From Acidobacteriota bacterium (lineage in GTDB: Bacteria > Acidobacteriota > Vicinamibacteria > Vicinamibacterales > JAKQTR01): a stretch of 64,000 nt of DNA. The notes under the pieces were generated by a model. That model searched no databases. It saw only the letters and a program-made list of their open reading frames with translations, and was not told the DNA's origin. The stretch is from contig JAPKZO010000037.1 of the NCBI GenBank assembly GCA_026393755.1, forward strand, positions 1 to 64,000. The letters are read 5' to 3'. Shown one piece after another: positions 1 to 64,000 of this stretch. Numbering within the stretch: position 1 is the first letter of the stretch; each line of letters starts with the position of its first letter. A program made the translations under genes and the position numbers.

Positions 1-268
1 CAACCATGACGAGGACGGTCCGGAGGGTCCGAACGGTGGCTGCGGTGCAAGGTATGGGATGGAAAGAGAAACGATGGCTATTCATCGGCGCTCCCGGGTA
101 CGCTCGGAATCCTGACCAAGGGGGCACTATGGGGGGCGGCGATACTGTGCATCGATTAGCCCTTCCTGTGCAAGAGCGCAGCCACGCTGTGACGGAACTG
201 CGCTCGAAATATTCTCTGTGCAAGAACGCTTGACACGCGCGACAGGATCCGATTGCCCACCCCCAGAT

Positions 269-713
269 CGCGCGCATGTCCGCCACGCTCGTTGTCATAG
301 ACCTTGATCTGAAAGCTCTCTTTCAAACCCTTGCCGTCGGCCGTGGCCTCCTGGGTCACCAGGTCCACCGAGAACCGCGCCCGGAAGCACACCGACAGCA
401 ACTCGCTTGTGAAGTTGCTCACCGTCGGCCCCGCCGCATCGATTTCCAACGTCTGGAGTCCGTCGCGGCCGAGTGCCTTGGCGACCAAGGTCCATTCGAT
501 CTGCTCGTCGGTCAACGTTTCGATGCGCACCGTGAGACCGTCCAGTTCCATCCGGCGGGCTTCAAACGCCAACCGCTGGCGGGTCACGTCCTGCTGTTCG
601 GTCTGCAACGTCGCCAGTTGAGCGGTCGACTCGTCCCACCGTCGGCGGTCGACCGCGAGTTCGCCATGAAGTGCCGTGCCCTCCCAGTGTTGACAATATG
701 TCATATATGACAT
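269..713 (-). pseudogene. fragment of an SbcC/SMC-like ATPase gene
   Basis: The minus-strand translation of this stretch contains a coiled-coil-like region followed by a segment typical of the C-terminal half of SbcC/RecF/SMC-type ATPases: LEIDAAGPTVSNF, then a Phe/Val-rich beta strand region, then KVYDNERGGHARDL. In intact relatives a signature motif (LSGGE type), Walker B and the rest of the ATPase lobe follow directly. Here the similarity stops after RDL and the reading frame runs into unrelated sequence. No Walker A, signature or Walker B motif is present, so the fragment cannot be an active ATPase. It lies in a decayed accessory region beside toxin-antitoxin genes. The family call rests on recognised motifs, not on an alignment. 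Confidence 0.5.
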
Positions 714-718
714 AGTCT
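690..718 (+). promoter_or_regulatory. promoter-like site with perfect 18-bp palindromic operator
   Basis: TTGACA at 690-695 is followed at once by the perfect palindrome TATGTCATATATGACATA (697-714). The palindrome ends 11 bases before the ATG at 726 of the toxin-antitoxin locus. Type II toxin-antitoxin operons are usually repressed by the antitoxin or complex binding palindromes over their own promoter, so this is the natural candidate operator. The -10 box is not clear. Confidence 0.55.
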
Positions 719-725
719 GATTACG

Positions 726-1071
726 ATGCGTGAGTCTGAGAAACCTCTCGCGTGGCTGCACGGCGAAATCAAGACGCCGCCGCTGTCGACGGAGGCGAGA
801 GTTCAGACGGGCCTGCTGCTGCGGCGACTCCAGTGCGGTGAACGGCTCGAGATGCCGCACTCTCGGCCGATGCCGACTGTCGGGTCCCGCTGTCACGAAC
901 TGCGGATCCAGGACGGGGACCTTACCTGGCGCGTTATATAGGGTCGACCCCGACGCGGTCATCATCTGCGACGTCTTCGCCAAGAAGACGCAGGCGACGC
1001 CGCGATCGGTGATTGAATCGTGCCGGCGTCGTTTGACGGTCTACGATGCCATCGCAAGCGGCAAGAGGTGA
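726..1071 (+). pseudogene. HigB/RelE-type toxin gene split by a frameshift
   Basis: Two overlapping frames together spell one HigB-like (phage Gp49/DUF891 type) toxin of about 115 residues. The first (726-941) covers the N-terminal part: GLLLRRLQCGERLEMPHSRP, then HELRIQDGDLTWRVI, then stop TAG. The second continues from about 942 with YRVDPDAVIICDVFAKKTQ, then TPRSVIESCRRRL, to a TGA at 1069-1071. Adding two bases (one TA unit) to the TATATA run at 935-940 would restore a single frame. The gene sits 5 bp upstream of an intact HigA-like antitoxin, the usual toxin-first order of this family. Either the toxin is inactivated, or the run is a sequencing error or phase-variable tract. Confidence 0.75.
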
Positions 1072-1076
1072 ACGGG

Positions 1077-1406
1077 ATGCACAAGAACAAGCGCGCACGG
1101 CTGGAAACACACGGCTGGCGCTTCGGCGACGCGGCGGACTTTCTCGCCCTCACGTCGGAGGAAGCGGCACTCGTCGAAACCAAGCTCGCGCTTAGCGGCA
1201 GCGTTCGCGACAGGCGGATGGCGCAGGGACTTTCTCAGGCTGAACTCGCCAAGCGGTTGAAGTCCAGCCAGTCTCGCATCGCAAAGGTCGAAGCCGCCGA
1301 CCCGACGGTGTCTGCGGATCTATTGCTGCGAGCGCTCTTTGCATTGGGCGCCACGCCGGGCGATGTCGCCTCGGCCATTCGGAAGAGAAGGAAAGTGGCA
1401 GCCTGA
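1077..1406 (+). CDS. HigA-like XRE-family antitoxin
   Basis: This 109-residue protein carries a Cro/C1-type helix-turn-helix in its second half (LSQAELAKRLKSSQSRIAKVE), preceded by a short N-terminal region (residues 1-40) typical of antitoxins paired with HigB-like toxins. In such systems the antitoxin neutralises an mRNA-cleaving toxin and represses the operon. The ATG at 1077 is chosen because it starts just 5 bp after the toxin stop codon; upstream in-frame codons lie inside the toxin. The neighbouring toxin is frameshifted, so this may be an orphaned antitoxin still able to repress the palindrome at 697-714. The antitoxin frame itself is intact. Confidence 0.8.
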   Translation: MHKNKRARLETHGWRFGDAADFLALTSEEAALVETKLALSGSVRDRRMAQGLSQAELAKRLKSSQSRIAKVEAADPTVSADLLLRALFALGATPGDVASAIRKRRKVAA

Positions 1407-1408
1407 CC

Positions 1409-1584
1409 GCCGTCTCCAAAATGTCTCCACGACCGGGGGAGAATGCTGAGGACTGGCGGTGACTGCCGTGCACAAGTCGACGCCTGTAACTGCCTGAGAC
1501 TCGAACCCTTAGAGCCAGAAGTCGCGCGCCGTCAACCATTTAGAGAGACGCATTATTAGGGTTCGAATCCCTCTCTCTCCGCCA
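1409..1584 (+). repeat. att-like direct repeat ending in a tRNA-Ser 3' end, copy 1
   Basis: This unit ends with the T-arm and acceptor strand of a tRNA-Ser gene (1559-1584: GGGTTCGAATCCC, then TCTCTCTCCGCCA). No tRNA 5' half is present. The unit is repeated at 4333-4511: positions 1515-1538 match the copy at 4439-4462 in 23 of 24 bases, and 1409-1434 match 4333-4358 in 24 of 26. tRNA 3' ends are classic integration targets of tyrosine recombinases, so this looks like an attachment-site scar. It begins 3 bases after the HigA stop codon. Confidence 0.65.
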
Positions 1585-1654
1585 TTCGACTCGCCTGGCT
1601 TCACCAGCTCGCGAGCCGCCAGGCTCGCTCATGGCAGGCCAGCCCATGGAGAAT

Positions 1655-1845
1655 GCCCTGAGCGAACGAAGTGCGTCGAAGGGCACCTTCGCTCACCTCC
1701 GGCTTGCCACTCTCCTCGGTGAGCTTCGGCTGGCGAGCCGACTTCTTGCGAAGGTTGTCCGCCGAAGCCCGAAGGGCGGAGGTGGACCTCCAAGCCCGGC
1801 CCCCGCGAGGATTGTCCCGCCGTAGCCCTTCGATAAACTCAGGGC
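1655..1845. repeat. REP-like palindromic repeats in a gene-free gap
   Basis: The 1585-1965 gap has no convincing gene. It holds short REP-like repeats: an interrupted inverted repeat from GCCCTGAGCG (1655) to TCGAAGGGC (ending 1684), and GCCCTTCGATAAACTCAGGG starting at 1825. Both belong to the pattern CCCTGAG...TCGAAGGG; another copy lies at 46831-46851. A Gly/Pro-codon-rich stretch between them (about 1750-1810) also contains small inverted repeats. Confidence 0.55.
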
Positions 1846-1965
1846 GAAGGCGGACCGTTAGTATTCGTCCTGCGCAGACACGGGCGGCAGACGCTTGCGG
1901 GTGGGGTGGCGAGCTTCACGCAGAGTGGGTCTTACCTCCACACCCGCGGTACATCTACGTCGTTC

Positions 1966-2412
1966 TCACTCTCTCCCGGCACGTCTCGTGTTCATTCTCG
2001 CCCGATGTGCTGATTCCCGGTCGCGGAGTGGGGAGAAGAGACCTGCCAGGTAGAGCAGCAGGCCCAGGGCGAGCCACAGCACGGCGGATCCGTTGGGCGA
2101 CATTCTCAGCAGGTTCGGAGGCCCGATTCGCGACGACATGAGATCGAGCAACGAACCAGCCTCTTGCCCGCCGGTGATCCACGACACGACGACGATGGCG
2201 AGGCCGGCGAATGCCGCCACCCAGACTGGCAGGTCGTTCAGATCACGGACACCACCCTCGCGCGAGTTCTCCTTCGAGGCCCGGTAGGCAAGCGAAGCAG
2301 ACGCCGGCTCTTCGTCCAGGAGCGACACCCGCGCCATCACGGTCGTTACGAGTGTAGCCGGCGGCACCGGCTCCGGCAGGTGCGTCAGCTCGGATTCGAC
2401 GTGCGTGTTCAT
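1966..2412 (-). CDS. probable anti-sigma membrane protein
   Basis: The 148-residue protein has a short cytoplasmic N-terminus (residues 1-60) and two hydrophobic segments (around 67-85 and 112-132). It starts with ATG at 2412, overlapping the stop codon of the ECF sigma gene by 4 bp, so the two are translationally coupled. The gene after an ECF sigma factor usually encodes its membrane-bound anti-sigma factor, which is the best guess here. No zinc-binding HxxxCxxC anti-sigma motif is visible, so the function rests on position and topology only. Confidence 0.6.
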   Translation of the reverse strand: MNTHVESELTHLPEPVPPATLVTTVMARVSLLDEEPASASLAYRASKENSREGGVRDLNDLPVWVAAFAGLAIVVVSWITGGQEAGSLLDLMSSRIGPPNLLRMSPNGSAVLWLALGLLLYLAGLFSPLRDRESAHRARMNTRRAGRE

Positions 2413-3044
2413 TGCCCGTCCTTTCGTTGTGGCGCGGAGCCCGCCGATCGCCGCAGTCGTTGCCGCGCACGGAACAGGTACGTCTTCACCGTCCCGTTCG
2501 TCACGCCGAACGCACGCGCAATGTCGCCCACGCTCATCTCCTGCCGGTAATAGAGGATGACCGCCGCGCGCTCGCCCGACGGCAGCGCAGCGACCAATCG
2601 CCACAGCCGCCGGTCGCGCTCATCCGTGATGAGCGCCGACAGCGGATCGGTGGCGGTGGCGCTGTCGAGATCCGGAACGGGCGTGTGGCCCTCGTGCGCG
2701 ACCACGCGAGCGCGCTGGGCCAGCCAGTTCTGCGCCAGCCGGACCGCGATAGTCGCGAGCCAGGGATAGAACGGACGGTGTTCATCGTAGGCGCCCAGGT
2801 GAGTGAAGGCGCGGACGAATGCGTCCTGCGCCACTTCCTCTGCCGCGGGAGGTTGGCGAGTCAGCATCAGCGCCAGGCTGAACAGCCGGCGTTGATACCG
2901 TTCCACCACAAGCGCGTAGGCCTGAGCGTCGCCCTGTCGAACTGCGCGGACTGCGTCCCGCACGGCGTTTGCATCGCGGTCGGCGTTGGTCGCCGGCTCG
3001 TCGTGTTCGAGTCGCTCGCGATCGGGAGTGTCCCGGAGACTCAC
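2409..3044 (-). CDS. ECF-family RNA polymerase sigma factor
   Basis: A 211-residue sigma-70 family protein of the extracytoplasmic-function type. Region 2 is recognisable around residues 38-105 (YQRRLFSLALMLTRQPPAAE, then FVRAFTHL), and region 4 near residues 150-200 contains the helix-turn-helix MSVGDIARAFGVTNGTVKTY. The N-terminus has about 25 extra polar residues. The gene overlaps the upstream membrane-protein gene by 4 bp and the downstream anti-sigma-like gene by 4 bp, giving a compact three-gene operon. It should direct transcription in response to an envelope signal; its regulon cannot be read from this window. Confidence 0.9.
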   Translation of the reverse strand: MSLRDTPDRERLEHDEPATNADRDANAVRDAVRAVRQGDAQAYALVVERYQRRLFSLALMLTRQPPAAEEVAQDAFVRAFTHLGAYDEHRPFYPWLATIAVRLAQNWLAQRARVVAHEGHTPVPDLDSATATDPLSALITDERDRRLWRLVAALPSGERAAVILYYRQEMSVGDIARAFGVTNGTVKTYLFRARQRLRRSAGSAPQRKDGQ

Positions 3045-3382
3045 CGGCCCTGTTGATCCGGGTCGTCGGCGAGCCCGAGGCCCATCGACGCATAGATGAC
3101 CTTTCGGGTTCCGTAGAAGAACGGGATCAACCCGATCAGCAGCAGCGGTGGAAACAGCAGACCGAGCAGGCAGAGAACCAGTCCCTTGAGCGCGAGGTCG
3201 GCCGCATCCCGCTTTTCCTTATCGGTCTGCGGGGCCGCACGCAAATACACGGTCATTGATGGGTAACCCGCCTCCCGTGCTTTCCGTAGCCAGCTGCGAA
3301 AGAGCAGCGCGATCGTGACGCTGGCGGCGAGAACAAGTCCGACCAGAAAACCGCTGACCGGAAGGAACGGCATGATCTTCAC
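3041..3382 (-). CDS. small membrane protein in the ECF sigma operon
   Basis: A 113-residue protein with an N-terminal membrane helix (residues 8-28) and a second long hydrophobic segment (67-90, LVLCLLGLLFPPLLLIGLIP). The charged stretch between them would lie on one side of the membrane. I do not recognise a family. It is the first gene of the three-gene operon and its stop overlaps the sigma factor start by 4 bp, so it is probably co-translated with the sigma factor and may take part in sensing or signalling. A TATATA motif around 3439-3446 could serve as a minus-strand -10 element, but no clear -35 matches it. Confidence 0.6.
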   Translation of the reverse strand: MKIMPFLPVSGFLVGLVLAASVTIALLFRSWLRKAREAGYPSMTVYLRAAPQTDKEKRDAADLALKGLVLCLLGLLFPPLLLIGLIPFFYGTRKVIYASMGLGLADDPDQQGR

Positions 3383-3682
3383 TACACACTCCCTTTCTTC
3401 GGGTGTTCGCGCGCGACGACAGTATGCCGGCCGTCGCTACCATATATACAAGCCGAGTCTCGTGTCGGTTGACAGTCTCGCCAGTTCATTCTGATCCCAA
3501 TGAACGAACGGGGGACAGGCAAAGCGCGCTCGTCACCGCGGGCGAGACTATCCGCGTCGGTGACATTGGTGCCAGGCGACGGCACTCACTGGACGAGATT
3601 CACCATATTGTGTGAGCGCGCGGCTGCGGTTTGAAAGGTCGTCGGGCAGAGCCCTGATATACTCGGCGTGGAGCACAGTCTC

Positions 3683-3919
3683 ATGCCTGAAGCGCTCACA
3701 CGTATCACACGCGACCCCGAGGTTATGGGCGGCAAGCCCTGCCTGCGTGGCCTCCGCGTCACCGTCGGCACAATCGTGGGGTTGGTCGCCGCCGGACGGT
3801 CCACCGCCGAAATCCTCGCGCTCTATCCGTACCTCGAAGAGGACGACATCCGCGAGGCGTTGGCCTACGCGGCATGGCGAGTGGAAGAAGTCGAGGTTCC
3901 GCTCCGTCGGCCGGCATGA
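3683..3919 (+). CDS. DUF433 family antitoxin-like protein
   Basis: A 78-residue protein with the DUF433 pattern: ITRDPEVMGGKPCLRGLRVT, then VGTIVGLVAAGRSTAEILALY, then EEDDIREALAYAAW. DUF433 proteins have a winged/HTH-like fold and are commonly the antitoxin partner of a PIN-like DUF5615 toxin, as found here. The ATG at 3683 is preferred over an in-frame GTG at 3668 because a GGAG motif (3669-3673) lies at good spacing before it and homologues start near this residue. The stop overlaps the start of the next gene by 4 bp. Confidence 0.82.
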   Translation: MPEALTRITRDPEVMGGKPCLRGLRVTVGTIVGLVAAGRSTAEILALYPYLEEDDIREALAYAAWRVEEVEVPLRRPA

Positions 3920-4293
3920 GCTTCCCCATCCTGATCGACATGAACTTGTCCCCGGCCTGGGGGAAGTGGTTCAAGACGCACGGTTGGCCGGCTGAGCATT
4001 GGTCCGCAGTTGGCGACCCTCGCGCGACCGACCGAGTAATCCTGGCTTGGGCACGCGACCACGGCCATGTGCTATTTACCCACGACCTCGACTTCAGCGC
4101 TATTCTCGCCTCGTCGCACGCCAGCACACCGAGCGTAATTCAGCTCCGCGCCAGGGACGTGACACCGGATGGATCCGGGGCGTTGATCCTCGAGGCTTTG
4201 ACGTCCTGGGAGACCGAGTTGCGGCAGGGCGCGCTCGTCACTGTGGACGAGACGAGTCGCCGCGCCCGCATTCTGCCGTTGCGGGTCGGCTGA
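3916..4293 (+). CDS. DUF5615 PIN-like toxin
   Basis: A 125-residue protein of the DUF5615 (Mut7-C-like PIN) family. It opens with LIDMNLSPAWGKWFKTHGW and has a second acidic cluster THDLDFSAIL; these Asp residues are the expected metal-binding positions of the PIN fold. PIN-type toxins are generally metal-dependent RNases. The ATG at 3916 overlaps the DUF433 stop, which marks the pair as a translationally coupled toxin-antitoxin-like module. It lies just before the second tRNA-Ser att-like repeat, as the HigBA locus lies before the first. The frame is intact and both acidic motifs are kept, so activity is plausible but unproven. Confidence 0.8.
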   Translation: MSFPILIDMNLSPAWGKWFKTHGWPAEHWSAVGDPRATDRVILAWARDHGHVLFTHDLDFSAILASSHASTPSVIQLRARDVTPDGSGALILEALTSWETELRQGALVTVDETSRRARILPLRVG

Positions 4294-4332
4294 CCTCCGG
4301 CGAGCAAGCACAAGGGCCGCCGGTCTCGGTCT

Positions 4333-4511
4333 GCCGTCTCCAGCATGTCTCCACGACCTGGGTGGATTTGAGAGGACTCGGGGTCACCGCCGTGAACGAC
4401 GGCGACCCCGCAACCGATTGAACTGGCGGGTGTTGTTCCCAGAAGTCGCGCGCCATCAACCAGTTAATAACACGCGTCATTCGGGTTCGAATCCCTCTTC
4501 TCTCTCCGCCA
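4333..4511 (+). repeat. att-like direct repeat ending in a tRNA-Ser 3' end, copy 2
   Basis: This is the second copy of the unit at 1409-1584. It ends with GGGTTCGAATCCC followed by TCTTCTCTCTCCGCCA (4483-4511); relative to copy 1 the acceptor strand has three extra bases, so it could not form a normal tRNA. It shares CCAGAAGTCGCGCGCC (from 4439) and GTCTCCACGACC (4347-4358) with copy 1. It starts 40 bases after the DUF5615 stop. The remaining gap to 4586 shows no gene. Confidence 0.65.
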
Positions 4512-4586
4512 CCCTCCTTCGCTCGCAGGTCCGCTCGGGCGAGCATAGTCAAGACTATCCGCCGATGCTCTGCCCGCCGGGGTGCA

Positions 4587-5972
4587 TCAACGGTAGCCGA
4601 ACAGGGGCGGGAACATGACAACCACCAGTGCCGCCCATACGAAGTACACGGGCAAGTAGGCGATCTGCCATCGCTCCAGGACGGCATACGACCCCCGGTG
4701 ACGCACGAAGCGCGCATAGAGCCACGCCGTCCACGCCAGGTTGACGAGCAGAATGAGATTCTCGCCAAGAGCCGCCACTCGGTTGGGAGTGAAGCCAAAC
4801 TCGGAGATGCGACCTGCGATGGCCGCGAGCGCCACCCCATCGACGACGAGCGCGCTGACCACGAGCATCAGTTGCAGGCCGTCGAACAAGTCGGGCGGTG
4901 CCTGCGGGTCGCGCGCGGAGGCGGCGTAGAGTACCAACCCGACGACGACCGCGAGCAGCAGATCGAAGCCGATCAGCACCTCCCGCTTCACGTTAATGGG
5001 GCTGCCTGTCCACGCCATCGTTGCCAGAAACACCAGGAGCAGAATAGTGAACAGCGGCGTGAACAGCCTGGTCAATACCGGGGCCATGTTCTCGATGACA
5101 CTTTGTTTCGCCTCCACCAGCCAGGATCCGATGATGACGGCGCCCGCCGCCCCGCACGGGACCAGCCAACCCCCGATGAACCACTCAGGCTTCATCCCGA
5201 TGGCGGTGAACATCATGGCCGTGAAGCCGGTGAGGACGCCCCCGCCGAGCGCGATGAGCACGTAGTAGATCGCCAACTCGCCTGAGAACCTGACGAAGTT
5301 CATGCGCCCACCATCGTCGAACCAGCGGCCCCGGACGTACGCAAAGCCGATGGCCATCCACAGGGCGATTGGCAGGTGCAGGATGGTCAGCACCTCGGTG
5401 TTACTGCTGCAGCACCCTTTGGCGCCCATGGGGAAGGGGAAGACGTTGGCGAATATGGCCCCGGCTGCGAAGGGCAGCGCGAGCCAGAGGCCGCCGGCAA
5501 CGCCCCACCCACGCTTCCACACGAGATACGCCGCGAGCAGCGGGAACACGAATAGGCTGGCGTTCCTGAGGTAGAACGACTCTTCCCCAGCGTCGATCCG
5601 AAGACCGAACAGCGCCGGCACCTTGACGGCCAACGCCGCGGCGACGGCAAGGCCTAGGACGACGAGGATCTCGGCGCGTGCGGTGTTCGCCGGCTTTTCA
5701 GCGTCGGGCGCCATGACCAACTGCTTCCACAGCCGCTCGGAATGCGCGCGTGCGAACTCGCGTGACAGCGCATCGAGGCTGCCCATGCGCTTGACCGCGA
5801 CCAGGAACGCTTCATCCCCAGCCAGACCGGACTCGGTGAGCGCTACCAGTTGGTCGCGCAGATGTCCCTCGAGCTCCTCCACGTCGGGACCGTGAAGGAC
5901 CTGCCGGCGGCGCAAGTACTCCCGCCACTGCGTGATTTGCTCCTCGAGCGGTCGATCGGCGAACGTCGTCAT
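4587..5972 (-). CDS. polytopic membrane protein with permease-prefix (HAAS-type) domain
   Basis: A 461-residue protein. Residues 1-80 resemble the permease prefix/HAAS-type helical domain found in PadR-associated membrane proteins (EEQITQWREYLRRR, then EELEGHLRDQL, then DEAFLVAVKRMG). About ten hydrophobic segments follow from residue 100 to the end. The ATG at 5972 overlaps the stop of the upstream PadR regulator by 4 bp. PadR regulators often control a following HAAS-domain membrane protein, commonly an ABC permease, but no MacB/FtsX-like core is evident here. The transported substrate or signal is unknown. Confidence 0.7.
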   Translation of the reverse strand: MTTFADRPLEEQITQWREYLRRRQVLHGPDVEELEGHLRDQLVALTESGLAGDEAFLVAVKRMGSLDALSREFARAHSERLWKQLVMAPDAEKPANTARAEILVVLGLAVAAALAVKVPALFGLRIDAGEESFYLRNASLFVFPLLAAYLVWKRGWGVAGGLWLALPFAAGAIFANVFPFPMGAKGCCSSNTEVLTILHLPIALWMAIGFAYVRGRWFDDGGRMNFVRFSGELAIYYVLIALGGGVLTGFTAMMFTAIGMKPEWFIGGWLVPCGAAGAVIIGSWLVEAKQSVIENMAPVLTRLFTPLFTILLLVFLATMAWTGSPINVKREVLIGFDLLLAVVVGLVLYAASARDPQAPPDLFDGLQLMLVVSALVVDGVALAAIAGRISEFGFTPNRVAALGENLILLVNLAWTAWLYARFVRHRGSYAVLERWQIAYLPVYFVWAALVVVMFPPLFGYR

Positions 5973-6307
5973 ACCGTGCACGCCTCCATCCAGATACCCC
6001 GCAGGGTACCGTCCACGGCCTGCCACTGCTGCCGCTGGGCTGCGAGCTGCGCCCGGCCTTCTCTCGTGATCCGGTAGTACCTACGCCTGCGGCCGTTCTC
6101 GGACCCAGACCACTTCGCCGCGACATGGCCTTGGCGCTCAAGCCGGTGCAGTACGGGATAGAGCATGCCGTCGGTCCACTGCAGGTGCCCGCCTGACAAC
6201 TCGGCCACTCGCTTGATGATGGCGTAGCCGTAACTGTCGCCTTCGGCAAGGATGGCGAGCACGAGCGGCGTGGCGGAAGCCGCAACCAGGTCCTTACTCA
6301 TGTCCAT
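5969..6307 (-). CDS. PadR family transcriptional regulator
   Basis: A 112-residue PadR-type winged-helix protein: LVLAILAEGDSYGYAIIKRV, then LQWTDGMLYPVLHRLERQG (recognition helix), then RRRYYRITREGRAQL (wing). A PadR repressor usually controls its own operon in response to small ligands. The start is set at ATG 6307; a second ATG two codons on (6301) is possible. A strong promoter ends only a few bases upstream, so the mRNA is nearly leaderless. The gene overlaps the downstream membrane-protein gene by 4 bp, forming a two-gene operon. Confidence 0.9.
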   Translation of the reverse strand: MDMSKDLVAASATPLVLAILAEGDSYGYAIIKRVAELSGGHLQWTDGMLYPVLHRLERQGHVAAKWSGSENGRRRRYYRITREGRAQLAAQRQQWQAVDGTLRGIWMEACTV

Positions 6308-6317
6308 ACGTAAGAGT

Positions 6318-6346
6318 CTTATACATTGTTGTTCTATGTATGTCAA
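6318..6346 (-). promoter_or_regulatory. consensus promoter with inverted repeat, upstream of padR gene
   Basis: Read on the minus strand, TTGACA (6341-6346) and TATAAG (6318-6323) are separated by exactly 17 bp, a near-perfect sigma-70 promoter. The inverted repeat ATACAT/ATGTAT (6321-6326 and 6336-6341, 9-bp gap) lies across the spacer and touches both boxes. It is a good candidate for autoregulatory PadR binding. Confidence 0.7.
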
Positions 6347-6416
6347 CAACCTGAGGTCGAACGCCTCGACTGATGGAAACAGGATTGAGGGTTCGTGAAG
6401 CAGGGCGCTCAGCGCA

Positions 6417-7001
6417 TCAGTCCTCAGGCGGCGCTTCGCAAAACGCGCGCTCGAGCAGGTCTGAGACGCCGAGAACCCCTGCGCTCTCGCGGAGGTAGTC
6501 GCGGTCGAGTGCCTTGCCCTGGACACGGACGATGGCGGCGATGTCCCGCCACTGTCGGTCGGAAACCTGGCCGCCGCGGCGATACCAGTGAAGCTTCTGC
6601 AACAGGATGTCCTCAGGTGGGTGCACGTAGAGGCAGCGCCCATCGCCGAGATCGACGCGCAGACGGCGTCTAAGCTGGCCGGCATCCAGGGGCGTGCCGC
6701 CCGCCACAAACAGGTCCACCTTCATCTGCGTGCTCTGGTGAATCAGGTTGGCGCTCGAGCGGGTCCGAACGGCACGGCGCAGCGCATCGGCATCGACGTA
6801 GAACTCGGCCGAGAGCGCCGCCACCAACGCGTCAACATGCCGCTCCTCGAGCGCAATCACGATGTCGATGTCAACGGTCGAACGGGGCTCCCCGGCAAAC
6901 GAACTGGCGATCGACCCTCCGATCGTGTGCAGGATGCCCAGAGCGTCGAGATGGCGCGCGACCAGCAGAGCGGTCTCGATCGGGTCGATCGGCATTGTCA
7001 C
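6417..7001 (-). CDS. nucleotidyltransferase-fold protein (possible TA-like toxin)
   Basis: A 194-residue protein with the Pol-beta-type nucleotidyltransferase signature: GGSIASSFAGEPRSTVDIDI (GG-S then D-I-D spacing), followed by a third acidic strand KVDLFVAGG and the tail PEDILLQKLHWYRRGG. Such proteins resemble the DUF1814/AbiEii group and uncharacterised nucleotidyltransferases. It overlaps the upstream small gene by 4 bp. AbiEii-like enzymes act as toxins by modifying tRNA or related targets; that role here is an inference from fold and two-gene organisation. The start is ATG 7001, with an alternative ATG at 6995. Confidence 0.7.
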   Translation of the reverse strand: MTMPIDPIETALLVARHLDALGILHTIGGSIASSFAGEPRSTVDIDIVIALEERHVDALVAALSAEFYVDADALRRAVRTRSSANLIHQSTQMKVDLFVAGGTPLDAGQLRRRLRVDLGDGRCLYVHPPEDILLQKLHWYRRGGQVSDRQWRDIAAIVRVQGKALDRDYLRESAGVLGVSDLLERAFCEAPPED

Positions 7002-7264
7002 CTGCCGATCACCCCAACCGCATCGGGGTACGCGAGGCGAGCCAGATCAGTCCCCAGCACGATGATGGCAACCCGCAGGAAGTGCTCGCGAGATGACGCG
7101 TCGGGATGACGCTGCCGCACGCCTGCGGACGTCATCGCGTAGGCCGCGCGCGTCAGACCGCTCACCATCGCGGCTTTCTGCGCAGCCGGCATCTGCCGCC
7201 ACGATTCGACCAGTCGGCGCTCGATGTCCGGTGATGTATCAAGGGCAAGCGACGTCTGCGTCAC
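6998..7264 (-). CDS. small helical partner of the nucleotidyltransferase
   Basis: An 88-residue protein predicted to be largely alpha-helical: ERRLVESWRQMPAAQKAAMV, then GLTRAAYAMTSAGVRQRHPD, then REHFLRVAIIVLGTDLARLA. A GTG at 7264 is chosen as start because the conserved-looking region begins there; the in-frame extension to 7369 is Cys/Arg-rich and unconvincing. The stop overlaps the nucleotidyltransferase start by 4 bp. Pairs of this kind (small helical protein plus nucleotidyltransferase) recur in bacterial genomes without a defined function. It may be the antitoxin-like partner, but this is unproven. Confidence 0.6.
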   Translation of the reverse strand: MTQTSLALDTSPDIERRLVESWRQMPAAQKAAMVSGLTRAAYAMTSAGVRQRHPDASSREHFLRVAIIVLGTDLARLAYPDAVGVIGR

Positions 7265-7416
7265 GTTCGTGATTATAGCAGTGCTGGCAGGACGCGACTC
7301 CGCATCGGGCGAGTGACATTTCAAGTGACATTGCGCCCGCAAGATCGGAACACGGAACCGATCTGCCACCCTTCGCCGCCGCCCCGATGGGCAAAGCGAC
7401 GAAGGGCGGCGGGCAG

Positions 7417-8622
7417 CTACTTGCCGATGACGAGAATCGTGAACGAGCCAGGTATCGCCGGAGCCTGACCGCCACGGCCGCCGCCTGGTGGCGGCGGCGG
7501 TGCCGGCCCACGCTCGACGCTCATCGTCAGGATGTGGTTCGTCTTGCTGTCGAGCGTCAACGTTCGGGCACCAGCCATCGTCTGCAGGTTCTGCAGCACC
7601 TCGAAGCTGGCCGGGCTCTTCTCCGTGACGATGGTCATCGTGCCGTTGCCGTGCGAACTGAACACTTCGTTCGTGGCCGGGTTGAACTGGGCGCCGTCTG
7701 AGCCGCCGGCGAGCGGTAGCGTCGTGATGATCCTGCCGTCAGGGGCGCTCAGAATCACCATCATGGGTTTGGGCGGAGCCGGTGGCTGCGCCGGCGGAGC
7801 GGACGCGGCTGGCGGTGCCCCAGTTGCCGTCTGCGCGGCCGCGGCTCCCGGCGCTGCAGGTGTGGCTGGTGGCGCGACGACCCCAGACCTGGCGCACGAC
7901 GCGAACAGCACCTTGTTCTTCACATCGAGGGCAAGCCCATTGCAGCTTCCCTTGTCGATGAACGAGTAGTGCCCGGTCGCCTTCATCGTCTTGACATCAA
8001 CGGCCGTGACGCTGCCGATCGGGTCCTGCATCACAACCCAGAGGTTGCCCTTGCCGTCGACCTGCCCCTGCTCCGGCACGCCGCCCAGATCAATGTTGCC
8101 AATGATCGTCCCCTCCTTCGCGTCGATCACGATCGCGTCCTTGGTGGGGTGACTGAAGACGTAGACCCGGTCGTTGAATGCGTCGAACAGAATGCCGTCG
8201 GGCTGCGCCGCGCCCACGTCAATCTTCTTGATGACCGTCAACGTCTTCGTGTCGAACATCGTCACCGGCTTACTGCTCGAGAAGCCGTGCCCTGATTTCG
8301 GGTCGACCGCGACGCCGTTGCCTCCGCTGTCGGGAATCACTCCGACTGGCTCGAGCGTATCGAGATTGAACACGGTGATTCGGCCTGGCTCCGCAGGAAT
8401 GGCAGGCGCGGTGTCCGTGGCCGGAACCGCTCGCCTGCCGCCCCGTGGAATGTAGAGCCGGCGCCCGGCGACATCGGCATAGATGTAGTCAGACCCGCCT
8501 TCGCCGCCGACCTTCGCGGTCTTGAGCACTTTGTACGGACCGTCGGTTCCGGCCTGCTGGGCCAGTCCCGTGAGCGTGAACAACGCGATCGCGACTACTC
8601 CGACAACAACCAACCGTCGCAT
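7417..8622 (-). CDS. secreted YncE-like beta-propeller protein
   Basis: A 401-residue protein with an N-terminal signal peptide (MRRLVVVGVVAIALFTLTGL, cleavage after about residue 22) and repeated beta-propeller blades of the YncE/NHL type: ITVFNLDTLEPVGVIPDSGG, MFDTKTLTVIKKIDVG, VIDAKEGTIIGNIDLGG, AVDVKTMKATGHYSFID. An Ala/Pro-rich linker (around residues 255-285) interrupts the last blades, and the C-terminus is Pro/Gly-rich. The start is the ATG at 8622, where the signal peptide begins. Such proteins are usually periplasmic; the ligand is unknown. It appears monocistronic. Confidence 0.75.
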   Translation of the reverse strand: MRRLVVVGVVAIALFTLTGLAQQAGTDGPYKVLKTAKVGGEGGSDYIYADVAGRRLYIPRGGRRAVPATDTAPAIPAEPGRITVFNLDTLEPVGVIPDSGGNGVAVDPKSGHGFSSSKPVTMFDTKTLTVIKKIDVGAAQPDGILFDAFNDRVYVFSHPTKDAIVIDAKEGTIIGNIDLGGVPEQGQVDGKGNLWVVMQDPIGSVTAVDVKTMKATGHYSFIDKGSCNGLALDVKNKVLFASCARSGVVAPPATPAAPGAAAAQTATGAPPAASAPPAQPPAPPKPMMVILSAPDGRIITTLPLAGGSDGAQFNPATNEVFSSHGNGTMTIVTEKSPASFEVLQNLQTMAGARTLTLDSKTNHILTMSVERGPAPPPPPGGGRGGQAPAIPGSFTILVIGK

Positions 8623-8803
8623 ACACGGCCTCCTTGGACAACCAGGCACATTAAGACGGCGAACCTGCCGGTGAACTGAAGTTGGACCGGTGAACCCTCC
8701 CGCGATCAAAGCATACTCGCCTGAAGAATTGGTGAAGACGTTGAACAAGAGCCGGCGAACGCGCTTGACCGTCCGTTGTGCGGCGACTACTGTGGGCGGT
8801 ACC

Positions 8804-9100
8804 GCACAGGAGGCCCGCCTGCGGTACCTGCAGCAGTACTGGACGGATCGGGTACGCGGCATGGCGAACGTGTACCTGAACACGCCGACCGGGGCACGCG
8901 CGTGCGGCATCGCGAACGTCGGCATTACGGGCAAGACTCCTGGTCAGATTGCGACGGCACTGTTCGATACCTTCAAGATCTACACGGTCGCGATCGACAC
9001 GGTTCCGGTGAAGGGCGTCCGCGTGACGCCCCACCTGTATACGACAACAGGCGAGCTTGATGCGCTCGTGAAGGCGATCGGCGAACTGGCGCGGACGTGA
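8804..9100 (+). pseudogene. 3' fragment of a class-V aminotransferase gene
   Basis: The plus strand encodes about 98 residues matching the C-terminal domain of class-V PLP aminotransferases (isopenicillin-N-epimerase/SufS-like): ARLRYLQQYWTDRVRG, then ALFDTFKIYTVAID, then GVRVTPHLYTTTGELDALV. The frame extends back to 8690, but that part is unlike the family and lies in the upstream region of the propeller gene. The PLP-lysine domain is missing. It is therefore a remnant left by deletion or rearrangement, with a breakpoint near 8800. Confidence 0.65.
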
Positions 9101-9173
9101 GCGCAACAACGGCAGGGTCCCATTCGGCTCGGGTGTCCTTCGCGTTGACTGACAGTGGACTCCGCGGATGGAG

Positions 9174-9193
9174 GCCGGGTCTTGAGACCCGGC
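9174..9193. repeat. hairpin repeat GCCGGGTCT-TG-AGACCCGGC
   Basis: A palindrome with two 9-bp perfect arms around a 2-base centre lies between the aminotransferase remnant and the 3' end of the polyferredoxin gene. The left arm with its flank (TGGAGGCCGGGTCTT) recurs at about 62083-62097, so this is probably a dispersed repeat. It could also act as a factor-independent stop, but no T-run follows. Confidence 0.5.
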
Positions 9194-9212
9194 GTGCGGC
9201 CCTGCGGATCTG

Positions 9213-10358
9213 CTACTGCGGGTGCGCGAGGGCGTTGGCAGCGGGGATCAACTCCCGATAGACGGCATCGGAAACGGAGGTGTGCCAATAGCCAGCGATC
9301 CGGGCGTAGCCGACAAGTCCGACGAAGAACACGGCGATCACCGCGACCACTGCCCACGTGGGGATGGCTCGTGATCGGCCTACGGACAGACGCAGCGCGC
9401 CTCGAGCCGGACACACCGTGACGCATTCGAGGCAGCCGGTGCACTCGGCGGACATCACCGTCACGAGTTTGTCCACCGGCAGCAATGACGGGCACGCCTT
9501 CGGACACTTCGCGCAGTCAATGCAGGCGTTCACGTCGCGCCTGATCCAGGTCGGGCTGATGACCGACACGAGTCCGAGCAACGCGCCGTAGGGGCACAGG
9601 TAGCGGCACCACGGGTTCTTCAGGAATACCGATCCGACCAGCAGCGCAGCGATGACAAGAGCGGCGGTGGTGCCGAGGTGACGGAAGAAGTTCAACATCT
9701 TCACGTCGGCCACGAGGCCATACGGACTCTCGGCGAAACTCTTGATCTCGGCTGCGGACATGCCCAGCACGGCGTAGAGGAAGAAGCCCATCAGCAGGTA
9801 CTTCAATCCCCGAAGCGGGATGTCGATCCAACCCGGGGGCTGGAGTGACCGGCCGAAGATCTCGCGCCCACCTCGCCACAACCACTCCGAGATCGTGCCC
9901 ACGGGACACAGCCAGCTGCAGAACGCCTTGCGCGCGACGAAGGTGATCCCGAGGAATGCGATCAGCAGGAACATACCCGCCGCGTGCACCTCGGGGACGA
10001 CGCCTGTCACCAGAAAGTATTTGAGATTCATCAACGCCGCGATCGGCAGCCAGCCTTCGACACCGGGCGGTCGGGGAACCCACACCGATTGACCGCCGGT
10101 TTCGTAGAACCGGACGAAGAAGTAGAAGCGGGCCCCGATCCAGAGGTTCAGTAGCAGGAAGGCGACTTGCACGGTCCGGCGGACAAACTGAGCTTGGTCG
10201 GGTTGCCGGCGAACGAATGTGACCATGACCGCTTTCGCGGCCTCCTCCTCAGGCGGAGTGCCTTGCTCGATCCGGGGGTCTCGTTCCGTCGGTGCCTGTG
10301 TGGCAGCCGGGACGCTGTTGGTCGGCGCCTCGGTGTGGATGAGTGCGTTCCGCGCCAT
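9213..10358 (-). CDS. NapH/CcoG-like membrane polyferredoxin
   Basis: A 381-residue membrane iron-sulphur protein. Five to six hydrophobic segments are interleaved with two CxxxCP motifs (CSWLCPVGTISEWL and CRYLCPYGALLGL), as in NapH/NosR/RdxA-type proteins. Two 4Fe-4S ferredoxin motifs follow (CIDCAKCPKACP and CTGCLECVTVCP), then a final membrane helix near residue 340. Relatives pass electrons from the quinol pool to periplasmic reductases or to metal-centre assembly. No NapG, NosZ or nitrate reductase gene is adjacent, so its partner is unknown; a heme-copper enzyme lies 8 kb away. The N-terminal ~45 residues are polar. Confidence 0.8.
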   Translation of the reverse strand: MARNALIHTEAPTNSVPAATQAPTERDPRIEQGTPPEEEAAKAVMVTFVRRQPDQAQFVRRTVQVAFLLLNLWIGARFYFFVRFYETGGQSVWVPRPPGVEGWLPIAALMNLKYFLVTGVVPEVHAAGMFLLIAFLGITFVARKAFCSWLCPVGTISEWLWRGGREIFGRSLQPPGWIDIPLRGLKYLLMGFFLYAVLGMSAAEIKSFAESPYGLVADVKMLNFFRHLGTTAALVIAALLVGSVFLKNPWCRYLCPYGALLGLVSVISPTWIRRDVNACIDCAKCPKACPSLLPVDKLVTVMSAECTGCLECVTVCPARGALRLSVGRSRAIPTWAVVAVIAVFFVGLVGYARIAGYWHTSVSDAVYRELIPAANALAHPQ

Positions 10359-10514
10359 TGGTCAAGTATAGACACTCGTGGGTGCGTTGGTGACCGAACG
10401 CTGAATGCGACGGGACCGGCAGGCCGACAAGACCGGCGAGTGAGGCTGTTCAGCTGTGGCCGTGTGATTCTCGACGGCCACGCGGCTGGCTTGGGGCGGC
10501 CGGTTCACTGGCTC

Positions 10515-10563
10515 TTGACAGGACTACCGACATGTCGTATATTGTGATTGTTCATTCACAATA
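10515..10563 (+). promoter_or_regulatory. promoter and TetR-type operator of the efflux operon
   Basis: TTGACA (10515-10520) and TATATT (10538-10543) are spaced by exactly 17 bp. An inverted repeat with perfect 8-bp arms, TATTGTGA and TCACAATA (10540-10547 and 10556-10563), overlaps the -10 box and start site. The ATG of the TetR gene follows at 10585. A dimeric TetR repressor bound here would block its own promoter. Confidence 0.75.
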
Positions 10564-10584
10564 CTGAGACAAGACGAGTGACGC

Positions 10585-11181
10585 ATGGCTGAAAAACGAG
10601 ACACGGAGATTCGCCGCGAGCAGATCGCCCGGGCTGCCCTGTCGGTGGTCGCCACCAAGGGCGTGCGGGGGTTGAGCATCGTGGCTGTCGCGCGCGTCGT
10701 CGGCCTCGTCCCCTCGGCGCTGTACCGGCACTTCACGGGCAGGGATGCCATCCTCGAGGCCGTACTCGACCTCATCAGCGAGCGGCTGACCGACCACGTG
10801 ACCGCTGTGACGTTAGCGCATCCCGACGCCCTCTCGCGCCTGCGCGACTTACACGGCCGGCACATGGAGCTGATTCGCAGCAGCCATGCGATTCCGCGCG
10901 TCGTGTTCTCGGAGGAGGCCTACAACGGCAATCGCCGCCACCGGGCCAAGGTGGTCGCGCTGGTCACGCGGTACCTCGCACGCGTCGCCGAGATCATCCG
11001 CCAGGGCCAACTGCAGGGCGAGATTCGGCCGGATCTTGACCCCGAGGCGATGGCCACCCTGTTTCTGGGATTGATTCAGCCTCCCGCCCTGCTCTGGCAG
11101 GTGAGCGGGGGAACGCTGGACTTGACGAAGCACAGCGACCAGACATGGACGATGTTCAGCGACGCGATTCGGCAGCGCTGA
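10585..11181 (+). CDS. TetR/AcrR family transcriptional regulator
   Basis: A 198-residue TetR-type protein. The N-terminal HTH domain (residues 8-55) reads IRREQIARAALSVVATKGVR, then VGLVPSALYRHFTGRDAILE; the C-terminal helical ligand-binding domain follows. It precedes an HlyD/ABC/TolC efflux operon in the same direction and has a palindrome over its promoter. The natural model is a repressor released by a toxic or signalling compound exported by the pump. The inducer cannot be read from sequence. Confidence 0.92.
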   Translation: MAEKRDTEIRREQIARAALSVVATKGVRGLSIVAVARVVGLVPSALYRHFTGRDAILEAVLDLISERLTDHVTAVTLAHPDALSRLRDLHGRHMELIRSSHAIPRVVFSEEAYNGNRRHRAKVVALVTRYLARVAEIIRQGQLQGEIRPDLDPEAMATLFLGLIQPPALLWQVSGGTLDLTKHSDQTWTMFSDAIRQR

Positions 11182-11279
11182 GGAGTTCCTTTTTTTGCGA
11201 GCGTAGTGAATCGTGATTCACATATCAGGACCACGCACTGGAGAGTGGCGGCCCGGGAAGAGAGGAAGGAGGCCCGAAG

Positions 11280-11449
11280 ATGTTCAAGCAGGCAATCGTC
11301 GTCATCACGGTGCTGGCGGGCGCGCCTACGTGGCGGCCTACGTGGAGTACGTGCACTACGTCGAGAACATTCACCTGGTGGCCAGTGCGGCTCACGCGCA
11401 ACACGCAGATGCCGAAACGGCTGCGACCCACGCGGCGAAGCGGAAGTAG
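11280..11449 (+). pseudogene. small frameshifted ORF between regulator and pump genes
   Basis: An ATG at 11280 starts a hydrophobic segment (MFKQAIVVITVLAG). A one-register shift around 11320 is needed to join it to AYVAAYVEYVHYVENIHL and a His/Ala-rich tail ending at 11449. Read together they would make a small single-span membrane protein of about 56 residues with a His-containing tail. Each frame alone is poor. Low-confidence call; the alternative is plain intergenic DNA. Confidence 0.35.
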
Positions 11450-11499
11450 GCCCCCCCGGGGGGGGAATCCCAGGTGACAGCAGTGCTGCGAGGTCAACC

Positions 11500-12528
11500 A
11501 TGAAGAAGAAGTTGTTGCTTGTCGTCCTCATCCTCACCGCAGGCGGGACCGGGACGTGGTTCTACGCTCGTGGCGGCCCGCCGCCAGTCGACATGCGTAT
11601 CCGGGTGTCGGGCAACCTGGAGGTGACTGACGCCGAAGTCAGTTTCAAGGTAGCTGGCCGCGTGGCCGCTCGCCTGGTGTCGGAGGGCGAGATGGTCCGG
11701 GCGGGCGCCACCGTGGCGACCCTCGACGACACCGAATTCGCGCAGGAAGTCGGCCTGCGCGAGGCAGACGTCCGCGCCGCAGAGGCGGACCTGCGGGACC
11801 TCGTAGCCGGCTCCCGGCCAGAGGAGATTGCCCAGGGCGAGGCGGCGCTCGCGCTGGCGACGGCCGAGGCCGAGCGCTGGCGCCTCGAGGCGGCGCGCCA
11901 GCAGGACCTGTTCAGCAAGGACGTGGTCTCGGCGCGCGATCACGAAACGGCGGCCACGGCGCACACCGTCGCCCAGGCGCGCGTGCGCGAGGCCCAGCAG
12001 CAACTCGCGCTGCTCCGGCAAGGACCCAGGATCGAGAAGATCCTCCAGGCGAGAGCCCGGCTCGCCAAGGCCACGCAGGCCCTCGGCGTCGCGCGCACGC
12101 GACTGGGCTATGCAACCCTCCAGTCGCCGCTCTCGGGTTTCGTGCTCGCCGAGCACGTCGAACCCGGGGAGTTCGTGAACCCCGGCACGCCGGTCGTTAC
12201 CATTGGCGACCTCGAACGGGTCTGGCTGCGCGCGTACATCAACGAAACAGACCTCGGCCGGGTCGCGCTCGGCCAGCGCGTGCGCCTCACGACCGATGGC
12301 GACCCGAACACGGCGTACTGGGGGCAGATCTCGTTCATCTCCCCCGAGGCCGAGTTCACGCCGAAGAACGTCCAGACCCAGCAGGAGCGGGTCAAGCTCG
12401 TGTACCGGATCAAAGTGCTGGTACCCAATCCGACCCTCACGCTGAAACCCGGGATGCCCGCCGACGCGGAGATCGTCACCGACCGACCGGCGGCCGGCAA
12501 GACTGGACCGGGCAAAGGCGGCGCGTGA
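11500..12528 (+). CDS. HlyD-family membrane-fusion (periplasmic adaptor) protein
   Basis: A 342-residue adaptor with an N-terminal signal-anchor (KKLLLVVLILTAGGTGTWFY), a first biotinyl-lipoyl half (residues 40-75: VSFKVAGRVAARLVSEGEMV), a long alpha-hairpin of Ala/Glu/Arg-rich coiled coil (80-190), the second lipoyl half (TLQSPLSGFVLAEHVEPGEF) and a beta-barrel domain. Its organisation matches YbhG/EmrA-type adaptors that link an inner-membrane ABC transporter to TolC. The ATG at 11500 begins the signal-anchor; its stop is contiguous with the next start (TGATG). Confidence 0.9.
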   Translation: MKKKLLLVVLILTAGGTGTWFYARGGPPPVDMRIRVSGNLEVTDAEVSFKVAGRVAARLVSEGEMVRAGATVATLDDTEFAQEVGLREADVRAAEADLRDLVAGSRPEEIAQGEAALALATAEAERWRLEAARQQDLFSKDVVSARDHETAATAHTVAQARVREAQQQLALLRQGPRIEKILQARARLAKATQALGVARTRLGYATLQSPLSGFVLAEHVEPGEFVNPGTPVVTIGDLERVWLRAYINETDLGRVALGQRVRLTTDGDPNTAYWGQISFISPEAEFTPKNVQTQQERVKLVYRIKVLVPNPTLTLKPGMPADAEIVTDRPAAGKTGPGKGGA

Positions 12529-13484
12529 TGGAGGCCATCAGGGCGACGAATCTCACACGACGCTTCGGCGAGGTGACGGCCGTCGACCGCCTCTCGCTCG
12601 AGGTCGCCGAGGGCGAGATCTTCGCCCTCGTGGGACCCGACGGTGCCGGGAAGACGACGACGATGCGGCTCTTGACGGCGATTCTGGACCCGACCTCCGG
12701 TGACGCCTGGGTCGCCGGCCACCACGTCGTCAGCGACGGCGAGCCTCTGAAGCACGAGATTGGTTACATGAGCCAGCGCTTCGGCCTCTATCCCGACCTC
12801 ACCGTGGCCGAGAACCTCGAGTTCTATGCCGACATCTACGGGGTTCCGCGCAAGGGCCGGGCGGAGAAGGTCGCGCGCCTGCTCGGCTTCAGCAACCTCA
12901 CGCCCTTCACGACACGGCTGGCGGGCAACCTGTCGGGCGGCATGAAACAGAAACTGGGCCTCGCCTGCGCCCTCGTGCACACGCCGAAGGTGCTGTTTCT
13001 CGACGAACCGACCAACGGCGTCGATCCGGTATCGCGGCGCGACTTCTGGCGCATCCTCTACCAGCTCGTCCGAGAGCGCGTCACGATCTTCGTGTCCACG
13101 GCTTATCTGGACGAAGCGGAGCGCGCCAGCCGGGTCGCGCTCATTCATCAGGGCCGCCTGCTGACCGTCGGCGCGCCGGCCGAACTCAAGCGCCTGATGC
13201 CCGGCGCCATTCTCGAGATCCGCGCGGCGGAGCCGCGGCAAGCCGCAGCGGTACTCCGGGAGCATCTCGTTGCCGACTCGGTGGGCCTCTTCGGCGACCG
13301 CATCCACGTGGTGTCGCGCCATCCGGATCGCACGCTCGCCGAGGTCGGCGCCATCCTTCGAGAGGCCAGGCTGACGCTCACCGGCAGCCGGCCGATCGAG
13401 CCGCAGCTCGAAGACGTCTTCATTGCGCTGGTGGCCGGTGCCGGGAACCGGCCCGCCGCAGGAGCATCCGATGCCCAGGCATGA
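12528..13484 (+). CDS. ABC transporter ATP-binding protein (first)
   Basis: A 318-residue ATPase of the ABC-2/drug-efflux type. Walker A is GPDGAGKTTT (residues 38-47), with Asp in place of the usual Asn/Ser in GPNG; the signature is NLSGGMKQKLGLACAL and Walker B VLFLDEPTNGVDP. A C-terminal extension of about 100 residues after the nucleotide-binding domain is typical of YbhF/CcmA-like exporters. It overlaps the adaptor stop by one base and the second ATPase start by 14 bp. A GTG start three bases earlier is possible. Confidence 0.93.
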   Translation: MEAIRATNLTRRFGEVTAVDRLSLEVAEGEIFALVGPDGAGKTTTMRLLTAILDPTSGDAWVAGHHVVSDGEPLKHEIGYMSQRFGLYPDLTVAENLEFYADIYGVPRKGRAEKVARLLGFSNLTPFTTRLAGNLSGGMKQKLGLACALVHTPKVLFLDEPTNGVDPVSRRDFWRILYQLVRERVTIFVSTAYLDEAERASRVALIHQGRLLTVGAPAELKRLMPGAILEIRAAEPRQAAAVLREHLVADSVGLFGDRIHVVSRHPDRTLAEVGAILREARLTLTGSRPIEPQLEDVFIALVAGAGNRPAAGASDAQA

Positions 13485-14496
13485 CAACGCCGGCGCCTTG
13501 TTGACGCCGCCACGGGACGCGCTCGTCCGGAACACGAAATCGGCCGCGGTCGTCGCGCACGACCTGGAGCGCCGCTTCGGCTCGTTCGTCGCCGTCAACA
13601 AGGTCAGCTTCGAAGTGGCGCGCGGCGAAATCTTCGGCTTCCTCGGGCCGAACGGCGCAGGCAAGTCGACCACCATCCGCATGCTCAGCGGGATTCTGGC
13701 GCCAACCGGCGGTTCCGGCACCGTCGCAGGCTTCGACATCCGCACCGAGACCGAGAGGATCAAGGCGCGCATCGGCTACATGAGCCAGAAGTTCTCGCTC
13801 TACGAGGATCTCACGGTCGAAGAGAACATCGACTTCTACAGCGGCATCTACCAGGTACCCGCCAGGCTGAAAGCCGATCGCAAGGCGTGGGTGCTGCGGA
13901 TGGCCGGCCTCACCGAACATCGCCGATCGCGAACCGGTCTGCTGTCGGCGGGCTGGAAGCAGCGCCTGGCGCTGGGGTGCGCGGTCGTGCACGAACCGGA
14001 GATCGTCTTTCTCGACGAGCCAACTTCCGGCGTCGACCCGATCAGCCGCCGCCAGTTTTGGGACCTGATCTACGACCTGACCGCCAAGGGCGTCACCGTG
14101 TTCGTGACGACGCACTATATGGACGAAGCCGAGTACTGCGATCGGCTGGCGCTCGTCTACCGCGGCGAGATTATCGCGATGGACACGCCCGAGGCGCTCA
14201 AGACCCGTCTCATGCGCGAGGACGTGCTCGAGGTCCTGTGCGATGCGCCCCAGGACGTGATGAGCGACATCGAAGCGCTCCCCGGCGTGAAGGAGACGGC
14301 GCTCTTCGGGAGGGGTCTGCACGTCGTCGCGGCCGACGGCGCGTCCGCCGCCGCGGAGATCCGCAGTCTCTTCGCCAGCCGGGGCCGCGGGGACGCCGCC
14401 GTCGAGCGGATCGTGCCCTCGCTCGAAGACGTCTTCGTCTCGCTCATCGAGGCCCGCGACGAGGCGGATCGCCGCCGTCAGGAGAACCGGCCATGA
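13471..14496 (+). CDS. ABC transporter ATP-binding protein (second)
   Basis: A 341-residue ATPase with Walker A GPNGAGKSTT, Walker B IVFLDEPTSGVDP and an unusual signature region: LLSAGWKQRLALGCAV instead of LSGGxxQR, with Ala-Gly-Trp in the place of the Gly-Gly pair. ATG 13471 follows AGGAG (13460-13464). In E. coli YbhF the two ATPase domains are fused in one chain; here they are separate overlapping genes. The degenerate signature suggests that one of the two ATP sites may be non-catalytic, as in other asymmetric ABC pairs. Confidence 0.92.
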   Translation: MPRHDNAGALLTPPRDALVRNTKSAAVVAHDLERRFGSFVAVNKVSFEVARGEIFGFLGPNGAGKSTTIRMLSGILAPTGGSGTVAGFDIRTETERIKARIGYMSQKFSLYEDLTVEENIDFYSGIYQVPARLKADRKAWVLRMAGLTEHRRSRTGLLSAGWKQRLALGCAVVHEPEIVFLDEPTSGVDPISRRQFWDLIYDLTAKGVTVFVTTHYMDEAEYCDRLALVYRGEIIAMDTPEALKTRLMREDVLEVLCDAPQDVMSDIEALPGVKETALFGRGLHVVAADGASAAAEIRSLFASRGRGDAAVERIVPSLEDVFVSLIEARDEADRRRQENRP

Positions 14497-15626
14497 ACGC
14501 GATGCGGACCTGGGCCGTCGCCCGCAAGGAAATCCTCCACATCCGGCGGGACCCGCGGAGCCTCGCGATGGCGATCGCCATTCCGATGCTGCTGCTCCTG
14601 TTGTTCGGCTACGCGCTGACGCTCGACGTGGACAACGTCCCGATGGTCGTCTGGGACCAGAGCGGATCGCCGGCCAGCCGGACGCTTCTCAGCCATTTCA
14701 CGGGTTCCCGGTACTTCTCCGTGCGGGGACCGGCCACCAGCTACCACGAACTCGAACGGGCCATCGATACCCGCGAGGCGCTGATCGCCCTGGTGATTCC
14801 CGCCGACTTCGCCGCTCGTGTCACGAACCCGACTGCGCCGCCCGTCCAGATCATCGTCGACGGGAGCGATTCCAACACGGCGACGATGGCCATCGGGTAC
14901 GCCAACCAGGCCGTGCAGGCCTACGCCCAGGACCTCACGATCCGGGAGATCCGCCGGACGACCGGCCGCACGGTGTCCGTCCCGCTCGACGTCCGTCCGC
15001 GGGTGTGGTTCAACACCGACATGGAGTCGAAGAACTACATCATTCCGGGCCTGATCGCCGTGATCATGATGGTGATTGCGGCGTTGCTCACCTCGCTGAC
15101 CATCGCCCGGGAATGGGAGCGCGGGACGATGGAGCAGATCATCTCGACGCCGATCAAGGGACAGGAACTGATCGCCGGAAAGCTCCTGCCGTACTTCGCG
15201 CTGGGGATGCTCGACGTCCTGCTCGCCGTGCTAATGGGACAGTTCCTGTTTCACGTGCCGCTGCGGGGCAATGTGCCCCTGCTCTTCGGGGTCGCCGCCA
15301 TCTTCCTGGCGGGCTCCCTCTCTCTGGGGATGCTGATCAGCATCGCCACGAAGAACCAGTTGCTGGCGAGCCAGCTGGCGATGGTGCTCACGTTCCTGCC
15401 GTCGTTCCTCCTGTCGGGGTTCATGTACGCCATCGCCAACATGCCGCCGGCGATACAGGCGGTCACCTACCTCGTCCCGTCCCGGTACTTCGTCGAACTG
15501 CTCAAGGGCATCTATCTCAAGGGTGTCGGCCTCGACGTCCTCGGCCTCGACGTGGTCCTGCTGACGGTCTTCGGGATCGCCATGGCGGGCCTGGCCAACG
15601 TGAAGTTCAGGAAGAAGCTGGTGTAG
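14493..15626 (+). CDS. ABC-2 type permease (first)
   Basis: A 377-residue ABC-2 permease: N-terminal membrane helix (MAIAIPMLLLLLFGYALTLD), a large extracytoplasmic domain (residues 50-180), then five helices with the family motif REWERGTMEQIISTPI and the conserved loop LLSGFMYAIANMPPAIQ. The ATG overlaps the preceding stop by 4 bp. This architecture matches YbhS/YbhR permeases of the YbhFSR efflux system, which exports drugs or cations with TolC and the YbhG adaptor. Confidence 0.92.
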   Translation: MNAMRTWAVARKEILHIRRDPRSLAMAIAIPMLLLLLFGYALTLDVDNVPMVVWDQSGSPASRTLLSHFTGSRYFSVRGPATSYHELERAIDTREALIALVIPADFAARVTNPTAPPVQIIVDGSDSNTATMAIGYANQAVQAYAQDLTIREIRRTTGRTVSVPLDVRPRVWFNTDMESKNYIIPGLIAVIMMVIAALLTSLTIAREWERGTMEQIISTPIKGQELIAGKLLPYFALGMLDVLLAVLMGQFLFHVPLRGNVPLLFGVAAIFLAGSLSLGMLISIATKNQLLASQLAMVLTFLPSFLLSGFMYAIANMPPAIQAVTYLVPSRYFVELLKGIYLKGVGLDVLGLDVVLLTVFGIAMAGLANVKFRKKLV

Positions 15627-15628
15627 CG

Positions 15629-16759
15629 ATGCTCGAGCGAATCTGGCGGATGCTCGTGAAGGAATTCATCCAGATCCTCCGGGATCCTCGGATGAAGGGC
15701 GTGATCTTTCTCATGCCGATCGTTCAGTCCCTGGTGTTCGGGTATGCCGTCACCACCGATGTCCGGGACGTCAAGACCGCCGTGTACGACCTCGACAGCA
15801 GCGCGGCCAGCCGCGACCTCGTCAGCCGGTTCGTAAGGTCCGGTTACTTCCAGGTCGTTGCCCGCGTCGGGAACGACCATGCCGCCCAGGAACTGGTCGA
15901 CCGCGGCGAGGTGTCGACCGTGCTGAGGATTAACCGCGGATTCGAAGACGGCCTGCGGGCCGGCCGGACCGAAGAGCTTCAGGTCATCGTCGACGGCACG
16001 GACTCGAACACGGCCGGCATCGTGCTCGTCTACGCCGGCCGGATCGCCGGGGAGTTCTCGAACCAGGTGCTGGCGGCCCGCCTGAGCCGCGCCGGCGGCG
16101 GGCGGGCCGACACCCGTCGGGTGGAGGCGGAGACGCGCGCCTGGTTCAACGAGAACCTCGAGAGCCGGAACTTCTACGTGCCTGGCGTCATCGCCATCAT
16201 CGTGATGCTCGTCACCCTGATGCTGACCAGCATGGCCGTCGTCCGCGAAAAGGAGATCGGGACGATGGAGCAGATCATCGTGACGCCGATCACGCCTGTC
16301 GAGTTCATCCTCGGCAAGACCGTCCCGTTCGCCCTCGTCGGGTTCGCCGACGTGCTGCTGGTGACCCTGATCGGTGTCGGCTGGTTCGGCATTCCGATTC
16401 GCGGGTCCCTGCCGCTGCTGCTGCTGGCCACAGCCCTGTACCTGATGACGACGCTGGGCATCGGGCTCTTTGTCTCGACCGTCAGCGAGACGCAGCAACA
16501 GGCCATGATGACCACGTTCTTCTTCTACCTGCCGGCCGTGCTCCTGTCGGGCTTCATGTTTCCCATCGCGAACATGCCGGTGGTCGTGCAGTGGCTCACG
16601 TATCTCAACCCGCTGCGGTACTTCCTCGTCGTCATCCGCGGCGTGTTCCTGAAGGGCGTCGGCGTCGACATCCTGTGGCCGCAACTGGTCGGCCTCGCCG
16701 TGATGGGCGTGCTGACGCTGTGGATGGCGTCGACGCGGTTCAAGAAGACCGTGGCCTGA
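15629..16759 (+). CDS. ABC-2 type permease (second)
   Basis: A 376-residue homologue of the preceding gene, starting two bases after its stop. It has the same layout: N-terminal helix (VIFLMPIVQSLVFGYAVTTD), extracytoplasmic domain with a long middle region, motif REKEIGTMEQIIVTPI and loop LLSGFMFPIANMPVVVQ. The two permeases probably form a heterodimer driven by the two ATPases. Sequence similarity between them is obvious by eye, suggesting an old duplication. Confidence 0.92.
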   Translation: MLERIWRMLVKEFIQILRDPRMKGVIFLMPIVQSLVFGYAVTTDVRDVKTAVYDLDSSAASRDLVSRFVRSGYFQVVARVGNDHAAQELVDRGEVSTVLRINRGFEDGLRAGRTEELQVIVDGTDSNTAGIVLVYAGRIAGEFSNQVLAARLSRAGGGRADTRRVEAETRAWFNENLESRNFYVPGVIAIIVMLVTLMLTSMAVVREKEIGTMEQIIVTPITPVEFILGKTVPFALVGFADVLLVTLIGVGWFGIPIRGSLPLLLLATALYLMTTLGIGLFVSTVSETQQQAMMTTFFFYLPAVLLSGFMFPIANMPVVVQWLTYLNPLRYFLVVIRGVFLKGVGVDILWPQLVGLAVMGVLTLWMASTRFKKTVA

Positions 16760-16804
16760 TCAACGCGAGCCTGGCGCAGGCCCGCTCGTTATTCGAGGTG
16801 ACCG

Positions 16805-18211
16805 ATGCTACAGAGAAACATACGCCGGCCGCGTTCTCGGCGGGCCGGCGCGGCGATGGTGGTGATGATCTGCGGCATGGCGACAGCCGTGCCCTCGAGG
16901 TCCGCGGCTCAAGAGCCCGGCGGCCCGCTCACGCTCGAGGCCGCCACCAGGATTGCGCTGGACCGGAACCCGGCCGACCGCGCCGCCCGGGAGGGCGTGG
17001 CCATCGCCCGGGAAGCGGTCGGCGAGGCGCGCGCCCCGTACTATCCGGAAGTGGGCGTGGCTTCCGGGTACGCCCGCTGGGAACGCCACGCGTATCTGCC
17101 CAGCGGGTTCTCCAGTCCCAATCTCGCATCGACCATCGGTCCGACCAACGACTGGTTTGCCGGGCTGACCGGGAGCTACCTGCTGTTCGACGGCGGCCAG
17201 CGGGCGGCTGAACTGCGCGCGGCAATGGCGCGGCAGGCCGGTGCGACCGACGAGGCGGCCCGGATTCGCCAGGACCTCGTGCTGGCCGTGCACCGGGCGT
17301 ATTTTGGCCTCGGTGGCGCCCTTGACGCACGCGTGGTGGCGGATGAGAACCTGGCGAGGGCGGAAGACCACCTGCGGCTGGCGCGTGAGCGGCGCGCCGC
17401 GGGAGCCGTCGCCGGGGCGGATGTCATCCGGGCGCAGGTGGACGTCGCCGACGCGCGGCTGCGCCTGGTCCGGGCGCAAAGCCTGATTCGGGTTGGGGCC
17501 GGACAGCTCAACAGCGTCATGGGACTCCCCGTCGAGACGCCCGTCACCCTGACCGCCGACAGGGAACCCGTTGCTCCGCCAGACGATGTCGATCTGCCGG
17601 CGGCGTTGCGCGACGCGATTCAAGCCCGGCCCGTGCTCGAAGCCGCCCGTCAGCGGGTCAGCGCGGCCGCGTCCGCGGTCGAGGCCACCCAGAGCGTCTT
17701 TCGGCCGAAGATCCGTACCGATTGGGGCTACGGCCTGCGCGACAGCGAGTTCTTCCCGCGGGATCCCGACTGGTCGGTCGGCGTCAGCGTGCGGTGGTCC
17801 CTGTTCAACGGCTACGCGACAGAGCATCGCGTGGCGCGCGCCCGCCTGGAACAGGCGAAGGACCAGGCCGAACTCGCGGGCCTGGAACTCATCGTCCGCA
17901 ACGAGGCGTGGTCGGCGTACTGGAAGTTGAAGGAGTCGTTCGAGGCCATCGAGGCGGCAGCTGTTCTCGTGACGGGCGCTCGCGACAGTGTGCGGGTGGC
18001 GACCGAACGCTACGCCGCCGGCGCCGGGACCGTGACCGAGATGCTCGATGCCGAGGCGGCCCTCGCCCGGGCTGAAGCTGCGCGCGTCGAGGCGCAGTGG
18101 GGCCACCGCGTGGCGCGGTCGACCTTCGCATGGGCGACCGGCCATTTGGCCGTCCCGGCCACGCCGGACAACGCGCCGCCGACCAGCGCGCGTGGCCGGT
18201 CTTGGCAATAG
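16805..18211 (+). CDS. TolC-family outer membrane efflux protein
   Basis: A 468-residue protein with a signal sequence (AGAAMVVMICGMATAVPSRS), followed by two repeats of the TolC fold (about residues 45-230 and 255-450), each with long Ala/Arg/Glu-rich helices. TolC-type turns include YPEVGVASGYARW, and GLTGSYLLFDGGQRAAELRA, later WSVGVSVRWSLFNGYATEHR. It would form the outer-membrane exit duct for the upstream adaptor and ABC transporter. It closes the operon; a hairpin lies directly after its stop. Confidence 0.88.
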   Translation: MLQRNIRRPRSRRAGAAMVVMICGMATAVPSRSAAQEPGGPLTLEAATRIALDRNPADRAAREGVAIAREAVGEARAPYYPEVGVASGYARWERHAYLPSGFSSPNLASTIGPTNDWFAGLTGSYLLFDGGQRAAELRAAMARQAGATDEAARIRQDLVLAVHRAYFGLGGALDARVVADENLARAEDHLRLARERRAAGAVAGADVIRAQVDVADARLRLVRAQSLIRVGAGQLNSVMGLPVETPVTLTADREPVAPPDDVDLPAALRDAIQARPVLEAARQRVSAAASAVEATQSVFRPKIRTDWGYGLRDSEFFPRDPDWSVGVSVRWSLFNGYATEHRVARARLEQAKDQAELAGLELIVRNEAWSAYWKLKESFEAIEAAAVLVTGARDSVRVATERYAAGAGTVTEMLDAEAALARAEAARVEAQWGHRVARSTFAWATGHLAVPATPDNAPPTSARGRSWQ

Positions 18212-18214
18212 ACC

Positions 18215-18243
18215 CTCGGACGCCGCCCGATGCAGCGTCCGAG
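18215..18243. terminator. bidirectional terminator-like hairpin
   Basis: CTCGGACGC (18215-18223) and GCGTCCGAG (18235-18243) form a perfect 9-bp stem with an 11-base loop. It lies between the converging tolC-like gene and heme-copper subunit I gene. There is no T-run, so it may be a weak terminator or mRNA 3'-end stabiliser for both strands. Confidence 0.55.
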
Positions 18244-18265
18244 ATGGGCGCGGAGCACGGACCGT

Positions 18266-19885
18266 TCAGTTGACCGGCACGGGCTCCTTGGTGTCGAGCT
18301 TCGATGGCGTGAATATCAAGAGGACACCCTTCAGCCCGAGGCTCATGACAATGTTGTAGAAGAACGCCAGGAACGCGAGCAGCAACAGCGATCCGGAGAG
18401 CGCCGCGAGGACCATGTAGACGTTGAACTCGCCGTTCACGTACAGCGAACGTCGCAGCATGCCCTGCAATCCCGCCATGCCCATGAACGCGCCCATGCCG
18501 ACGCCGCCGATCAGGTGGGCCCAGAAATGGAACACGGCGAGCTTGTCGCTGTAGAGTTTCGCGCCGTTGGTCACGATTGGGAAGAGCAGGTAGATGGCCG
18601 AATAGAGGGTCATCGTCAATCCGACGAGCACGGCGACGTGCACGTGCGGACCCACGATCCACTGCGTGTTGTGGAGGATCCGGTTCAATCCCAGGTCCGC
18701 CTGCATGATGCCCGCTGGAACAGCCAGCGCGAAACCAAGCAGACCGCCCAGTAGGAACTTGAGCGGGTGCGTCATCTTCAGCGGCCTGGCGCTCCACAAC
18801 GTGACGAGCGTGATGAAGAAGGCGAGCCCCTGCGTGATCAGTTCGAACGCCGTCACCATCTCGCCGGACACCGTCTTGAGCATCTCGGGCTGCGCCTGGT
18901 CCGACATCAGGTGATGGGACCAGACGGTCCACGACACCACCAGTTCAACGAACAGGGCAGCACGGGCGACATTCTCCATGTAGAGCTTCTTGCCCGTGAT
19001 GAGCGTGGCGAGGAGGTACCACGTGCCCGCCACGAAGATCAGCACGAGGCCGTCCGCAACAAGGTCCAGCCCCCACCAGAACCAGTTCTTGTAGAGCAGC
19101 GCGTCGATCGCGCTGTGTTTCAGATCGTAGCCGAACACGGCGGCGATCATGTACACGAGAATGAGCACGCCGGTGAACAAGATGACGGCGGCGTTGAGCG
19201 CGGTGTCGACGGTTCCGCGCGCGATCGCGGCAACCGGGAGCGAGACCAGATGTTCCGTCTTCTTCCTGGAGAAGAACGCCTGCAGCCCGCTCAGGCCGAG
19301 AGCCGATCCGAGGAGCGCGCCGACGGGCTGCTTGTCCCATCCGTCCGGGGTGTAGGTGATCGTCTTGAAGATGTTGACGACGAAGCACGAGGTCCCGACC
19401 ATGACGAGCGCGATGCCGGTAATGAAGAAGATCCCGCCCCAGAGGCTGAACTGCGTGAAGTCCGCCGGGAGCGGCCAGTACAGCGTGTAGAGCGGCGCGT
19501 AGTGGGTCAGGAAGCCGGCGAACCAGAAGGTGAAGGTCCCGACGGCCAGGAGTCCGCACGTCCAGTTGGCCAGCGGGATGCTCCACAGGGGCTTCTTCAT
19601 CAGGAAGGGCACGAGGAAGAGGAACGCGCCGAATACAATCGAGTAGCTTGACCCGAAGATCCCGACCAGGGGATGGGCCGTCATGATGGCGAAGAACTGC
19701 TCGGTCGACACCGTCGGGACCGGTCCGACCTCGTACAGCCGCATGATCATCCCTTCGACGACCGCGAAGCCGTAGTACACGAGGCCGACGACAATGAAGC
19801 GGAGAATCATCTTCTGCATCGGCGTGAGCGTGGCGGGTTTGAACGACGCCTGCTCGCCGTGGACGAGGGTATGAATGAAGCTCAT
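18266..19885 (-). CDS. heme-copper oxidoreductase subunit I, non-canonical (candidate NO reductase)
   Basis: A 539-residue protein with about 14 membrane helices. Heme ligands are present: H71 in helix II (TAHPLVGIFG) and H414/H416 in helix X (VGPHVHVAVL). Two active-site His remain (H324-H325 in VWSHHLMSDQ). The third, the helix-VI His that ligates CuB in oxidases, is replaced by Asp: WWGLDLVADG has D274 and D278. No helix-VI or helix-VII active-site Tyr is seen. Loss of the Tyr and changes at the CuB site are features of NO-reducing members of the superfamily (known: cNOR; proposed: eNOR, sNOR, gNOR, nNOR). It follows subunit II by 30 bp on the same strand. An oxidase role is less likely but not excluded. 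Confidence 0.8.
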   Translation of the reverse strand: MSFIHTLVHGEQASFKPATLTPMQKMILRFIVVGLVYYGFAVVEGMIMRLYEVGPVPTVSTEQFFAIMTAHPLVGIFGSSYSIVFGAFLFLVPFLMKKPLWSIPLANWTCGLLAVGTFTFWFAGFLTHYAPLYTLYWPLPADFTQFSLWGGIFFITGIALVMVGTSCFVVNIFKTITYTPDGWDKQPVGALLGSALGLSGLQAFFSRKKTEHLVSLPVAAIARGTVDTALNAAVILFTGVLILVYMIAAVFGYDLKHSAIDALLYKNWFWWGLDLVADGLVLIFVAGTWYLLATLITGKKLYMENVARAALFVELVVSWTVWSHHLMSDQAQPEMLKTVSGEMVTAFELITQGLAFFITLVTLWSARPLKMTHPLKFLLGGLLGFALAVPAGIMQADLGLNRILHNTQWIVGPHVHVAVLVGLTMTLYSAIYLLFPIVTNGAKLYSDKLAVFHFWAHLIGGVGMGAFMGMAGLQGMLRRSLYVNGEFNVYMVLAALSGSLLLLAFLAFFYNIVMSLGLKGVLLIFTPSKLDTKEPVPVN

Positions 19886-19915
19886 GATGTGTCTCGCAAA
19901 TTGATGGAGATTCGC

Positions 19916-20482
19916 TCAGTTGGCGCCGTTGTGGTCGCACGACACGACGACGACGTCCTTCAGGATCATGTTGATCCCCGCGGGGCCGGAGTACTCCGTG
20001 GAACGGATGGTGTACACACCGGGCCTATCGAACTGCCACAGGATGTCATTCCGGTGTCCTGGCACCACCTGCATCTGAAACAGCATCGAGTGGTCCTGGC
20101 GGAACAGGCCGAATCCGTACGTCAAGTCGTTCGACGTGACATTGAAGAGCACCTTGTCGTTGCAGGCGATAAGGAGCTTCTCCGATGGCAACTGGAACGC
20201 GTGTGACGCCACATCGATGTTAAACACCTTGTCCGGCGTGATGGTCGCCCGGTGCATGTCCATCGACTTCCACGGAATGGTGTAGTAGGTGATCAGATGC
20301 AGCGAGAAGCCAACGACGACGAGGAAGGCGACGAACGAATAAAAGAGCACAGGCTTCACGCCGCTGCTCTTCCCTTCCTGCGTCACTCGGTTCGCGAACC
20401 AGGCCATCACCAGCGTCATGGCGAGGACATAGAACGTGTAGGCCAGCGTCTGCCCCCAGAGGACGGTCGACGAATCAACCAT
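19916..20482 (-). CDS. heme-copper oxidoreductase subunit II lacking CuA ligands
   Basis: A 188-residue protein with two N-terminal membrane helices (residues 8-30 and 43-65) and a cupredoxin-like periplasmic domain. The classic CuA motif CxExCGxxHxxM is represented by S161-T-E163-Y-S165-G-P-A-G169-I-N-M172: both Cys and the His are gone, while Glu and Met remain. The upstream CuA His is also replaced (SNDLTYGF, Tyr122). So CuA cannot form; quinol, not cytochrome c, may be the donor. ATG 20482 is chosen over 20488 because the GGAG sequence lies 8 nt before it but only 2 nt before the other. Confidence 0.82.
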   Translation of the reverse strand: MVDSSTVLWGQTLAYTFYVLAMTLVMAWFANRVTQEGKSSGVKPVLFYSFVAFLVVVGFSLHLITYYTIPWKSMDMHRATITPDKVFNIDVASHAFQLPSEKLLIACNDKVLFNVTSNDLTYGFGLFRQDHSMLFQMQVVPGHRNDILWQFDRPGVYTIRSTEYSGPAGINMILKDVVVVSCDHNGAN

Positions 20483-20657
20483 GTCCATCTCTCCTTCAGA
20501 AGGTGGGGGCGCGAGTATCATAACTCCGGAGGCGCCCGAGCCGGCGCGAATGCTGCTCATCATGTTGCGGGATGCAGCAATTCCCTGGGACGCTTCCGCG
20601 GCGCCGCTCGTCGACGATGACAGAATCGTGAGTGTATGGGAGCCGGCAACGACGCCG

Positions 20658-22253
20658 ATGGAGATCCCGATGCGTGCAGGTCCTCGTGTCAGTCGCGTCA
20701 GCATCCTCAACGATGTGCTCGGCCCGGTGATGCGCGGGCCGTCGAGCTCACATACCGCCGGCTCGTATCACATTGCGAAACTGGCGGCCGCGCTGCTGGG
20801 CGCGGTGCCAGCGGCGGTCGAATTCGCCTTCGACCCAGACGGGTCGTACGCGCAGGTCTACCGGCAGCAGGGCGTCGACCGGGCACTGGCCGTTGGTGTG
20901 ATGGGCTGGAGCCTGACCGACGATCGGTACTTTGCGGCGCTCGACCTGGCCGCCGCGGGCGGCATCGAGATCCGGTTCGCCGTCCGGCCCCTCGCAACGC
21001 CCGATCACCCGAACACGATCGAGATCGCGATGCGCGGCGCGGACGGGGGGCGGCTGGCCGCGCGCGCCCGCTCGATTGGCGGAGGCGCCATTGAGATCGT
21101 CGAACTGGATGGATGGCCGGTTCGGCTGACCGGAGACGCCCACGAGGTCCTGGTAGACAGCCGACTCGCGGTTGCCGGCGCTGTCGTTGCGACGCTCGTG
21201 GCCGATGGGCAAGGAGCCGGTGATCCCGAGATCCTGGAGCGGGACGGGCGTGCGCTGGTCGTCGCGCACAGGCTCGCCGCGATCGACCAGCACACACGGG
21301 CGGCGCTGGCGGAGCTTGGCAGAGACGTGCGCGTGCGTGAGGCGCCGCCCCTCGCGTTCGTCAAACGGGGCCAGCAGTTGTTCGAGAGCGCGGCCGGAAT
21401 GCTGACGCTGGCTGAGTCGAAGGGCTGGTCGCTTGGTCAGGCCGCGCTGGCCTACGAAACAGCATTGCTGGGGCTTCAAGAACAGGACATCGTCGACGAG
21501 GTCCTCCGCCGATTCGACATCATGCAGGCCGCGGTGCACCTTGGCCTCGACAAGGACGCGCCGCCGATGCAGGTGCTCGCCCCAAGCGCCCGCGCGATCT
21601 TCGACGCCGACGCCGCCGGGCGGTTGCCTCTTGGCGGCCTGCACACGCGGGCGGCGGCGCGGGCCATGGCCGTGATGCACGTCAACGGCGCGATGGGCGT
21701 CGTCTGCGCCGCGCCAACCGGAGGATCAGCGGGAGCGGTTCCGGGCGTCGTGGTGACCCTGGCAGAGGAGCGCGGGCTATCGAGGGATCGGGTTGCGATG
21801 GCGCTGCTGGCCGCTTCGGCCATCGGTGTCATCCTCGCGACGCGTGCCACGTTCGCCGCGGAAGTCGCCGGCTGCCAGGTGGAGATTGGCGCGGCCGGCG
21901 CCATGGCGGCCGCCGCGGTGGTCGAGGCGGCGGGCGGCACGGCAGCCCAGGCAGCCAACGCTGCGGCGATCGCGTTTCAGAATTCCATGGGATCGGTCTG
22001 CGATCTGGTGGGCGGGATAGTGGAAATTCCCTGTCACACGCGCAACGCGGTGGCCGCCTCCAGCGCCTTTGTCTGCGCGGACCTGGTCGTAGGCGGCTAC
22101 GTGAATCCCATTCCCCTCGACGACACCATCGATGCGGTGTATTCGGTGGGGCAGATGATGCCGAGCGAACTGCGATGCACCGCGAAGGGCGGCCTGGCGG
22201 TCACGCCTTCGGCCTTGCGACTTGTCAGCACCGCCCGCGCCGTGCAACAGTAG
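20658..22253 (+). CDS. sdaA: L-serine dehydratase (fused beta-alpha, iron-sulphur type)
   Basis: A 531-residue single-chain L-serine ammonia-lyase: L-serine to pyruvate plus ammonia. The N-terminal half is the beta domain (VLGPVMRGPSSSHTAGSYHI) and an ACT-less linker leads to the alpha domain with GGLHTRAAARAM, CAAPTGGSAGAVPGVVV, and GSVCDLVGGIVEIPCHTRNA, which includes the Cys residues expected to bind the 4Fe-4S cluster. The ATG at 20658 fits the start of the beta domain; M at 20670 is an alternative. It is divergent from the heme-copper subunit II gene with a 175-bp gap between starts. Confidence 0.88.
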   Translation: MEIPMRAGPRVSRVSILNDVLGPVMRGPSSSHTAGSYHIAKLAAALLGAVPAAVEFAFDPDGSYAQVYRQQGVDRALAVGVMGWSLTDDRYFAALDLAAAGGIEIRFAVRPLATPDHPNTIEIAMRGADGGRLAARARSIGGGAIEIVELDGWPVRLTGDAHEVLVDSRLAVAGAVVATLVADGQGAGDPEILERDGRALVVAHRLAAIDQHTRAALAELGRDVRVREAPPLAFVKRGQQLFESAAGMLTLAESKGWSLGQAALAYETALLGLQEQDIVDEVLRRFDIMQAAVHLGLDKDAPPMQVLAPSARAIFDADAAGRLPLGGLHTRAAARAMAVMHVNGAMGVVCAAPTGGSAGAVPGVVVTLAEERGLSRDRVAMALLAASAIGVILATRATFAAEVAGCQVEIGAAGAMAAAAVVEAAGGTAAQAANAAAIAFQNSMGSVCDLVGGIVEIPCHTRNAVAASSAFVCADLVVGGYVNPIPLDDTIDAVYSVGQMMPSELRCTAKGGLAVTPSALRLVSTARAVQQ

Positions 22254-22274
22254 CGGGGACATTCGCTTCAACAC

Positions 22275-24767
22275 GTGAAACCTCCAGAGACAAAACTTCC
22301 CGTTCTGTCCCCACGCGGGTGGGTAGGGCGCCTCCTCATCCCCCAACCCCTCGCCGGCCTCGATCTCGCCGCGGTTGGGGTGGGCCTGCAGATCCTCACG
22401 GTCCTCGCCATCCTGATCCCGATCTCGCTCGCGCTGGTGATGCCCGACACGTACGGGCGCCGGGCCGTGGTGATCGCGCTCATCGCGACGGCGGCAGGCA
22501 TTCCGATCATTGTGATGAGCCGGCGCGGACACGTCGTCGGCGCGGGAACCTTCGCGCTCACCGCCATGTGGTGCATCCTGACCGGAGCCTGCGTGACGGC
22601 CGCGGGGATCCACAACCCGGCGTTCAACGGCTACATCATCGTGATTGCCGCGTTCGGCCTGTTGCTTGGACGGCGCGCTGCCTACACCGCCGTCGCTGCC
22701 AGTCTGGTGTCTGGGCTTGTGCTGCTCCTGCTCGACGCCAACGGCTTTATTCCCGAGCGCGTCTACACGCCCGCCGCGGTCTGGGTCTTCAACGCCATCT
22801 TCTTCATCATGGCGGCCGGCGTCCTCGACCTGGCGACCAGGCAGGTCACGTCATCATCGGAGCAGGCAGAGCGCGAGAGCACGGAGCGGCAACAGACCGA
22901 GATCCAGTTGCTCGAGAGTGAGGAACGGTTCCACCGGCTTGCCGACGCCACCCACGAAGGGATTGTCTTCAGCGAACATGGCATCGTGATCGACGCGAAC
23001 CAGCAGTTTGCGGCGCTGCTCGGCTACCAACTACGCGAGATCGTCGGAAAGCGGGTGACGGACACGGTCGCGCCGGAATCGTTCGACGCGGTGAGCGCCG
23101 GCATCCTCGCGGGTTCCGAAAAGACCCACGAAGCCATGCTCGTACGCAAGGACGGATCCAAGATTGACGTCGAGGCGTGCCCCCGCATGGTGCCCTTCGA
23201 GGGGCGCCAGATTCGCGTCACCGCGGTTCGCGACATCACCGACCAGAAGCGGGCAGGAGAGGAACGACTCCGGCTGCTGTCGGCGATTGAACAGGCCGGA
23301 GAGATGTTCGTGATCTGCGACCCCCGCGCCCTGGTCCAGTACGTCAATCGCGCGGTCGAGCACTGCACCGGGTATCGAAGAAGCGCGATTGTCGGACACA
23401 ACGTGGGCCTGATGCTGGGCGCACACGAGGACGACGCGGTCTATCAGACCCTGCGGAGACAGGTCGCCGCGGGACAGCCGTGGATCGGTCGCCTGACGTG
23501 CCGGCGCAGGGACGGGTCGCCGTACCAGGCCGACGTGTCAATCGCTTCAGTGCGGTCCGCCTCAGGGGAGATCGTGGCGGTGGTGGGGGTGGGGCGTGAT
23601 GTCACAGACGACCTGGTGAAGGAGGAAGAACGCCGGCAGGCGCAGAAGATGGAGACCATCGGCCGGCTGGCCGGCGGCGTCGCGCACGACTTCAATAACC
23701 TGCTGTCACCCATCCTCGGATACGCGGAGCTCCTGCTGACGGAGCTTCCTGCCGATCACCCGCACCGCGAGCCGGTGTCCATCATCCATGCCGCCGCCGA
23801 CCGGGCCAGACATCTCACGCAGCAACTGCTCGCCTTCGGCCGGAAGCAGATCATCGAGGTGTCTCCGGTCGATCTGGCCCAGGTCGTGCATGATTTCGAG
23901 CCGATCCTCCGGCGCACGATCCGCGAGGACATCGACATCATTCTCCGCCTGTCGCCGGAGCCGACGATCATCGAGGGCGACACGAGGCAGGTCGAGCAGA
24001 TCCTGATGAACCTCGCCATCAACGCGCAGGACGCGATGCCACACGGCGGACATCTTTCGATCGAAACGGCGGGGGTGACACTGCCAGAGTCGGGGCCAGG
24101 GGCGCATCCGGACTCTCCCCAGGGCGCCTACGTCAAGCTCAGCGTGGGTGACACGGGATCCGGAATCGATCCTTCCATCATCCCGCACATCTTCGAGCCG
24201 TTCTTCACGACAAAGGAAACGGGCCGGGGGACAGGGCTTGGTCTGTCCACCGTGCACGGGATCGTCACGCAACTCCACGGACACATTCGCGTCGAAAGCA
24301 CCGTCGGCGTGGGAACGCGTTTCCACGCCTTGCTGCCGCGGATCGAAGGGGTGGTCGCGCCGGTCCTTGAACGGACTGGCGCGACCGCCGCTCAGGCCGG
24401 CCACGAAACCATCGTCGTGGCCGAAGACGACGACATGGTGCGCGGGCTGGTCTGCGGCGCGCTGAGGCGGCGCGGATACAAAGTGATCGAGATCGCGCAG
24501 CCGGAACAATGCCTGGCGTTGCTCGAAGCGCACGAGGCCGTCCCCGATCTGCTGCTGACCGACGTCGTGATGCCGAAAGTGAACGGCCGGGAACTTCACC
24601 TCAGGCTCTCGGCCCGATATCCTGGCCTGAAGGCGGTCTACATGTCAGGGTACCTGGACGACGTAATCGGCGACCACGGCGTGCTCGAGGAGGACGTGAG
24701 CTTCATCCAGAAGCCGTTCTCGATTGAGGCGCTCACGGCGAAAGTCCGAAACAGGCTCGAACACTAG
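22275..24767 (+). CDS. membrane-bound hybrid histidine kinase (PAS, HisKA, HATPase, REC)
   Basis: An 830-residue sensor. About six hydrophobic segments occupy residues 30-195, followed by two PAS domains (roughly 215-330 and 340-450). The phosphoacceptor is in [17 protein letters not shown]; ATPase motifs are LMNLAINAQDAM (N-box), VGDTGSGIDPSI (G1) and [14 protein letters not shown] (G2). A C-terminal receiver domain (VVAEDDDMVRG, then phospho-Asp in [13 protein letters not shown]) completes a hybrid kinase. It starts with GTG at 22275, 22 bases after the serine dehydratase stop. No lone response regulator is adjacent; the Fe-S protein downstream is in the same direction and might be part of the output. 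Confidence 0.88.
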   Translation: MKPPETKLPVLSPRGWVGRLLIPQPLAGLDLAAVGVGLQILTVLAILIPISLALVMPDTYGRRAVVIALIATAAGIPIIVMSRRGHVVGAGTFALTAMWCILTGACVTAAGIHNPAFNGYIIVIAAFGLLLGRRAAYTAVAASLVSGLVLLLLDANGFIPERVYTPAAVWVFNAIFFIMAAGVLDLATRQVTSSSEQAERESTERQQTEIQLLESEERFHRLADATHEGIVFSEHGIVIDANQQFAALLGYQLREIVGKRVTDTVAPESFDAVSAGILAGSEKTHEAMLVRKDGSKIDVEACPRMVPFEGRQIRVTAVRDITDQKRAGEERLRLLSAIEQAGEMFVICDPRALVQYVNRAVEHCTGYRRSAIVGHNVGLMLGAHEDDAVYQTLRRQVAAGQPWIGRLTCRRRDGSPYQADVSIASVRSASGEIVAVVGVGRDVTDDLVKEEERRQAQKMETIGRLAGGVAHDFNNLLSPILGYAELLLTELPADHPHREPVSIIHAAADRARHLTQQLLAFGRKQIIEVSPVDLAQVVHDFEPILRRTIREDIDIILRLSPEPTIIEGDTRQVEQILMNLAINAQDAMPHGGHLSIETAGVTLPESGPGAHPDSPQGAYVKLSVGDTGSGIDPSIIPHIFEPFFTTKETGRGTGLGLSTVHGIVTQLHGHIRVESTVGVGTRFHALLPRIEGVVAPVLERTGATAAQAGHETIVVAEDDDMVRGLVCGALRRRGYKVIEIAQPEQCLALLEAHEAVPDLLLTDVVMPKVNGRELHLRLSARYPGLKAVYMSGYLDDVIGDHGVLEEDVSFIQKPFSIEALTAKVRNRLEH

Positions 24768-24835
24768 CGACAGCGATCGCGGCGGGCCGCGGGTCACTCG
24801 CAGCGGCGCGCCGAGGCCGGGCGAAGGAAAGCACG

Positions 24836-26137
24836 ATGGGCCATCTGGTCGGCAAGGACGTCTATCGGGCGCTTGGCAGGAAGATCGACGGCCTGACGCT
24901 CAGGGCTCCCTGGAACGACACCTTCCACGCACTCCTGAAGGAACTGTACTCGGCCGAGGAAGCAGACCTCGTCGTCCGCATGCCGTACCGCCCCGCCACC
25001 ATTGAGCACCTCGAACGCACGACCGGCTACCCGCGCGCCACGCTGGAGCGTCTGCTGGAAGGCCTGTGCATGAAGGGGCTGATCATTGACGCGCACCTGG
25101 GGGGCCAGTACCGGTACATCGTGTCGCCGCTGGCTGTCGGGATCTTCGAGTTCACGATGATGCGGAGCGGGGAAGGGGTCGACCACAAGGCCTGCGCCAG
25201 GCTGTTCCACGACTACATCTCGAACGGCGGAGTATGGGCGGCCAATCTCAGCGCAGGACAGCAGTTGCAGTTGATGAGGACGGTGCCGCACGAGCAGACC
25301 GTGGCATCAGCCGATCACGTCGAGGTGCTCGATTACGAAAAGGCCGTATCCATCGTCGAGTCGCAGAAGCAGTTCGCCGTCGGCATCTGTTCGTGCCGTC
25401 ACGAGAAGTCGCATCTGGGACTCAAGCGGTGTGAGGTGCCGCTGGAGACCTGCACGTCGCTGGGAAGCGGGGCCGACTACCTGGTGCGCCGCAAGCTGGC
25501 CCGCCCGATCGACAAGAGCGAGATGCTCGACCGGCTGAGCCAGGCGCGCGACATGCGGCTGGTGATGAACGCGGACAACGTGCGGAGCCATGTCGGCTTC
25601 ATGTGCCTGTGTTGCCGGTGCTGCTGCAATATGCTGCTCGGCGTCAGCCAGTTCGGCTACCCGCACATGCTGGTGACCTCCAACTATCTGGCGACGTCGG
25701 ACGACAGCACCTGTGACGGCTGCCTGAAGTGCAAGAAGGCCTGCCCGATCAACGCGATTTCCATCGAGCGGCTGGCCAAGCCGGCGGGCAAGAAAAAGGC
25801 GCGGCCCGTGGTCGACGAATCGATCTGTCTCGGGTGCGGCGTGTGTGCGCTCGCCTGCAGCACGCAGGCGATGAAGCTCCGCGCCCGACCGCAGCGGATC
25901 CTCTACCCGGAAGCCACGTTCGAAAAGATCATTCTGCAGGCCCTGGAAGTCGGCACGCTGCAGAACCTGCTGTTTGCCGAGCCTGAACGGCTGACGCACC
26001 AGTTCCTGCGCGCCTTCGTCGGGGCCTTTCTGCGTCTGCCCCCGGTCAAGAAGGCGCTGGTTGGCAAGACGCTGCGGTCGCGGTTCCTTGGTGCGTTGGC
26101 ATCGGGGGGCAACGGGGTGGAGGCTCGCCCGTCGTAG
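24836..26137 (+). CDS. iron-sulphur protein with winged-helix-like N-terminus and Cys-rich centre
   Basis: A 433-residue cytoplasmic protein. Residues 50-100 resemble a winged helix (TIEHLERTTGYPRATLERLL, then a wing GGQYRYIVSPL). C185 and C187 (CSCRHEKSHLG) and more Cys up to 206 form a first cluster region. Residues 257-264 are strikingly Cys-rich (CLCCRCCCNM). Two ferredoxin motifs follow: CDGCLKCKKACP (293-304) and CLGCGVCALACS (331-342). Similar proteins are annotated only as 4Fe-4S dicluster proteins. A redox-sensing or electron-transfer role is inferred. It lies 68 bp after the hybrid kinase in the same direction. Confidence 0.75.
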   Translation: MGHLVGKDVYRALGRKIDGLTLRAPWNDTFHALLKELYSAEEADLVVRMPYRPATIEHLERTTGYPRATLERLLEGLCMKGLIIDAHLGGQYRYIVSPLAVGIFEFTMMRSGEGVDHKACARLFHDYISNGGVWAANLSAGQQLQLMRTVPHEQTVASADHVEVLDYEKAVSIVESQKQFAVGICSCRHEKSHLGLKRCEVPLETCTSLGSGADYLVRRKLARPIDKSEMLDRLSQARDMRLVMNADNVRSHVGFMCLCCRCCCNMLLGVSQFGYPHMLVTSNYLATSDDSTCDGCLKCKKACPINAISIERLAKPAGKKKARPVVDESICLGCGVCALACSTQAMKLRARPQRILYPEATFEKIILQALEVGTLQNLLFAEPERLTHQFLRAFVGAFLRLPPVKKALVGKTLRSRFLGALASGGNGVEARPS

Positions 26138-26180
26138 GCGCGCGTCCAGTCCGGGTGATCCTCGATTGGGCGGTGTCGTT

Positions 26181-26243
26181 CCCTAGCAGCCCGTGGTGCA
26201 AGTCAGTCTGCATTCGACCGACTTCCACCACGGGCTGCTAGGG
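26181..26243. repeat. long palindrome with perfect 18-bp arms
   Basis: CCCTAGCAGCCCGTGGTG (26181-26198) is perfectly mirrored by CACCACGGGCTGCTAGGG (26226-26243). The 27-base loop contains a second inner inverted repeat AAGTC/GACTT. Part of the right arm (ACGGGCTGCTAGG) recurs at about 56091-56103. There is no T-run, so a transposable palindromic repeat (REP/MITE-like) is as likely as a terminator. The rest of 26138-26335 shows no gene. Confidence 0.7.
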
Positions 26244-26335
26244 CCTGCACCGGTGCACTCGGCGACACCCCAATCCGCCCGCTGTGTTATGCTGCGCCCC
26301 ATCCGGAACACCTGCGCACCGTGATGAGGAGTCCC

Positions 26336-27295
26336 ATGACCCTACCCCTGTTATCGCTGTTGCTGGCGATGAGCGGTCAGACCCCGCCGCCGCCCCAGCA
26401 GCCACCGCCGACCGTGGCGCCGGCCGTGGTCCAGAAGGCCCCGCCCGCGCCGCGCAAGGTATACAACGAGACCGCCGACGCGAAGGCGCAGATTTCCACC
26501 GCACTCAAAGCCGCTGCCGAGGACGACATCCGGGTACTCATCAACTGGGGATCGAACGACGATGAGTTGTGCGCGAAATTTACCGAGGCGCGGCGTGCCC
26601 CGGAAGTGTCGAAGCAATTCACGGACCACTACAAGCTGGTCTACGTCGATGTCGGCCACGTGGACAAGAACCTGGACCTTGCGAAGTCGTTCGGCGTGAC
26701 GCTGGCCGCGGGCGCGCTGCCTCATCTCACGGTGCTCGACGCGAAGGGCAGAGTGCTCGCGCAGGCGTCGGGCAAGGGATTGGTCAGCGATGCTGAACCT
26801 GTCGGATTCGACGCGAAGAAGACGGTGGCGTTTCTGACGAAGAACCAGGCACCGCCTCCGCCCGACGCGGTGGCGACGTTCGCAGCGGCGCTGGCCCAGG
26901 CCACACGCGAGACCAAAGAGGTGTTCCTCTGGTTTGCGGCCCCGTGGTGAACGTGGTGCCACAGGCTGGGCGCCTGGATGGCGTCCCCGGACGTTGCACC
27001 GCTGCTGGCAAAGGAATTTGTCAGCGTCAAGATTGACCTGGATCGCGCGCCTCGCGCCAGCGATCTTGCGAAGCGCTACCAGACAAAAGAGGAAGGGCTG
27101 CCGTGGATCGCCATCATCGACGCCGATGGCAGGGAGATCGCCAACGCCACCGGCCCTGAGGGCAATGTCGGGTTCCCGGCCAAGGCGAGCGAGTACGCAC
27201 ACTTCAAGACGATGCTCGATAAGGCGAAACGGTACCTGACCGACGCAGACATCGCTGCTCTCATCGCGTCGCTCGAGGCCGCCAACAAGAAGTAG
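26336..27295 (+). CDS. candidate selenoprotein: secreted tandem thioredoxin-like protein with in-frame TGA
   Basis: Reading through one TGA (26948-26950) gives a 319-residue protein. It has a signal peptide (MTLPLLSLLLAMSGQ), a Pro-rich linker, a degenerate thioredoxin-like domain (residues 45-160, LINWGSNDDELC) and a second domain from about 175. In the second domain the active site reads FLWFAAPW-TGA-TWCHRLGAW: the TGA sits exactly where homologous WCxWCH motifs have the first Cys. Frame and similarity continue on both sides (FVSVKIDLDRAPRASDLAKR, then GLPWIAIIDADG). A SECIS-like hairpin follows. Selenocysteine in place of the redox Cys (UxxC) is the simplest functional reading; a Cys-to-stop mutation or sequencing error is the alternative. 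ATG 26336 is preceded by AGGAG. Confidence 0.7.
26959..26981 (+). promoter_or_regulatory. SECIS-like stem-loop just after the in-frame TGA
   Basis: CAGGC (26962-26966) pairs with GCCTG (26972-26976) around the loop TGGGC; CCA (26959-26961) can extend the stem by pairing with TGG (26979-26981) across a 2-base bulge. The loop begins 16 nt after the TGA and has G in its second position. Bacterial SECIS elements are short stem-loops inside the coding region with a 16-37 nt UGA-to-loop distance and a G among the first loop bases. The match is suggestive; GC-rich DNA forms such stems by chance. Confidence 0.45.
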
Positions 27296-27348
27296 GCGAG
27301 ACCCGGGTGGGCCGGTCGGTTTGATGGGCATGACGGGAGGCTGATTCG

Positions 27349-30300
27349 ATGAACGGAATGCGTAGAACTTTCGGAATCGTCGTGATGGGGCTCGTCGCCG
27401 GCGTGCTGACGCTGGGAGCGAGCGGGCAGTCGGCGGCTCCCCAGAGCCGGCCCGCCGCGGCACCGGTCCAGAAGAACGATGACGACTACACAAAGCGGAT
27501 TCTGGACAACACCCCGGACAAGCGGATCCTGACCGAACTGGTCGATCACATGCCCGTGTCGGCCAATGTGCCGTCCCCGCTGAAGTTCCTCGGCTACGTG
27601 CCCGGCGAGAACAGCCGCCTGACGTATCACAAGGACATCGTCGCGTACTACCAGGCCCTGGTGAAGAGCACCGGGCGGGCAACGATGTGGGAGATTGGCA
27701 AGACCGACGAGGGACGCCCGATGGTTGCGCTGGCGATCGCCGATGAGGCGACCATCAAGGCGCTCGGCAAGTACAAGCAGATCACCGCGCAGTTGTCCGA
27801 CCCGCGCAAGCTGTCCGAAGCTCAGGCGAAACTGCTCATCCAGACCGGCAAGCCGATCTACTACACGACGGGCAGCCTCCATTCGGGTGAAACCGGCAGC
27901 CCGGAGATGCTGACCGAACTGGCGTTCCGGCTGGTGGTGGAAGAAACGCCGTTCATCAAGCAGATTCGCAACAACATGATCGTCGTCATCACGCCGGTGG
28001 CCGAGGTCGATGGCCACGAGCGGCAGGTTGACAACCGGCGGGCGTCGGACGCGGGCCAGCCGCAGCCGGGAATGACGTACTGGGGCCGGTACGTCGCACA
28101 CGATAACAACCGGGACGGCATCGGCAAAGGGCTCGTCCTCACCCAGAACATCCTCAAGGCGTTTCTCGATCTGCATCCGCAGGTCATGCACGATCTGCAC
28201 GAATCGGTGACGCTGCTTTACACCTCGACCGGCACCGGCCCGTACTATCCGGAGGTGGCCCCGATCCAGGTCAGCGAATGGTGGTGGCTCGCCGAGACCG
28301 AGATCATGGAGATGACCAAGCGCGGCGTGCCGGGCGTGTGGACGTACAACTACTACGACGGCTGGGTACCCAATTACATGTTCTGGATTGGCGTCACCCA
28401 CAACTCGATTGGCCGGTTCTACGAAACGCAAAGCTACGGCGGCGGCGGGCGGGGAGGCGCGCCGGCTGCGGCCCTCGGCCAGACGATGGCGGGCGCGGCG
28501 CCGGCGGGTGGACGGGCGGCTGGTGCGGCCGTTTCGGCAGTTCAGGCACCAGGTACTCCGGCTGCGGCCGGCGGACGGGCTGTCGGCGGCGGCCAGAGCC
28601 GCGAATGGTACCGCCCGTTCCCTGTGCCGCCAGAGGGCGTGCAGTGGAGCGGCCGGGCCAACATCAACATGCAGGAGTCGGCCATTCTGATCGCGATGAA
28701 CGCGGTGGCGAAGAACCGCGAGATGTTCCTCGAGAACTACTACCTCAAGAACAAAATGATGGTGGAGCAGGGCCGGACGCGCGCGCCTCATGCGTACGTG
28801 ATTCCCGCGCAGCAGCGCCGGCGCATTGACGCGGCGGACTTCATGAACTTCCTGCGCCGCGAAGCGGTCGAGATCCACACGGCCACCGCGCCGTTTGCTA
28901 TCGGCAAGGTCCAGGTCGCCGCCGGCGACTACATCATCAGGCTCGATCAGCCGTACGGAGGGCTGGTCAACACACTGCTTGGCGTGCAGTGGTATCCGGA
29001 GGCGAATCCCCGGCCGTACGACGACACCGGCTGGTCGCTGCCGCTGCTGCGCAACGTGCAGATGTTCAAGGTGGACGACAAAGCCATCTTTGACAAGCCG
29101 ATGACGCTCGCGACGTCAGACTTCAAGGCGGCGGGCACGATCACGGGCACCGGCGGCACCATCGTCATCGACCACACGACAGACAGCGCACTGGCGACCT
29201 TCAGATTCGCCAATCCGAAGATCAGGATGGCGGCCGCCGAACAGCCGTTCGATCTGGCCGGCCATCACTTCGCCGCGGGAGCCTTCATCGTGGCCGGTTC
29301 CAATCGGGCGGTGCTCGAACCGCAGATTCGTGACTACGGCCTGCTGGCGTGGGCCACCGACCGACCGCCCAGCGTGCCGACGCACGACCTCGATGTGCCG
29401 CGCATCGGGTACGTCCATTCGTGGTCCAGCACGCAGGACGAAGGCTGGGTGCGGATGGTATTCGACAAGCTCAAGGTGCCCTACACGTACTTCGGCGACA
29501 ACCAGCTGCGGCAGGGCAATCTGCGTGCGAAGTACGACGTGATCGTCTATCCCAACGGCCCGGTAACCGTGGATGGCGGAGAGATTCCCGCCGGCGGGAC
29601 ACCGCTGCCGTACAAGAAGACCGATCTCACGCCGAACATCGGCACCGCGCCCGATCAGACCGACGACCGGCGCGGCAGCCTCGGACGCGACGGGCTGAAG
29701 GCGCTGGAAGCCTTCGTGCAGGAAGGCGGCGTGCTGATTGCCGAAGGCACCGCGGCGACGGTGTTTCCGGAATATCGTCTCGTTCCCGGCGTGACGATTG
29801 AACAACCCTCCGGTCTCTATGCGCCCGGCTCCGTGCTCAAGGCGCTCATCGGCGACAGGACCAGCCCTATCCTCTACGGTTACGACCAGAACGCAATCGG
29901 CGTCATGTACAAGGGCGGGCCGGTGCTTGCGCTCGGCGGTGGCGGCGGGCGGGGTGATGGCGGCGGTCGCGGCGGGACGTTGCCGGCCGGCGTGGGTGGC
30001 GGCAATCTGCAGCCGATGGCGGCGCCGCCGAGGTTGACGACGCTCGACGCGCCGCCTTCCGCGGCAGCGGCCATGGCCGAGGGTCGCGGCGGCCGTGGTG
30101 GCGGCCGCGGTGGTGGCGGTGGACGCGGCGGGTTCGGCGGGGCCGCAGCGGTCGCACTTCCGCGAGTGCTGCTGTCGTTTCCAGCCGATCCGAACGACCT
30201 GCTGCTCTCAGGCGAGTTGGTCGGCGGCGACAACCTCACGGGGCACCCGGCGCTCGTCGATGCGCCGCTTGGCAAGGGGCACCTCGTGCTGTTCGGCGTG

Positions 30301-30420
30301 CGGCCGTTCTGGCGCTACGAGACGCACGGCAGCTTCTTCTTCGCCCTGAATGCGATGCTCAACTGGAACGACCTCGACGCCGGGCGGAAGGCCGCTGGCG
30401 CGCCAACAGGGGATCGCTGA
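27349..30420 (+). CDS. secreted M14-family zinc carboxypeptidase
   Basis: A 1023-residue protein with a signal peptide (TFGIVVMGLVAGVLTLGASG). The M14 catalytic domain spans about residues 75-400: the zinc motif HSGETGSPE gives H178 and E181, and the third ligand probably lies in MHDLHESVTLLY. The tail (from 430) is a large extra domain of beta-rich sequence interrupted by Gly/Arg-rich linkers (GGGGRGDGGGRGG and a longer run near 900). Such large, Gly-rich M14 proteins are common in Acidobacteriota and would degrade peptides outside the cytoplasm. It follows the thioredoxin-like gene by 53 bp in the same direction. Confidence 0.85.
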   Translation: MNGMRRTFGIVVMGLVAGVLTLGASGQSAAPQSRPAAAPVQKNDDDYTKRILDNTPDKRILTELVDHMPVSANVPSPLKFLGYVPGENSRLTYHKDIVAYYQALVKSTGRATMWEIGKTDEGRPMVALAIADEATIKALGKYKQITAQLSDPRKLSEAQAKLLIQTGKPIYYTTGSLHSGETGSPEMLTELAFRLVVEETPFIKQIRNNMIVVITPVAEVDGHERQVDNRRASDAGQPQPGMTYWGRYVAHDNNRDGIGKGLVLTQNILKAFLDLHPQVMHDLHESVTLLYTSTGTGPYYPEVAPIQVSEWWWLAETEIMEMTKRGVPGVWTYNYYDGWVPNYMFWIGVTHNSIGRFYETQSYGGGGRGGAPAAALGQTMAGAAPAGGRAAGAAVSAVQAPGTPAAAGGRAVGGGQSREWYRPFPVPPEGVQWSGRANINMQESAILIAMNAVAKNREMFLENYYLKNKMMVEQGRTRAPHAYVIPAQQRRRIDAADFMNFLRREAVEIHTATAPFAIGKVQVAAGDYIIRLDQPYGGLVNTLLGVQWYPEANPRPYDDTGWSLPLLRNVQMFKVDDKAIFDKPMTLATSDFKAAGTITGTGGTIVIDHTTDSALATFRFANPKIRMAAAEQPFDLAGHHFAAGAFIVAGSNRAVLEPQIRDYGLLAWATDRPPSVPTHDLDVPRIGYVHSWSSTQDEGWVRMVFDKLKVPYTYFGDNQLRQGNLRAKYDVIVYPNGPVTVDGGEIPAGGTPLPYKKTDLTPNIGTAPDQTDDRRGSLGRDGLKALEAFVQEGGVLIAEGTAATVFPEYRLVPGVTIEQPSGLYAPGSVLKALIGDRTSPILYGYDQNAIGVMYKGGPVLALGGGGGRGDGGGRGGTLPAGVGGGNLQPMAAPPRLTTLDAPPSAAAAMAEGRGGRGGGRGGGGGRGGFGGAAAVALPRVLLSFPADPNDLLLSGELVGGDNLTGHPALVDAPLGKGHLVLFGVRPFWRYETHGSFFFALNAMLNWNDLDAGRKAAGAPTGDR

Positions 30421-30444
30421 ACTTCGTCGATCGTCGCGGGAGTG

Positions 30445-32526
30445 TCAGCGGCTGATGGTACCGTCGGGGTCGGCGGTGCTGGCAAACCAGCCCTCGCCGG
30501 CCGTCCGGCGAGGGCGGTACAGGATGCGCGTGTCCCCCTCCGCGACAAGTTCGAGATCAAGCATGCGAATCGCATTGGCAATCAGCGCGGGGGAGGCCCG
30601 GCCCCGGCGAACGACCACGTAGCCGAGCCGGGCGCGCTTGACAAATCCGCGAGCGCCCTTTCGGGCTGCCTGTTCAAGTTCCGGCGAAATCGGCTGGCCC
30701 TGACTGAGCTGCATCAAGGCGTTCAGCACGGGAAATCTGCGAATGGAATCGACCCTCCTAATCGACACCCGAGAGAGGTACCCGCCGATGAGCCGCTTGT
30801 GATGACGCGTCTGATGAAACTGCGCGGAGGCGCTGAAGTTTCCCACCGACGATAATCCGTCCCGCACCCCGAACGGAAGTTCCAGGACCCGGATCCCTCG
30901 CGGATCGTGCGCAATGATGTCGTAGACGGGCGACGGGATGGCTGCGTAGAGCTGGCGCGGCGCCGGAATCAGTTCAAACACAAGCAGCGCGGCGACCCCC
31001 GTGAGGATCACGCGTCGCCGTGCCGGGTACTTGCGGCCGATGGCGTCGAGTGCGATCGCCAACAACACCGCAACTGCCATCATGATCAGAACCGTGAACC
31101 TGGCCGGGGCCCTGGCGCTGCCGAGGACGGGGAGGTATCGCAGAATCGTCCACGGCGTCGGAATGCTGAGATTGATGCCAGCCACGTGCACGAACGGCCC
31201 GAGCGCCAGCAGGCTCGAACCAACCGCCAGACCCAGCCAGTATCTGGGCACTCGATGACGCACCGCCCAGGCAGCAAACCCGATCACCGCGAGCGCGACC
31301 AGCGGGATGGCGGCGACGTTCTCGACAAACCCGCCGTCGCGTGCCGCCAGCCACGTGGCGAACCACGGCCCGAAGATCGGGTGATTGGGATTCGGCATGA
31401 AATAGGCGAGCAGGTCGACGCCCGGCGTGCTGGATCGCCAATAGATGTGCGGCGTCACGTACCGCCCGTCGTAAATCCGGAAGGCCAGGGCGGTGAGCAG
31501 AGGCGACAACAACAGCGCGGACACGATGATGCCGTATGGTGACAACCGGATCAGAGTCGAGATATCCGCGGGCACGTGCCATCGGATCGTGGGCCGATAC
31601 GTCGCAGCTACCCGCGCCAGGACGAGCACCGTCAGGAGCAGCACCGGCGTGTGCAGCGACATCAGGCCCACAGTCCGGCCGGCCACCGACAACGTCGTGC
31701 CGCCGGTCACCGCAATCCCAAGAACCACGGCACTGACGATGGTGATCAAGACGTCCAGCGCTCGGAGGGTCCGCTGTGGCCGATTTCCCGCCGGCCCCCG
31801 TCTCACGTCGAGCAGATTTGCTGCCAGGTGCCACGCACCAAGCAGCAGGCAGTACACGCCATAGTACGGATCGCAGTAGGTGGCCCAGGCCAGCGTGGCC
31901 CCGAGGGCGGCCATATCGCGCCGGCGCCCCGTGCGCCCGGTTCGGCGCAGCAGGAGCACGAAGATCGGCAGCGGCGCCGCCGCGACCAGACTGAAATGCG
32001 CGGAGCCTCTCGCGATCATCACAGGGCAGCCGGCAAATAGCAGGCCTCCAAGCCAGGCCCCAATCCCGTCTCCGACCACGTCGCGAGCGAGCAGGTACAT
32101 CGCATACGCGGTCAGCACGATCAGCATGACGTAGACCAGATTGAAGGCGGCGACCACGCCCACCAGCCGAAGCAGGGGCAGCGCGAGCAGATCGGCAAAC
32201 GGCGTGTAGTTGTGGAGCGTGAGATCCGCGTAGGCATCGAGCGAGAAGATCGTGGACGTAAACCACGGGAAGCTCATATTCTCGAGCAACTCGTGGTGAA
32301 ACACCCAGAGGTTCCAGACATAGACGCCCGTGTCGCCTGATGGAGGCCCCGTCAGATGGGTCCCCAGATGCATGGGAAGGGGCCACGTGAAGACCAGGGC
32401 GGCCAAGATGTACGCTGCGAGCGCCAGGGCGCGCCGGTGCCCTGCGCGGCGCGTCACGCGGCGGTCGGCTGAGGCGACATCGTCGGATGGCTCAGAGCGA
32501 ACGACCGGGGGGGCAGTTGGAGTCAT
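30445..32526 (-). CDS. large polytopic membrane protein, glycosyltransferase (GT-C)-like
   Basis: A 693-residue protein with about 11-12 hydrophobic segments from residue 30 to 510 and a soluble C-terminal domain of about 170 residues. The first extracytoplasmic loop has GDTGVYVWNLWVFHHELLE, and acidic residues follow in FSLDAYADLTLHNYTPF, as in GT-C glycosyltransferases and YfhO-like proteins that use polyprenyl-linked sugars. ATG 32526 is chosen because upstream codons to 32949 lie in the divergent intergenic region and are Arg/Ser-rich. It is convergent with the M14 peptidase gene. Substrate unknown. Confidence 0.65.
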   Translation of the reverse strand: MTPTAPPVVRSEPSDDVASADRRVTRRAGHRRALALAAYILAALVFTWPLPMHLGTHLTGPPSGDTGVYVWNLWVFHHELLENMSFPWFTSTIFSLDAYADLTLHNYTPFADLLALPLLRLVGVVAAFNLVYVMLIVLTAYAMYLLARDVVGDGIGAWLGGLLFAGCPVMIARGSAHFSLVAAAPLPIFVLLLRRTGRTGRRRDMAALGATLAWATYCDPYYGVYCLLLGAWHLAANLLDVRRGPAGNRPQRTLRALDVLITIVSAVVLGIAVTGGTTLSVAGRTVGLMSLHTPVLLLTVLVLARVAATYRPTIRWHVPADISTLIRLSPYGIIVSALLLSPLLTALAFRIYDGRYVTPHIYWRSSTPGVDLLAYFMPNPNHPIFGPWFATWLAARDGGFVENVAAIPLVALAVIGFAAWAVRHRVPRYWLGLAVGSSLLALGPFVHVAGINLSIPTPWTILRYLPVLGSARAPARFTVLIMMAVAVLLAIALDAIGRKYPARRRVILTGVAALLVFELIPAPRQLYAAIPSPVYDIIAHDPRGIRVLELPFGVRDGLSSVGNFSASAQFHQTRHHKRLIGGYLSRVSIRRVDSIRRFPVLNALMQLSQGQPISPELEQAARKGARGFVKRARLGYVVVRRGRASPALIANAIRMLDLELVAEGDTRILYRPRRTAGEGWFASTADPDGTISR

Positions 32527-32695
32527 TGGCCTGCGGCGCCGACAGTCTAGCAAATGCACCCTCGTCGTTCCAAACGCGCGTGTTGCGACGTGTCGCGCGA
32601 AGCATCGGGCCTGACTCCGGACACGGCCTGACGTATCATGAATACCCGCAGCGCGGACTCCGGCCCCGAGGGCGCTGCCACCACGCCGAGGACAT

Positions 32696-33745
32696 ATGCC
32701 AATCGATTTGCGAAGTGACACCGTAACGAAGCCGTCGCCAGCGATGCGGCAGGCGATGCTGACCGCCGAGGTCGGTGATGATGTGTTCGGCGAAGATCCG
32801 ACCGTCAAGCGACTGGAGCATCTGGCGGCCGAAATCAGCGGAAAGGCGGCGGCAGTGTTTGTGACGAGCGGCACCCAGGGGAACCTGGCGTCGCTGCTTG
32901 CCCACTGTGAGCGCGGCCGCGAAGTGATTGTCGGCGACGAGTCGCACATCTATCACTACGAGAACGGCTCGGCGTCAGCGGTTGGCGGCCTGGTTCTCAA
33001 GCCGGTCCGGACCAATCCGGACGGCACGATGCCGCTCGATGCGCTCGAGGCGGCGATCCACCTTCCGGCGCACAACTACCACTTCTACCATTACGCGCCG
33101 CCCGGAGTGATCTGCCTCGAAAACACCCACAACCGCTGCGGGGGATCGGTGCTCCCGCCCGAGTACTTTGCCCAGGTGGCTGCGATTGCCGCGCGCCATG
33201 GGCTGCCGATCCATCTCGACGGCGCCCGCCTGTTCAATGCGTCGGTCGCGGCAGGTCAGCCGGTGACGGCGTGGACGAAGCACGTGTCATCCGTGCAGTT
33301 ATGCCTCTCGAAGGGGCTGGCCGCGCCGGTCGGCTCGATGATCTGCGGCTCCGCGGAGTTCGTCGATCGGGCGCGCCGCATGCGCAAAGTCCTCGGAGGC
33401 GGGATGCGGCAGGCGGGCGTGATTGCGGCGCCGGGGATCGTCGGATTGACTGAGATGGTGGGGCGGCTCGAGGAGGATCACCGGAACGCCCGCATCCTCG
33501 CCGACGGGATCGCCGCGCTGCCTGGCGTGGTCCTCGATCCGCCGCGCGTCGACACCAACATCGTCGTCTTCCGCCTGCCCAGTGTGCCGCGCGCCGAGGA
33601 GTTCGCCGCCGCGCTCGAGGGCCGGGGCGTGCTGGTGTCGAATTTCGGCGGCGGGCGCCTTCGGGTGGTGACGCATTACGGCATCAGCGATGCTGATTGC
33701 CGGACGGCCGTTGAGGTGATGCGGGAACTGTGCGCCGTCCCGTGA
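32696..33745 (+). CDS. ltaE: low-specificity L-threonine aldolase
   Basis: A 349-residue PLP enzyme of the beta-eliminating lyase family that cleaves L-threonine or L-allo-threonine to glycine and acetaldehyde. Family motifs are clear: DLRSDTVTKPSPAMRQAM at the N-terminus, GDDVFGEDPTVKRLE, FVTSGTQGNLASLLAHC, HLDGARLFNASVA, and the PLP-binding Lys in LCLSKGLAAPVGS. Full length compared with E. coli LtaE (about 333). It is a single gene, divergent from the membrane-protein gene. Confidence 0.93.
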   Translation: MPIDLRSDTVTKPSPAMRQAMLTAEVGDDVFGEDPTVKRLEHLAAEISGKAAAVFVTSGTQGNLASLLAHCERGREVIVGDESHIYHYENGSASAVGGLVLKPVRTNPDGTMPLDALEAAIHLPAHNYHFYHYAPPGVICLENTHNRCGGSVLPPEYFAQVAAIAARHGLPIHLDGARLFNASVAAGQPVTAWTKHVSSVQLCLSKGLAAPVGSMICGSAEFVDRARRMRKVLGGGMRQAGVIAAPGIVGLTEMVGRLEEDHRNARILADGIAALPGVVLDPPRVDTNIVVFRLPSVPRAEEFAAALEGRGVLVSNFGGGRLRVVTHYGISDADCRTAVEVMRELCAVP

Positions 33746-33768
33746 TCGCGTCGGTCACGAGGACACGC

Positions 33769-35706
33769 TCATGCGTGAATCTTCAAGAGACGCAGGGCGT
33801 TGGCAATTACCAGCAGCGACACGCCCATGTCGGACGCGATGGCTGCCCACAGCGACGCGGCCCCGAACAGCGTCAGAACGACGAAGACGGCCTTGACCCC
33901 CAGCGACAGCGTGATGTTCTGGCGGATGATCGCCAGGGTGCGGCGCGAATGCCGGATCACCCACGGGACTTTCGCGAGATCGTCGGACATGAGCGCGATA
34001 TCCGCCGTCTCGATGGCGACGTCGCTGCCGACGGCACCCATCGCAATCCCGAGCGTCGCCCGCGCCATCGCGGGCGCGTCGTTGACTCCGTCTCCGATCA
34101 TGGCGACGCTGCCGTACTTCGCGGCCAGGCTCTCCACGGCCCTGACCTTGTCCTCCGGCAGCAGCTCCGCCATCACCTCGAGGATGCCCGCGTCTGTCGC
34201 AATCGCCTCTGCCGTCGGACGGTTGTCGCCGGTCAGCATCACTATGTGCCGGACGCCGAGCGCTCTCAGACGTGAGATGGCGTCGCGCGTCGCCGGGCGA
34301 ATGGTATCCGCCAGGGCAATCATGCCGCAGACGTGGCCGGCGTTACCGATCACAACGACACTTCGGCCTGCGCTCGACAGTCGCTCGAGATCGGCGTGAA
34401 TCGCCGCCGTCTCCTGAGCGCGCTCCTCGAGGTAGCGATGCGATCCGAGCCAGTACTGCGTCCCGTCGATGACGCCGGTGGCGCCCTTCCCGGGCAGGAT
34501 CGTGAAGTCCGTCACCTGGGCTGGGGCCACATCCCTGCGCTTTGCATGGGCCAGGATGGCGAGAGCCAGCGGATGATTGCTGTGCATTTCGAGTCCCGCC
34601 GCGATCGCAAGAAGCTCCTGTTCGGTGTGCCCACTGTCGGGGAGGACGGCGACGACGGCGGGCCGTCCCGTTGTCACGGTCCCGGTCTTGTCGAGCGCAA
34701 TGGCCTGGATCGTCGCGGGCGCTTCGACGAACGCTCCACCCTTGATCAGCACACCATTGTGCGCGGCGGCGGCGAGCGAAGCCACCACGCTCACCGGGGT
34801 GGAGATGACCAGCGCACAGGGACACCCGATGACGAGCAGGACCAGGGCGCTGTAGAACCACCCGCTCCAGTCACCGGCGACGAGCGGTCCGGTCAGTGCG
34901 ATGGCTGTCGCGGCCGCGAGCACGACAGGCGTGTAGATGCGCGCAAACCGTTCGACCCACTGCTCGGCGGGGGCACGGTGGCTCTGAGCGGAGTCGATGA
35001 GGCGTCGAATGTGCGCGAGCGTGGAGTCGCCGGCGGGCCTGGTCGCCTCGACCTCGATGGCGCCTTCGCCATTGATCGTACCGGCGAAGACGTCGATGCC
35101 AGGCTCCTTGAGAATCGGCACGCTTTCGCCCGTAATGGGCGCCTGGTTCACGCTGCTCGTGCCGGCGACCACCCTCCCGTCGAGAGGAATCCGCTCGCCG
35201 GGCCGAACGGCAAAGCGTGCCCCCACCACCGCCTGAGAAGCCGGCACGTCCGAGTAACCGCCAGACACCACGAGACGGACCATGTCCGGGGCCAGTTCCA
35301 TCAACTTCTCGACGGCTCGCCTCGCTCGACCGACGCTCCAGGATTCGAGTGCGAGCGAGACCGCGAAGAGGAACGACACGGTGGCGGCTTCGAACCATTG
35401 GCCGATGGCGATCGCTCCGATGACGGCAATCGTCATCAGCAGGTTCATGTCAGGGCGGAAGGTCCGGATCGCGAACCAGGCGCGAGGCAGGATGCGCCAG
35501 ACACCGGCTGCGATCGCAAGAGCGTAGATGACCTGGACCGGCGCTGGCACGGTGTGAGTGAGTCGCGCGCCTTCTGAGCCCAGCGCGGCGCTGACGCTTC
35601 CGGCGAGCGCCGCATGAAGGCCGAAACCCACGGCCGTGAACAACCCGCTTGCTGCGGTCAGCACCATGCGGCTCGTGCTGCGGCGTGCGCCACTGTCGAC
35701 GGACAC
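33769..35706 (-). CDS. P1B-type heavy-metal ATPase (Zn/Cd/Pb-type)
   Basis: A 645-residue P-type ATPase. It has the transmembrane CPC motif (LLVIGCPCALVIS), phosphorylation loop LDKTGTVTTGRP, TGES in the actuator domain (APITGESVPI), HP dipeptide (MHSNHPLALA) and GDGVNDAPAMARA. The last-helix sequence SDMGVSLLVIANALRLL contains the Asp-x-Gly pattern of the Zn2+/Cd2+/Pb2+ subgroup (P1B-2). No N-terminal HMA or His-rich metal-binding domain is present. It is the last gene of a metal-efflux cluster, 62 bp after the RND pump gene. Confidence 0.9.
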   Translation of the reverse strand: MSVDSGARRSTSRMVLTAASGLFTAVGFGLHAALAGSVSAALGSEGARLTHTVPAPVQVIYALAIAAGVWRILPRAWFAIRTFRPDMNLLMTIAVIGAIAIGQWFEAATVSFLFAVSLALESWSVGRARRAVEKLMELAPDMVRLVVSGGYSDVPASQAVVGARFAVRPGERIPLDGRVVAGTSSVNQAPITGESVPILKEPGIDVFAGTINGEGAIEVEATRPAGDSTLAHIRRLIDSAQSHRAPAEQWVERFARIYTPVVLAAATAIALTGPLVAGDWSGWFYSALVLLVIGCPCALVISTPVSVVASLAAAAHNGVLIKGGAFVEAPATIQAIALDKTGTVTTGRPAVVAVLPDSGHTEQELLAIAAGLEMHSNHPLALAILAHAKRRDVAPAQVTDFTILPGKGATGVIDGTQYWLGSHRYLEERAQETAAIHADLERLSSAGRSVVVIGNAGHVCGMIALADTIRPATRDAISRLRALGVRHIVMLTGDNRPTAEAIATDAGILEVMAELLPEDKVRAVESLAAKYGSVAMIGDGVNDAPAMARATLGIAMGAVGSDVAIETADIALMSDDLAKVPWVIRHSRRTLAIIRQNITLSLGVKAVFVVLTLFGAASLWAAIASDMGVSLLVIANALRLLKIHA

Positions 35707-35768
35707 GTGTCAGCCTCCGATCGGACGAGCGGGAGTAATTATCCCACCCTCGGGACTTGCGCCACGGG

Positions 35769-38700
35769 CTACTGGAGTTCCGTTTCCACCCGCTCCCGGG
35801 CAAACCACTGATACAGCGCCGGCAGCACCAGGAGGGTCAGCGCCGTCGAGGTCACCAGGCCGCCGATGACGACGATGGCCAGCGGACGTTGCACCTCGGA
35901 GCCCGGCCCCGTCGCGAAGACCATCGGAATGAGGCTGAGAATGGCGATACTGGCCGTCATCAGCACCGGCCGGAGCCGCGCCTCGCAGCCGACCCTCACC
36001 GCGTCAACCACGCTGGCGCCCTTGGCTCGAAGGTCCGAGATATACGAGATGAGCACGACGCCGTTCAGCACGGCGACGCCGAAGAGCACGATAAATCCCA
36101 CCGAGGCCGGGACCGACAGGTAGAGTCCGGTGAGGAACAGCGCGAACACGCCGCCGACCATGGCGAACGGCAGGTTCACGAGGACAAGGCCTGCCAGCCA
36201 GACCGAATCGAAGGTGAAGAACAGCAGCAGGAAGATCAGCCCGACGACCACCGGCGTGATGACCATCAGCCGGCTCATCGCCTGTTGCTGGTTCTCGAAC
36301 TGTCCGCCCCAGTTCAGGTAGTACCCGGGAGGCAGATCGATCGACTTCGCAATCCGCGCCTGCGCTTCTTTGACAAAGCCGCCGATGTCGCGGCCGACCA
36401 CGTTCAGCTCAATCCCGATCCGCCGCTGGCCGTTCTCGCGGCTGATCTGCGTCGGCCCCTCGACCGTCTTCAGGTCGGCGAGCTGATTCAATGACACCCG
36501 ATATCCGCCAGGCACGTCGACCAGGAGGCCGCCCAGGCCCTCAACCGATTGCCGGCGCTCGTCGGGAAGGCGCAGGGCGATGTCGAATGCGCGGTTCTGC
36601 TCGTACACCCGCGACAACGGCTTGCCGGCGACGGCGACGTCGATGACACTGAGCACGTCGCCCGTGTTGACGCCGTAGCGCGCGACCTTGTCTCGATCCA
36701 CGGTCACCGTCAGGTAGGGCTGCCCGGCGAGCCGCTCCACCACCAGATCGGCGGCGCCGGGAATGCTCCCGAGGATCGTCCCGAGCTCTCCCGCTTTTCG
36801 CCTCAGCACGTCGGTGTCGTCGCCAAAGAGCTTGACGATGATCTGGGCGCGCGTCCCGGCGACCAGTTCGTCGATTCGGCATTGAATCGGCTGGCTGAAC
36901 GTGAACACCATCCCGGGGATGTCCGCCAGCGAGTCGCGCATCTTCTCGATCAGCTCCTCCCTGGAGTGGGCGCTGGTCCACTGATCGCGGGGCTTGAGCA
37001 CGCCGACAAATCCGGTCTTGTCCACGCCGCGCGCCTCGATGGCCACGCCGGTCTGCCCGGTGCGCGACACAATCGTCTCCAACTCCGGGAAGCGCTTCAG
37101 ACGCTGTTCGACGTCGCCTATCGTCTTCATCGCCTGCTCGAGCGAGACGCCCGGAATCAGCTGAACATCCATGTCGAAGGCGCCCTCGTCCATCACGGGC
37201 ATGAATTCGGTGCCGAGGCGCGGGATGAGCATGATCGCGCCCACCAACGCCATACCGGCTGCCGCGATCACGACAACACGCCGGCGCAGCGCGAATCCCA
37301 GCATCGACAGATAGAGACGCCTGGCCACGCCCATCACCGGGCTCTCCTTGTGCACGGGCTTGAGCACGACCAGGCAGAGCACCGGAGTGACGAAGATCGC
37401 GAAGACCACGGACGACAGGAGCGCGAGGGCCACAGTGTAGGCAAGCGGCGAGAACATCTTGCCTTCCATCCCCTGCAGGGTGGCGATGGGAATGAAGGTC
37501 AACGCGATGATCAACTCGCCAAAGACGCTCGGCTTCTGCACCTCGACCGCGGCGCGGAGCACGGTGTCAAGCCTCGACTCGGTGTCGGGGCTCATCGCGA
37601 GGTGACGCTGGACATTCTCGACCTGGATGATCGTGGCGTCGACGACCATGCCGATCGAGATGGCGAGCCCCCCGAGCGACATCAGGTTCGCGTTTAGTCC
37701 CGTCCAGCGCATGATGATGAAGGTGAGGAGCCCCGACAGCGGCAGGGCGAGGATCACGACCAGCGCGCCCCTCGCGCTCCACAGGAACAGGACGAGCACC
37801 ACGAGGACCAGGACGGACCCCTCGGCCAGCGCCTTCAGCACCGTACTGGTGCTCGCGTCGACGATGGACGAACGGTCGTAGAAGGAGACGATCTGCAGAC
37901 CCTCGGGCAGCACGCGGCTCTGGTTGATCTCCCGGACCTTCGCTTCGACGTTCTTCACGACTTCGCGGCTGTTCTCGCCGCGGAGCATCATCACAATGCC
38001 GCCCACCACCTCGCGTTGGCCGTCCTTCTGTGCGGCGCCCTGTCGAATCGCATGATCGATGCGCACGTCTCCGATGTCGCGGATTGACACCGGCGTCCCC
38101 TTCTCGGCCTTGAGCACGATCCGGCGAATGTCCTCCTCTGATCGGATCAGGCCCACGCCGCGGATGATGTACTGCTCCGACCCCTGCGACACGACGTTGC
38201 CGCCGACGTTCGAGTTGTTGTTGCGGACCGCGTTGGCGACCGCATCCACCGAGAGGTCGTACTTCTGCAGCTTGTCCGGGTCCACCAGGATCTGGTACTG
38301 CTGCAGGTATCCCCCGAACGAGTTGATTTCGGTGACGCCGGGAATGCCCTTGAGCAGCGGCGTGACCATCCAGTCCTGGATCGTCCGGAGCCGGGTGAGG
38401 GTGGCCACCTGGTCCGCGGCCGCGGCGGTCTGACTGCTCTCGAGCGTGTACTGATAGATCTCTCCCATCGCCGTCGCGATGGGCCCCATCTCGGTCTCGA
38501 CGCCCTCCGGCAATGATCGCTCTATGGCGCCCACGCGCTCGTGGACCTGCTGGCGCGCGAAGTACACATCCACATCGTCGTGAAACACGAGCGTCACGAC
38601 CGAGAGGCCGTACTTCGTGACCGACCGCATCATTACAAGACCCGGCAGGCCGCGCATCGCGTTCTCGAGTGGATACGTCACGAACTGCTCGATCTCGAGC

Positions 38701-38879
38701 GGCGACATGCCGGCCGCCGTGCTGACCACCTCGACCTGGATGTTGGTGACGTCCGGGAAGGCGTCGATCGGAATGGTGCGAACCGCGTAGGCGCCGAGGC
38801 CGATCATCACCAGGACCGCCAGGCCTACGACCAGGCGTTTCCGGAGCGAGAAGGCCATCAACCGTTCCAGCATGTGCAA
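35769..38879 (-). CDS. heavy-metal RND efflux pump, CusA/CzcA family
   Basis: A 1036-residue RND transporter of the heavy-metal efflux class. It has an N-terminal helix, two large periplasmic loops and 12 membrane helices. The helix-IV motif GGLAISIGMVVDATIIQVEN has the Asp and Glu of the proton relay but lacks the first Asp found in CzcA (DFG); it therefore looks more like CusA-type or related pumps. Other family motifs are FPDVTNIQVEVVS and LGTEFMPVMDEGAFDM. It exports a metal ion from periplasm or cytoplasm via the adjacent adaptor and TolC-like protein, driven by protons. The exact metal cannot be fixed from sequence. Confidence 0.92.
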   Translation of the reverse strand: MHMLERLMAFSLRKRLVVGLAVLVMIGLGAYAVRTIPIDAFPDVTNIQVEVVSTAAGMSPLEIEQFVTYPLENAMRGLPGLVMMRSVTKYGLSVVTLVFHDDVDVYFARQQVHERVGAIERSLPEGVETEMGPIATAMGEIYQYTLESSQTAAAADQVATLTRLRTIQDWMVTPLLKGIPGVTEINSFGGYLQQYQILVDPDKLQKYDLSVDAVANAVRNNNSNVGGNVVSQGSEQYIIRGVGLIRSEEDIRRIVLKAEKGTPVSIRDIGDVRIDHAIRQGAAQKDGQREVVGGIVMMLRGENSREVVKNVEAKVREINQSRVLPEGLQIVSFYDRSSIVDASTSTVLKALAEGSVLVLVVLVLFLWSARGALVVILALPLSGLLTFIIMRWTGLNANLMSLGGLAISIGMVVDATIIQVENVQRHLAMSPDTESRLDTVLRAAVEVQKPSVFGELIIALTFIPIATLQGMEGKMFSPLAYTVALALLSSVVFAIFVTPVLCLVVLKPVHKESPVMGVARRLYLSMLGFALRRRVVVIAAAGMALVGAIMLIPRLGTEFMPVMDEGAFDMDVQLIPGVSLEQAMKTIGDVEQRLKRFPELETIVSRTGQTGVAIEARGVDKTGFVGVLKPRDQWTSAHSREELIEKMRDSLADIPGMVFTFSQPIQCRIDELVAGTRAQIIVKLFGDDTDVLRRKAGELGTILGSIPGAADLVVERLAGQPYLTVTVDRDKVARYGVNTGDVLSVIDVAVAGKPLSRVYEQNRAFDIALRLPDERRQSVEGLGGLLVDVPGGYRVSLNQLADLKTVEGPTQISRENGQRRIGIELNVVGRDIGGFVKEAQARIAKSIDLPPGYYLNWGGQFENQQQAMSRLMVITPVVVGLIFLLLFFTFDSVWLAGLVLVNLPFAMVGGVFALFLTGLYLSVPASVGFIVLFGVAVLNGVVLISYISDLRAKGASVVDAVRVGCEARLRPVLMTASIAILSLIPMVFATGPGSEVQRPLAIVVIGGLVTSTALTLLVLPALYQWFARERVETELQ

Positions 38880-38901
38880 ATATCCTCTGCCAGGGTCGCG
38901 G

Positions 38902-40119
38902 CTACTCGCCGGCCAGCGTCGATTTCAGGAGTTCCGCCTTGAGGTTGAAGGCTCCGGCGATGACCACCATTTCCGATCCATCCAGCCCGCGTCGCATCGC
39001 GCGCCGCGCGCCGACACGGTCGCCGGTTTCCACCAGGCGCGCCACAAACCTGTCCGCGCCTTCGCGCACGAACACCACCGACTCGCCGCCGATCGTCTGG
39101 ATGGCTTCCTGAGGAAGCGTCAGCACGTCGCGCGTGCTCACCGCGTTTGGCAATTCGCCCTGGATGTACATGTTCGGCTTGAGGAGCCGCCCGTCATTGC
39201 GCACGATCACCCGGACTTTGACCGTGCGGGTCTTCTCGTCCACGATGTCGCCCACGTGATCCACCCGGCCCTGCCAGACGCGGTCGGGGTAGATGCTCGT
39301 CGTGATGCGCACCTCACGGCCGCGCGCCACGAGCGGCAGGTCGGTCTCGCGCGCGTCGAGAAGCGCCCAGAGCGTGGAGAGATCGGAGACCGTCAGCAGC
39401 ATCTTCTGGGGCTCGATGTGCTGCCCATTGATCACGTCCCGCTCGACGACATGGCCCGCGATCGGGGCCGTCAGCGTGAGGTATGGCTCGGCGAGGTCGT
39501 CCATCGCCGCGGTGCCGTTGTTCGGCCGGCGCGCCTGGCGGAGCAACTGTTCGACAGCCGCCTGCTCGAGGCCGTAGGAGTGCAGATTCGATTCGGCCAC
39601 GGCGAATTCACTCGAGGCATTCTCGAATTCGGTCCGTCGTCTGAGGTGTTCCCTCTGATCGATGGCTTCCTGCTTCAGGAGAATCTCCGCCCGCTCGAAC
39701 TCGCGCCGCGCCAGTTCGAGCCTGGAGCCAGCCTGCAGGTAAGCGGTCTTGGCCTGCGCCAGCGCAGGCGCGTGCACCGTGACCAGCGCCTGGTGCTGAC
39801 GGACCTCGTCGCCCACCTGAGCGTCGACCAATATCACCTTGCCGTCGAGCAGCGAGGTGATCTGCGCCGTGTGCTGCAGGTCGAGGCTCAGCACGCCGGG
39901 AAGCGCGATCGCACCGGCGACCGTGGTGCGCGCCGCCTGGGCGACCTCGATGCCCCACTTCTTCTGAATCTCGGCGGACGCGCGAACGGTGTTCCGATCC
40001 GCGGCCTGATCGGATCTGGATTGCTGCGTCTCCGGCGGCTGACTGACGGCGCTGGCAGCCTTGCATCCTCCGCACGCGACCACACCGGCGAGCGTCAGGC
40101 CGATCCACGAGCTCTTCAT
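38902..40119 (-). CDS. RND periplasmic adaptor, CusB/CzcB-like
   Basis: A 405-residue membrane-fusion protein with a lipoprotein-like start (LTLAGVVACGGCKAASAVSQ; LVACGGC suggests lipidation of Cys), a lipoyl domain (ITSLLDGKVILVDAQVGDEV), an alpha-hairpin (residues 120-200), a second lipoyl half (LTAPIAGHVVERDVINGQHI) and beta-barrel and membrane-proximal domains. It bridges the RND pump and outer-membrane channel. It starts 4 bp inside the end of the TolC-like gene and ends 22 bp before the pump gene, so all three are one transcription unit. Confidence 0.9.
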   Translation of the reverse strand: MKSSWIGLTLAGVVACGGCKAASAVSQPPETQQSRSDQAADRNTVRASAEIQKKWGIEVAQAARTTVAGAIALPGVLSLDLQHTAQITSLLDGKVILVDAQVGDEVRQHQALVTVHAPALAQAKTAYLQAGSRLELARREFERAEILLKQEAIDQREHLRRRTEFENASSEFAVAESNLHSYGLEQAAVEQLLRQARRPNNGTAAMDDLAEPYLTLTAPIAGHVVERDVINGQHIEPQKMLLTVSDLSTLWALLDARETDLPLVARGREVRITTSIYPDRVWQGRVDHVGDIVDEKTRTVKVRVIVRNDGRLLKPNMYIQGELPNAVSTRDVLTLPQEAIQTIGGESVVFVREGADRFVARLVETGDRVGARRAMRRGLDGSEMVVIAGAFNLKAELLKSTLAGE

Positions 40120-41411
40120 CGCATCTCCTTTCCCTGGGCCGCTGCGGGTGTCCCCACGGCCGCCTCGTACTGAAACAGGCTGATCCGGTAGTCGAAGCGC
40201 GCACGGTTCTCGGTGCGCAGGGCCTCTCGAAGCGCTCGCTGGGCGTCGAGGTAGTCGATCAGCGTGGCAGCGCCGCTGCGGTACGACGCCAGCACGATGT
40301 CGCGCGCCTCGCGCGCGCTCTTCAGGTACTCTCCCTCGACATACCTGACACGGCGACGCGTCACATCAATCGCGTTCAGCGCCTCCTGCACGTCGAGCGA
40401 CACCTGGATCTCGGCAGCCGCCAGTCGCGCCGTCGCCTGTTGTTGCTCGGCGCTCGCCCGGGCCACCGCCGCTTCGTTTCGGTTGAAGATCGGCAGCGGC
40501 ACGCCGAACGAGAAGATCAACCCGTTCGCGCCGAAGTCCCGCTTGACGCCGGCTTCGACGAAGATGGACGGGGTTCGGAGCGCTCGCTGCAGGCGAAACC
40601 CGGCCTCCGCGCGTTCACGTTCGCGGCGGGCTGCGTCCAGGTCGGGCCGGCTGGCCAGCGCCAGGCTGATCGGCGCGTCCGTCGCCGCTGGCTGCGGCTC
40701 AATGGTCGCGGCGATCGGCGGCGGCAGCAGATCGTCTACCGTGTCGAACGGCTGATCGAGCGGTCTCAGGTCGAGAAGCGCGAGCAAGGCGCTGCGGCTG
40801 TTCTTCAGCGCGAGTTCCGCCACGAAGGCATCGTCTGCGAAGCGGAACCGCTCCACCTGGAGACGGCGCAACTCGACGCCGGACAGTTCGCCCTGCTCGT
40901 ATCGGACCCGGTTCAGCGCCAGCACCTTGTCGATTTCCTCGAGCGTCGTGCGCGCCACCTCGTCGTCTACCTTGGCAAGCACGACCTGCATGTACGCGCG
41001 ACGGACCTCGAAGCGCAACTGGCGGAGCGCGTCGCGCGAGACGGCCCGGGCGACGTCAGCCCCGCGCTGCGCCTGCTCGGTCCGAAACCGCCGGCGTCCG
41101 CCCGGTTCGAGTTCCTGCTGAACGTTGAAAGCCAGCTCCTGGTTGTCGAAGAACGGCGGCCGATTCTGCTCCGATAGCGGAATCCCCTCGGAGCTGAGCG
41201 TGAAGACCGGGTTCGGCCGCTTGCCGGCGCCCATCACGTCGGCGTCCGACGCCACGACGCCTTGTTGGGCGACCACGAGCTGGGGATTGCGCGCTTCGGC
41301 AATGCGAAGCGCGTCGTCGAGCGAAAGCCTGGCAGGCACCACCGAGCTCTGGGCCAGCAGGCTGCCGGCGCCGGCCAGGAGCAGTCCACACACGAGAAAC
41401 GCTCGATTCAT
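40116..41411 (-). CDS. TolC-family outer membrane channel, CzcC/CusC-like
   Basis: A 431-residue outer-membrane efflux protein: signal peptide (FLVCGLLLAGAGSLLAQ), then two TolC-repeat halves with Arg/Ala/Glu-rich helices and typical turns (KRPNPVFTLSSEGIPLSE, later FSFGVPLPIFNRNEAAVARA). The Asn-Arg-Asn-x-Ala turn is characteristic of the CzcC branch. ATG 41411 begins the signal peptide; the codons upstream to 41585 lie in the leader region. The stop overlaps the adaptor start by 4 bp. Confidence 0.88.
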   Translation of the reverse strand: MNRAFLVCGLLLAGAGSLLAQSSVVPARLSLDDALRIAEARNPQLVVAQQGVVASDADVMGAGKRPNPVFTLSSEGIPLSEQNRPPFFDNQELAFNVQQELEPGGRRRFRTEQAQRGADVARAVSRDALRQLRFEVRRAYMQVVLAKVDDEVARTTLEEIDKVLALNRVRYEQGELSGVELRRLQVERFRFADDAFVAELALKNSRSALLALLDLRPLDQPFDTVDDLLPPPIAATIEPQPAATDAPISLALASRPDLDAARRERERAEAGFRLQRALRTPSIFVEAGVKRDFGANGLIFSFGVPLPIFNRNEAAVARASAEQQQATARLAAAEIQVSLDVQEALNAIDVTRRRVRYVEGEYLKSAREARDIVLASYRSGAATLIDYLDAQRALREALRTENRARFDYRISLFQYEAAVGTPAAAQGKEMR

Positions 41412-41481
41412 GACACAACCATGGCGTAGGGCACGCCAGCTACACGAGATGAACGACGAGAAGGGCAGTCGTGTCGAGTGG

Positions 41482-41820
41482 CTAGCGAGAATGCTGTGGC
41501 GGGTGATAGAGCTGGGCGATCGAGGCGGCGGGGATAAAATCAAGGCAGAACGGATCGACGGCCGACGATCGCGGCGGTTCGACAATCAGAACGCCTGCCG
41601 AAAGCGTGATTGAATGCGCGTGACAGAAGCAGTGATCAGGATGCAGCAGCCCGGAGTGGTTCGGGGGACTCGTGTTGTGGTGCGACAGGCAAGATGCCGG
41701 ACAGTCGCCGGAGAAGACATCCGCCGCGCAGAAATCCGGCCAGGCGAGATCGACGCTGATCCACGCCAGCAGAAACAGCGTGGCGCAACGAATCCAGCCG
41801 TGTCGTGTCAGCGAACGCAT
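41482..41820 (-). CDS. Cys/His-rich small secreted protein heading the metal-efflux operon
   Basis: A 112-residue protein with a signal peptide (IRCATLFLLAWISVDLAWPD) and a mature part rich in Cys and His: GDCPASCLSHHN, then HPDHCFCHAHS. These residues could bind metal ions in the periplasm. It is the first gene of the metal-efflux cluster, 70 bp upstream of the CzcC-like gene. Small His/Cys-rich leader proteins (CzcI-like by position) are found in other czc/cus-type clusters. I do not see a known domain; metal binding is inferred from composition. Confidence 0.65.
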   Translation of the reverse strand: MRSLTRHGWIRCATLFLLAWISVDLAWPDFCAADVFSGDCPASCLSHHNTSPPNHSGLLHPDHCFCHAHSITLSAGVLIVEPPRSSAVDPFCLDFIPAASIAQLYHPPQHSR

Positions 41821-42079
41821 CGGTGCGTCGCATCATAGCAGGAGTGGAAGCGGGGGCAAAACGGGGAGCGGGCTGGGGCCCACGAGAGGACGGTTCCTCC
41901 GCGTCCCCGCTCACTCAAGCCGGCAAAACATGCCTTACCGGGACGGGTCGCCGACCTGACGGTTGCGCTCTTCGCGCAGCCCGTCTCGGCCCTATCGGCA
42001 CGTTTTGCAGACTGGCGCTGTCGGCTTGGTTCGAGGGGCCGCTTCGGAAGCCGTCCCCTCGACGGCCTAGCCCGCCTCA

Positions 42080-42976
42080 TTACTTGACGATCGTCGCCTT
42101 CACCTCGAGCGTGACCTTGCGATCGGTCAGCGGGTCGGCCGACTGGCTGAGGATGGTCTGCACGCCGTCGCTCAGAATCGACGTCACACTTTGAGTAATC
42201 GCCGTCGTTCTTGAGGCATCGTCCGATCCCGCATCAGCCAGCAACTGGTATTCCAGAGACGCGCGAAGACGAATCCTGTTGCCCTCCAACTCAGGCGAGG
42301 CATCAATCGACAGCGGCATGCTGATGTAACTCATGGAGCCCTTTTGTTGGGGCAACCGCGCGTTCGAGCGAATGCGCCCCGACTCGCCATCAGCCACGTT
42401 CATCGTGACCATCTTCTTCACGGGCGTTGCCGAGCCGATCTGATCAGTGATCGTGAACTCCAGCCGCAGGTTGACCAGCTGTCCCTTGACCATTCGCGTA
42501 GCTTGCACCTTTGGCAGCTCGATCCTGGAAGTCGCCGGTGGCGCCGGCGCTTGAGGTGCTCTGGCGGCACGTGGAGCCGGAGGTGGAACCGGTGGGGCGG
42601 GTGGCGGCGGCGGTGCCTGCACGTCGTCGCCAACCGTGTCCAGCGTCACCTTGGGAGAGGCGGCAGTGGGTCTGACCACCTTCGGGCTCGGCGGTCGTGT
42701 GGCGGCAACGACTTTCGGCGACTGCACCGTCTGCGCTTCGGCTGCAGCCAGCGCTTCCACGGCAGTCAGTGTGCTGATGGCGGCGACCGGGGCCACTTGT
42801 GCCACCGGCGCCGTGACCCGGCTCACGCCGGGAACCGGTGATGTGGCGGCCACCGGCGCAACCGCTGCAATGGCCGGCGCGGCGGGCACAGGACGTGTTG
42901 GTGTTTGCGCGGAGGCAAGGGCGGCGACGGTCAGCAGGGCCGCCGATGTCGTGACAAGAGTCAATCTGACGTTCAT
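42080..42976 (-). CDS. secreted Ala/Pro-rich protein of unknown function in the second ECF module
   Basis: A 298-residue protein with a signal peptide (LTLVTTSAALLTVAALASAQ), a low-complexity Ala/Val/Pro-rich region (residues 25-165) and a C-terminal beta-rich domain (about 170-298: MVKGQLVNLRLEFTITDQIG, then ILSQSADPLTDRKVTLEVKA). ATG 42976 begins the signal peptide. I do not recognise a family. It lies 112 bp after the anti-sigma-like gene in the same direction and may be a target or partner of the sigma module. Confidence 0.65.
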   Translation of the reverse strand: MNVRLTLVTTSAALLTVAALASAQTPTRPVPAAPAIAAVAPVAATSPVPGVSRVTAPVAQVAPVAAISTLTAVEALAAAEAQTVQSPKVVAATRPPSPKVVRPTAASPKVTLDTVGDDVQAPPPPPAPPVPPPAPRAARAPQAPAPPATSRIELPKVQATRMVKGQLVNLRLEFTITDQIGSATPVKKMVTMNVADGESGRIRSNARLPQQKGSMSYISMPLSIDASPELEGNRIRLRASLEYQLLADAGSDDASRTTAITQSVTSILSDGVQTILSQSADPLTDRKVTLEVKATIVK

Positions 42977-43088
42977 CGTTCGATTCTCCTTTGTGCTTCG
43001 ACTCGCAACTACGATTGCGTGTTCTTGTGTGATGATCCGGTCCAAACGCGCCCTCGGCGCGAAGTCCTGAGGGAACGGGTTCGTCTTC

Positions 43089-43664
43089 CTATCTCTGAAT
43101 CGAAGGATTGTGTGGCTCACCGGAGCCGACGGAAATGTCCGGAATCGTGATGGGTTTGAGATCTCCAAGCGGTTCGATGTCGATGTCCGGAATGTGGATG
43201 GCCTCTGGCCCGAGCTCCGGAATGACGATGGGATCCAGTCGCGCGAGCGCGGTCGGACCCATCTCCGGCGTAGGTATCACGTTCTCGTCAGGCTGCACGG
43301 CGGCCACGCCGCGCGCCACAGGCTTGGCGGTCCCGCCTGTCTCCAGCCCCGCGCTGACGAGATTCCCGGAGGGCTGCGGTTGCGACGGTGTCGTGACCGC
43401 GGCGGGTGTCGATGATGTGTCGTGTCTCGCGGTGGCTGACTCGGGCCGATCCCCGGGACGCGCGACCCACAGGGCCGTCGCCACCGTCAGAACCAGAACC
43501 GCCACCCCGGCAGCCAGAGCCCAACGAGGCAGAACGGCCGAACCGGGGCGCGGGGCGCTTTCGATACGCGCCAGTACTTCGGCGCGCATTCCGGCGGGTG
43601 CATCGAGCGCCGTCATCTCGCGCGCGACGGCATCGATCGCTTGATCGAGTGGCGTCTCAGACAT
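43089..43664 (-). CDS. anti-sigma-factor-like membrane protein
   Basis: A 191-residue protein with an N-terminal cytoplasmic part (residues 1-45, MSETPLDQAIDAVAREMTAL), one membrane helix (WALAAGVAVLVLTVATALWV, 48-68) and a Pro/Ile-rich periplasmic tail with repeated IP(E/D) motifs (DPIVIPELGPEAIHIPDIDI). Position directly after an ECF sigma factor with an 8-bp overlap and single-span topology make it the likely anti-sigma factor. No zinc motif is seen. Confidence 0.65.
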   Translation of the reverse strand: MSETPLDQAIDAVAREMTALDAPAGMRAEVLARIESAPRPGSAVLPRWALAAGVAVLVLTVATALWVARPGDRPESATARHDTSSTPAAVTTPSQPQPSGNLVSAGLETGGTAKPVARGVAAVQPDENVIPTPEMGPTALARLDPIVIPELGPEAIHIPDIDIEPLGDLKPITIPDISVGSGEPHNPSIQR

Positions 43665-44232
43665 GTCCGTACCCCAGCGCGGCCAGCTTGACCTTCAATT
43701 GCCGTCTCGACTCGGCCATCCGCCACTTGACGGTGCCCAGCGGGATTCCCAACATCCCGGCGACCTCGTCATAGGTGTGCTCGCCCGACGTCGTCAACAG
43801 AAGGACATCCCGCAGCTTTGGTGACAGTCTCGAAATCAGACGCGTCAGGTGCGCGCCAAGCTCAGCATCGATGAGGGCCCGTTCCTGCCCACGAGACGCG
43901 TCCGGAAAGTCCCACTGTGCGCCCTCGGCGGGCGCCACGAACCGGCGGAGCAGAGCCTTTACGCTCCGGCGTCTGGTGAGGGCCTTCCGCCACGCAATTG
44001 ACAGCAGCCACGTCTTGAAACTGGCTTGTTCGCGAAAGCCGGGGAGCGCTCGAAAAGCCGCCACGAATGCCTCCTGCGTCACCTCTTCGGCATCCTCTGC
44101 GGACCCCAGCGCGGCCAGCGCCGTCCTGAAGGCCGCTGTCCGGTGCCGGTCAACCAGGACCCCGAACGCGGCGTGATCGCCGCGTCGGGCCCGTTCGACC
44201 AGCTCCGAATCGCTCACACCAGTAGTAGACAC
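43657..44232 (-). CDS. ECF-family RNA polymerase sigma factor (second)
   Basis: A 191-residue ECF sigma factor. Region 2: DHAAFGVLVDRHRTAAFRTA, then AEEVTQEAFVAAFRAL; region 4: LRDVLLLTTSGEHTYDEVAG, then IPLGTVKWRMAESRRQLK. A GTG at 44232 is chosen because GGA lies 6 nt upstream and conserved sequence starts shortly after; GTGs at 44217 and 44271 are alternatives. It is divergent from the SRP RNA gene, and palindrome array 1 lies 77-153 bp upstream of its start. Confidence 0.88.
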   Translation of the reverse strand: MSTTGVSDSELVERARRGDHAAFGVLVDRHRTAAFRTALAALGSAEDAEEVTQEAFVAAFRALPGFREQASFKTWLLSIAWRKALTRRRSVKALLRRFVAPAEGAQWDFPDASRGQERALIDAELGAHLTRLISRLSPKLRDVLLLTTSGEHTYDEVAGMLGIPLGTVKWRMAESRRQLKVKLAALGYGHV

Positions 44233-44308
44233 AGGCAGTCCGTGGTTGGTTGGGTGGAATGTACAGTACACTGACTATCCCGGTGCCGTTGCGGCCTGGT
44301 CGGGGTCC

Positions 44309-44385
44309 AATTACTCCCGGAGTGATTCTGACGACCTAATTACTCCCGGAGTAATTACAAAACTGTAATTACTCCGGGAGTGATT
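44309..44385. repeat. array of three 19-bp palindromes, upstream of the SRP RNA gene
   Basis: Three copies of AATTACTCC(C/G)GGAGT(A/G)ATT lie at 44309-44327, 44338-44356 and 44367-44385. The start-to-start distance is exactly 29 bp each time, with 10-base spacers (the second is ACAAAACTGT). The region lies between the divergent sigma gene and the SRP RNA. Even spacing close to three helical turns would suit cooperative protein binding; a dispersed REP-like origin is the alternative. Confidence 0.75.
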
Positions 44386-44418
44386 GTGGCGTGATGGCAG
44401 TCGGGGCGGGTACAGCAT

Positions 44419-44551
44419 CTCGTGCGTCGCACTGCGGCTCGGACCCTGTGCAATCCCAGCCTGTGAACCGTGTCAGGGCCGGAAGGCAGCAGCACTAAGC
44501 GGATCCTGTGATGTGCCGCAGGACAACCCGGGCCGCAGTGGGGCGCACGAG
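44419..44551 (+). ncRNA. ffs: signal recognition particle RNA (small bacterial type)
   Basis: The helix-8 core is clear at about 44471-44500: GTCAGGGCCGGAAGGCAGCA, then GCACTAAGC, matching the GGAAG tetraloop region and the conserved asymmetric loop that bind Ffh. The ends pair: CTCGTGCG (44419-44426) with CGCACGAG (44544-44551), and CACTGCGGC with GCCGCAGTG inside. That gives an RNA of about 133 nt. ffs directly upstream of dnaX-ybaB-recR is a conserved bacterial gene order. Ends are set by pairing and may be off by several bases. Confidence 0.9.
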
Positions 44552-44556
44552 CCGCT

Positions 44557-44634
44557 AATCACTCCCGGAGTGATTCTTTCGGAGTTAATTACTCCGGGAG
44601 TGATTACGAAACTGTAATTACTCCGGGAGTGATT
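44557..44634. repeat. array of three 19-bp palindromes, downstream of the SRP RNA gene
   Basis: Copies lie at 44557-44575, 44587-44605 and 44616-44634 (start-to-start 30 and 29 bp). The spacer ACGAAACTGT between copies 2 and 3 nearly equals the ACAAAACTGT spacer of the upstream array, so the two arrays are duplicates of one unit. The first copy starts 5 bases after the SRP RNA end and the last ends 31 bases before the dnaX ATG. Confidence 0.75.
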
Positions 44635-44665
44635 GGCTCGGCATTATTAGGTTGCAGTTTCTGCA

Positions 44666-46471
44666 ATGTCCTACACCGTGATTGCCCGCCGCTGGCGGCC
44701 GCAGAAGCTTGACGAAGTGGTCGGCCAGCGTGCCGTCACCCAGACGCTGCGCAACGCGATGGCGAGCAACCGGGTGGCGCAGGCCTTCGTGTTTGCCGGA
44801 CCGCGAGGCGTCGGCAAGACGACCACCGCCCGCATCCTCGCGCGGATGCTCAACTGCGTGAACGGCCCGACAGCCGACCCGTGCGGCCAGTGCGATCCTT
44901 GCCGCGAAATCGCGGAAGGCCGCGACATGGACGTGCTCGAGATCGATGCGGCCACGCACACGGGCGTCGACAACGTCCGCGAAGTCATCATCTCGGGACT
45001 GGCCATCATGCCGGTCCGCGACGCGCACAAGATCTTCATCATCGACGAGGTCCATCAGCTCTCCCCCTCGTCATTCAACGCCCTGCTCAAGTCGATTGAA
45101 GAGCCGCCGCCCCATGTGACCTTCATCATGGCGACTACGGCTCTCGACAAGATTCCCGAGACGATCGCGTCGCGTTCACAGGTCTTCGAGTTCAAGACCA
45201 TCTCGAGCCGCGCGATTGGCGACCAGCTGAAGAAGATCGCGGCGGCCGACGGCATCACGGTGTCCGATCAGGCCGTCGCGCTGGTTGCGCGAGCGGCCGA
45301 AGGCAGCATGCGCGACGCCCAGACCGCGTTCGATCAGGTGCTGGCGTTTGCCGGCACCACGGTGGGCGCCGACGATGTCGCGCTGGTGCTGGGCCTGGTC
45401 GGGCGCGACCTGCTGTTCGACGTGCTGACCGCGGTTGCCGACGAGAACGGCGCCGCGGCGTTTGAGCTGGCCGGCCGCGCGGTCGAAGCCGGTTACGATT
45501 TGAAGCTGCTGTGCCGCGAACTGGCGCGGCTGGTTCGCGACCTGCTCGTGCTGTCGATCGACGAGACGCGTTTTACCGACACGGACATCGCGCCCGAACA
45601 GGACCACGAGCGGCTGAAGCTGCTGCTGCCGCGGTTCTCGAGAGAGGACCTGCTGCGCGCCTTCGATGTGCTCGCCCGGGCCGAAAGCGAGATCCGATTG
45701 GCCGCAGAGCCGCGCTACCACCTGGAGATGGCGCTGTTGCGCTGGATCCATCTCCGCAAACTGACACCGCTCTCCGATCTGATCGATCAGCTGCAGGGCC
45801 GATCGCCTGCGGCCGCCTCTTTGCCGCGCGTGACCGCTCCTCCCTCGCCGGGTCGTCCATCGGCGCCGCCATTCCCGTCGCGGTCGGCCCCGGCGTCATC
45901 CGGCGCGTCACAGTCTTCGTCGGCGGCGGTCGCCCGCCGGGTGGCGAGCCAGACGTCGAGGCCGCCGGCTGCGTCCGGGTCATCTGCGCCACCGCCTCCG
46001 CCACAGCCACCGCCTGCCGCGGCTTTCGAGTCCCCCGCTTCGCAGCCCGGCCAGTCTGCGGGTGCGGGTCGCAGCGTCAAGGACACGTATCTCGACGAGA
46101 TTCGCAAGTCGAAAGGGGCGTTCCACGGAGCCGTGGCGATGCGGGCGCAGCAGATTGACTTCGAATCCGACCGCATCGTGTTTCGCTTTACCGATTCGCA
46201 GCCGTTCCTGGCCGATCAAGTGTGGCAGTACAAGGAGTTTCTCGAGAAGCTGGCGCTGGAGGTGTGTGGCCGCAAGCTCGCCGTCGCCGCGGAGTTCGTC
46301 AAATCCGAGACGTCCAGGCACGCGGCCGCCGCGCCCGGTAGCAGCGCGGCTCAGGCGAAGCAGGCCGCCGATCTCAAGGCCGAGGCGCTGGCGAATCCGA
46401 CGGTTCAAACGCTGCTTGGAATCTTCCCGGCCGACATCACCGATGTGACGGAGCTCAAGAAGAAGTCATGA
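44666..46471 (+). CDS. dnaX: DNA polymerase III subunit gamma/tau
   Basis: A 601-residue clamp-loader ATPase. It opens with YTVIARRWRPQKLDEVVGQ, followed by Walker A GPRGVGKTTTARILARM, a zinc-binding Cys cluster (CVNGPTADPCGQCDPC), Walker B IFIIDEVHQL and the sensor-1/SRC region. Domain III and a Pro/Ala/Ser-rich linker (residues 380-465) lead to a C-terminal tau-like domain (DTYLDEIRKSKGAFHGAVAM). It loads the beta clamp onto primed DNA. No slippery A-run for the gamma frameshift is apparent. The stop overlaps the ybaB start by 4 bp. Confidence 0.95.
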   Translation: MSYTVIARRWRPQKLDEVVGQRAVTQTLRNAMASNRVAQAFVFAGPRGVGKTTTARILARMLNCVNGPTADPCGQCDPCREIAEGRDMDVLEIDAATHTGVDNVREVIISGLAIMPVRDAHKIFIIDEVHQLSPSSFNALLKSIEEPPPHVTFIMATTALDKIPETIASRSQVFEFKTISSRAIGDQLKKIAAADGITVSDQAVALVARAAEGSMRDAQTAFDQVLAFAGTTVGADDVALVLGLVGRDLLFDVLTAVADENGAAAFELAGRAVEAGYDLKLLCRELARLVRDLLVLSIDETRFTDTDIAPEQDHERLKLLLPRFSREDLLRAFDVLARAESEIRLAAEPRYHLEMALLRWIHLRKLTPLSDLIDQLQGRSPAAASLPRVTAPPSPGRPSAPPFPSRSAPASSGASQSSSAAVARRVASQTSRPPAASGSSAPPPPPQPPPAAAFESPASQPGQSAGAGRSVKDTYLDEIRKSKGAFHGAVAMRAQQIDFESDRIVFRFTDSQPFLADQVWQYKEFLEKLALEVCGRKLAVAAEFVKSETSRHAAAAPGSSAAQAKQAADLKAEALANPTVQTLLGIFPADITDVTELKKKS

Positions 46472-46767
46472 ACATTCAGCAGATGATGAAGCAGGCGCAG
46501 CAGATGCAGGAGAAGATGCAGCGCCAGATGGCCGAGATGCGCATCGAAGCCAGCGCCGGCGGCGGCATGGTGACCGTCGTCGTCAACGGCCTCAAACAAC
46601 TCCAGTCGCTGAAACTCGATCCCGAGGTCGTCAACAAGGATGACGTCGAGATGCTGCAGGACCTGATTCTCGCCGCGATCAACGACGCCAGCCGGAAGGC
46701 CGACGACGCGATGTCGCAGCAGCTTGGCGGCATGATGGGCGGGATGAAGATCCCGGGATTGTCCTGA
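46468..46767 (+). CDS. ybaB: YbaB/EbfC family nucleoid-associated protein
   Basis: A 99-residue DNA-binding protein starting MNIQQMMKQAQQMQEKMQRQ and containing the conserved beta-strand region VVVNGLKQLQSLKLDPEVV and the C-terminal helix with DLILAAINDASRKADD, all typical of YbaB/EbfC. Met/Gln-rich N-terminal helix forms the dimer arms. The 4-bp overlap with dnaX and the downstream recR reproduce the dnaX-ybaB-recR cluster known from many bacteria. Confidence 0.95.
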   Translation: MNIQQMMKQAQQMQEKMQRQMAEMRIEASAGGGMVTVVVNGLKQLQSLKLDPEVVNKDDVEMLQDLILAAINDASRKADDAMSQQLGGMMGGMKIPGLS

Positions 46768-46830
46768 GTCCTTCGATTCATAAGTTCGGCAACGAACTTA
46801 TTCCCTCATCCCTCGACCTGGCTCGGGATG

Positions 46831-46851
46831 ACCCTGAGCCTGTCGAAGGGT
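46831..46851. repeat. REP-like repeat between ybaB and recR
   Basis: ACCCTGAGCCTGTCGAAGGG (from 46831) is an imperfect palindrome of the same family as the sequences at 1655-1684 and 1825-1845. The 177-bp ybaB-recR gap otherwise shows no gene. The repeat separates recR from the ybaB stop. Confidence 0.55.
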
Positions 46852-46944
46852 CAGGACTCAGTGCTGAGCGAGTACCTTTGCCGAGTTGCCCGTCGGGAAC
46901 ACGTAGCCGTGATTGCGAGTCGACGCACTGAGGCACTACCTAGC

Positions 46945-47541
46945 ATGTCCCAGCCGGAACCCCTGACACGCCTGATCGACCACCTGCAGCGGCTGCCGGG
47001 TATCGGCCGCAAGAGCGCGCAACGCCTCGCGTTTCACGTGTTGAAGAGCACGCGCGAAGATGCCGAGCGGCTGGCTGAGGCCATCCGCGATGTGAAGGAT
47101 CGCATCAGTTATTGCTCGGCCTGCAACAACGTGACCGACATCGACCCGTGCCCCCTCTGCTCGGATTCGTCCCGGAACACGCGCGTCATCTGCGTGGTGG
47201 AAGAGCCGCAGAACGTGATGGTGATCGAGCGCGCCCGCGACTACAACGGGCTGTATCATGTGCTGATGGGCGCGCTGTCGCCGCTCCAGGGCATCGGGCC
47301 AGGCGACCTGCGCATCATGGGTCTGCTTGCGCGGGTGGAGGCAGGCGGCGTGGAAGAAGTCATCCTGGCGACCAACCCGAACGTCGAGGGCGAAGCGACG
47401 GCGATCTACCTGGCGCGGCTGCTCAAGCCGCTGGGCGTGCGGGTGACGAGGATCGCGATGGGCGTGCCCGTCGGGAGCGACCTCGAGTACGCCGACGATG
47501 TCACGATGCACAAGGCAATGGAAGGACGCCGGGAGGTCTGA
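46945..47541 (+). CDS. recR: recombination mediator protein RecR
   Basis: A 198-residue RecR: N-terminal HhH region ([20 protein letters not shown]), C4 zinc motif ([16 protein letters not shown]), Toprim domain ([20 protein letters not shown], then [20 protein letters not shown]) and a C-terminal Walker-B-like tail. With RecO and RecF it helps load RecA on gapped DNA. ATG 46945 matches the family start; the in-frame codons back to 46828 are in the REP-containing gap. The ORF is complete and of normal length. Confidence 0.95.
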
Positions 47542-47542
47542 C

Positions 47543-48157
47543 ATGCTCCCCCTCTCGTATCAGATTCCCGCGGCAGTTGCCCTGATGGCCGGTGGCGTCG
47601 TGACCTGCTTTGCGGGGTATCGGCTGTTCCGTTTCGTTCTCGGCGCGTACGGCTTTCTCCTGGGCGCGATGGTGGCCAGCTCGATGGTCGGCACCTCCGG
47701 CACCTGGGCGATCGTCGTGTCTGCTATTGCCGGGGGAGTGGCGGGCGCGCTGATCCTGACGGTCGGCTACTTCGTCGGTGTGGCGCTGGTCGGCGCCGGC
47801 ACGGCGGTGTTTCTGCTGAATGCCATCTGGACGCCCCTGCGCGGCGAGCCACATTGGGTGCTGGTCGTAGTGACGGCCGTGGTCGGCGCGTTCCTGGCGA
47901 TTCGGTTCCAGCGATACGTCATCGTGGCCGCCACGGCCTTTGGCGGCGCGTGGACGCTGCTGGTGGGGCTGGCGGCGCTGATGGCCGGGAAGGCCGCCAA
48001 AGCGGCGTCGGCCTCGACCGACGTCTGGGTCGTGTATCCGAACGCCGCCGTGCTGCCGACTTCGTGGGTGTACGCCGCCTGCGCGGTGATCGGCCTGATC
48101 GGCATGTACGTGCAGTTCCATACCGGCGGAAAGCGGAAACAGAAACGGAAGAGCTGA
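47543..48157 (+). CDS. DUF4203-like polytopic membrane protein
   Basis: A 204-residue protein with about six hydrophobic segments, Gly/Ala/Val-rich (AVALMAGGVVTCFAGYRLFR, then IVVSAIAGGVAGALILTVGY), and a basic C-terminal tail (GGKRKQKRKS). This resembles the DUF4203 (TMEM198/TM7SF3-like) family. It starts one base after the recR stop, so it is likely in the same transcript. Function unknown. Confidence 0.65.
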   Translation: MLPLSYQIPAAVALMAGGVVTCFAGYRLFRFVLGAYGFLLGAMVASSMVGTSGTWAIVVSAIAGGVAGALILTVGYFVGVALVGAGTAVFLLNAIWTPLRGEPHWVLVVVTAVVGAFLAIRFQRYVIVAATAFGGAWTLLVGLAALMAGKAAKAASASTDVWVVYPNAAVLPTSWVYAACAVIGLIGMYVQFHTGGKRKQKRKS

Positions 48158-48183
48158 AGGCTGAAATGGCGGAAAGCGAAGTG

Positions 48184-51100
48184 ATGCCCATGTGTCTACG
48201 ATCGAGGCTCGTGTCGTCGCTGTTTCTGGCATGGATGGCAATGTTCGCTGCAGTGCAGGGGCAGGCAGGCCAGGCGGCCAAGCCGGCACCGGCTGCAGTG
48301 GCCGCGGCACCCGTGCCCGCCGCGCCCGGACAGGCCGCGGCCCAGTCCTCACCGGCAGCCCAGCCTCGCACCGCGCCCGGCAAGCAGCCGCCGTTCTTTG
48401 ATCTGGCCAAGCAGCCGACGCTGTTTGTCGTCGGCTACGCGCACCTCGACACGCAGTGGCGCTGGGACTATCCGACCACCATTCGCGAGTATCTGCCAAA
48501 GACCATCCGCGACAACTTTGCGCTGTTCGAAAAATATCCGAATTATGTGTTCAACTTCAGCGGGTCGAACCGCTATCGGATGATCAAGGAGTATTACCCC
48601 GCCGACTACGAGCGAGTGAAGAAGGCGATTGCCGCCGGCCGGTGGTTCCCGTCGGGATCGTCGGTCGAAGAGAACGACGTCAACTCGCCGTCGGCCGAGT
48701 CGATCATCCGCCAGATTCTCTATGGCACGCAGTATTTCAAACGCGAGTTCGGCAAGACCAGCGCGGAGTTCATGCTGCCGGATTGCTTCGGCTTCCCCGC
48801 GTCGCTGCCGACGCTGCTTGCGCATGCAGGCATCAAGGGGTTCTCCACGCAGAAGCTGTCGTCGAGCTGGCAGCCGGCTGCCCGGGTGGGCGGACCGGAT
48901 TCGCCGGAGAAGACGCCGGACGGCATTCCGTTCAACGTCGGGATCTGGGAAGGGCCCGACGGCAAGACGGTTCTTGCGGCGCTCAATCCCGGCAGTTACG
49001 GCGGGTCGGTGACCTACGACCTGAGCAAGACGCCGCCGCCTCCACCGCTGGCTGCAGCGAGCGCATCGGGGACTCCGCAACAGGCGCCCCGGCCGCTGGT
49101 TGACTGGCCCGCGCGTATCGCGTTCAACGGGCAGGTGACCGGTGTCTTTACCGACTACATGTATTACGGCACCGGCGACACCGGCGGCACGCCCACCGAG
49201 CCGTCAGTCAAGTTGATGGACGCGATCGTGACGAAGCAGAAGACCGTGTTGCCGCCCGCGTTCTCTACTCGAGGCGGGAGCGGATCGCAGTCCAGCCAGC
49301 CCCAGCCCCCGCCGCCGCCCGGCGTTGAGACGCTGGTGGGCGACGGTCCGGTCCACGTCGTGTCGGCGACCGCGGAGCAGATGTTTCTGAACATCAAGCC
49401 CGGGCAGACGGCGAAGCTGCCCCGCTACAAGGGTGATCTCGAACTCATCAACCACTCGGCCGGATCGATCACGTCGCAGGCGTATCTCAAGCGATGGAAC
49501 CGGATGAACGAAGTGCTCGCCGACAACGCCGAGCGGGCCTCGGTCGCTGCCGCGTGGCTGGGCGGCCGGCCGTATCCGCAGCAGCGGCTGAACGATGCGT
49601 GGACGCTCGTGATGGGCGGACAGTTTCACGACATCATTCCAGGCACCAGCATCCCGAAGGCGTACGAGTATTCGTGGAACGACGAAGTGCTGGCGATGAA
49701 CCAGTTTGCCGGCGTGCTGACGAGCGCCGTCGACGCGGTGGCCTCTGCGATGAACACCCAGGTTGCCGGCACGCCCATCATCGTCTACAACCCGCTCAAC
49801 ATCGCGCGCGAGGACATCGTCGAGGCGCACGTCCCGTTTGCTGGTGGTGTGCCCAAGGCGGTCCACGTGGTCGGGCCGGACGGCAAGGATGTGCCGGCGC
49901 AGTTGACCGCGCGCAACACCGTGCTGTTTGTCGCGCGCGTGCCGTCGGTCGGGTACGCGGTGTTCGACGTGCAGGCGGCTGACGTGGCAGAACCGTCGGC
50001 GCTCACTGCCACCACATCCGCGCTTGAGAACGCGCGCTATCGCGTGACGCTCGACCAGAACGGCGATATCGCGAGCCTCTTCGACAAGGTGGCCAACAAG
50101 GAACTGCTCGCCGCGCCGGCGCGGCTCGAGATCAAGACCGACAACCCGCGCAACTGGCCGGCGTGGAACATGGACTTCGAGGATCAGATGCGCGCGCCGC
50201 GGGCGTACGTGCAGGGCATCCCGCGAGTCCGTATCGTCGAGAACGGGCCGGTTCGCGTCGCCCTCGAAGTGACGCGCGAGACCGAGGGGTCGACATTCGT
50301 CCAGACCATCCGGCTGTCGGCTGGCGATGCGGGGAACCGCGTCGAGTTTGCCAACGCCATCGACTGGAATACGAAGGAAGCGCACCTCAAGGCCGTGTTT
50401 CCCCTGACTGCCGCGAACACGGTGGCGACCTACAACTGGGATGTCGGCACCATCGAGCGCACGCCCGACGACGAGCGGCAGTTCGAGGTGGCCTCGCACC
50501 AGTGGTTTGATCTGACCGACAAGAGCGGCGCCTTTGGCGTCACGGTGCTGTCGGACGCCAAGATCGCGTCCGACAGACCCGACGACCACACGCTCCGGCT
50601 GACGCTCATCCGCACGCCCGGCACGCGCGGCGGGTACGAAGACCAGGGCACGCAGGACCTCGGTCATCACGAGTTCGTGTACGGGCTTGCCGGTCATGCG
50701 GGCGGCTGGCGCCAGGCGCAGACCGACTGGCAGGGTCAGCGGCTCAATCAGCCGCTGGTCGCCTTCGAGAGCGCGAAGCACGCCGGAGGGCTCGGCAAGA
50801 GCTTCTCGCTGCTCACGCTCAACAACTCCCGCGTCCGCGTCCTCGCGGTGAAGAAGGCCGAACAGAGCGACGAGGTTGTTGTGCGCCTGGTCGAACTCGA
50901 TGGCCAGAGGGCCGATAACGTGCGCCTGACGTTTGCCGCGCCGCTGGTGGCGGCCCGCGAGGTCAACGGTGTGGAATCGCCGGTTGGGACCGCCACGATT
51001 GCGGGTGGCGAACTGGTGACCAGCTTCGGGCCGTATCAGCCCCGCACGTTTGCCGTGAAGCTCGGCGTGTCGACCACGCGAGTCGCGCAGCCAGTGTCGC

Positions 51101-51789
51101 GTCCCGTGGCACTGCCGTACAACCAGGCCGTCGCCAGCCGTGACGGATCGGTTTCCGGGGGGCGGTTCGATTCCTCGGGTCGGAGCCTGCCAGCCGAGAT
51201 GCTGCCTCGCGAGATCACGGTCGGCGCGATTCGCTTCACCCTTGGGGCGCCTGACAAGATGAACGCCGTCATTCCGCGCGGCCAGGCCGTCGCACTGCCG
51301 GCCGGATCGTTCACGCGGCTGTACGTGCTGGCTGCCGCGTCGGACGGCGACCAGCGTGCGATCGTGAAGATCGGCGAAACGCCGGTCGAGTTGACAATCC
51401 GGGATTGGTCTGGCTACGTCGGACAATGGGACAACCGGATCTGGAAAGCCCGTGAAGAGCCGGTTCCACTGCGGCAGGGCGCACCAGTGCCGCCGCCGGG
51501 CACGCCGCCTCGAATGCGCACGGTGATGGATTTTGCGGGCCTGACGCCCGGCTTCATCAAGCCCACGCCGGTCGCCTGGTTCTCGTCGCACCGGCACGCG
51601 ACCGACGGCAGCAACGACGTGTACGCGTACGCGTATCTGTATGTTTATGCGATCGACGTCCCAGCCGGCGCGAAGACATTGACACTGCCGGTGTCGGAAC
51701 GGGTGAGGATCCTGGCGATGTCGGTGGTCAACGAGGGCGTCCCGACACGTCCCGCACAGCCGCTGTACGACACCCTGGATCGGAAGTAG
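48184..51789 (+). CDS. secreted GH38-family alpha-mannosidase
   Basis: A 1201-residue glycoside hydrolase with an N-terminal signal (LVSSLFLAWMAMFAAVQGQA) and an Ala/Pro-rich linker to residue 70. The GH38 catalytic domain carries the metal-binding HLD of the N-terminal motif (VGYAHLDTQWRWDY), and the likely catalytic Asp in FMLPDCFGFPASLP. The middle helical domain and C-terminal beta-sandwich domains (from about 530) complete the fold. The ATG at 48184 has GGAAAG 7 nt upstream. It would trim alpha-mannosides from glycans outside the cytoplasm. Confidence 0.88.
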   Translation: MPMCLRSRLVSSLFLAWMAMFAAVQGQAGQAAKPAPAAVAAAPVPAAPGQAAAQSSPAAQPRTAPGKQPPFFDLAKQPTLFVVGYAHLDTQWRWDYPTTIREYLPKTIRDNFALFEKYPNYVFNFSGSNRYRMIKEYYPADYERVKKAIAAGRWFPSGSSVEENDVNSPSAESIIRQILYGTQYFKREFGKTSAEFMLPDCFGFPASLPTLLAHAGIKGFSTQKLSSSWQPAARVGGPDSPEKTPDGIPFNVGIWEGPDGKTVLAALNPGSYGGSVTYDLSKTPPPPPLAAASASGTPQQAPRPLVDWPARIAFNGQVTGVFTDYMYYGTGDTGGTPTEPSVKLMDAIVTKQKTVLPPAFSTRGGSGSQSSQPQPPPPPGVETLVGDGPVHVVSATAEQMFLNIKPGQTAKLPRYKGDLELINHSAGSITSQAYLKRWNRMNEVLADNAERASVAAAWLGGRPYPQQRLNDAWTLVMGGQFHDIIPGTSIPKAYEYSWNDEVLAMNQFAGVLTSAVDAVASAMNTQVAGTPIIVYNPLNIAREDIVEAHVPFAGGVPKAVHVVGPDGKDVPAQLTARNTVLFVARVPSVGYAVFDVQAADVAEPSALTATTSALENARYRVTLDQNGDIASLFDKVANKELLAAPARLEIKTDNPRNWPAWNMDFEDQMRAPRAYVQGIPRVRIVENGPVRVALEVTRETEGSTFVQTIRLSAGDAGNRVEFANAIDWNTKEAHLKAVFPLTAANTVATYNWDVGTIERTPDDERQFEVASHQWFDLTDKSGAFGVTVLSDAKIASDRPDDHTLRLTLIRTPGTRGGYEDQGTQDLGHHEFVYGLAGHAGGWRQAQTDWQGQRLNQPLVAFESAKHAGGLGKSFSLLTLNNSRVRVLAVKKAEQSDEVVVRLVELDGQRADNVRLTFAAPLVAAREVNGVESPVGTATIAGGELVTSFGPYQPRTFAVKLGVSTTRVAQPVSRPVALPYNQAVASRDGSVSGGRFDSSGRSLPAEMLPREITVGAIRFTLGAPDKMNAVIPRGQAVALPAGSFTRLYVLAAASDGDQRAIVKIGETPVELTIRDWSGYVGQWDNRIWKAREEPVPLRQGAPVPPPGTPPRMRTVMDFAGLTPGFIKPTPVAWFSSHRHATDGSNDVYAYAYLYVYAIDVPAGAKTLTLPVSERVRILAMSVVNEGVPTRPAQPLYDTLDRK

Positions 51790-51827
51790 TCGGTAGTCGG
51801 GATTGGGAATTCGGTCGGAATCAGTAG

Positions 51828-51883
51828 GGGCACGGCATGCCGTGCCCGGACAGCAGCAAGGCGGGCGGCCGTCAGCCGCCCGC
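51828..51883. terminator. two hairpins between the mannosidase and HD-GYP genes
   Basis: GGGCACGGCATGCCGTGCCC (51828-51847) is a perfect 20-bp palindrome, a widespread repeat type in bacterial intergenic DNA. A second stem, GCGGGCGGC (51861-51869) with GCCGCCCGC (51875-51883), overlaps the 3' end of the HD-GYP gene. Together they could stop transcription from both converging genes; no T-run is present. Confidence 0.5.
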
Positions 51884-52888
51884 GTTCATCAGCGCGATAA
51901 ACGCATCAACGACATCCGGATCGAACTGGGTTCCCCGGCATCCCCGGATCTCATCGATCGCCGCTGCCGAGGAATGCTCGTCGTCGTACGGGCGGTCATT
52001 GGTGATCGCATCGTAGGTATCCGCCACCGTCACAATTCTCGCGCCGAGGGGAATCTCGGTCCCACGCAGCTTGTTCGGGTATCCCTCGCCGTCCCACCGC
52101 TCGTGGTGAGCGGCGATGATTGCGGCTGCGGTCTTCATGAAGGGGACGTGTGAGATGATCTCGGCGCCCAGCTCCGGGTGGCGCACCATCAGCTCTCTCT
52201 CGGCGGGCGACAGGCGTTCCGGCTTGGTCAGGACGCGAACACCAACGGCGATCTTCCCGAGGTCGTGCAGCAGCGCGCCGACCTCGACGTGCGTGACGAT
52301 GGCCGGGTCGACGCCGAGCGCGGCGGCCAGGCGTGTCGACAGGCCGGCGACGCGCGTTGCGTGGTCGTACGCGGGCGCATCATGCAGTGTCAGCAGCCGC
52401 AACAGTGCGTCAACTGCGGCCGCCGAGGTCACCTGCAGACTGGCGATGGTCTCACTCAGCTGGTTCTGGCGCGCGTGGATCTCGTCCTCGAGCCGCTGAT
52501 GTTCCCGCTGCCGCTCGACTTCGCGATTGTGCCACTGCAGCCCCCGTTCAATCGCTTCCATCAGGGCCTGGCGCTCGATGGGCTTGACCAGGTAGTCCTG
52601 CACGCCCAGACGCAATGTGCGGATCGCGGTGTCGAGGCCGCCCAGGCCGGTGACGATGATGATGGCCGTCGTCGGGTGCTGGAGCCTGATGCGGCCCGCG
52701 AGCCACACGCCGTCATGACCCGGCATGTCCACATCACTCACGACCAGATCCGGCGCGCGCTGACGGGCCGATTCGACCGCCTCGTCGGCGCCCGATGCTT
52801 CGCTGACGTCGAAACCGGCGGCGGTCAACCATCGCGCTATCAAAGCGCGGATCGCCGGTTCGTCATCGACAACGAGCATCGAGTTCAC
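51872..52888 (-). CDS. response regulator with HD-GYP phosphodiesterase domain
   Basis: A 338-residue regulator. Residues 1-120 form a receiver domain (MLVVDDEPAIRALI, phospho-Asp in DLVVSDVDMPGHDGV, Lys in DYLVKPI). After a helical linker (130-155), an HD-GYP domain spans 160-338: HATRVAGLS, HDLGKIAVGVRVLTKP, HHERWDGEGYPNKLRG and ADTYDAITNDRPY. HD-GYP proteins hydrolyse cyclic-di-GMP, and all key HD and GYP residues are present. The ATG overlaps the stop of the sigma-54 activator by 4 bp. Output is thus a phosphorylation-controlled c-di-GMP phosphodiesterase. Confidence 0.92.
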   Translation of the reverse strand: MNSMLVVDDEPAIRALIARWLTAAGFDVSEASGADEAVESARQRAPDLVVSDVDMPGHDGVWLAGRIRLQHPTTAIIIVTGLGGLDTAIRTLRLGVQDYLVKPIERQALMEAIERGLQWHNREVERQREHQRLEDEIHARQNQLSETIASLQVTSAAAVDALLRLLTLHDAPAYDHATRVAGLSTRLAAALGVDPAIVTHVEVGALLHDLGKIAVGVRVLTKPERLSPAERELMVRHPELGAEIISHVPFMKTAAAIIAAHHERWDGEGYPNKLRGTEIPLGARIVTVADTYDAITNDRPYDDEHSSAAAIDEIRGCRGTQFDPDVVDAFIALMNAGG

Positions 52889-54366
52889 GGAATCTCCTCG
52901 ATCTCAGCGGGATCGTCGGCGGCCGGATCGTCGGGCGAAGCCGCGGAATCGCCCGAGCCATCGGTCTTTCGCCCCTGGACCATGTGCGCCAGGCCGTGAA
53001 TCTCAATCAGCCGGTACAGCGTTCGCCGGCTGATCCCGAGCAGCACGGCCGCTCGCGACTTGTTTCCGCCCGCCCGTTCGAGCGTTCGGACGACGTGCTC
53101 GCGCTCGACCGACACCAGCGACGGGTCATCGTCGGTGGCGGCAGCCGGAACTGGACGCTGGCCGGGTGCGGCCGCCGTCTCGGCCGGGCCGGGCGCGTGG
53201 TCCACCGTGATGCCGACCAGATCGCGATCGGTGATCCACTCGCCGTCGGCCAGCATGCAGGCCCGCTCGACCGCGTGCCGCAGTTCACGGACATTGCCGT
53301 CCCACCGGGCCGATCTCAGCAGGCGCAGGGCTTCAGGCGTCAGGCCGGCGAGCGGCTTGCCGAAGCGCGCCATGAACTGCCGGACGAATGCCGAGGCCAG
53401 ACTGGGAATGTCCTCGCGCCGCTCACGCAGAGGCGGCACTCGCACGTCGATCAGATTGAGTCGAAAGTAGAGATCCTGGCGAAAGCGGCCCGATGCGCAA
53501 TCGGCCCGCAGATCGCGATTGGTCGCCGCCAGAATACGGACGTTCACCCGCCGCGTGTCGAGGGAGCCCACGCGCTGCACCTCGCCGGTTTCGAGCACCC
53601 GCAGCAGCGCCGCCTGCACCGCGAGCGGCAATTCGCCGATCTCGTCGAGGAAGATCGTCCCGCCATCGGCGTGTTCGAATAATCCGACCTTGGCTTCGGC
53701 GGCACCGGTGAACGAGCCTCGCGCGTGGCCGAACAGCTCGCTTTCGAACAGCGTCGGTACGATCGCCGAGCAGTTGACCGTCACCAGCCGGCGGCTGCTT
53801 CGCGGCCCAACCGCGTGGAACGCGCGTGCCACCAGTTCCTTGCCGGCGCCGGTCTCGCCCGTGATCAGCGCGATACCCGCATAGGGCGCCAGGCGCGTCA
53901 CCAGATTGAACAAGTCCGTCATGGCCCGGCCGCGGCCGATCATGCCATGGAACTCGACGCCGTGGTCCTCGCCGCCTTCGAGGGCGGCCTCACGGCGGTG
54001 CGCTTCTTCACGAACCATCACGAACAGGCGCGTGAGGCGGTCGTAGTCGAACGGCTTGCTGAGGAAGTCAATCGCGCCAAGCTTGATGGCTTTGACGGCC
54101 GTGTCCACCGCGGCGTACCCCGTCATCAGGGCGACCGCGCAGGCCGGCGCGACGTCGCGGATGACCCGCAGCACTTCGAGCCCGTTGATGTTCGGCATGC
54201 GGACATCGATCAGCGCCATGTCCGCCGTGTGATGGCCGAGGTAGTCGAGCGCAGGCTGCCCCCCTTCACACCGGACCACGTCAAACCCCTGTTCGGCGGC
54301 AAACCGGCCGAGCATGTCGAGAATGGCGGGTTCGTCGTCAACGACGAGCAGGGTGGGGCGGGTCAT
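52885..54366 (-). CDS. NtrC-family sigma-54-dependent response regulator
   Basis: A 493-residue transcription activator: receiver domain (LLVVDDEPAILDML, phospho-Asp in ALIDVRMPNINGL, Lys in DFLSKPFDYDR), AAA+ domain (Walker A GETGAGKELVARAF; GSFTGA in place of GAFTGA for sigma-54 contact; Walker B GTIFLDEIGELP) and a C-terminal Fis-type HTH (NKSRAAVLLGISRRTLYRLI). A Pro/Ala-rich linker precedes the HTH, and an acidic tail follows it. It activates sigma-54 promoters when phosphorylated by the adjacent kinase. Overlaps both neighbours by 4 bp. Confidence 0.94.
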   Translation of the reverse strand: MTRPTLLVVDDEPAILDMLGRFAAEQGFDVVRCEGGQPALDYLGHHTADMALIDVRMPNINGLEVLRVIRDVAPACAVALMTGYAAVDTAVKAIKLGAIDFLSKPFDYDRLTRLFVMVREEAHRREAALEGGEDHGVEFHGMIGRGRAMTDLFNLVTRLAPYAGIALITGETGAGKELVARAFHAVGPRSSRRLVTVNCSAIVPTLFESELFGHARGSFTGAAEAKVGLFEHADGGTIFLDEIGELPLAVQAALLRVLETGEVQRVGSLDTRRVNVRILAATNRDLRADCASGRFRQDLYFRLNLIDVRVPPLRERREDIPSLASAFVRQFMARFGKPLAGLTPEALRLLRSARWDGNVRELRHAVERACMLADGEWITDRDLVGITVDHAPGPAETAAAPGQRPVPAAATDDDPSLVSVEREHVVRTLERAGGNKSRAAVLLGISRRTLYRLIEIHGLAHMVQGRKTDGSGDSAASPDDPAADDPAEIEEIP

Positions 54367-56054
54367 TGCTCCGAAGCCCCCAGCACCTCGCGGACCTTCT
54401 CAGCCAGTCCTTGCCACGTGTAGGGCTTCTGCAGGAAGTGCACTTCTCCATTGATCACGCCGCGGTCCGCGATCACGTCGGCGCTGTAGGCGGAGGTAAA
54501 CAGGCACTTGAGGCCGGGCCGCAGGTCGTCCACCCGCTGCTGGAGTGTTCGGCCGCTCATTTCCGGCATCACGACGTCGGTCAACAACAGGTGGATGTCG
54601 CCGGAGTAGTCTCGGAGCAGCTCGATCGCGCGGCTGGGGCTGGTGGTCGCCAGCACCCGATAGCCCAGACGTTCGAGCGTTCTCTTGCCAAGTTCGAGCA
54701 GCGTGGCCTCGTCCTCGACCAGCAGGACCGTCTCCCAGCCCATCACCGACTCGATCGACACGGGAGGCACCGCGTCGGCCGCCCCAGCCGATTCGTAGGC
54801 AGGCAGATAGACATGAAATGTCGTACCCTGGCCGGGCTCGCTCGAGAAATCGATGAACCCGAGATTCTGCTTCACGATGCCGTAGACCGTCGCCAGCCCA
54901 AGGCCTGTGCCACGTCCCTGGGCCTTGGTGGTGAAGAACGGCTCGAAGACCTTGGCCTGCGTATCTGCATCCATCCCGCACCCGTCGTCGCTCATTGCCA
55001 GCAGCACGTATCTGCCTGGAACCGAGCCCGGATGCGTCCCGCAGTAGACATCATCCAGCACGGCGTTGCTCGACTCGATCGTCACTTTGCCGGTGCCCGC
55101 GATCGCGTCGCGCGCATTGGCCGACAGGTTGGCCAGAATCTGGTCGATCTGGGTCGGGTCCATCTTCAACGGCCACAGGTTCTCGCCCGGCTTCCAGACC
55201 AGGTCGATATCCTCGCCGAGCAGCCGTTCGACCAGCTTCAGCATGTTCCTGACGGTCTCGTTGATGTCGAGGATCCTGGGCTTGATAGCCTGCTTGCGGG
55301 CGAAGGCGAGCAACTGTCGGACCAGTTCGGCCGACCGCCTGGCGGCCTTTGTGACCTCCTGGAGATCGGCATACAGCGGTCCCGCCGGATCGAGCTTCAT
55401 CATCACCAGGTCCGCATACCCGCTGATGATGGCCAGCATATTGTTGAAGTCGTGGGCGACACCGCCGGCGAGCCGGCCGATCGACTCCATCTTCTGCGCC
55501 TGGCGGTACTGGGCCTCCAGCCTCGCCTTTTCGGCCTCAGTCTGCTTGCGGGCCGTAATGTCGTGGACGACTCCGGTGAAGTGGCGGCCTGCCGGTGTCG
55601 ACCATTCCGACAGCGACAGTTCGACCGGAAATTCACTTCCGTCCTTGCGCCGGCCTTCCCACTCCGTCCGTGTGTTCAAGGGAGAAGAACTGGCCCCGCC
55701 CCGCCGGCGCTCGAAAGCCTCGAGGTGACGGCTTCGCAGCTGTTCAGGCACGAGCATGGTGACCGGCTGTCCCGTCGCTTCCTTCTTGCTGTAGCCGAAC
55801 ATCCGCTGCGCGGCCGGATTCCAGTCCTCGATGATCCCGTCGCTGTCAGTTGTGATGACGGCGTCATTGGCCGACTCCATCACCGCACGGAAATGGGCGT
55901 CGCTCTCGCGCAGCGCCGATTCACTCTGCTTGCGATCCGCGATCTCGAGCAGCAGTCCCTGGTTTGCGGCTTCCAGCTGGCGTCTTGCGCCCATCGCGTC
56001 GTCAATCAGCTTCAACGCCGCGAGTCGAACGGCTTCAGATTCTTGTTTTGCCAT
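54363..56054 (-). CDS. cytosolic hybrid histidine kinase (PAS, HisKA, HATPase, REC)
   Basis: A 563-residue sensor without membrane segments. An N-terminal coiled coil (1-45) is followed by a PAS domain (about 55-170: [20 protein letters not shown]), the phosphoacceptor H in [18 protein letters not shown], ATPase motifs [24 protein letters not shown] and [14 protein letters not shown], and a C-terminal receiver ([14 protein letters not shown], phospho-Asp in [13 protein letters not shown]). It is the first gene of an operon with a sigma-54 activator and HD-GYP regulator, so it probably feeds a phosphorelay to one or both. Confidence 0.92.
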
Positions 56055-56151
56055 GAGATCAACTGATCCATTCTATCGGAACGGGCTGCTAGGATGGTCG
56101 CCAGACCGCAACCCGATTCCGGCCCGCGCGCGTCCCTTCATCGCGGCGCTC

Positions 56152-58755
56152 CTAGGCCGACCCGGCGGGGGCAGATGCGTCAGGCCCCGTCGTGGCCTTG
56201 CTCAAGGCACGACGGAGCAGGTCAAGTGTATAAGGCTTCTGAATGACGCCGCACAGTCCCTTGTTGGCGAATCGTTCGGAGATGTCGGCCGTACTGTATC
56301 CGCTCGCCAGCACGACGCGCACGTCGGGGTTGATCAGGCGCAACTGGTCGAAGACCTCGGCCCCGTCCATCTCCGGCATCGTCAGGTCGAGGATCACGAC
56401 GTCGATGGCGCTGTGCTGCGTGCGGTACGTGGCTATCGCCTCAGAGCCGCCGGCCGCCGTCAGCACCGTGTATCCCAGCCGGCTGAGCATCCGCGAGCCG
56501 AGCGTGCGCAGCTGCTCCTCGTCGTCTACAAGCAGTACCGTGCCGCGCGTCTGGCCGTCAGCTCGCGGAGCCGCCGGGCCGTGGTCTGCGGCCCGAACCG
56601 CGTCCTGCCGCGCGCCAGCGGCTGGAGGGGCCGTCGAGTCGCCGGATCGGGCATCGTCTTGCGGCTTCGCGGCCGGAAAGAGGACCGTGAAGGTCGATCC
56701 CCGGCCCGGTGCGCTCTCGAACCTGATGACGCCCTTGTGGGCGCGAACGATGCCCAGCACGGCCGCGAGCCCCAGACCGCGGCCCGTGAACTTCGTCGTG
56801 AAGAACGGGTCGAAGATTCGCGACTGCGTCTCGGCATCCATCCCGCAGCCCGTGTCCTTGACCGTCAACTCGGCGTAGGTGCCTGGCGGGCGATCGTCGT
56901 GGACGACTGCGGTCTGCAGATCCGCCGCCGTGCACCGGCACATTCGCGTGCTGACCGTGATCACGCCGGGCGTCTCGCTCATGGCCTCCGACGCGTTGAC
57001 GATGAGGCTCAACACGATCTGCCGGATCTGGCTCGGGTCCGCATGAATCGCCGGGAGGTCGCGATTCAGCTGCAGGTCGAGTTGCGCCTTGCTCGAGATC
57101 GTCGTGCGCAGCAGATGCTGCATCCCATCCAGGATCGGATTGAGGTTCAGGCGTTCCCGGGTAAACGACGCGGCGCCAGAATAGGCGAGCATCTGCTGGG
57201 ACAATTCTGCGGCCCGACGTGCGGCCGTGCTGATTTCATTGAGGCTCGATCGCGCGGCGGAAGTCGGACCGAGGGCGGTCAAGGCCAGATCCGCGTGCCC
57301 GAGCACCGCCGTGAGAATGTTGTTGAAGTCGTGCGCGATGCCCCCCGCCAGCACGCCGAGGCTCTCCACCTTCTGCGCTTGCTGGATTTGCTGCTCCAGT
57401 TGGCGCCGCTCGGATTCAGCCTGCCGCTGCTCGGTGATGTCGCGCACCACGCCCACCCCGTACCACCCGTCATGCAGACGAACGGACGACAACGACAGTT
57501 GGACGGCGACGTCCTGGCCGTCCTTCGTGCGGGCCTCCAGATCGAGCGTGCGACCCACGGCGACGCCCTGTCCGGTCTGCTGGAATACTGGAAACGCCGC
57601 GGAGAATGCCGGGCGATACTGCGGGGACACAATCAGCTCGTGGATGTGGCGCCGGAGGGCTTCGTCACTCGAGTAGCCGAAGATGCGCTCGGCGGCCGGA
57701 TTCCAATACGACACCCTGCCCTCCGGGTCCATCATCAGGATGGCATCCTGGGCTGAATCGGTGATCGTGCGCAGGCGTGATTCGCTCTCGCGCAGGGCGT
57801 TCTTCACGTTCTCGATGTCATCACCGGTACCGCGGGCAATCCAGGCAGTGAAGACGACAATCAACCCGCAGACCACCAGCGCCGTGACCGAATCCCACAG
57901 CGCCGGATTCATCGTCCGGGTCTGCTCGAATATGTTGTCCAGCCAGCCTTCCACGAAGACCAGCAAGAGAGCCCCTGGCAAGAACGCACGCAGCAGCCTT
58001 CCGCGCAGCGACCCCCCGCGCCAGTGGCGCAGGACATGCAGCGTGGGCAGCGCCAGATTGATCTCGCCGATTCCCACCAACACAAAGGCGAGCGCGGTGG
58101 GCAAAGCCACTGGAATCGTGGCGCCGCCATACAAGAGCGGAGCGCCGTAGGCGTAGCCGACCACCACCACGACACTGATCGCTGTCGCCGTCAACCCCAG
58201 CAGGGCCGCGACGGTTCCAGCCATGCGCCACCGGTTGACCTCGACGAGAGCCAACAGCGCCGCACTCTCGAGGATCAGCAGCGCCGCCGTCAGCGGCGAC
58301 ATGCGGCCGATCGGGATCCCGCCGAACAACTCTCTGGTGCGGGCCAGTGTCCACTCGATACCAACCTCGAGGCCGGTCGTGAGCTTGATCAGGACGAGCA
58401 CGCCGAGCAGCGCTGCCAGGCTCGCACCCGCGCGCGCCAGCATCCGGCCCGGACGGGGCCGAGGCCAGCGCGCAATAACGAAGAGCCCGCCGGCCAGACC
58501 GAGCAGGGCGATGGCGGAGGCGGGAGCCATCGGAATGACCCCGTCCCACTGCCATGCCAGCACCCGCGCGTTGAGCGCCCATCCCGCCAGCGCGACCACC
58601 GCGATGGCGCATGCAACGCCCGCACACCGCTCTGTCAGCCGGGGCACGAGGACGGAGGTCTCTCGATCGAAGCCGCCCATCAGCGGCTGGACGGGCGTCG
58701 TGTCCCGTTCAGGTGCTCCGGCGGCGTGCCGATCGTTCGAGTCGCTTCGGCTCAT
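56152..58755 (-). CDS. membrane hybrid histidine kinase (seven-TM-like N-terminus, PAS, REC)
   Basis: An 867-residue sensor with about seven or eight hydrophobic segments in residues 35-310, a PAS domain (around 325-450: ILMMDPEGRVSYWNPAAERI), phosphoacceptor region GVLAGGIAHDFNNILTAV, ATPase motifs VLSLIVNASEAM, KDTGCGMDAETQ and GRGLGLAAVLGI, an Ala/Pro linker and a C-terminal receiver (VLLVDDEEQLRTLG, phospho-Asp in DVVILDLTMPEMDG). It lies upstream of the previous kinase operon in the same direction with a 97-bp gap, so it might share its transcript and partners. Ligand unknown. Confidence 0.9.
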   Translation of the reverse strand: MSRSDSNDRHAAGAPERDTTPVQPLMGGFDRETSVLVPRLTERCAGVACAIAVVALAGWALNARVLAWQWDGVIPMAPASAIALLGLAGGLFVIARWPRPRPGRMLARAGASLAALLGVLVLIKLTTGLEVGIEWTLARTRELFGGIPIGRMSPLTAALLILESAALLALVEVNRWRMAGTVAALLGLTATAISVVVVVGYAYGAPLLYGGATIPVALPTALAFVLVGIGEINLALPTLHVLRHWRGGSLRGRLLRAFLPGALLLVFVEGWLDNIFEQTRTMNPALWDSVTALVVCGLIVVFTAWIARGTGDDIENVKNALRESESRLRTITDSAQDAILMMDPEGRVSYWNPAAERIFGYSSDEALRRHIHELIVSPQYRPAFSAAFPVFQQTGQGVAVGRTLDLEARTKDGQDVAVQLSLSSVRLHDGWYGVGVVRDITEQRQAESERRQLEQQIQQAQKVESLGVLAGGIAHDFNNILTAVLGHADLALTALGPTSAARSSLNEISTAARRAAELSQQMLAYSGAASFTRERLNLNPILDGMQHLLRTTISSKAQLDLQLNRDLPAIHADPSQIRQIVLSLIVNASEAMSETPGVITVSTRMCRCTAADLQTAVVHDDRPPGTYAELTVKDTGCGMDAETQSRIFDPFFTTKFTGRGLGLAAVLGIVRAHKGVIRFESAPGRGSTFTVLFPAAKPQDDARSGDSTAPPAAGARQDAVRAADHGPAAPRADGQTRGTVLLVDDEEQLRTLGSRMLSRLGYTVLTAAGGSEAIATYRTQHSAIDVVILDLTMPEMDGAEVFDQLRLINPDVRVVLASGYSTADISERFANKGLCGVIQKPYTLDLLRRALSKATTGPDASAPAGSA

Positions 58756-59061
58756 CGCGTCAATTCCTGCGTATCACTCGAGCGTTCGGCGGCGTCCGCA
58801 GGGGGCAACGCGGATGCCTGTGATGACGAAACGTACCACATCAATATCAGGGACGACCCGGCCCCCGGATCGGACGCAGAGGGGAATGGCCCCTCATGAT
58901 GGACGCCGCAAGGGGCCGGCGAATCCGAGGACGGGGACAGTTTACACCGGCTACCCGATTGCCTTCCCAGGGAACTGCCCGAGTCCGAACTGGGAGACTC
59001 CCACAACCCTTCGAGATGCCGTCGCGTCCTTCCAGCGGCCTTCCGTGTATGATTTCCAGCT
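58756..59061. other. divergent intergenic region
   Basis: This 306-bp gap separates the divergently transcribed hybrid kinase and amidase genes. It must hold both promoters. I see no convincing gene, RNA or long repeat in it. Confidence 0.4.
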
Positions 59062-60669
59062 ATGCGCATCACCACGCTGACGCTGGCCGCCGTCTCGTTG
59101 ATTGTGGCAACGACCGCTCCACTCTGGTCCCAGGCGCCAGCCGCGAGGCCGATGCAGGCTTCGGCGGCGCGGCCGGCCCAGACGTCCTTTCACGTCGAGG
59201 AGGCCAGCATTGCCGACATTCACGCGGCGATGAAGGCCGGCCGGCTCACATGCCGCGCGCTCGTGCAGGCGTATCTGCGGCGCATCGAGGCTTTTGACAA
59301 GACCGGCCCCGCCATCAACGCGATCGTCGTCATCAATCCTGACGCGCTTGCGCAGGCCGACCAGCTCGACACGCGCTTCGCGCAGGGCGGCTTCGTGGGG
59401 CCGCTCCACTGCGTGCCGGCGATCGTCAAGGACAACTTCGAGACCATCGGCTTGCAGAGTGCCAACGGATCGCTGTCCCTGAAGGGATTCGTGTCGGCGA
59501 AGGACGCGTTCCTGGTGAAGCGGATCAAGGATGCCGGTGCGATCGTGCTTGCCAAGTCGAACATGGCCGAGTGGGCCTTCACGCCGTACGAGACAGTGAG
59601 CTCAATTCTCCCCGGCTACACCAGGAACCCGTACGCGCTCGACCGCGTCACCGCCGGATCGAGCGGCGGCTCCGCGGCCGCCGTCGCGGCCAGTTTCGGC
59701 GCCGTCGGGCTGGGCAGCGACACCGGCAATTCGATTCGTGGGCCGTCTTCGCACCAGGCCCTGGTGGGGATTCGATCGACCATGGGCCTGACCAGCCGCG
59801 CGGGGGTGATGCCGCTCAACCTGCTGGCCGATATTGCCGGACCCATAGCCCGCACCGTTCAAGACGCGGCCGCCGTGTTCCAGGTGGTCGTCGGCGAGGA
59901 TTCGGACGATCCGGCGACTGCCGCATCGCACGGCCGGGCTCCGGAGGACTATGCGAAGGCTCTCGTCCGCGACGGCCTTCGTGGTGCGCGCATCGGCGTG
60001 CTTCGACAGGCATACGAACGTGAGACGACCGATCCCGAGATCGTGGCGATCTTCATGAAGGCGCTCGACGACATGCGGCGCGCTGGCGCCGTGATCGTAG
60101 ACCCTGCGCCGGTTGAGGGTCTCGACGGAATTCGACGGCCGCCAGGGATGGCGTCCTGCATGGGATTCAAGTACGACATCAACCGGTACCTCGCGTCACA
60201 CGGCGACCGTGTGCCGGTGAAGAGCCTGGCCGACGTCATCAAGTCGCGGCGTTTTCATCCCACCGTGCAGCGCAGGCTCGAGCAGGCGGAGGCGGGGCCG
60301 GAGAATGGCCCGGCGACGCCCGAGTGCAAGGCTGAGTTTGCATACCGGGATCAGGTGCGTTCCGCAGTCACGAAGACGATGGACGCGCTCAAGATCGACG
60401 CGTATGTGTATCCCACGTGGAGCAATCCGCCGCGGCTCATCGGCGACCTGAACACGCCGCATGGGGACAACAGCCAGTTCTTTTCGCCGACGACCGGGTT
60501 TCCGTCCGTGCAGGTGCCAATGGGTTTCACGCGCGGCGGCACGTTGCCGGCTGGCCTGACGTATTTCGGGCGCGCGTGGTCAGAAGCGACGTTGATCAGG
60601 CTGGCCTACGCGTACGAGCAGGCGACGCATCAGCGCCGGCCGCCGCCAACAACGCCGGCGCTTCGATAA
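59062..60669 (+). CDS. secreted amidase-signature family enzyme
   Basis: A 535-residue amidase with a signal peptide (LTLAAVSLIVATTAPLWS). The Ser-cisSer-Lys catalytic triad can be placed: Lys in PAIVKDNFET, cis-Ser and nucleophile region in TAGSSGGSAAAVAAS and GSDTGNSIRGPSSHQALVGI. The length is close to other amidase-signature enzymes plus a leader. Such enzymes hydrolyse amide bonds in small amides or aminoacyl compounds; a GatA role is unlikely because it is exported and has no gatB/C neighbour. The first of two palindromes begins at its stop codon. Confidence 0.85.
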   Translation: MRITTLTLAAVSLIVATTAPLWSQAPAARPMQASAARPAQTSFHVEEASIADIHAAMKAGRLTCRALVQAYLRRIEAFDKTGPAINAIVVINPDALAQADQLDTRFAQGGFVGPLHCVPAIVKDNFETIGLQSANGSLSLKGFVSAKDAFLVKRIKDAGAIVLAKSNMAEWAFTPYETVSSILPGYTRNPYALDRVTAGSSGGSAAAVAASFGAVGLGSDTGNSIRGPSSHQALVGIRSTMGLTSRAGVMPLNLLADIAGPIARTVQDAAAVFQVVVGEDSDDPATAASHGRAPEDYAKALVRDGLRGARIGVLRQAYERETTDPEIVAIFMKALDDMRRAGAVIVDPAPVEGLDGIRRPPGMASCMGFKYDINRYLASHGDRVPVKSLADVIKSRRFHPTVQRRLEQAEAGPENGPATPECKAEFAYRDQVRSAVTKTMDALKIDAYVYPTWSNPPRLIGDLNTPHGDNSQFFSPTTGFPSVQVPMGFTRGGTLPAGLTYFGRAWSEATLIRLAYAYEQATHQRRPPPTTPALR

Positions 60670-60734
60670 CCACTCCCGGAGTGTTTGTGCCAACGCGAGA
60701 ATCGTGCCATGTAACAATCACTCCGGGAGTGGCT
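60668..60734. repeat. pair of 19-bp palindromes related to the SRP-RNA arrays
   Basis: Two degenerate copies of the same palindrome lie at 60668-60686 (core CACTCCCGGAGTG) and 60716-60734 (core CACTCCGGGAGTG), 48 bp apart. They sit between the amidase stop and the M28 peptidase start at 60774, which places them in the likely promoter region of the peptidase gene. Confidence 0.65.
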
Positions 60735-60773
60735 GTCATATGGGCTAGACTTTCTGGTCTCTGGAGGGCAGCG

Positions 60774-62042
60774 ATGACACTTAAGTCCGTAATGTATTCA
60801 GCGGCCGTACTGGTGGCCGCCTCCGTGCTATCGGCGTCCGCGCAATCGCAAGCGCAACCTCAGCCGCGACCCCAGGCACCGGTGGTGGGCCAGTCGGCGC
60901 CAGCCGACGATCCCGTTCGAACGTTGGTGAGCCGGCTCGACCTGGAGAAGTACAAGGCCACCATCAAGGGATTGACGCAGTTTGGCGATCGGCGGCAGGG
61001 CACCGATCGCAACCGGGCCGCGATCAACTGGATCGAAGCCCAGCTCAAGAGCTACGGGTGTGCGAACACGGAGCGGATCAAGTACGAGTATCAGCCTCCG
61101 CAGCGGGCCGCCGCGAGCGGTGGTGTCGCGCCGGCTGGTGGCAGAGCAGGCGCTCCGGCGGCGCAGGGCCGAGGCGGGCGTGGCGGCGGCAACCCGCCGA
61201 AGGGGAACCGCGGGCCGACCGGCGTGAACAACGATCCGATGAAGCAGCCTGATGTGAAGGTCCGCGAGCTGGACATGCAGCCGACGACGCCGGGCGCGCG
61301 CGAAGACGTCTACTGCACGAAGATCGGCACGAGCCATCCGGACGAGATGTACATCATCGGCGGCCACATGGACGGTCTGGGCTATGCCGAAGCGGCCAAC
61401 GACAATGGATCGGGGACGGCGCTCGTCATGGAGCTGGCGCGCATTTTCAGCGCGCCGAACGTCCAGACCGAGCGATCGATCCGGTTCGTTCTGTGGAATA
61501 ACGAAGAGACCGGCCTCAACGGCGCCCGCGCCTATGTGGACCAGCGCCGCGAGCTGCAGGGTAAGGAAGACCCGCCCGGATCGGGCAAGTACCCGGAGCC
61601 GAAGTGGCTGGGCATGCTCCAGCACGACATGATGCTCTATGACCACGGCATGCCGCGCGCTGACGGCACACTCAGCCCCGAGCAGCGGCCCGAAGCGGAT
61701 GTGAACGTGGAGTTTGCGGGAACTGCGAAGATGGCGGCCGAGGCGCAGACGCTCGCGTGGCTGCTGCGCGCCGCCAACGACCGCTACGCGACCGATTATC
61801 CTGTGACCGTCGGCAACCGCATGTCCAACACCGATTCAGCGGCGTTCCAGGACTATACGGCGGCGGTGAGTCTGCGCGAGCTAGAGCGCGGGTCGCAGGT
61901 CGGGTCCGGATGGGATCCCCTCTGGCACCAGCCGCTGGACATGTACGCGAATCTCACCGACAAGGACTTCCGCCTCGGCCTCAACGCGGCGCAGACCACG
62001 CTTGCGGCTGTCGCGCAACTGGCTGGGGCGAAGCTGAAATAG
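60774..62042 (+). CDS. secreted M28-family metallopeptidase
   Basis: A 422-residue protein with a signal peptide (LKSVMYSAAVLVAASVLSAS), a Gln/Pro-rich linker and a Gly-rich insert (APAAQGRGGRGGGN). The M28 zinc peptidase core is clear: GGHMDGLGYAEAANDNGSG gives the first zinc His and bridging Asp, NNEETGLNGARAY the catalytic Glu pair, and later His residues (LWHQPLDMYANL) the last zinc ligand. It would act as an aminopeptidase outside the cytoplasm. ATG 60774 follows GGAGG (60762-60766). Confidence 0.88.
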   Translation: MTLKSVMYSAAVLVAASVLSASAQSQAQPQPRPQAPVVGQSAPADDPVRTLVSRLDLEKYKATIKGLTQFGDRRQGTDRNRAAINWIEAQLKSYGCANTERIKYEYQPPQRAAASGGVAPAGGRAGAPAAQGRGGRGGGNPPKGNRGPTGVNNDPMKQPDVKVRELDMQPTTPGAREDVYCTKIGTSHPDEMYIIGGHMDGLGYAEAANDNGSGTALVMELARIFSAPNVQTERSIRFVLWNNEETGLNGARAYVDQRRELQGKEDPPGSGKYPEPKWLGMLQHDMMLYDHGMPRADGTLSPEQRPEADVNVEFAGTAKMAAEAQTLAWLLRAANDRYATDYPVTVGNRMSNTDSAAFQDYTAAVSLRELERGSQVGSGWDPLWHQPLDMYANLTDKDFRLGLNAAQTTLAAVAQLAGAKLK

Positions 62043-62145
62043 CACCCGGCGGCATGAAGCGATCGCCTCTGTTCATTCTGGTGGAGGCCGGGTCTTCAAG
62101 GAGCACGCGGAAGCCTGAGGCGGTCCTGCCGACGCGTTATCATCC

Positions 62146-62180
62146 GCGTGCGTCGTCGGGTGCGTCGGGTGCGTCGGGTG
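62146..62180 (+). repeat. short tandem repeat of GTGCGTCGG
   Basis: Three near-perfect direct copies of the 9-base unit GTGCGTCGG lie in the gap between the M28 peptidase and tRNA-Asn. A partial copy of the TGGAGGCCGGGTCTT repeat (compare 9174-9193) lies upstream at about 62083-62097. No gene is supported in 62043-62227. Confidence 0.5.
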
Positions 62181-62227
62181 TGGGGGTCTCGTCGACGCGC
62201 TGGTCACGTCATGGGTGACCGGCGTGT

Positions 62228-62256
62228 TTGACCCATCCCCGCCGATTCGCTAAAAT
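62228..62256 (+). promoter_or_regulatory. promoter of tRNA-Asn
   Basis: TTGACC (62228-62233) and TAAAAT (62251-62256) are separated by exactly 17 bp. The first base of the mature tRNA is at 62270, so the transcript would have a 5' leader of only a few bases. Confidence 0.7.
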
Positions 62257-62269
62257 TGACAGTTCGTAT

Positions 62270-62344
62270 TCCTCAGTAGCTCAACGGTAGAGCATCCGGC
62301 TGTTAACCGGAGGGTTGTAAGTTCGAATCTTACCTGAGGAGCCA
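62270..62344 (+). tRNA. tRNA-Asn (GTT anticodon)
   Basis: A complete cloverleaf of 72 nt plus an encoded CCA. The acceptor arm TCCTCAG (62270-62276) pairs with CTGAGGA (62334-62340). The anticodon loop CTGTTAA lies between CCGG arms and gives GTT. The T-arm has GTTCGAATC. The discriminator is G (62341), followed by CCA (62342-62344). A tyrosine-integrase gene runs into it from the opposite side. Confidence 0.95.
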
Positions 62345-63489
62345 ACTTCCCTAGGAAATTTGACAACTTTCGCGCGTGCCCGATCGGCCTTCCGGGCACG
62401 TTGCCCTTTTCTTGCCCTTTTTGCTTGCGGCGCGTCGAGCAGGGCGACCTCAGCCGACAAGTAGGCGGGGGACAGGTGCGCGTAGCGCATCACCATTCGA
62501 AGGCCCCGGTGGCCGAGCAGTTCGGCGATCGCCCGAAGGGACGCGCCCTTCATCATGAGCCACGACGCGAAGGTGTGCCGCAGGTCGTGCCAGGTGAAGT
62601 TCTCGATCTTTGCGGCTTCGAGCGCGGCGTGGAAGCCGTTCTTGACGTCCTTGACCGGCTGACCGGCTTTCCGCCCGCGGGCGTGGGGGAAGACGTACGG
62701 ACAGTCCGGCAGGCGTTGCGTGTAGAGAGCCTGGATCGTCGTGAGTGCCGTGGCATTCAAGGGCAAGGAATGCGGACGGCCGCTCTTGGTTCGAGGAATC
62801 CGGACGACGCGGTTCAGGAAGTCGACTTCGTCCCATCGAAGATTGAACAGACTACCCCGCCGCAAGCCGGTGTGAACCGCCAGGATGATCTTCTCCGGTA
62901 GGTACCGGGACGCTTCCACGTCCTGCGCGGCGTCGAGCAGCCGCTTGTACTCATCCTCGGTCAGGTAGCGCAGACGAGAGTTGTCCTCGTTGAAGAACTT
63001 GACGCTGCGGACGGGGTTTGAGGCCGCCAGCCCGTGGGACATGCACCAGTTGAAGAAGGACTTCAGTACGGCCAGGTCCTTGTCGACGGTGCTGTGAGCC
63101 ACCTTCTGCGCGCGCCTCAGCTTGACGTCTTCGATCTGAGCCGGCTTGATTCTCGCCAGCAGACTCGAGGTCTTGATCTCGGTCTCCCACATCGAGAGCA
63201 CAGGTTCGATATACGTCTCGTGCGAACGATTCTGGACGTTCGAGTACGTGCGGTACAGGCCGAACGCGGTCGCAAGCGTGACGCATTTCGGCGCTTGCTC
63301 GTGCCAGGTGCCGTTTTCGATCTTGGCTTGTTCGGCTGCCCACAGCCGCTGCGCATCCCGGTCGCGTCGAAAGCGCTTTCGGAGTCGCGATCCGTCCGGG
63401 TAGCGAACTTCAACGAGCCAGCGATTCCTCGCCGGATCCCACACGGGCCCCTTCGAGAAGTCACGGTTCTGTCGGTCGTCCGTCTCCAT
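62281..63489 (-). CDS. int: tyrosine-type site-specific integrase
   Basis: A 402-residue integrase: an N-terminal arm-binding domain (DPARNRWLVEVRYPDGSRLR), SAM-like core-binding domain (about 75-170) and catalytic domain with Arg in HTGLRRGSLFNLRW, HDLRHTFASW (His-x-x-Arg), LGHRGLRMVMRYAHL (His and Tyr). All catalytic residues are present, so it may be active. Its last codons (PPVNSRMLYR) are read from the complementary strand of tRNA-Asn, so gene and tRNA overlap by about 64 bp. Integrases facing a tRNA 3' end usually mark one end of an element integrated there. ATG 63489 is inside the HTH gene. Confidence 0.92.
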   Translation of the reverse strand: METDDRQNRDFSKGPVWDPARNRWLVEVRYPDGSRLRKRFRRDRDAQRLWAAEQAKIENGTWHEQAPKCVTLATAFGLYRTYSNVQNRSHETYIEPVLSMWETEIKTSSLLARIKPAQIEDVKLRRAQKVAHSTVDKDLAVLKSFFNWCMSHGLAASNPVRSVKFFNEDNSRLRYLTEDEYKRLLDAAQDVEASRYLPEKIILAVHTGLRRGSLFNLRWDEVDFLNRVVRIPRTKSGRPHSLPLNATALTTIQALYTQRLPDCPYVFPHARGRKAGQPVKDVKNGFHAALEAAKIENFTWHDLRHTFASWLMMKGASLRAIAELLGHRGLRMVMRYAHLSPAYLSAEVALLDAPQAKRARKGQRARKADRARAKVVKFPREVGSSGKIRTYNPPVNSRMLYR

Positions 63490-63679
63490 GGTCCTGCCTT
63501 GCGTTGATCGTACAGTTTCCGATGAATCGGTCGAGCACGGACCGGCGTATGCGCACGACGCCGTTGCCGTACTTGATGACTTCGATCTTGTGATCGCAAA
63601 TCCAGTGCCGCAACGTCCAAGGACGGATGCCAAGATGGTTCGCTGCCTGGACGACATTGAGCAACTCATTGGCAGACAT
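63461..63679 (-). CDS. small HTH protein, excisionase/AlpA-like
   Basis: A 72-residue MerR/excisionase-type HTH protein: LLNVVQAANHLGIRPWTLRH, then WICDHKIEVIKYGNGVVRIR, the typical HTH plus wing of excisionase-family DNA-binding proteins. Its 3' end overlaps the integrase start by 29 bp on the same strand. Such proteins direct excision of the element or control the integrase gene. Confidence 0.8.
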   Translation of the reverse strand: MSANELLNVVQAANHLGIRPWTLRHWICDHKIEVIKYGNGVVRIRRSVLDRFIGNCTINARQDHGDGRPTEP

Positions 63680-64000
63680 CGCGTGCTCTCGGTCTTGAGA
63701 CGTGTGGTGGCTCGACCAGGTGATCTGGGTTCAACTCCCTGCCTCCGAGCCAAACGCCCGGGTTCTTTTCCTTCCAGTCTCCAAGCTCTATCTCGGGGGC
63801 TCGACCCAACCGAGGTGACCGGGCTTCCGGGGCATTCTTGGCAATGTGAACGACTGCGGCCGTCGTGGGCATCGACTCACCAAGAGTCTCCGCCAAGAGT
63901 CGTGTCGGTTTGATGAGCGAGGCACTGGCAGAAGGTGAGCGGCTACCCGGTTGACGGTCGTGGGCGCCGGAGTGTGTCTGCGTGCGCTCCCATTGTCGCA
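63680..64000. other. right edge of the window, no supported gene
   Basis: This 321-bp stretch upstream of the excisionase-like gene has only a short, poorly supported minus-strand reading frame (about 63666-63896) without recognisable domains. It probably continues the element to the right. Confidence 0.35.

Follow-up and report, generated by a model that had tools for sequence, protein, structure and literature searches.

A two-subunit heme-copper enzyme with aspartate at the helix VI metal-ligand position, probably a quinol-oxidizing nitric oxide reductase

The window, the whole stretch of 64,000 nucleotides of Acidobacteriota DNA that was analyzed, contains a pair of adjacent genes which, at a probability of roughly 0.7, encode a two-subunit, quinol-oxidizing NO reductase, a heme-copper enzyme that most likely belongs to gNOR, a family proposed earlier. 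An earlier note on this DNA had described a quinol-driven NO reductase or related novel terminal enzyme, liable to be misannotated as cytochrome c oxidase. The first part of that claim is the best-supported reading, through the loss of CuA, the absence of an active-site Tyr, a NOR-type Glu, a clade of its own, and Rrf2, hemerythrin and qNOR genes near related copies, while “novel” is weakened because the traits match those of gNOR, which has already been proposed. The two genes and their diagnostic positions are as follows.

18266 to 19885, minus strand: subunit I, heme-copper catalytic subunit, 539 amino acids; intact open reading frame (Pfam COX1, E=3e-52)
19673 to 19675, minus strand: His71, low-spin heme ligand in helix II; invariant
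19064 to 19066, minus strand: Asp274, at the position of the CuB/FeB His in helix VI, 50 residues before the His-His pair; invariant in 80/80
19052 to 19054, minus strand: Asp278, at the catalytic Tyr position of A and B oxidases, also that of the cNOR/qNOR Glu (motif position E in qNOR, Q in eNOR, N in sNOR); invariant in 80/80
18911 to 18916, minus strand: His324-His325, metal ligands in helix VII; invariant
18842 to 18844, minus strand: Glu348 in helix VIII, aligned to the conserved qNOR Glu of S-A-L-E; invariant in 80/80
18638 to 18646, minus strand: His414 and His416, heme ligands in helix X; invariant
19916 to 20482, minus strand: subunit II, 188 amino acids, a cupredoxin without CuA and with two predicted N-terminal helices; open reading frame with ATG at 20482 and stop ending at 19916 (CoxB, E=4.5e-8)
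19967 to 20002, minus strand: former CuA loop S161-T-E-Y-S165-G-P-A-G169-I-N-M172; S161, S165 and G169 invariant in 74/74

The Pfam COX1 match spans the length of subunit I, and NCBIfam oxidase models score the protein far under their cut-offs (CtaD, 86 bits against 671). Its predicted model (pLDDT 74, pTM 0.78) is of the heme-copper subunit I type, with the fold of cytochrome oxidase subunit I (Foldseek probability 1.00; VIA Z of about 30); A-type oxidases dominate both lists of matches, which were rejected as a guide to subfamily. His71, His324/His325, His414 and His416 are present in the 539-residue reading frame where the earlier note had placed them, and the two-heme ligand set, as judged from the sequence, is intact.

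Helix VI of subunit I reads WFWWGLDLVADG and offers two aspartates, D274 and D278, as counterparts of the missing metal-ligand His. MAFFT alone slid this helix, placing D278 onto the His in the non-NOR families and D274 onto it in qNOR. Counted from the ligand, the His-His pair of helix VII lies 49 residues on in A, B and eNOR enzymes, 49-50 in sNOR, 50 in the C type and 51 in qNOR; in the window protein it lies 50 residues on from D274 and 46 from D278. A Trp lies three or four residues before the helix VI ligand in all groups except sNOR, as it does before D274, and the helix matches that of qNOR without gaps (WWxxHLxxEG against WWGLDLxADG). Because the spacing, the Trp and the gap-free match fit D274, this residue was assigned to the His position and D278, at +4, to the position held elsewhere by Tyr, Glu, Gln or Asn, and the converse assignment of D278 from the MAFFT columns was rejected on the first two of these grounds. 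Read in this way, the helix VI metal-ligand position and the Tyr position are both Asp. The earlier note had correctly named D274 and had overlooked the second Asp; its statement that no active-site Tyr is found also stands, D278 occupying the A/B position and S318 the cbb3 position in helix VII.

A further carboxylate, absent from that account, lies in helix VIII, where the segment TAFE348L aligns with SALE of qNOR in an alignment that includes A, B, C, eNOR and sNOR sequences. None of these five groups has Glu there; among the sequences compared it occurs otherwise only in qNOR, and we take its position to be that of Glu280 in Pseudomonas cNOR. At the K-channel positions, A355 replaces the A-type Lys, A355 and I358 the B-type Thr residues, and V285 (+11) the B-type helix VI Tyr; by alignment and sequence, subunit I lacks the Lys/Thr/Tyr signature of the K proton channel found in A- and B-type enzymes.

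Subunit II matches CoxB weakly and reads RSTEYSGPAGINM where CuA requires CxExCGxxHxxM, with Y122 at the position of the upstream CuA His. The replacement of the CuA ligands by S161, S165 and G169, already claimed from the window alone, was borne out across the family: RSTEYSG..G is invariant in 74 of 74 subunit II proteins, and the CuA ligands are gone from all of these as well as from relatives only 53% identical. The best fold matches of the AlphaFold2 model (pLDDT 86) are ba3 CuA domains, to which two N-terminal helices are added. Because CuA, the known point of electron entry from cytochrome c, is lost and the two genes have no cytochrome c gene as a partner, quinol is the likely donor. 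The longest reading frame of the divergent serine dehydratase gene (window 20481-22253, plus strand) begins within the first codon of subunit II; its true start probably lies further downstream.

The gene pair belongs to a real family. D274 and D278 are invariant in 77 of 77 orthologues, and they, E348 and the heme ligands are invariant in all 80 sequences of a wider set with a lowest identity of 53%, in which 166 positions never vary, E342 among them. Since D274/D278 and the S161/S165/G169 changes are invariant (77/77 and 74/74) and are kept in 53%-identical relatives, they are not due to chance. The two-gene order is kept in 73 loci. In the bacterium's own phylum, copies at 79-93% identity occur in several genomes, some of which have two, and the search of that phylum found nothing between these copies and ordinary oxidases at 26-32%. 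G034 and G051 each carry two subunit I copies on separate contigs. A scan of named genomes yielded 318 relatives, the best 80 of which come mainly from Bacteroidota and Ignavibacteria MAGs, with further records from Acidobacteria, Gemmatimonadetes, Spirochaetes and Deltaproteobacteria. Of 296 genomes drawn from the phylum of one Bacteroidota locus (L036), about 3% carry the family. The 53%-identical group, found in three genomes from the phylum of locus L105, shares the D..D, HH and Glu positions and a subunit II without CuA; in the sampled phyla, nothing turned up between this group and ordinary oxidases. The viral contigs searched held no relative, and the plasmids searched gave no match above 31% identity or spanning most of the protein. 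In all three genomes of the 53%-identical group the pair is adjoined by a divergent protein of 220-255 amino acids with no Pfam match (for example L196:7769-8431, minus strand, with equivalents in L197 and L198).

A phylogeny was built with references for the A, B and C types, qNOR, eNOR (H..Q, CuA intact) and sNOR (H..N; both of those examined for CuA retain it). With support of 100/100 the family stands as a separate clade, inside no reference group, and the A, B and C O2-reductase groups are each whole without it. In this phylogeny, of the kind suggested by the earlier note, it lies outside every sampled O2-reductase clade. The join below the clade is weak (87/61) and the family stem is long; the AU test kept forced groupings with B plus eNOR (p 0.094), qNOR (p 0.134) and the A type (p 0.142) and singled out no one of them. 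The best PDB sequence matches of both subunits are B-type (ba3), the family from which gNOR, sNOR and nNOR have been published as descending (PMC11388526) and from which the window family may also descend.

Several of the sampled families resemble the window enzyme in part. Like eNOR, it would be a NO reductase with a cupredoxin subunit II that is misannotated as an oxidase, but the eNOR references (L183-L185) keep the helix VI His, Gln at the Tyr site and CuA, and membership was rejected on D278 against Gln (H..Q in the references; Q also in PMC8756737). With sNOR it shares the cupredoxin subunit II and the adjoining Rrf2 gene seen in Ruegeria; the sNOR references (L149, L189, L190) differ in their helix VI His, in Asn at the Tyr site (H..N, the ground for rejecting membership) and, in L189 and L190, in an intact CuA. 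The earlier view of a changed helix VI ligand as a general mark of eNOR and sNOR is contradicted by these sequences, all of which keep the His. The likeness to cNOR and qNOR lies in Glu348, which corresponds to the qNOR helix VIII Glu, in D278 at the Glu211 position and in the helix VI pattern WWxx(H/D)Lxx(E/D)G; the window enzyme differs in its His-to-Asp change, in a subunit II that is a cupredoxin rather than a cytochrome c, and in lacking the fused qNOR N-domain. Membership in cNOR/qNOR, defined by three His and a helix VI Glu with a cytochrome c or fused quinol subunit, was rejected on D274, D278, the cupredoxin and the separate clade. In the PDB sequence comparison both subunits come closest to B-type (ba3) enzymes, which also give the best fold for subunit II, but the window enzyme lacks their His, Tyr, CuA and K-channel pattern and lies outside the B clade; membership in the A, B or C O2 reductases was rejected, with no Tyr at D278 or S318 and a clade of its own at 100/100. 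On a Thermus thermophilus plasmid, an eNOR-like enzyme annotated as a cbb3 oxidase (L185:2339-4741) reads GHFKG in helix X at the expected second His and is followed by Rrf2 and DUF542 genes.

The closest correspondence is with gNOR, in which an Asp may likewise replace a metal-site His. Described as a two-subunit proposed NO reductase, norGH, from Sulfurimonas, Persephonella and Methylomirabilis (PMC8756737; PMC8906906), gNOR lacks a proton channel and carries Asp where the active-site Tyr would be (PMC8756737 Table A4), is quinone-oxidizing and non-electrogenic (PMC8906906), and is proposed and uncharacterized, with no biochemistry (PMC11388526). The Asp at the Tyr position is shared with the window family (D278 invariant here; D in gNOR, PMC8756737 Table A4), and both are two-subunit enzymes with a cupredoxin subunit II and a likely quinol donor; gNOR is described as having no proton channel, and the window family lacks the A- and B-type K-channel residues, though it may have a channel of another kind. 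Carriers of the window family are Bacteroidota, Ignavibacteria, Acidobacteriota and others, while gNOR references come from the genera above and from Sulfurovum. Compared by published description only, the family is likely a member of gNOR, and there are good odds that it is either gNOR or its sister. A NO reductase that belongs instead to nNOR or to a family yet to be described, and that acquired the Asp at its Tyr site convergently, is a doubtful alternative: the long stem, the several joins kept by the AU test and the empty interval between 53% identity and ordinary oxidases in the sampled phyla would suit it, but it shares with gNOR as published the Asp in place of Tyr and, probably, quinone oxidation and the lack of a proton channel. 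Only tentatively could we claim a heme-copper family not yet described and separate from gNOR, in which a heme and a 2-His-1-carboxylate iron flanked by D278 and E348 would recur across Bacteroidota, Ignavibacteria, Acidobacteriota and others, in some as the sole heme-copper enzyme.

A low-activity quinol O2 reductase, scavenging O2 in a mostly anaerobic bacterium, is improbable. Although the heme ligands and fold are of the oxidase type and the genome has no other heme-copper enzyme, Tyr is missing from both known positions, the helix VI His is replaced, the K-channel pattern is absent, Glu348 is of the NOR type, and the bacterium's own cytochrome bd can serve O2. Very unlikely is a degenerate, non-catalytic relative such as a redox or gas sensor; the lost CuA, the changed metal ligand and the want of adjoining partner genes in the window could be so explained, but not readily the 166 invariant positions across 80 sequences, the retention of all heme ligands, the two-gene order in 73 loci and the recurrence in unrelated phyla. 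The least probable is other NO chemistry, such as dismutation to N2 and O2, for which a carboxylate-rich site unlike that of characterized cNOR leaves room, since sequence does not reveal the substrate, but no feature here points to NO dismutases, and those known to us are qNOR-like single chains.

Two His and one carboxylate are a standard ligand set for non-heme iron, and cNOR and qNOR hold iron at the FeB site. Because the set suits iron and these enzymes use iron there, D274, H324 and H325 of the proposed quinol-oxidizing NO reductase may form a 2-His-1-carboxylate site holding FeB rather than copper, with D278 and E348 perhaps serving as second-sphere or ligand carboxylates, as Glu211 and Glu280 do in cNOR. 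Electrons would pass from menaquinol directly to the low-spin heme and on to heme/FeB, where 2 NO + 2 H+ + 2 e- would give N2O + H2O. No cytoplasmic proton path is visible, so turnover is likely non-electrogenic, and protons would be taken from the periplasmic side.

In the window, the pair is flanked by unrelated genes, which encode an ABC exporter and an outer-membrane channel to one side and, to the other, the serine dehydratase and a PAS-type histidine kinase. Neither an Rrf2 gene nor any other NO gene adjoins the pair there, which counts against the NO-reductase reading, and no FNR-type box was seen by eye in the upstream sequence inspected. Among the 77 loci, 41 have an Rrf2 gene directly upstream, in the order Rrf2, subunit II, subunit I on the same strand. 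These Rrf2 proteins have an invariant C-x6-C-x5-C arrangement (the third Cys in 40 of 41), pass the Rrf2 superfamily cut-off only, fall under every specific NCBIfam cut-off and score nearer to SUF/IscR/RirA than to NsrR, which also counts against NO reduction. Their identification as certain NsrR was rejected on the specific cut-offs, and since the superfamily cut-off alone is passed they are putative NO sensors only. Rrf2 genes also adjoin the Ruegeria sNOR and the Thermus eNOR-like enzyme, the Ruegeria one matching NsrR best. At L034 and L089, two Rrf2 genes surround the pair.

Ignavibacteria loci carry, upstream of the pair, genes for a Crp/Fnr regulator, a DUF6448 protein, a small protein and a mini-protein resembling COX1. 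A 154-residue membrane protein encoded just upstream of subunit II in this group (L040:2357-2815, L064:8864-9328, plus strand) matches the C-terminal part of COX1 only (profile 310-404) and has a conserved helix X-like SAHTHI motif; in G477, fragments resembling COX1 are present close to nosZ as well. A conserved HCD..DGP motif is shared by the DUF6448 proteins that lie beside the pair in about 10 loci (including L147:8740-9441, minus strand, L084 and L090), and in several Bacteroidales (L029, L044, L054 and neighbors) two small YeeE/YedE-like membrane proteins (clusters c7 and c14) follow subunit I.

Among the Acidobacteriota relatives, G043 has a hemerythrin gene directly downstream of subunit I, and the pair is accompanied by a qNOR gene at a distance of about 4 kb in G001 and about 9 kb in G043. 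Other denitrification genes, a check that the earlier note had suggested, were looked for in the window bacterium's own genome, which has no NirK, NosZ or NrfA over cut-off and no convincing NirS; this counts against NO reduction. A cytochrome d1 match at C40:104562 was rejected as NirS, being partial and scoring 33 bits, and no internal source of NO was found in this genome. Across 47 carrier genomes, NosZ over cut-off occurs in 5, again counting against the NO-reductase reading, and full-length NrfA in 16.

Subunit I is the sole COX1-family protein in its genome, which is rated 100% complete and encodes one cytochrome bd subunit I; 9 of the 47 carriers, this genome included, encode no heme-copper enzyme other than that of the family. 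Its standing as sole heme-copper enzyme beside cytochrome bd, without NirK, NrfA, NosZ or a convincing NirS, suggests a role in NO detoxification, in which the enzyme would clear external NO while cytochrome bd probably takes O2.

If the proposed quinol-oxidizing NO reductase is real, the N2O-producing bacteria would be extended by hundreds of mostly uncultured genomes that are now likely annotated as oxidase carriers. The family also offers a clear test of the minimum number of histidines for a heme-copper active site. Because gNOR-type enzymes have no biochemistry (PMC11388526), the motifs WWGLDLxADG, SGEMVTAFE and RSTEYSGPxG, together with the candidate regulators, provide handles by which such enzymes may be found and tested.

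Follow-up and report, generated by a model that had tools for sequence, protein, structure and literature searches.

A probable tandem thioredoxin-like selenoprotein gene, with an in-frame UGA and a conserved hairpin, in an Acidobacteriota genome

Introduction

Selenoproteins of the UxxC thioredoxin-like type, with a thioredoxin fold and selenocysteine (Sec) where a CxxC motif has its first Cys, are a standard and well-known kind (PMC13188914). Table 1 of that 2026 inventory, which covers 119 families, has among its entries the "Thiol:disulfide interchange protein" (PF13098, UxxC) and thioredoxin (PF00085, UxxC). The constraints given there for a bacterial SECIS (bSECIS) hairpin are a loop of 3-9 nt, an upper stem of 4-16 bp, a G in the first two loop positions, a UGA-to-loop distance of 16-37 nt, and an MFE of -7.5 or lower (PMC13188914). 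The other described relatives that matter here are Cys enzymes such as the disulfide reductase DsbH (NF043050) and the C-terminal domain of DsbD, which come as a single domain or as part of a membrane protein; TsoB (NF045694), a rhodanese/DsbD fusion-like protein; and a disulphide isomerase of Xylella with a solved structure (3fk8).

Here we analyze a gene in a 64,000-nt stretch of an Acidobacteriota genome (the window), which almost certainly continues past an in-frame TGA by inserting Sec in a thioredoxin-like active site. Its protein shares the fold and the position of Sec with the UxxC selenoproteins above, and both Pfam families of those entries, PF13098 and PF00085, match its second domain. 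Unlike them, it is a tandem protein whose first domain has no CxxC and whose best Pfam match is Thioredoxin_7; this comparison with the inventory was made by description.

The gene and its UGA codon

The gene was originally predicted as one frame unbroken from 26336 to 27295 save for the TGA at 26948-26950, and the coordinates and the flanking residues are correct. The frame has 319 codons from the ATG at 26336 to the TAG at 27293-27295, and its sole internal stop is codon 205, in the context WFAAPW-U-TWCHRLGAW, where U is the first position of WUxWC. The features discussed below are:

26325..26330, + strand: GAGGAG, likely the Shine-Dalgarno sequence for the ATG at 26336, five bases ahead of it (sequence reading)
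26336..27295, + strand: selenoprotein gene, 319 amino acids plus stop, with the TGA almost certainly read as Sec; the frame is kept across the TGA in five further genomes
26336..26455, + strand: hydrophobic N-terminus (MTLPLLSLLLAMSGQ) and Pro-rich linker, a probable export signal (from sequence only)
26456..26850, + strand: N-terminal thioredoxin-like domain, CxxC lost (it reads NDDELC at the site of NWCGWC in Cys relatives); closest solved structure 3fk8
26867..27292, + strand: C-terminal thioredoxin-like domain with UxxC; Pfam Thioredoxin_7 (PF13899), E 7e-21
26948..26950, + strand: UGA codon for Sec 205 (WUTWC); TGA in the same column in six genomes, Cys in relatives L034 and L036
26953..26983, + strand: 31-nt conserved block GTGGTGCCACAGGCTGGGCGCCTGGATGGCG, with one synonymous change among six species
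26958..26982, + strand: putative bacterial SECIS hairpin; the consensus fold fits the bSECIS constraints of PMC13188914

The upstream neighbour (window 24836-26137) encodes a 4Fe-4S dicluster-domain protein, and the downstream neighbour (27349-30420) a large M14-type zinc carboxypeptidase-like protein. Both adjoin the selenoprotein gene only within the genus (L056). Around the genes in L057-L061 we find no common neighbours besides the gene itself, except that L058 and L060 share one weak match. We thus dropped the gene neighbourhood as a clue to function, the Fe-S/M14 adjacency being limited to the same genus. The spacer between the selenoprotein gene and its Fe-S neighbour holds a long palindrome, CTAGCAGCCCGTGGTG ... 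CACCACGGGCTGCTAG (26183-26241). Its arm has 12 copies genome-wide at no more than one mismatch, 8 of them exact, compared with 1 for a reversed control; it is a repeated extragenic palindrome.

Conservation of the TGA and relatives with Cys

Within the family, class and phylum we found five further full-length genes with the TGA, having 79% (L023), 59% (L024), 62% (L029), 59% (L030) and 57% (L035) protein identity to the window gene. In all six genes the TGA falls at one alignment column and there is no second stop. The carriers span at least four families and include one member outside the class, and chance does not account for six genomes sharing a TGA at the homologous codon. The gene is rare, with these six known carriers among several hundred genomes searched in the class and phylum.

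Two full-length relatives have Cys at the TGA column, one from a planctomycete (L034, 42% identity) and one from the same phylum (L036, 40%); a scan of genome contigs gave L034 as a single relative. In these proteins the column is the first Cys of a CxxC, which bears out the original claim that the TGA replaces the first Cys of a thioredoxin-like site. The further claim, that the TGA stands for Sec, is supported by these relatives, by the TGA kept in six genomes and by the Sec machinery described below.

A tree of the second domains places the six TGA genes in one supported group (95/96). The gene from outside the class, L035, groups in that tree with L030, which is based on few sequences and would fit horizontal transfer. 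A further protein, L055 (G487, 1498-1974), is a single-domain thioredoxin-like protein whose CxxC has an in-frame TGA for its first Cys (SWUGWC), followed by a strong hairpin unlike that of the window gene. L055, whose TGA is in the same place, falls outside the six-gene group, and this placement suggests a second, independent use of Sec; it is probably a second selenoprotein family.

The hairpin and the frozen block after the TGA

The putative SECIS has an apical stem of 5 bp (26962-26966 with 26972-26976) closing the loop UGGGC (26967-26971), and it extends by 4 more pairs (26958-26961 with 26979-26982) past a 2-nt bulge at 26977-26978. The 5-bp stem and the G-containing loop are as first described, and the 16 nt reported then is the distance from the TGA to the loop, whereas the stem begins after 11 nt. 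The hairpin fits the bSECIS model (a 5-nt loop, a 5-bp upper stem, 16 nt of spacing, and a consensus fold of -13.5 kcal/mol), but of 1000 TGAs drawn from the window, 107 (~11%) are followed by a comparable hairpin. Moreover, the sequence is GC-rich, and the energy of the hairpin is average with respect to shuffles of the same sequence (z 0.06). Thus the proposed fit to a SECIS stands, and taken alone it is a weak point. After these shuffles and background counts we dropped the energy as evidence. The evidence that the hairpin provides is its conservation, not its energy.

That conservation is at the level of the nucleotide sequence. The block at 26953-26983 is identical in five species and has one silent change in the sixth, a CAC to CAT in L035, which turns a C-G pair into U-G. 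Considering residues that are invariant and have a choice of synonymous codons, 6 of the 7 in the block (11 codons) use one codon in all six species, versus 12 of 81 elsewhere (Fisher P 2e-4). The Arg in the block is AGG in 6/6 species, a codon that makes up 8% of Arg codons in seven neighbouring window genes. The synonymous freeze of the block is beyond chance; the hairpin alone is not. Among the six TGA genes we see no compensatory double change in the hairpin, because the hairpin hardly varies.

Selenocysteine machinery of the genome

The original prediction called for a search of the same genome for selA, selB, selC and selD, and selA, selB, the tRNA-Sec gene and selD are all present. We find selA at C2 (E 7e-158 with one curated model and 6e-132 with another), selB at C24 (336.7 bits including neighbouring pieces, against a cut-off of 242.25), and a tRNA-Sec gene at C39 (59.4 bits, against the Rfam cut-off of 47), which ARAGORN calls tRNA-SeC with anticodon TCA. 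The selD gene (L018, at C28) itself carries one in-frame TGA, located at the known Sec position of that protein (SCSG-U-AGK). Two small hairpins follow that TGA. This second gene with the same decoding signature in the same genome acts as an internal positive control.

Across genomes, the presence of selA does not discriminate carriers of the Sec form from carriers of the Cys form, as selA is also present in G326, which carries the Cys form, and in most of the others tested. One TGA carrier, G001, yielded no tRNA-Sec; its assembly is a draft of 250 contigs, ~90% complete.

Protein architecture and comparison with described families

The product is probably exported, judging from the hydrophobic start and the Pro-rich linker. 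In the homologues, too, the start is hydrophobic and a Pro/Gln-rich stretch comes next, and this region (26336..26455) has low confidence in the structure model. The model, which has a mean pLDDT of 83.6 and was built with Cys for Sec, has two thioredoxin-like units. Thus the assignment to a thioredoxin-like family holds, with two domains in tandem and not one as first proposed. The two are distantly alike (25% over 99 residues). In the model, a strand at 195-201 leads to a helix at 206-215 that begins with the residue next to 205, the arrangement one expects of an active-site motif.

The second domain scores 74.6 bits with Thioredoxin_7, against a curated cut-off of 27, and 8/8 members match; weaker Pfam matches are to Thioredox_DsbH, Thioredoxin_2 and Thioredoxin. 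It is similar in sequence to DsbH, with 34 bits against the cut-off of 190 of that model, and the folded model of the window protein matches the C-terminal domain of DsbD. The C-terminal DsbD-like stretch of TsoB matches residues 184-270 (E 7e-10), but the window protein lacks the rhodanese and the DsbD membrane part, and it reaches 37.6 bits against a cut-off of 805. For the first domain, the closest solved relative is 3fk8 (sequence E 4e-19; VIA-align Z 16.4, rmsd 2.5 with 121 residues aligned), from which it differs in that its CxxC is lost in the TGA forms. The structure comparison mainly covered this first domain, and absences in it mean little.

The motif is UxxC and not the CxxU of the Trx7/PDZ selenoprotein (NF041199), Pfam gives no PDZ match, and NF041199 is matched weakly and by only one member of set A5. 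For the VPGUxxT thioredoxin-like selenoprotein (NF041383) the score is 19.2 bits against 275, and the motif is APWUxWC, not VPGU. Against the NCBIfam models, the window protein stays below every cut-off. Compared by description, no entry of the 2026 inventory corresponds to this tandem arrangement; one of its broader entries, for instance "Thiol:disulfide interchange protein", could still include the protein (PMC13188914). The tandem family is not described in the literature on selenoproteins of Acidobacteria/Acidobacteriota within our search, beyond which lay most subscription papers.

The two domains differ in how they have kept their redox sites. The Cys relatives have a CxxC in both domains (NWCGWC and PWCxWC). 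In 6/6 TGA genes the CxxC of the first domain is gone, replaced for instance by NDDELC or NDDAGS. Over this small set of sequences, the genes with Sec at the second site are thus those that have lost the first CxxC.

Alternative readings of the TGA

In a genome where TGA also ends ordinary genes (57% of the stops of seven neighbouring ORFs), one alternative is that this TGA is a true stop, leaving a pseudogene or a 204-residue N-terminal protein, with the downstream frame either dead or a separate gene; a 105-codon ORF does begin at the ATG at 26978. Such a stop, falling just before the helix, would leave out the second Cys and the greater part of the C-terminal thioredoxin domain, and it would have to be held at one codon in six genomes and followed by a block frozen at silent sites. 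Selection on the tail also argues against it. After the TGA, relatives have 58-89% protein identity to the window gene with dN/dS of 0.14-0.39, and before it 58-71% with dN/dS of 0.17-0.33. Constraint downstream of the TGA is about that upstream and purifying selection runs to the end of the gene, so the tail is not dead. We consider a true stop very unlikely.

TGA and TGC are one base apart, and the TGA could in principle be a sequencing or assembly error over a real TGC or TGT. TGA also stands at this codon in five further assemblies whose sequences have diverged, and this repetition in independent genomes excludes a read error in a single assembly; we give an error almost no weight. The frame alone does not tell which residue is inserted, and UGA could be read as another amino acid, such as Trp, under a different code or by a suppressor tRNA. 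Yet TGA ends other genes in the window, the column holds Cys and not Trp in the relatives, and the Sec machinery is complete, down to a tRNA-Sec with anticodon TCA, which makes this reading highly improbable.

A model for the selenoprotein

None of the main conditions named at first as refuting the prediction held. What the computation establishes is the presence of the machinery genes, the conservation of the TGA and of the frame, the freeze of the hairpin sequence, the existence of relatives with Cys, and the two-domain layout. The explanation that we consider very probable as a whole is a selenoprotein with Sec205 inserted by SelB under guidance of the hairpin, and acting as a probably exported tandem-thioredoxin UxxC oxidoreductase. 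SelA, SelD and tRNA-Sec would supply Sec-tRNA, and SelB would carry it to the UGA at 26948-26950, guided by the hairpin at 26958-26982. The ribosome would then put in Sec at 205 and go on to the TAG at 27293.

We take the protein to be, most likely, a UxxC oxidoreductase that is exported. In the second domain, Sec205 and Cys208 would form a thiol-disulfide oxidoreductase site with the selenol as the attacking group, and the site may exchange electrons with disulfides or related substrates. Partners, substrates, the direction of the reaction, export and the insertion of Sec itself are inferred. The first domain, having lost its redox cysteines, is likely to have a binding or scaffold role and probably binds a partner.

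We also lean, with less assurance, towards a distinct and uncatalogued subfamily in which the gain of Sec in domain 2 goes with the loss of CxxC in domain 1, such that an ancestor with two sites would have become a selenoenzyme with one site and a redox-dead partner domain.

Concluding remarks

The mechanism itself is textbook selenoprotein biology. The tandem subfamily seems to be an uncatalogued protein family, even though the use of Sec is well known. Automatic annotation would either stop this gene at its TGA or call two genes, and the catalytic site would be lost. The six TGA genes and the two Cys relatives form a small, clean set for studying the replacement of Cys by Sec. The accompanying loss of the first-domain site suggests a testable idea on why that replacement occurs.
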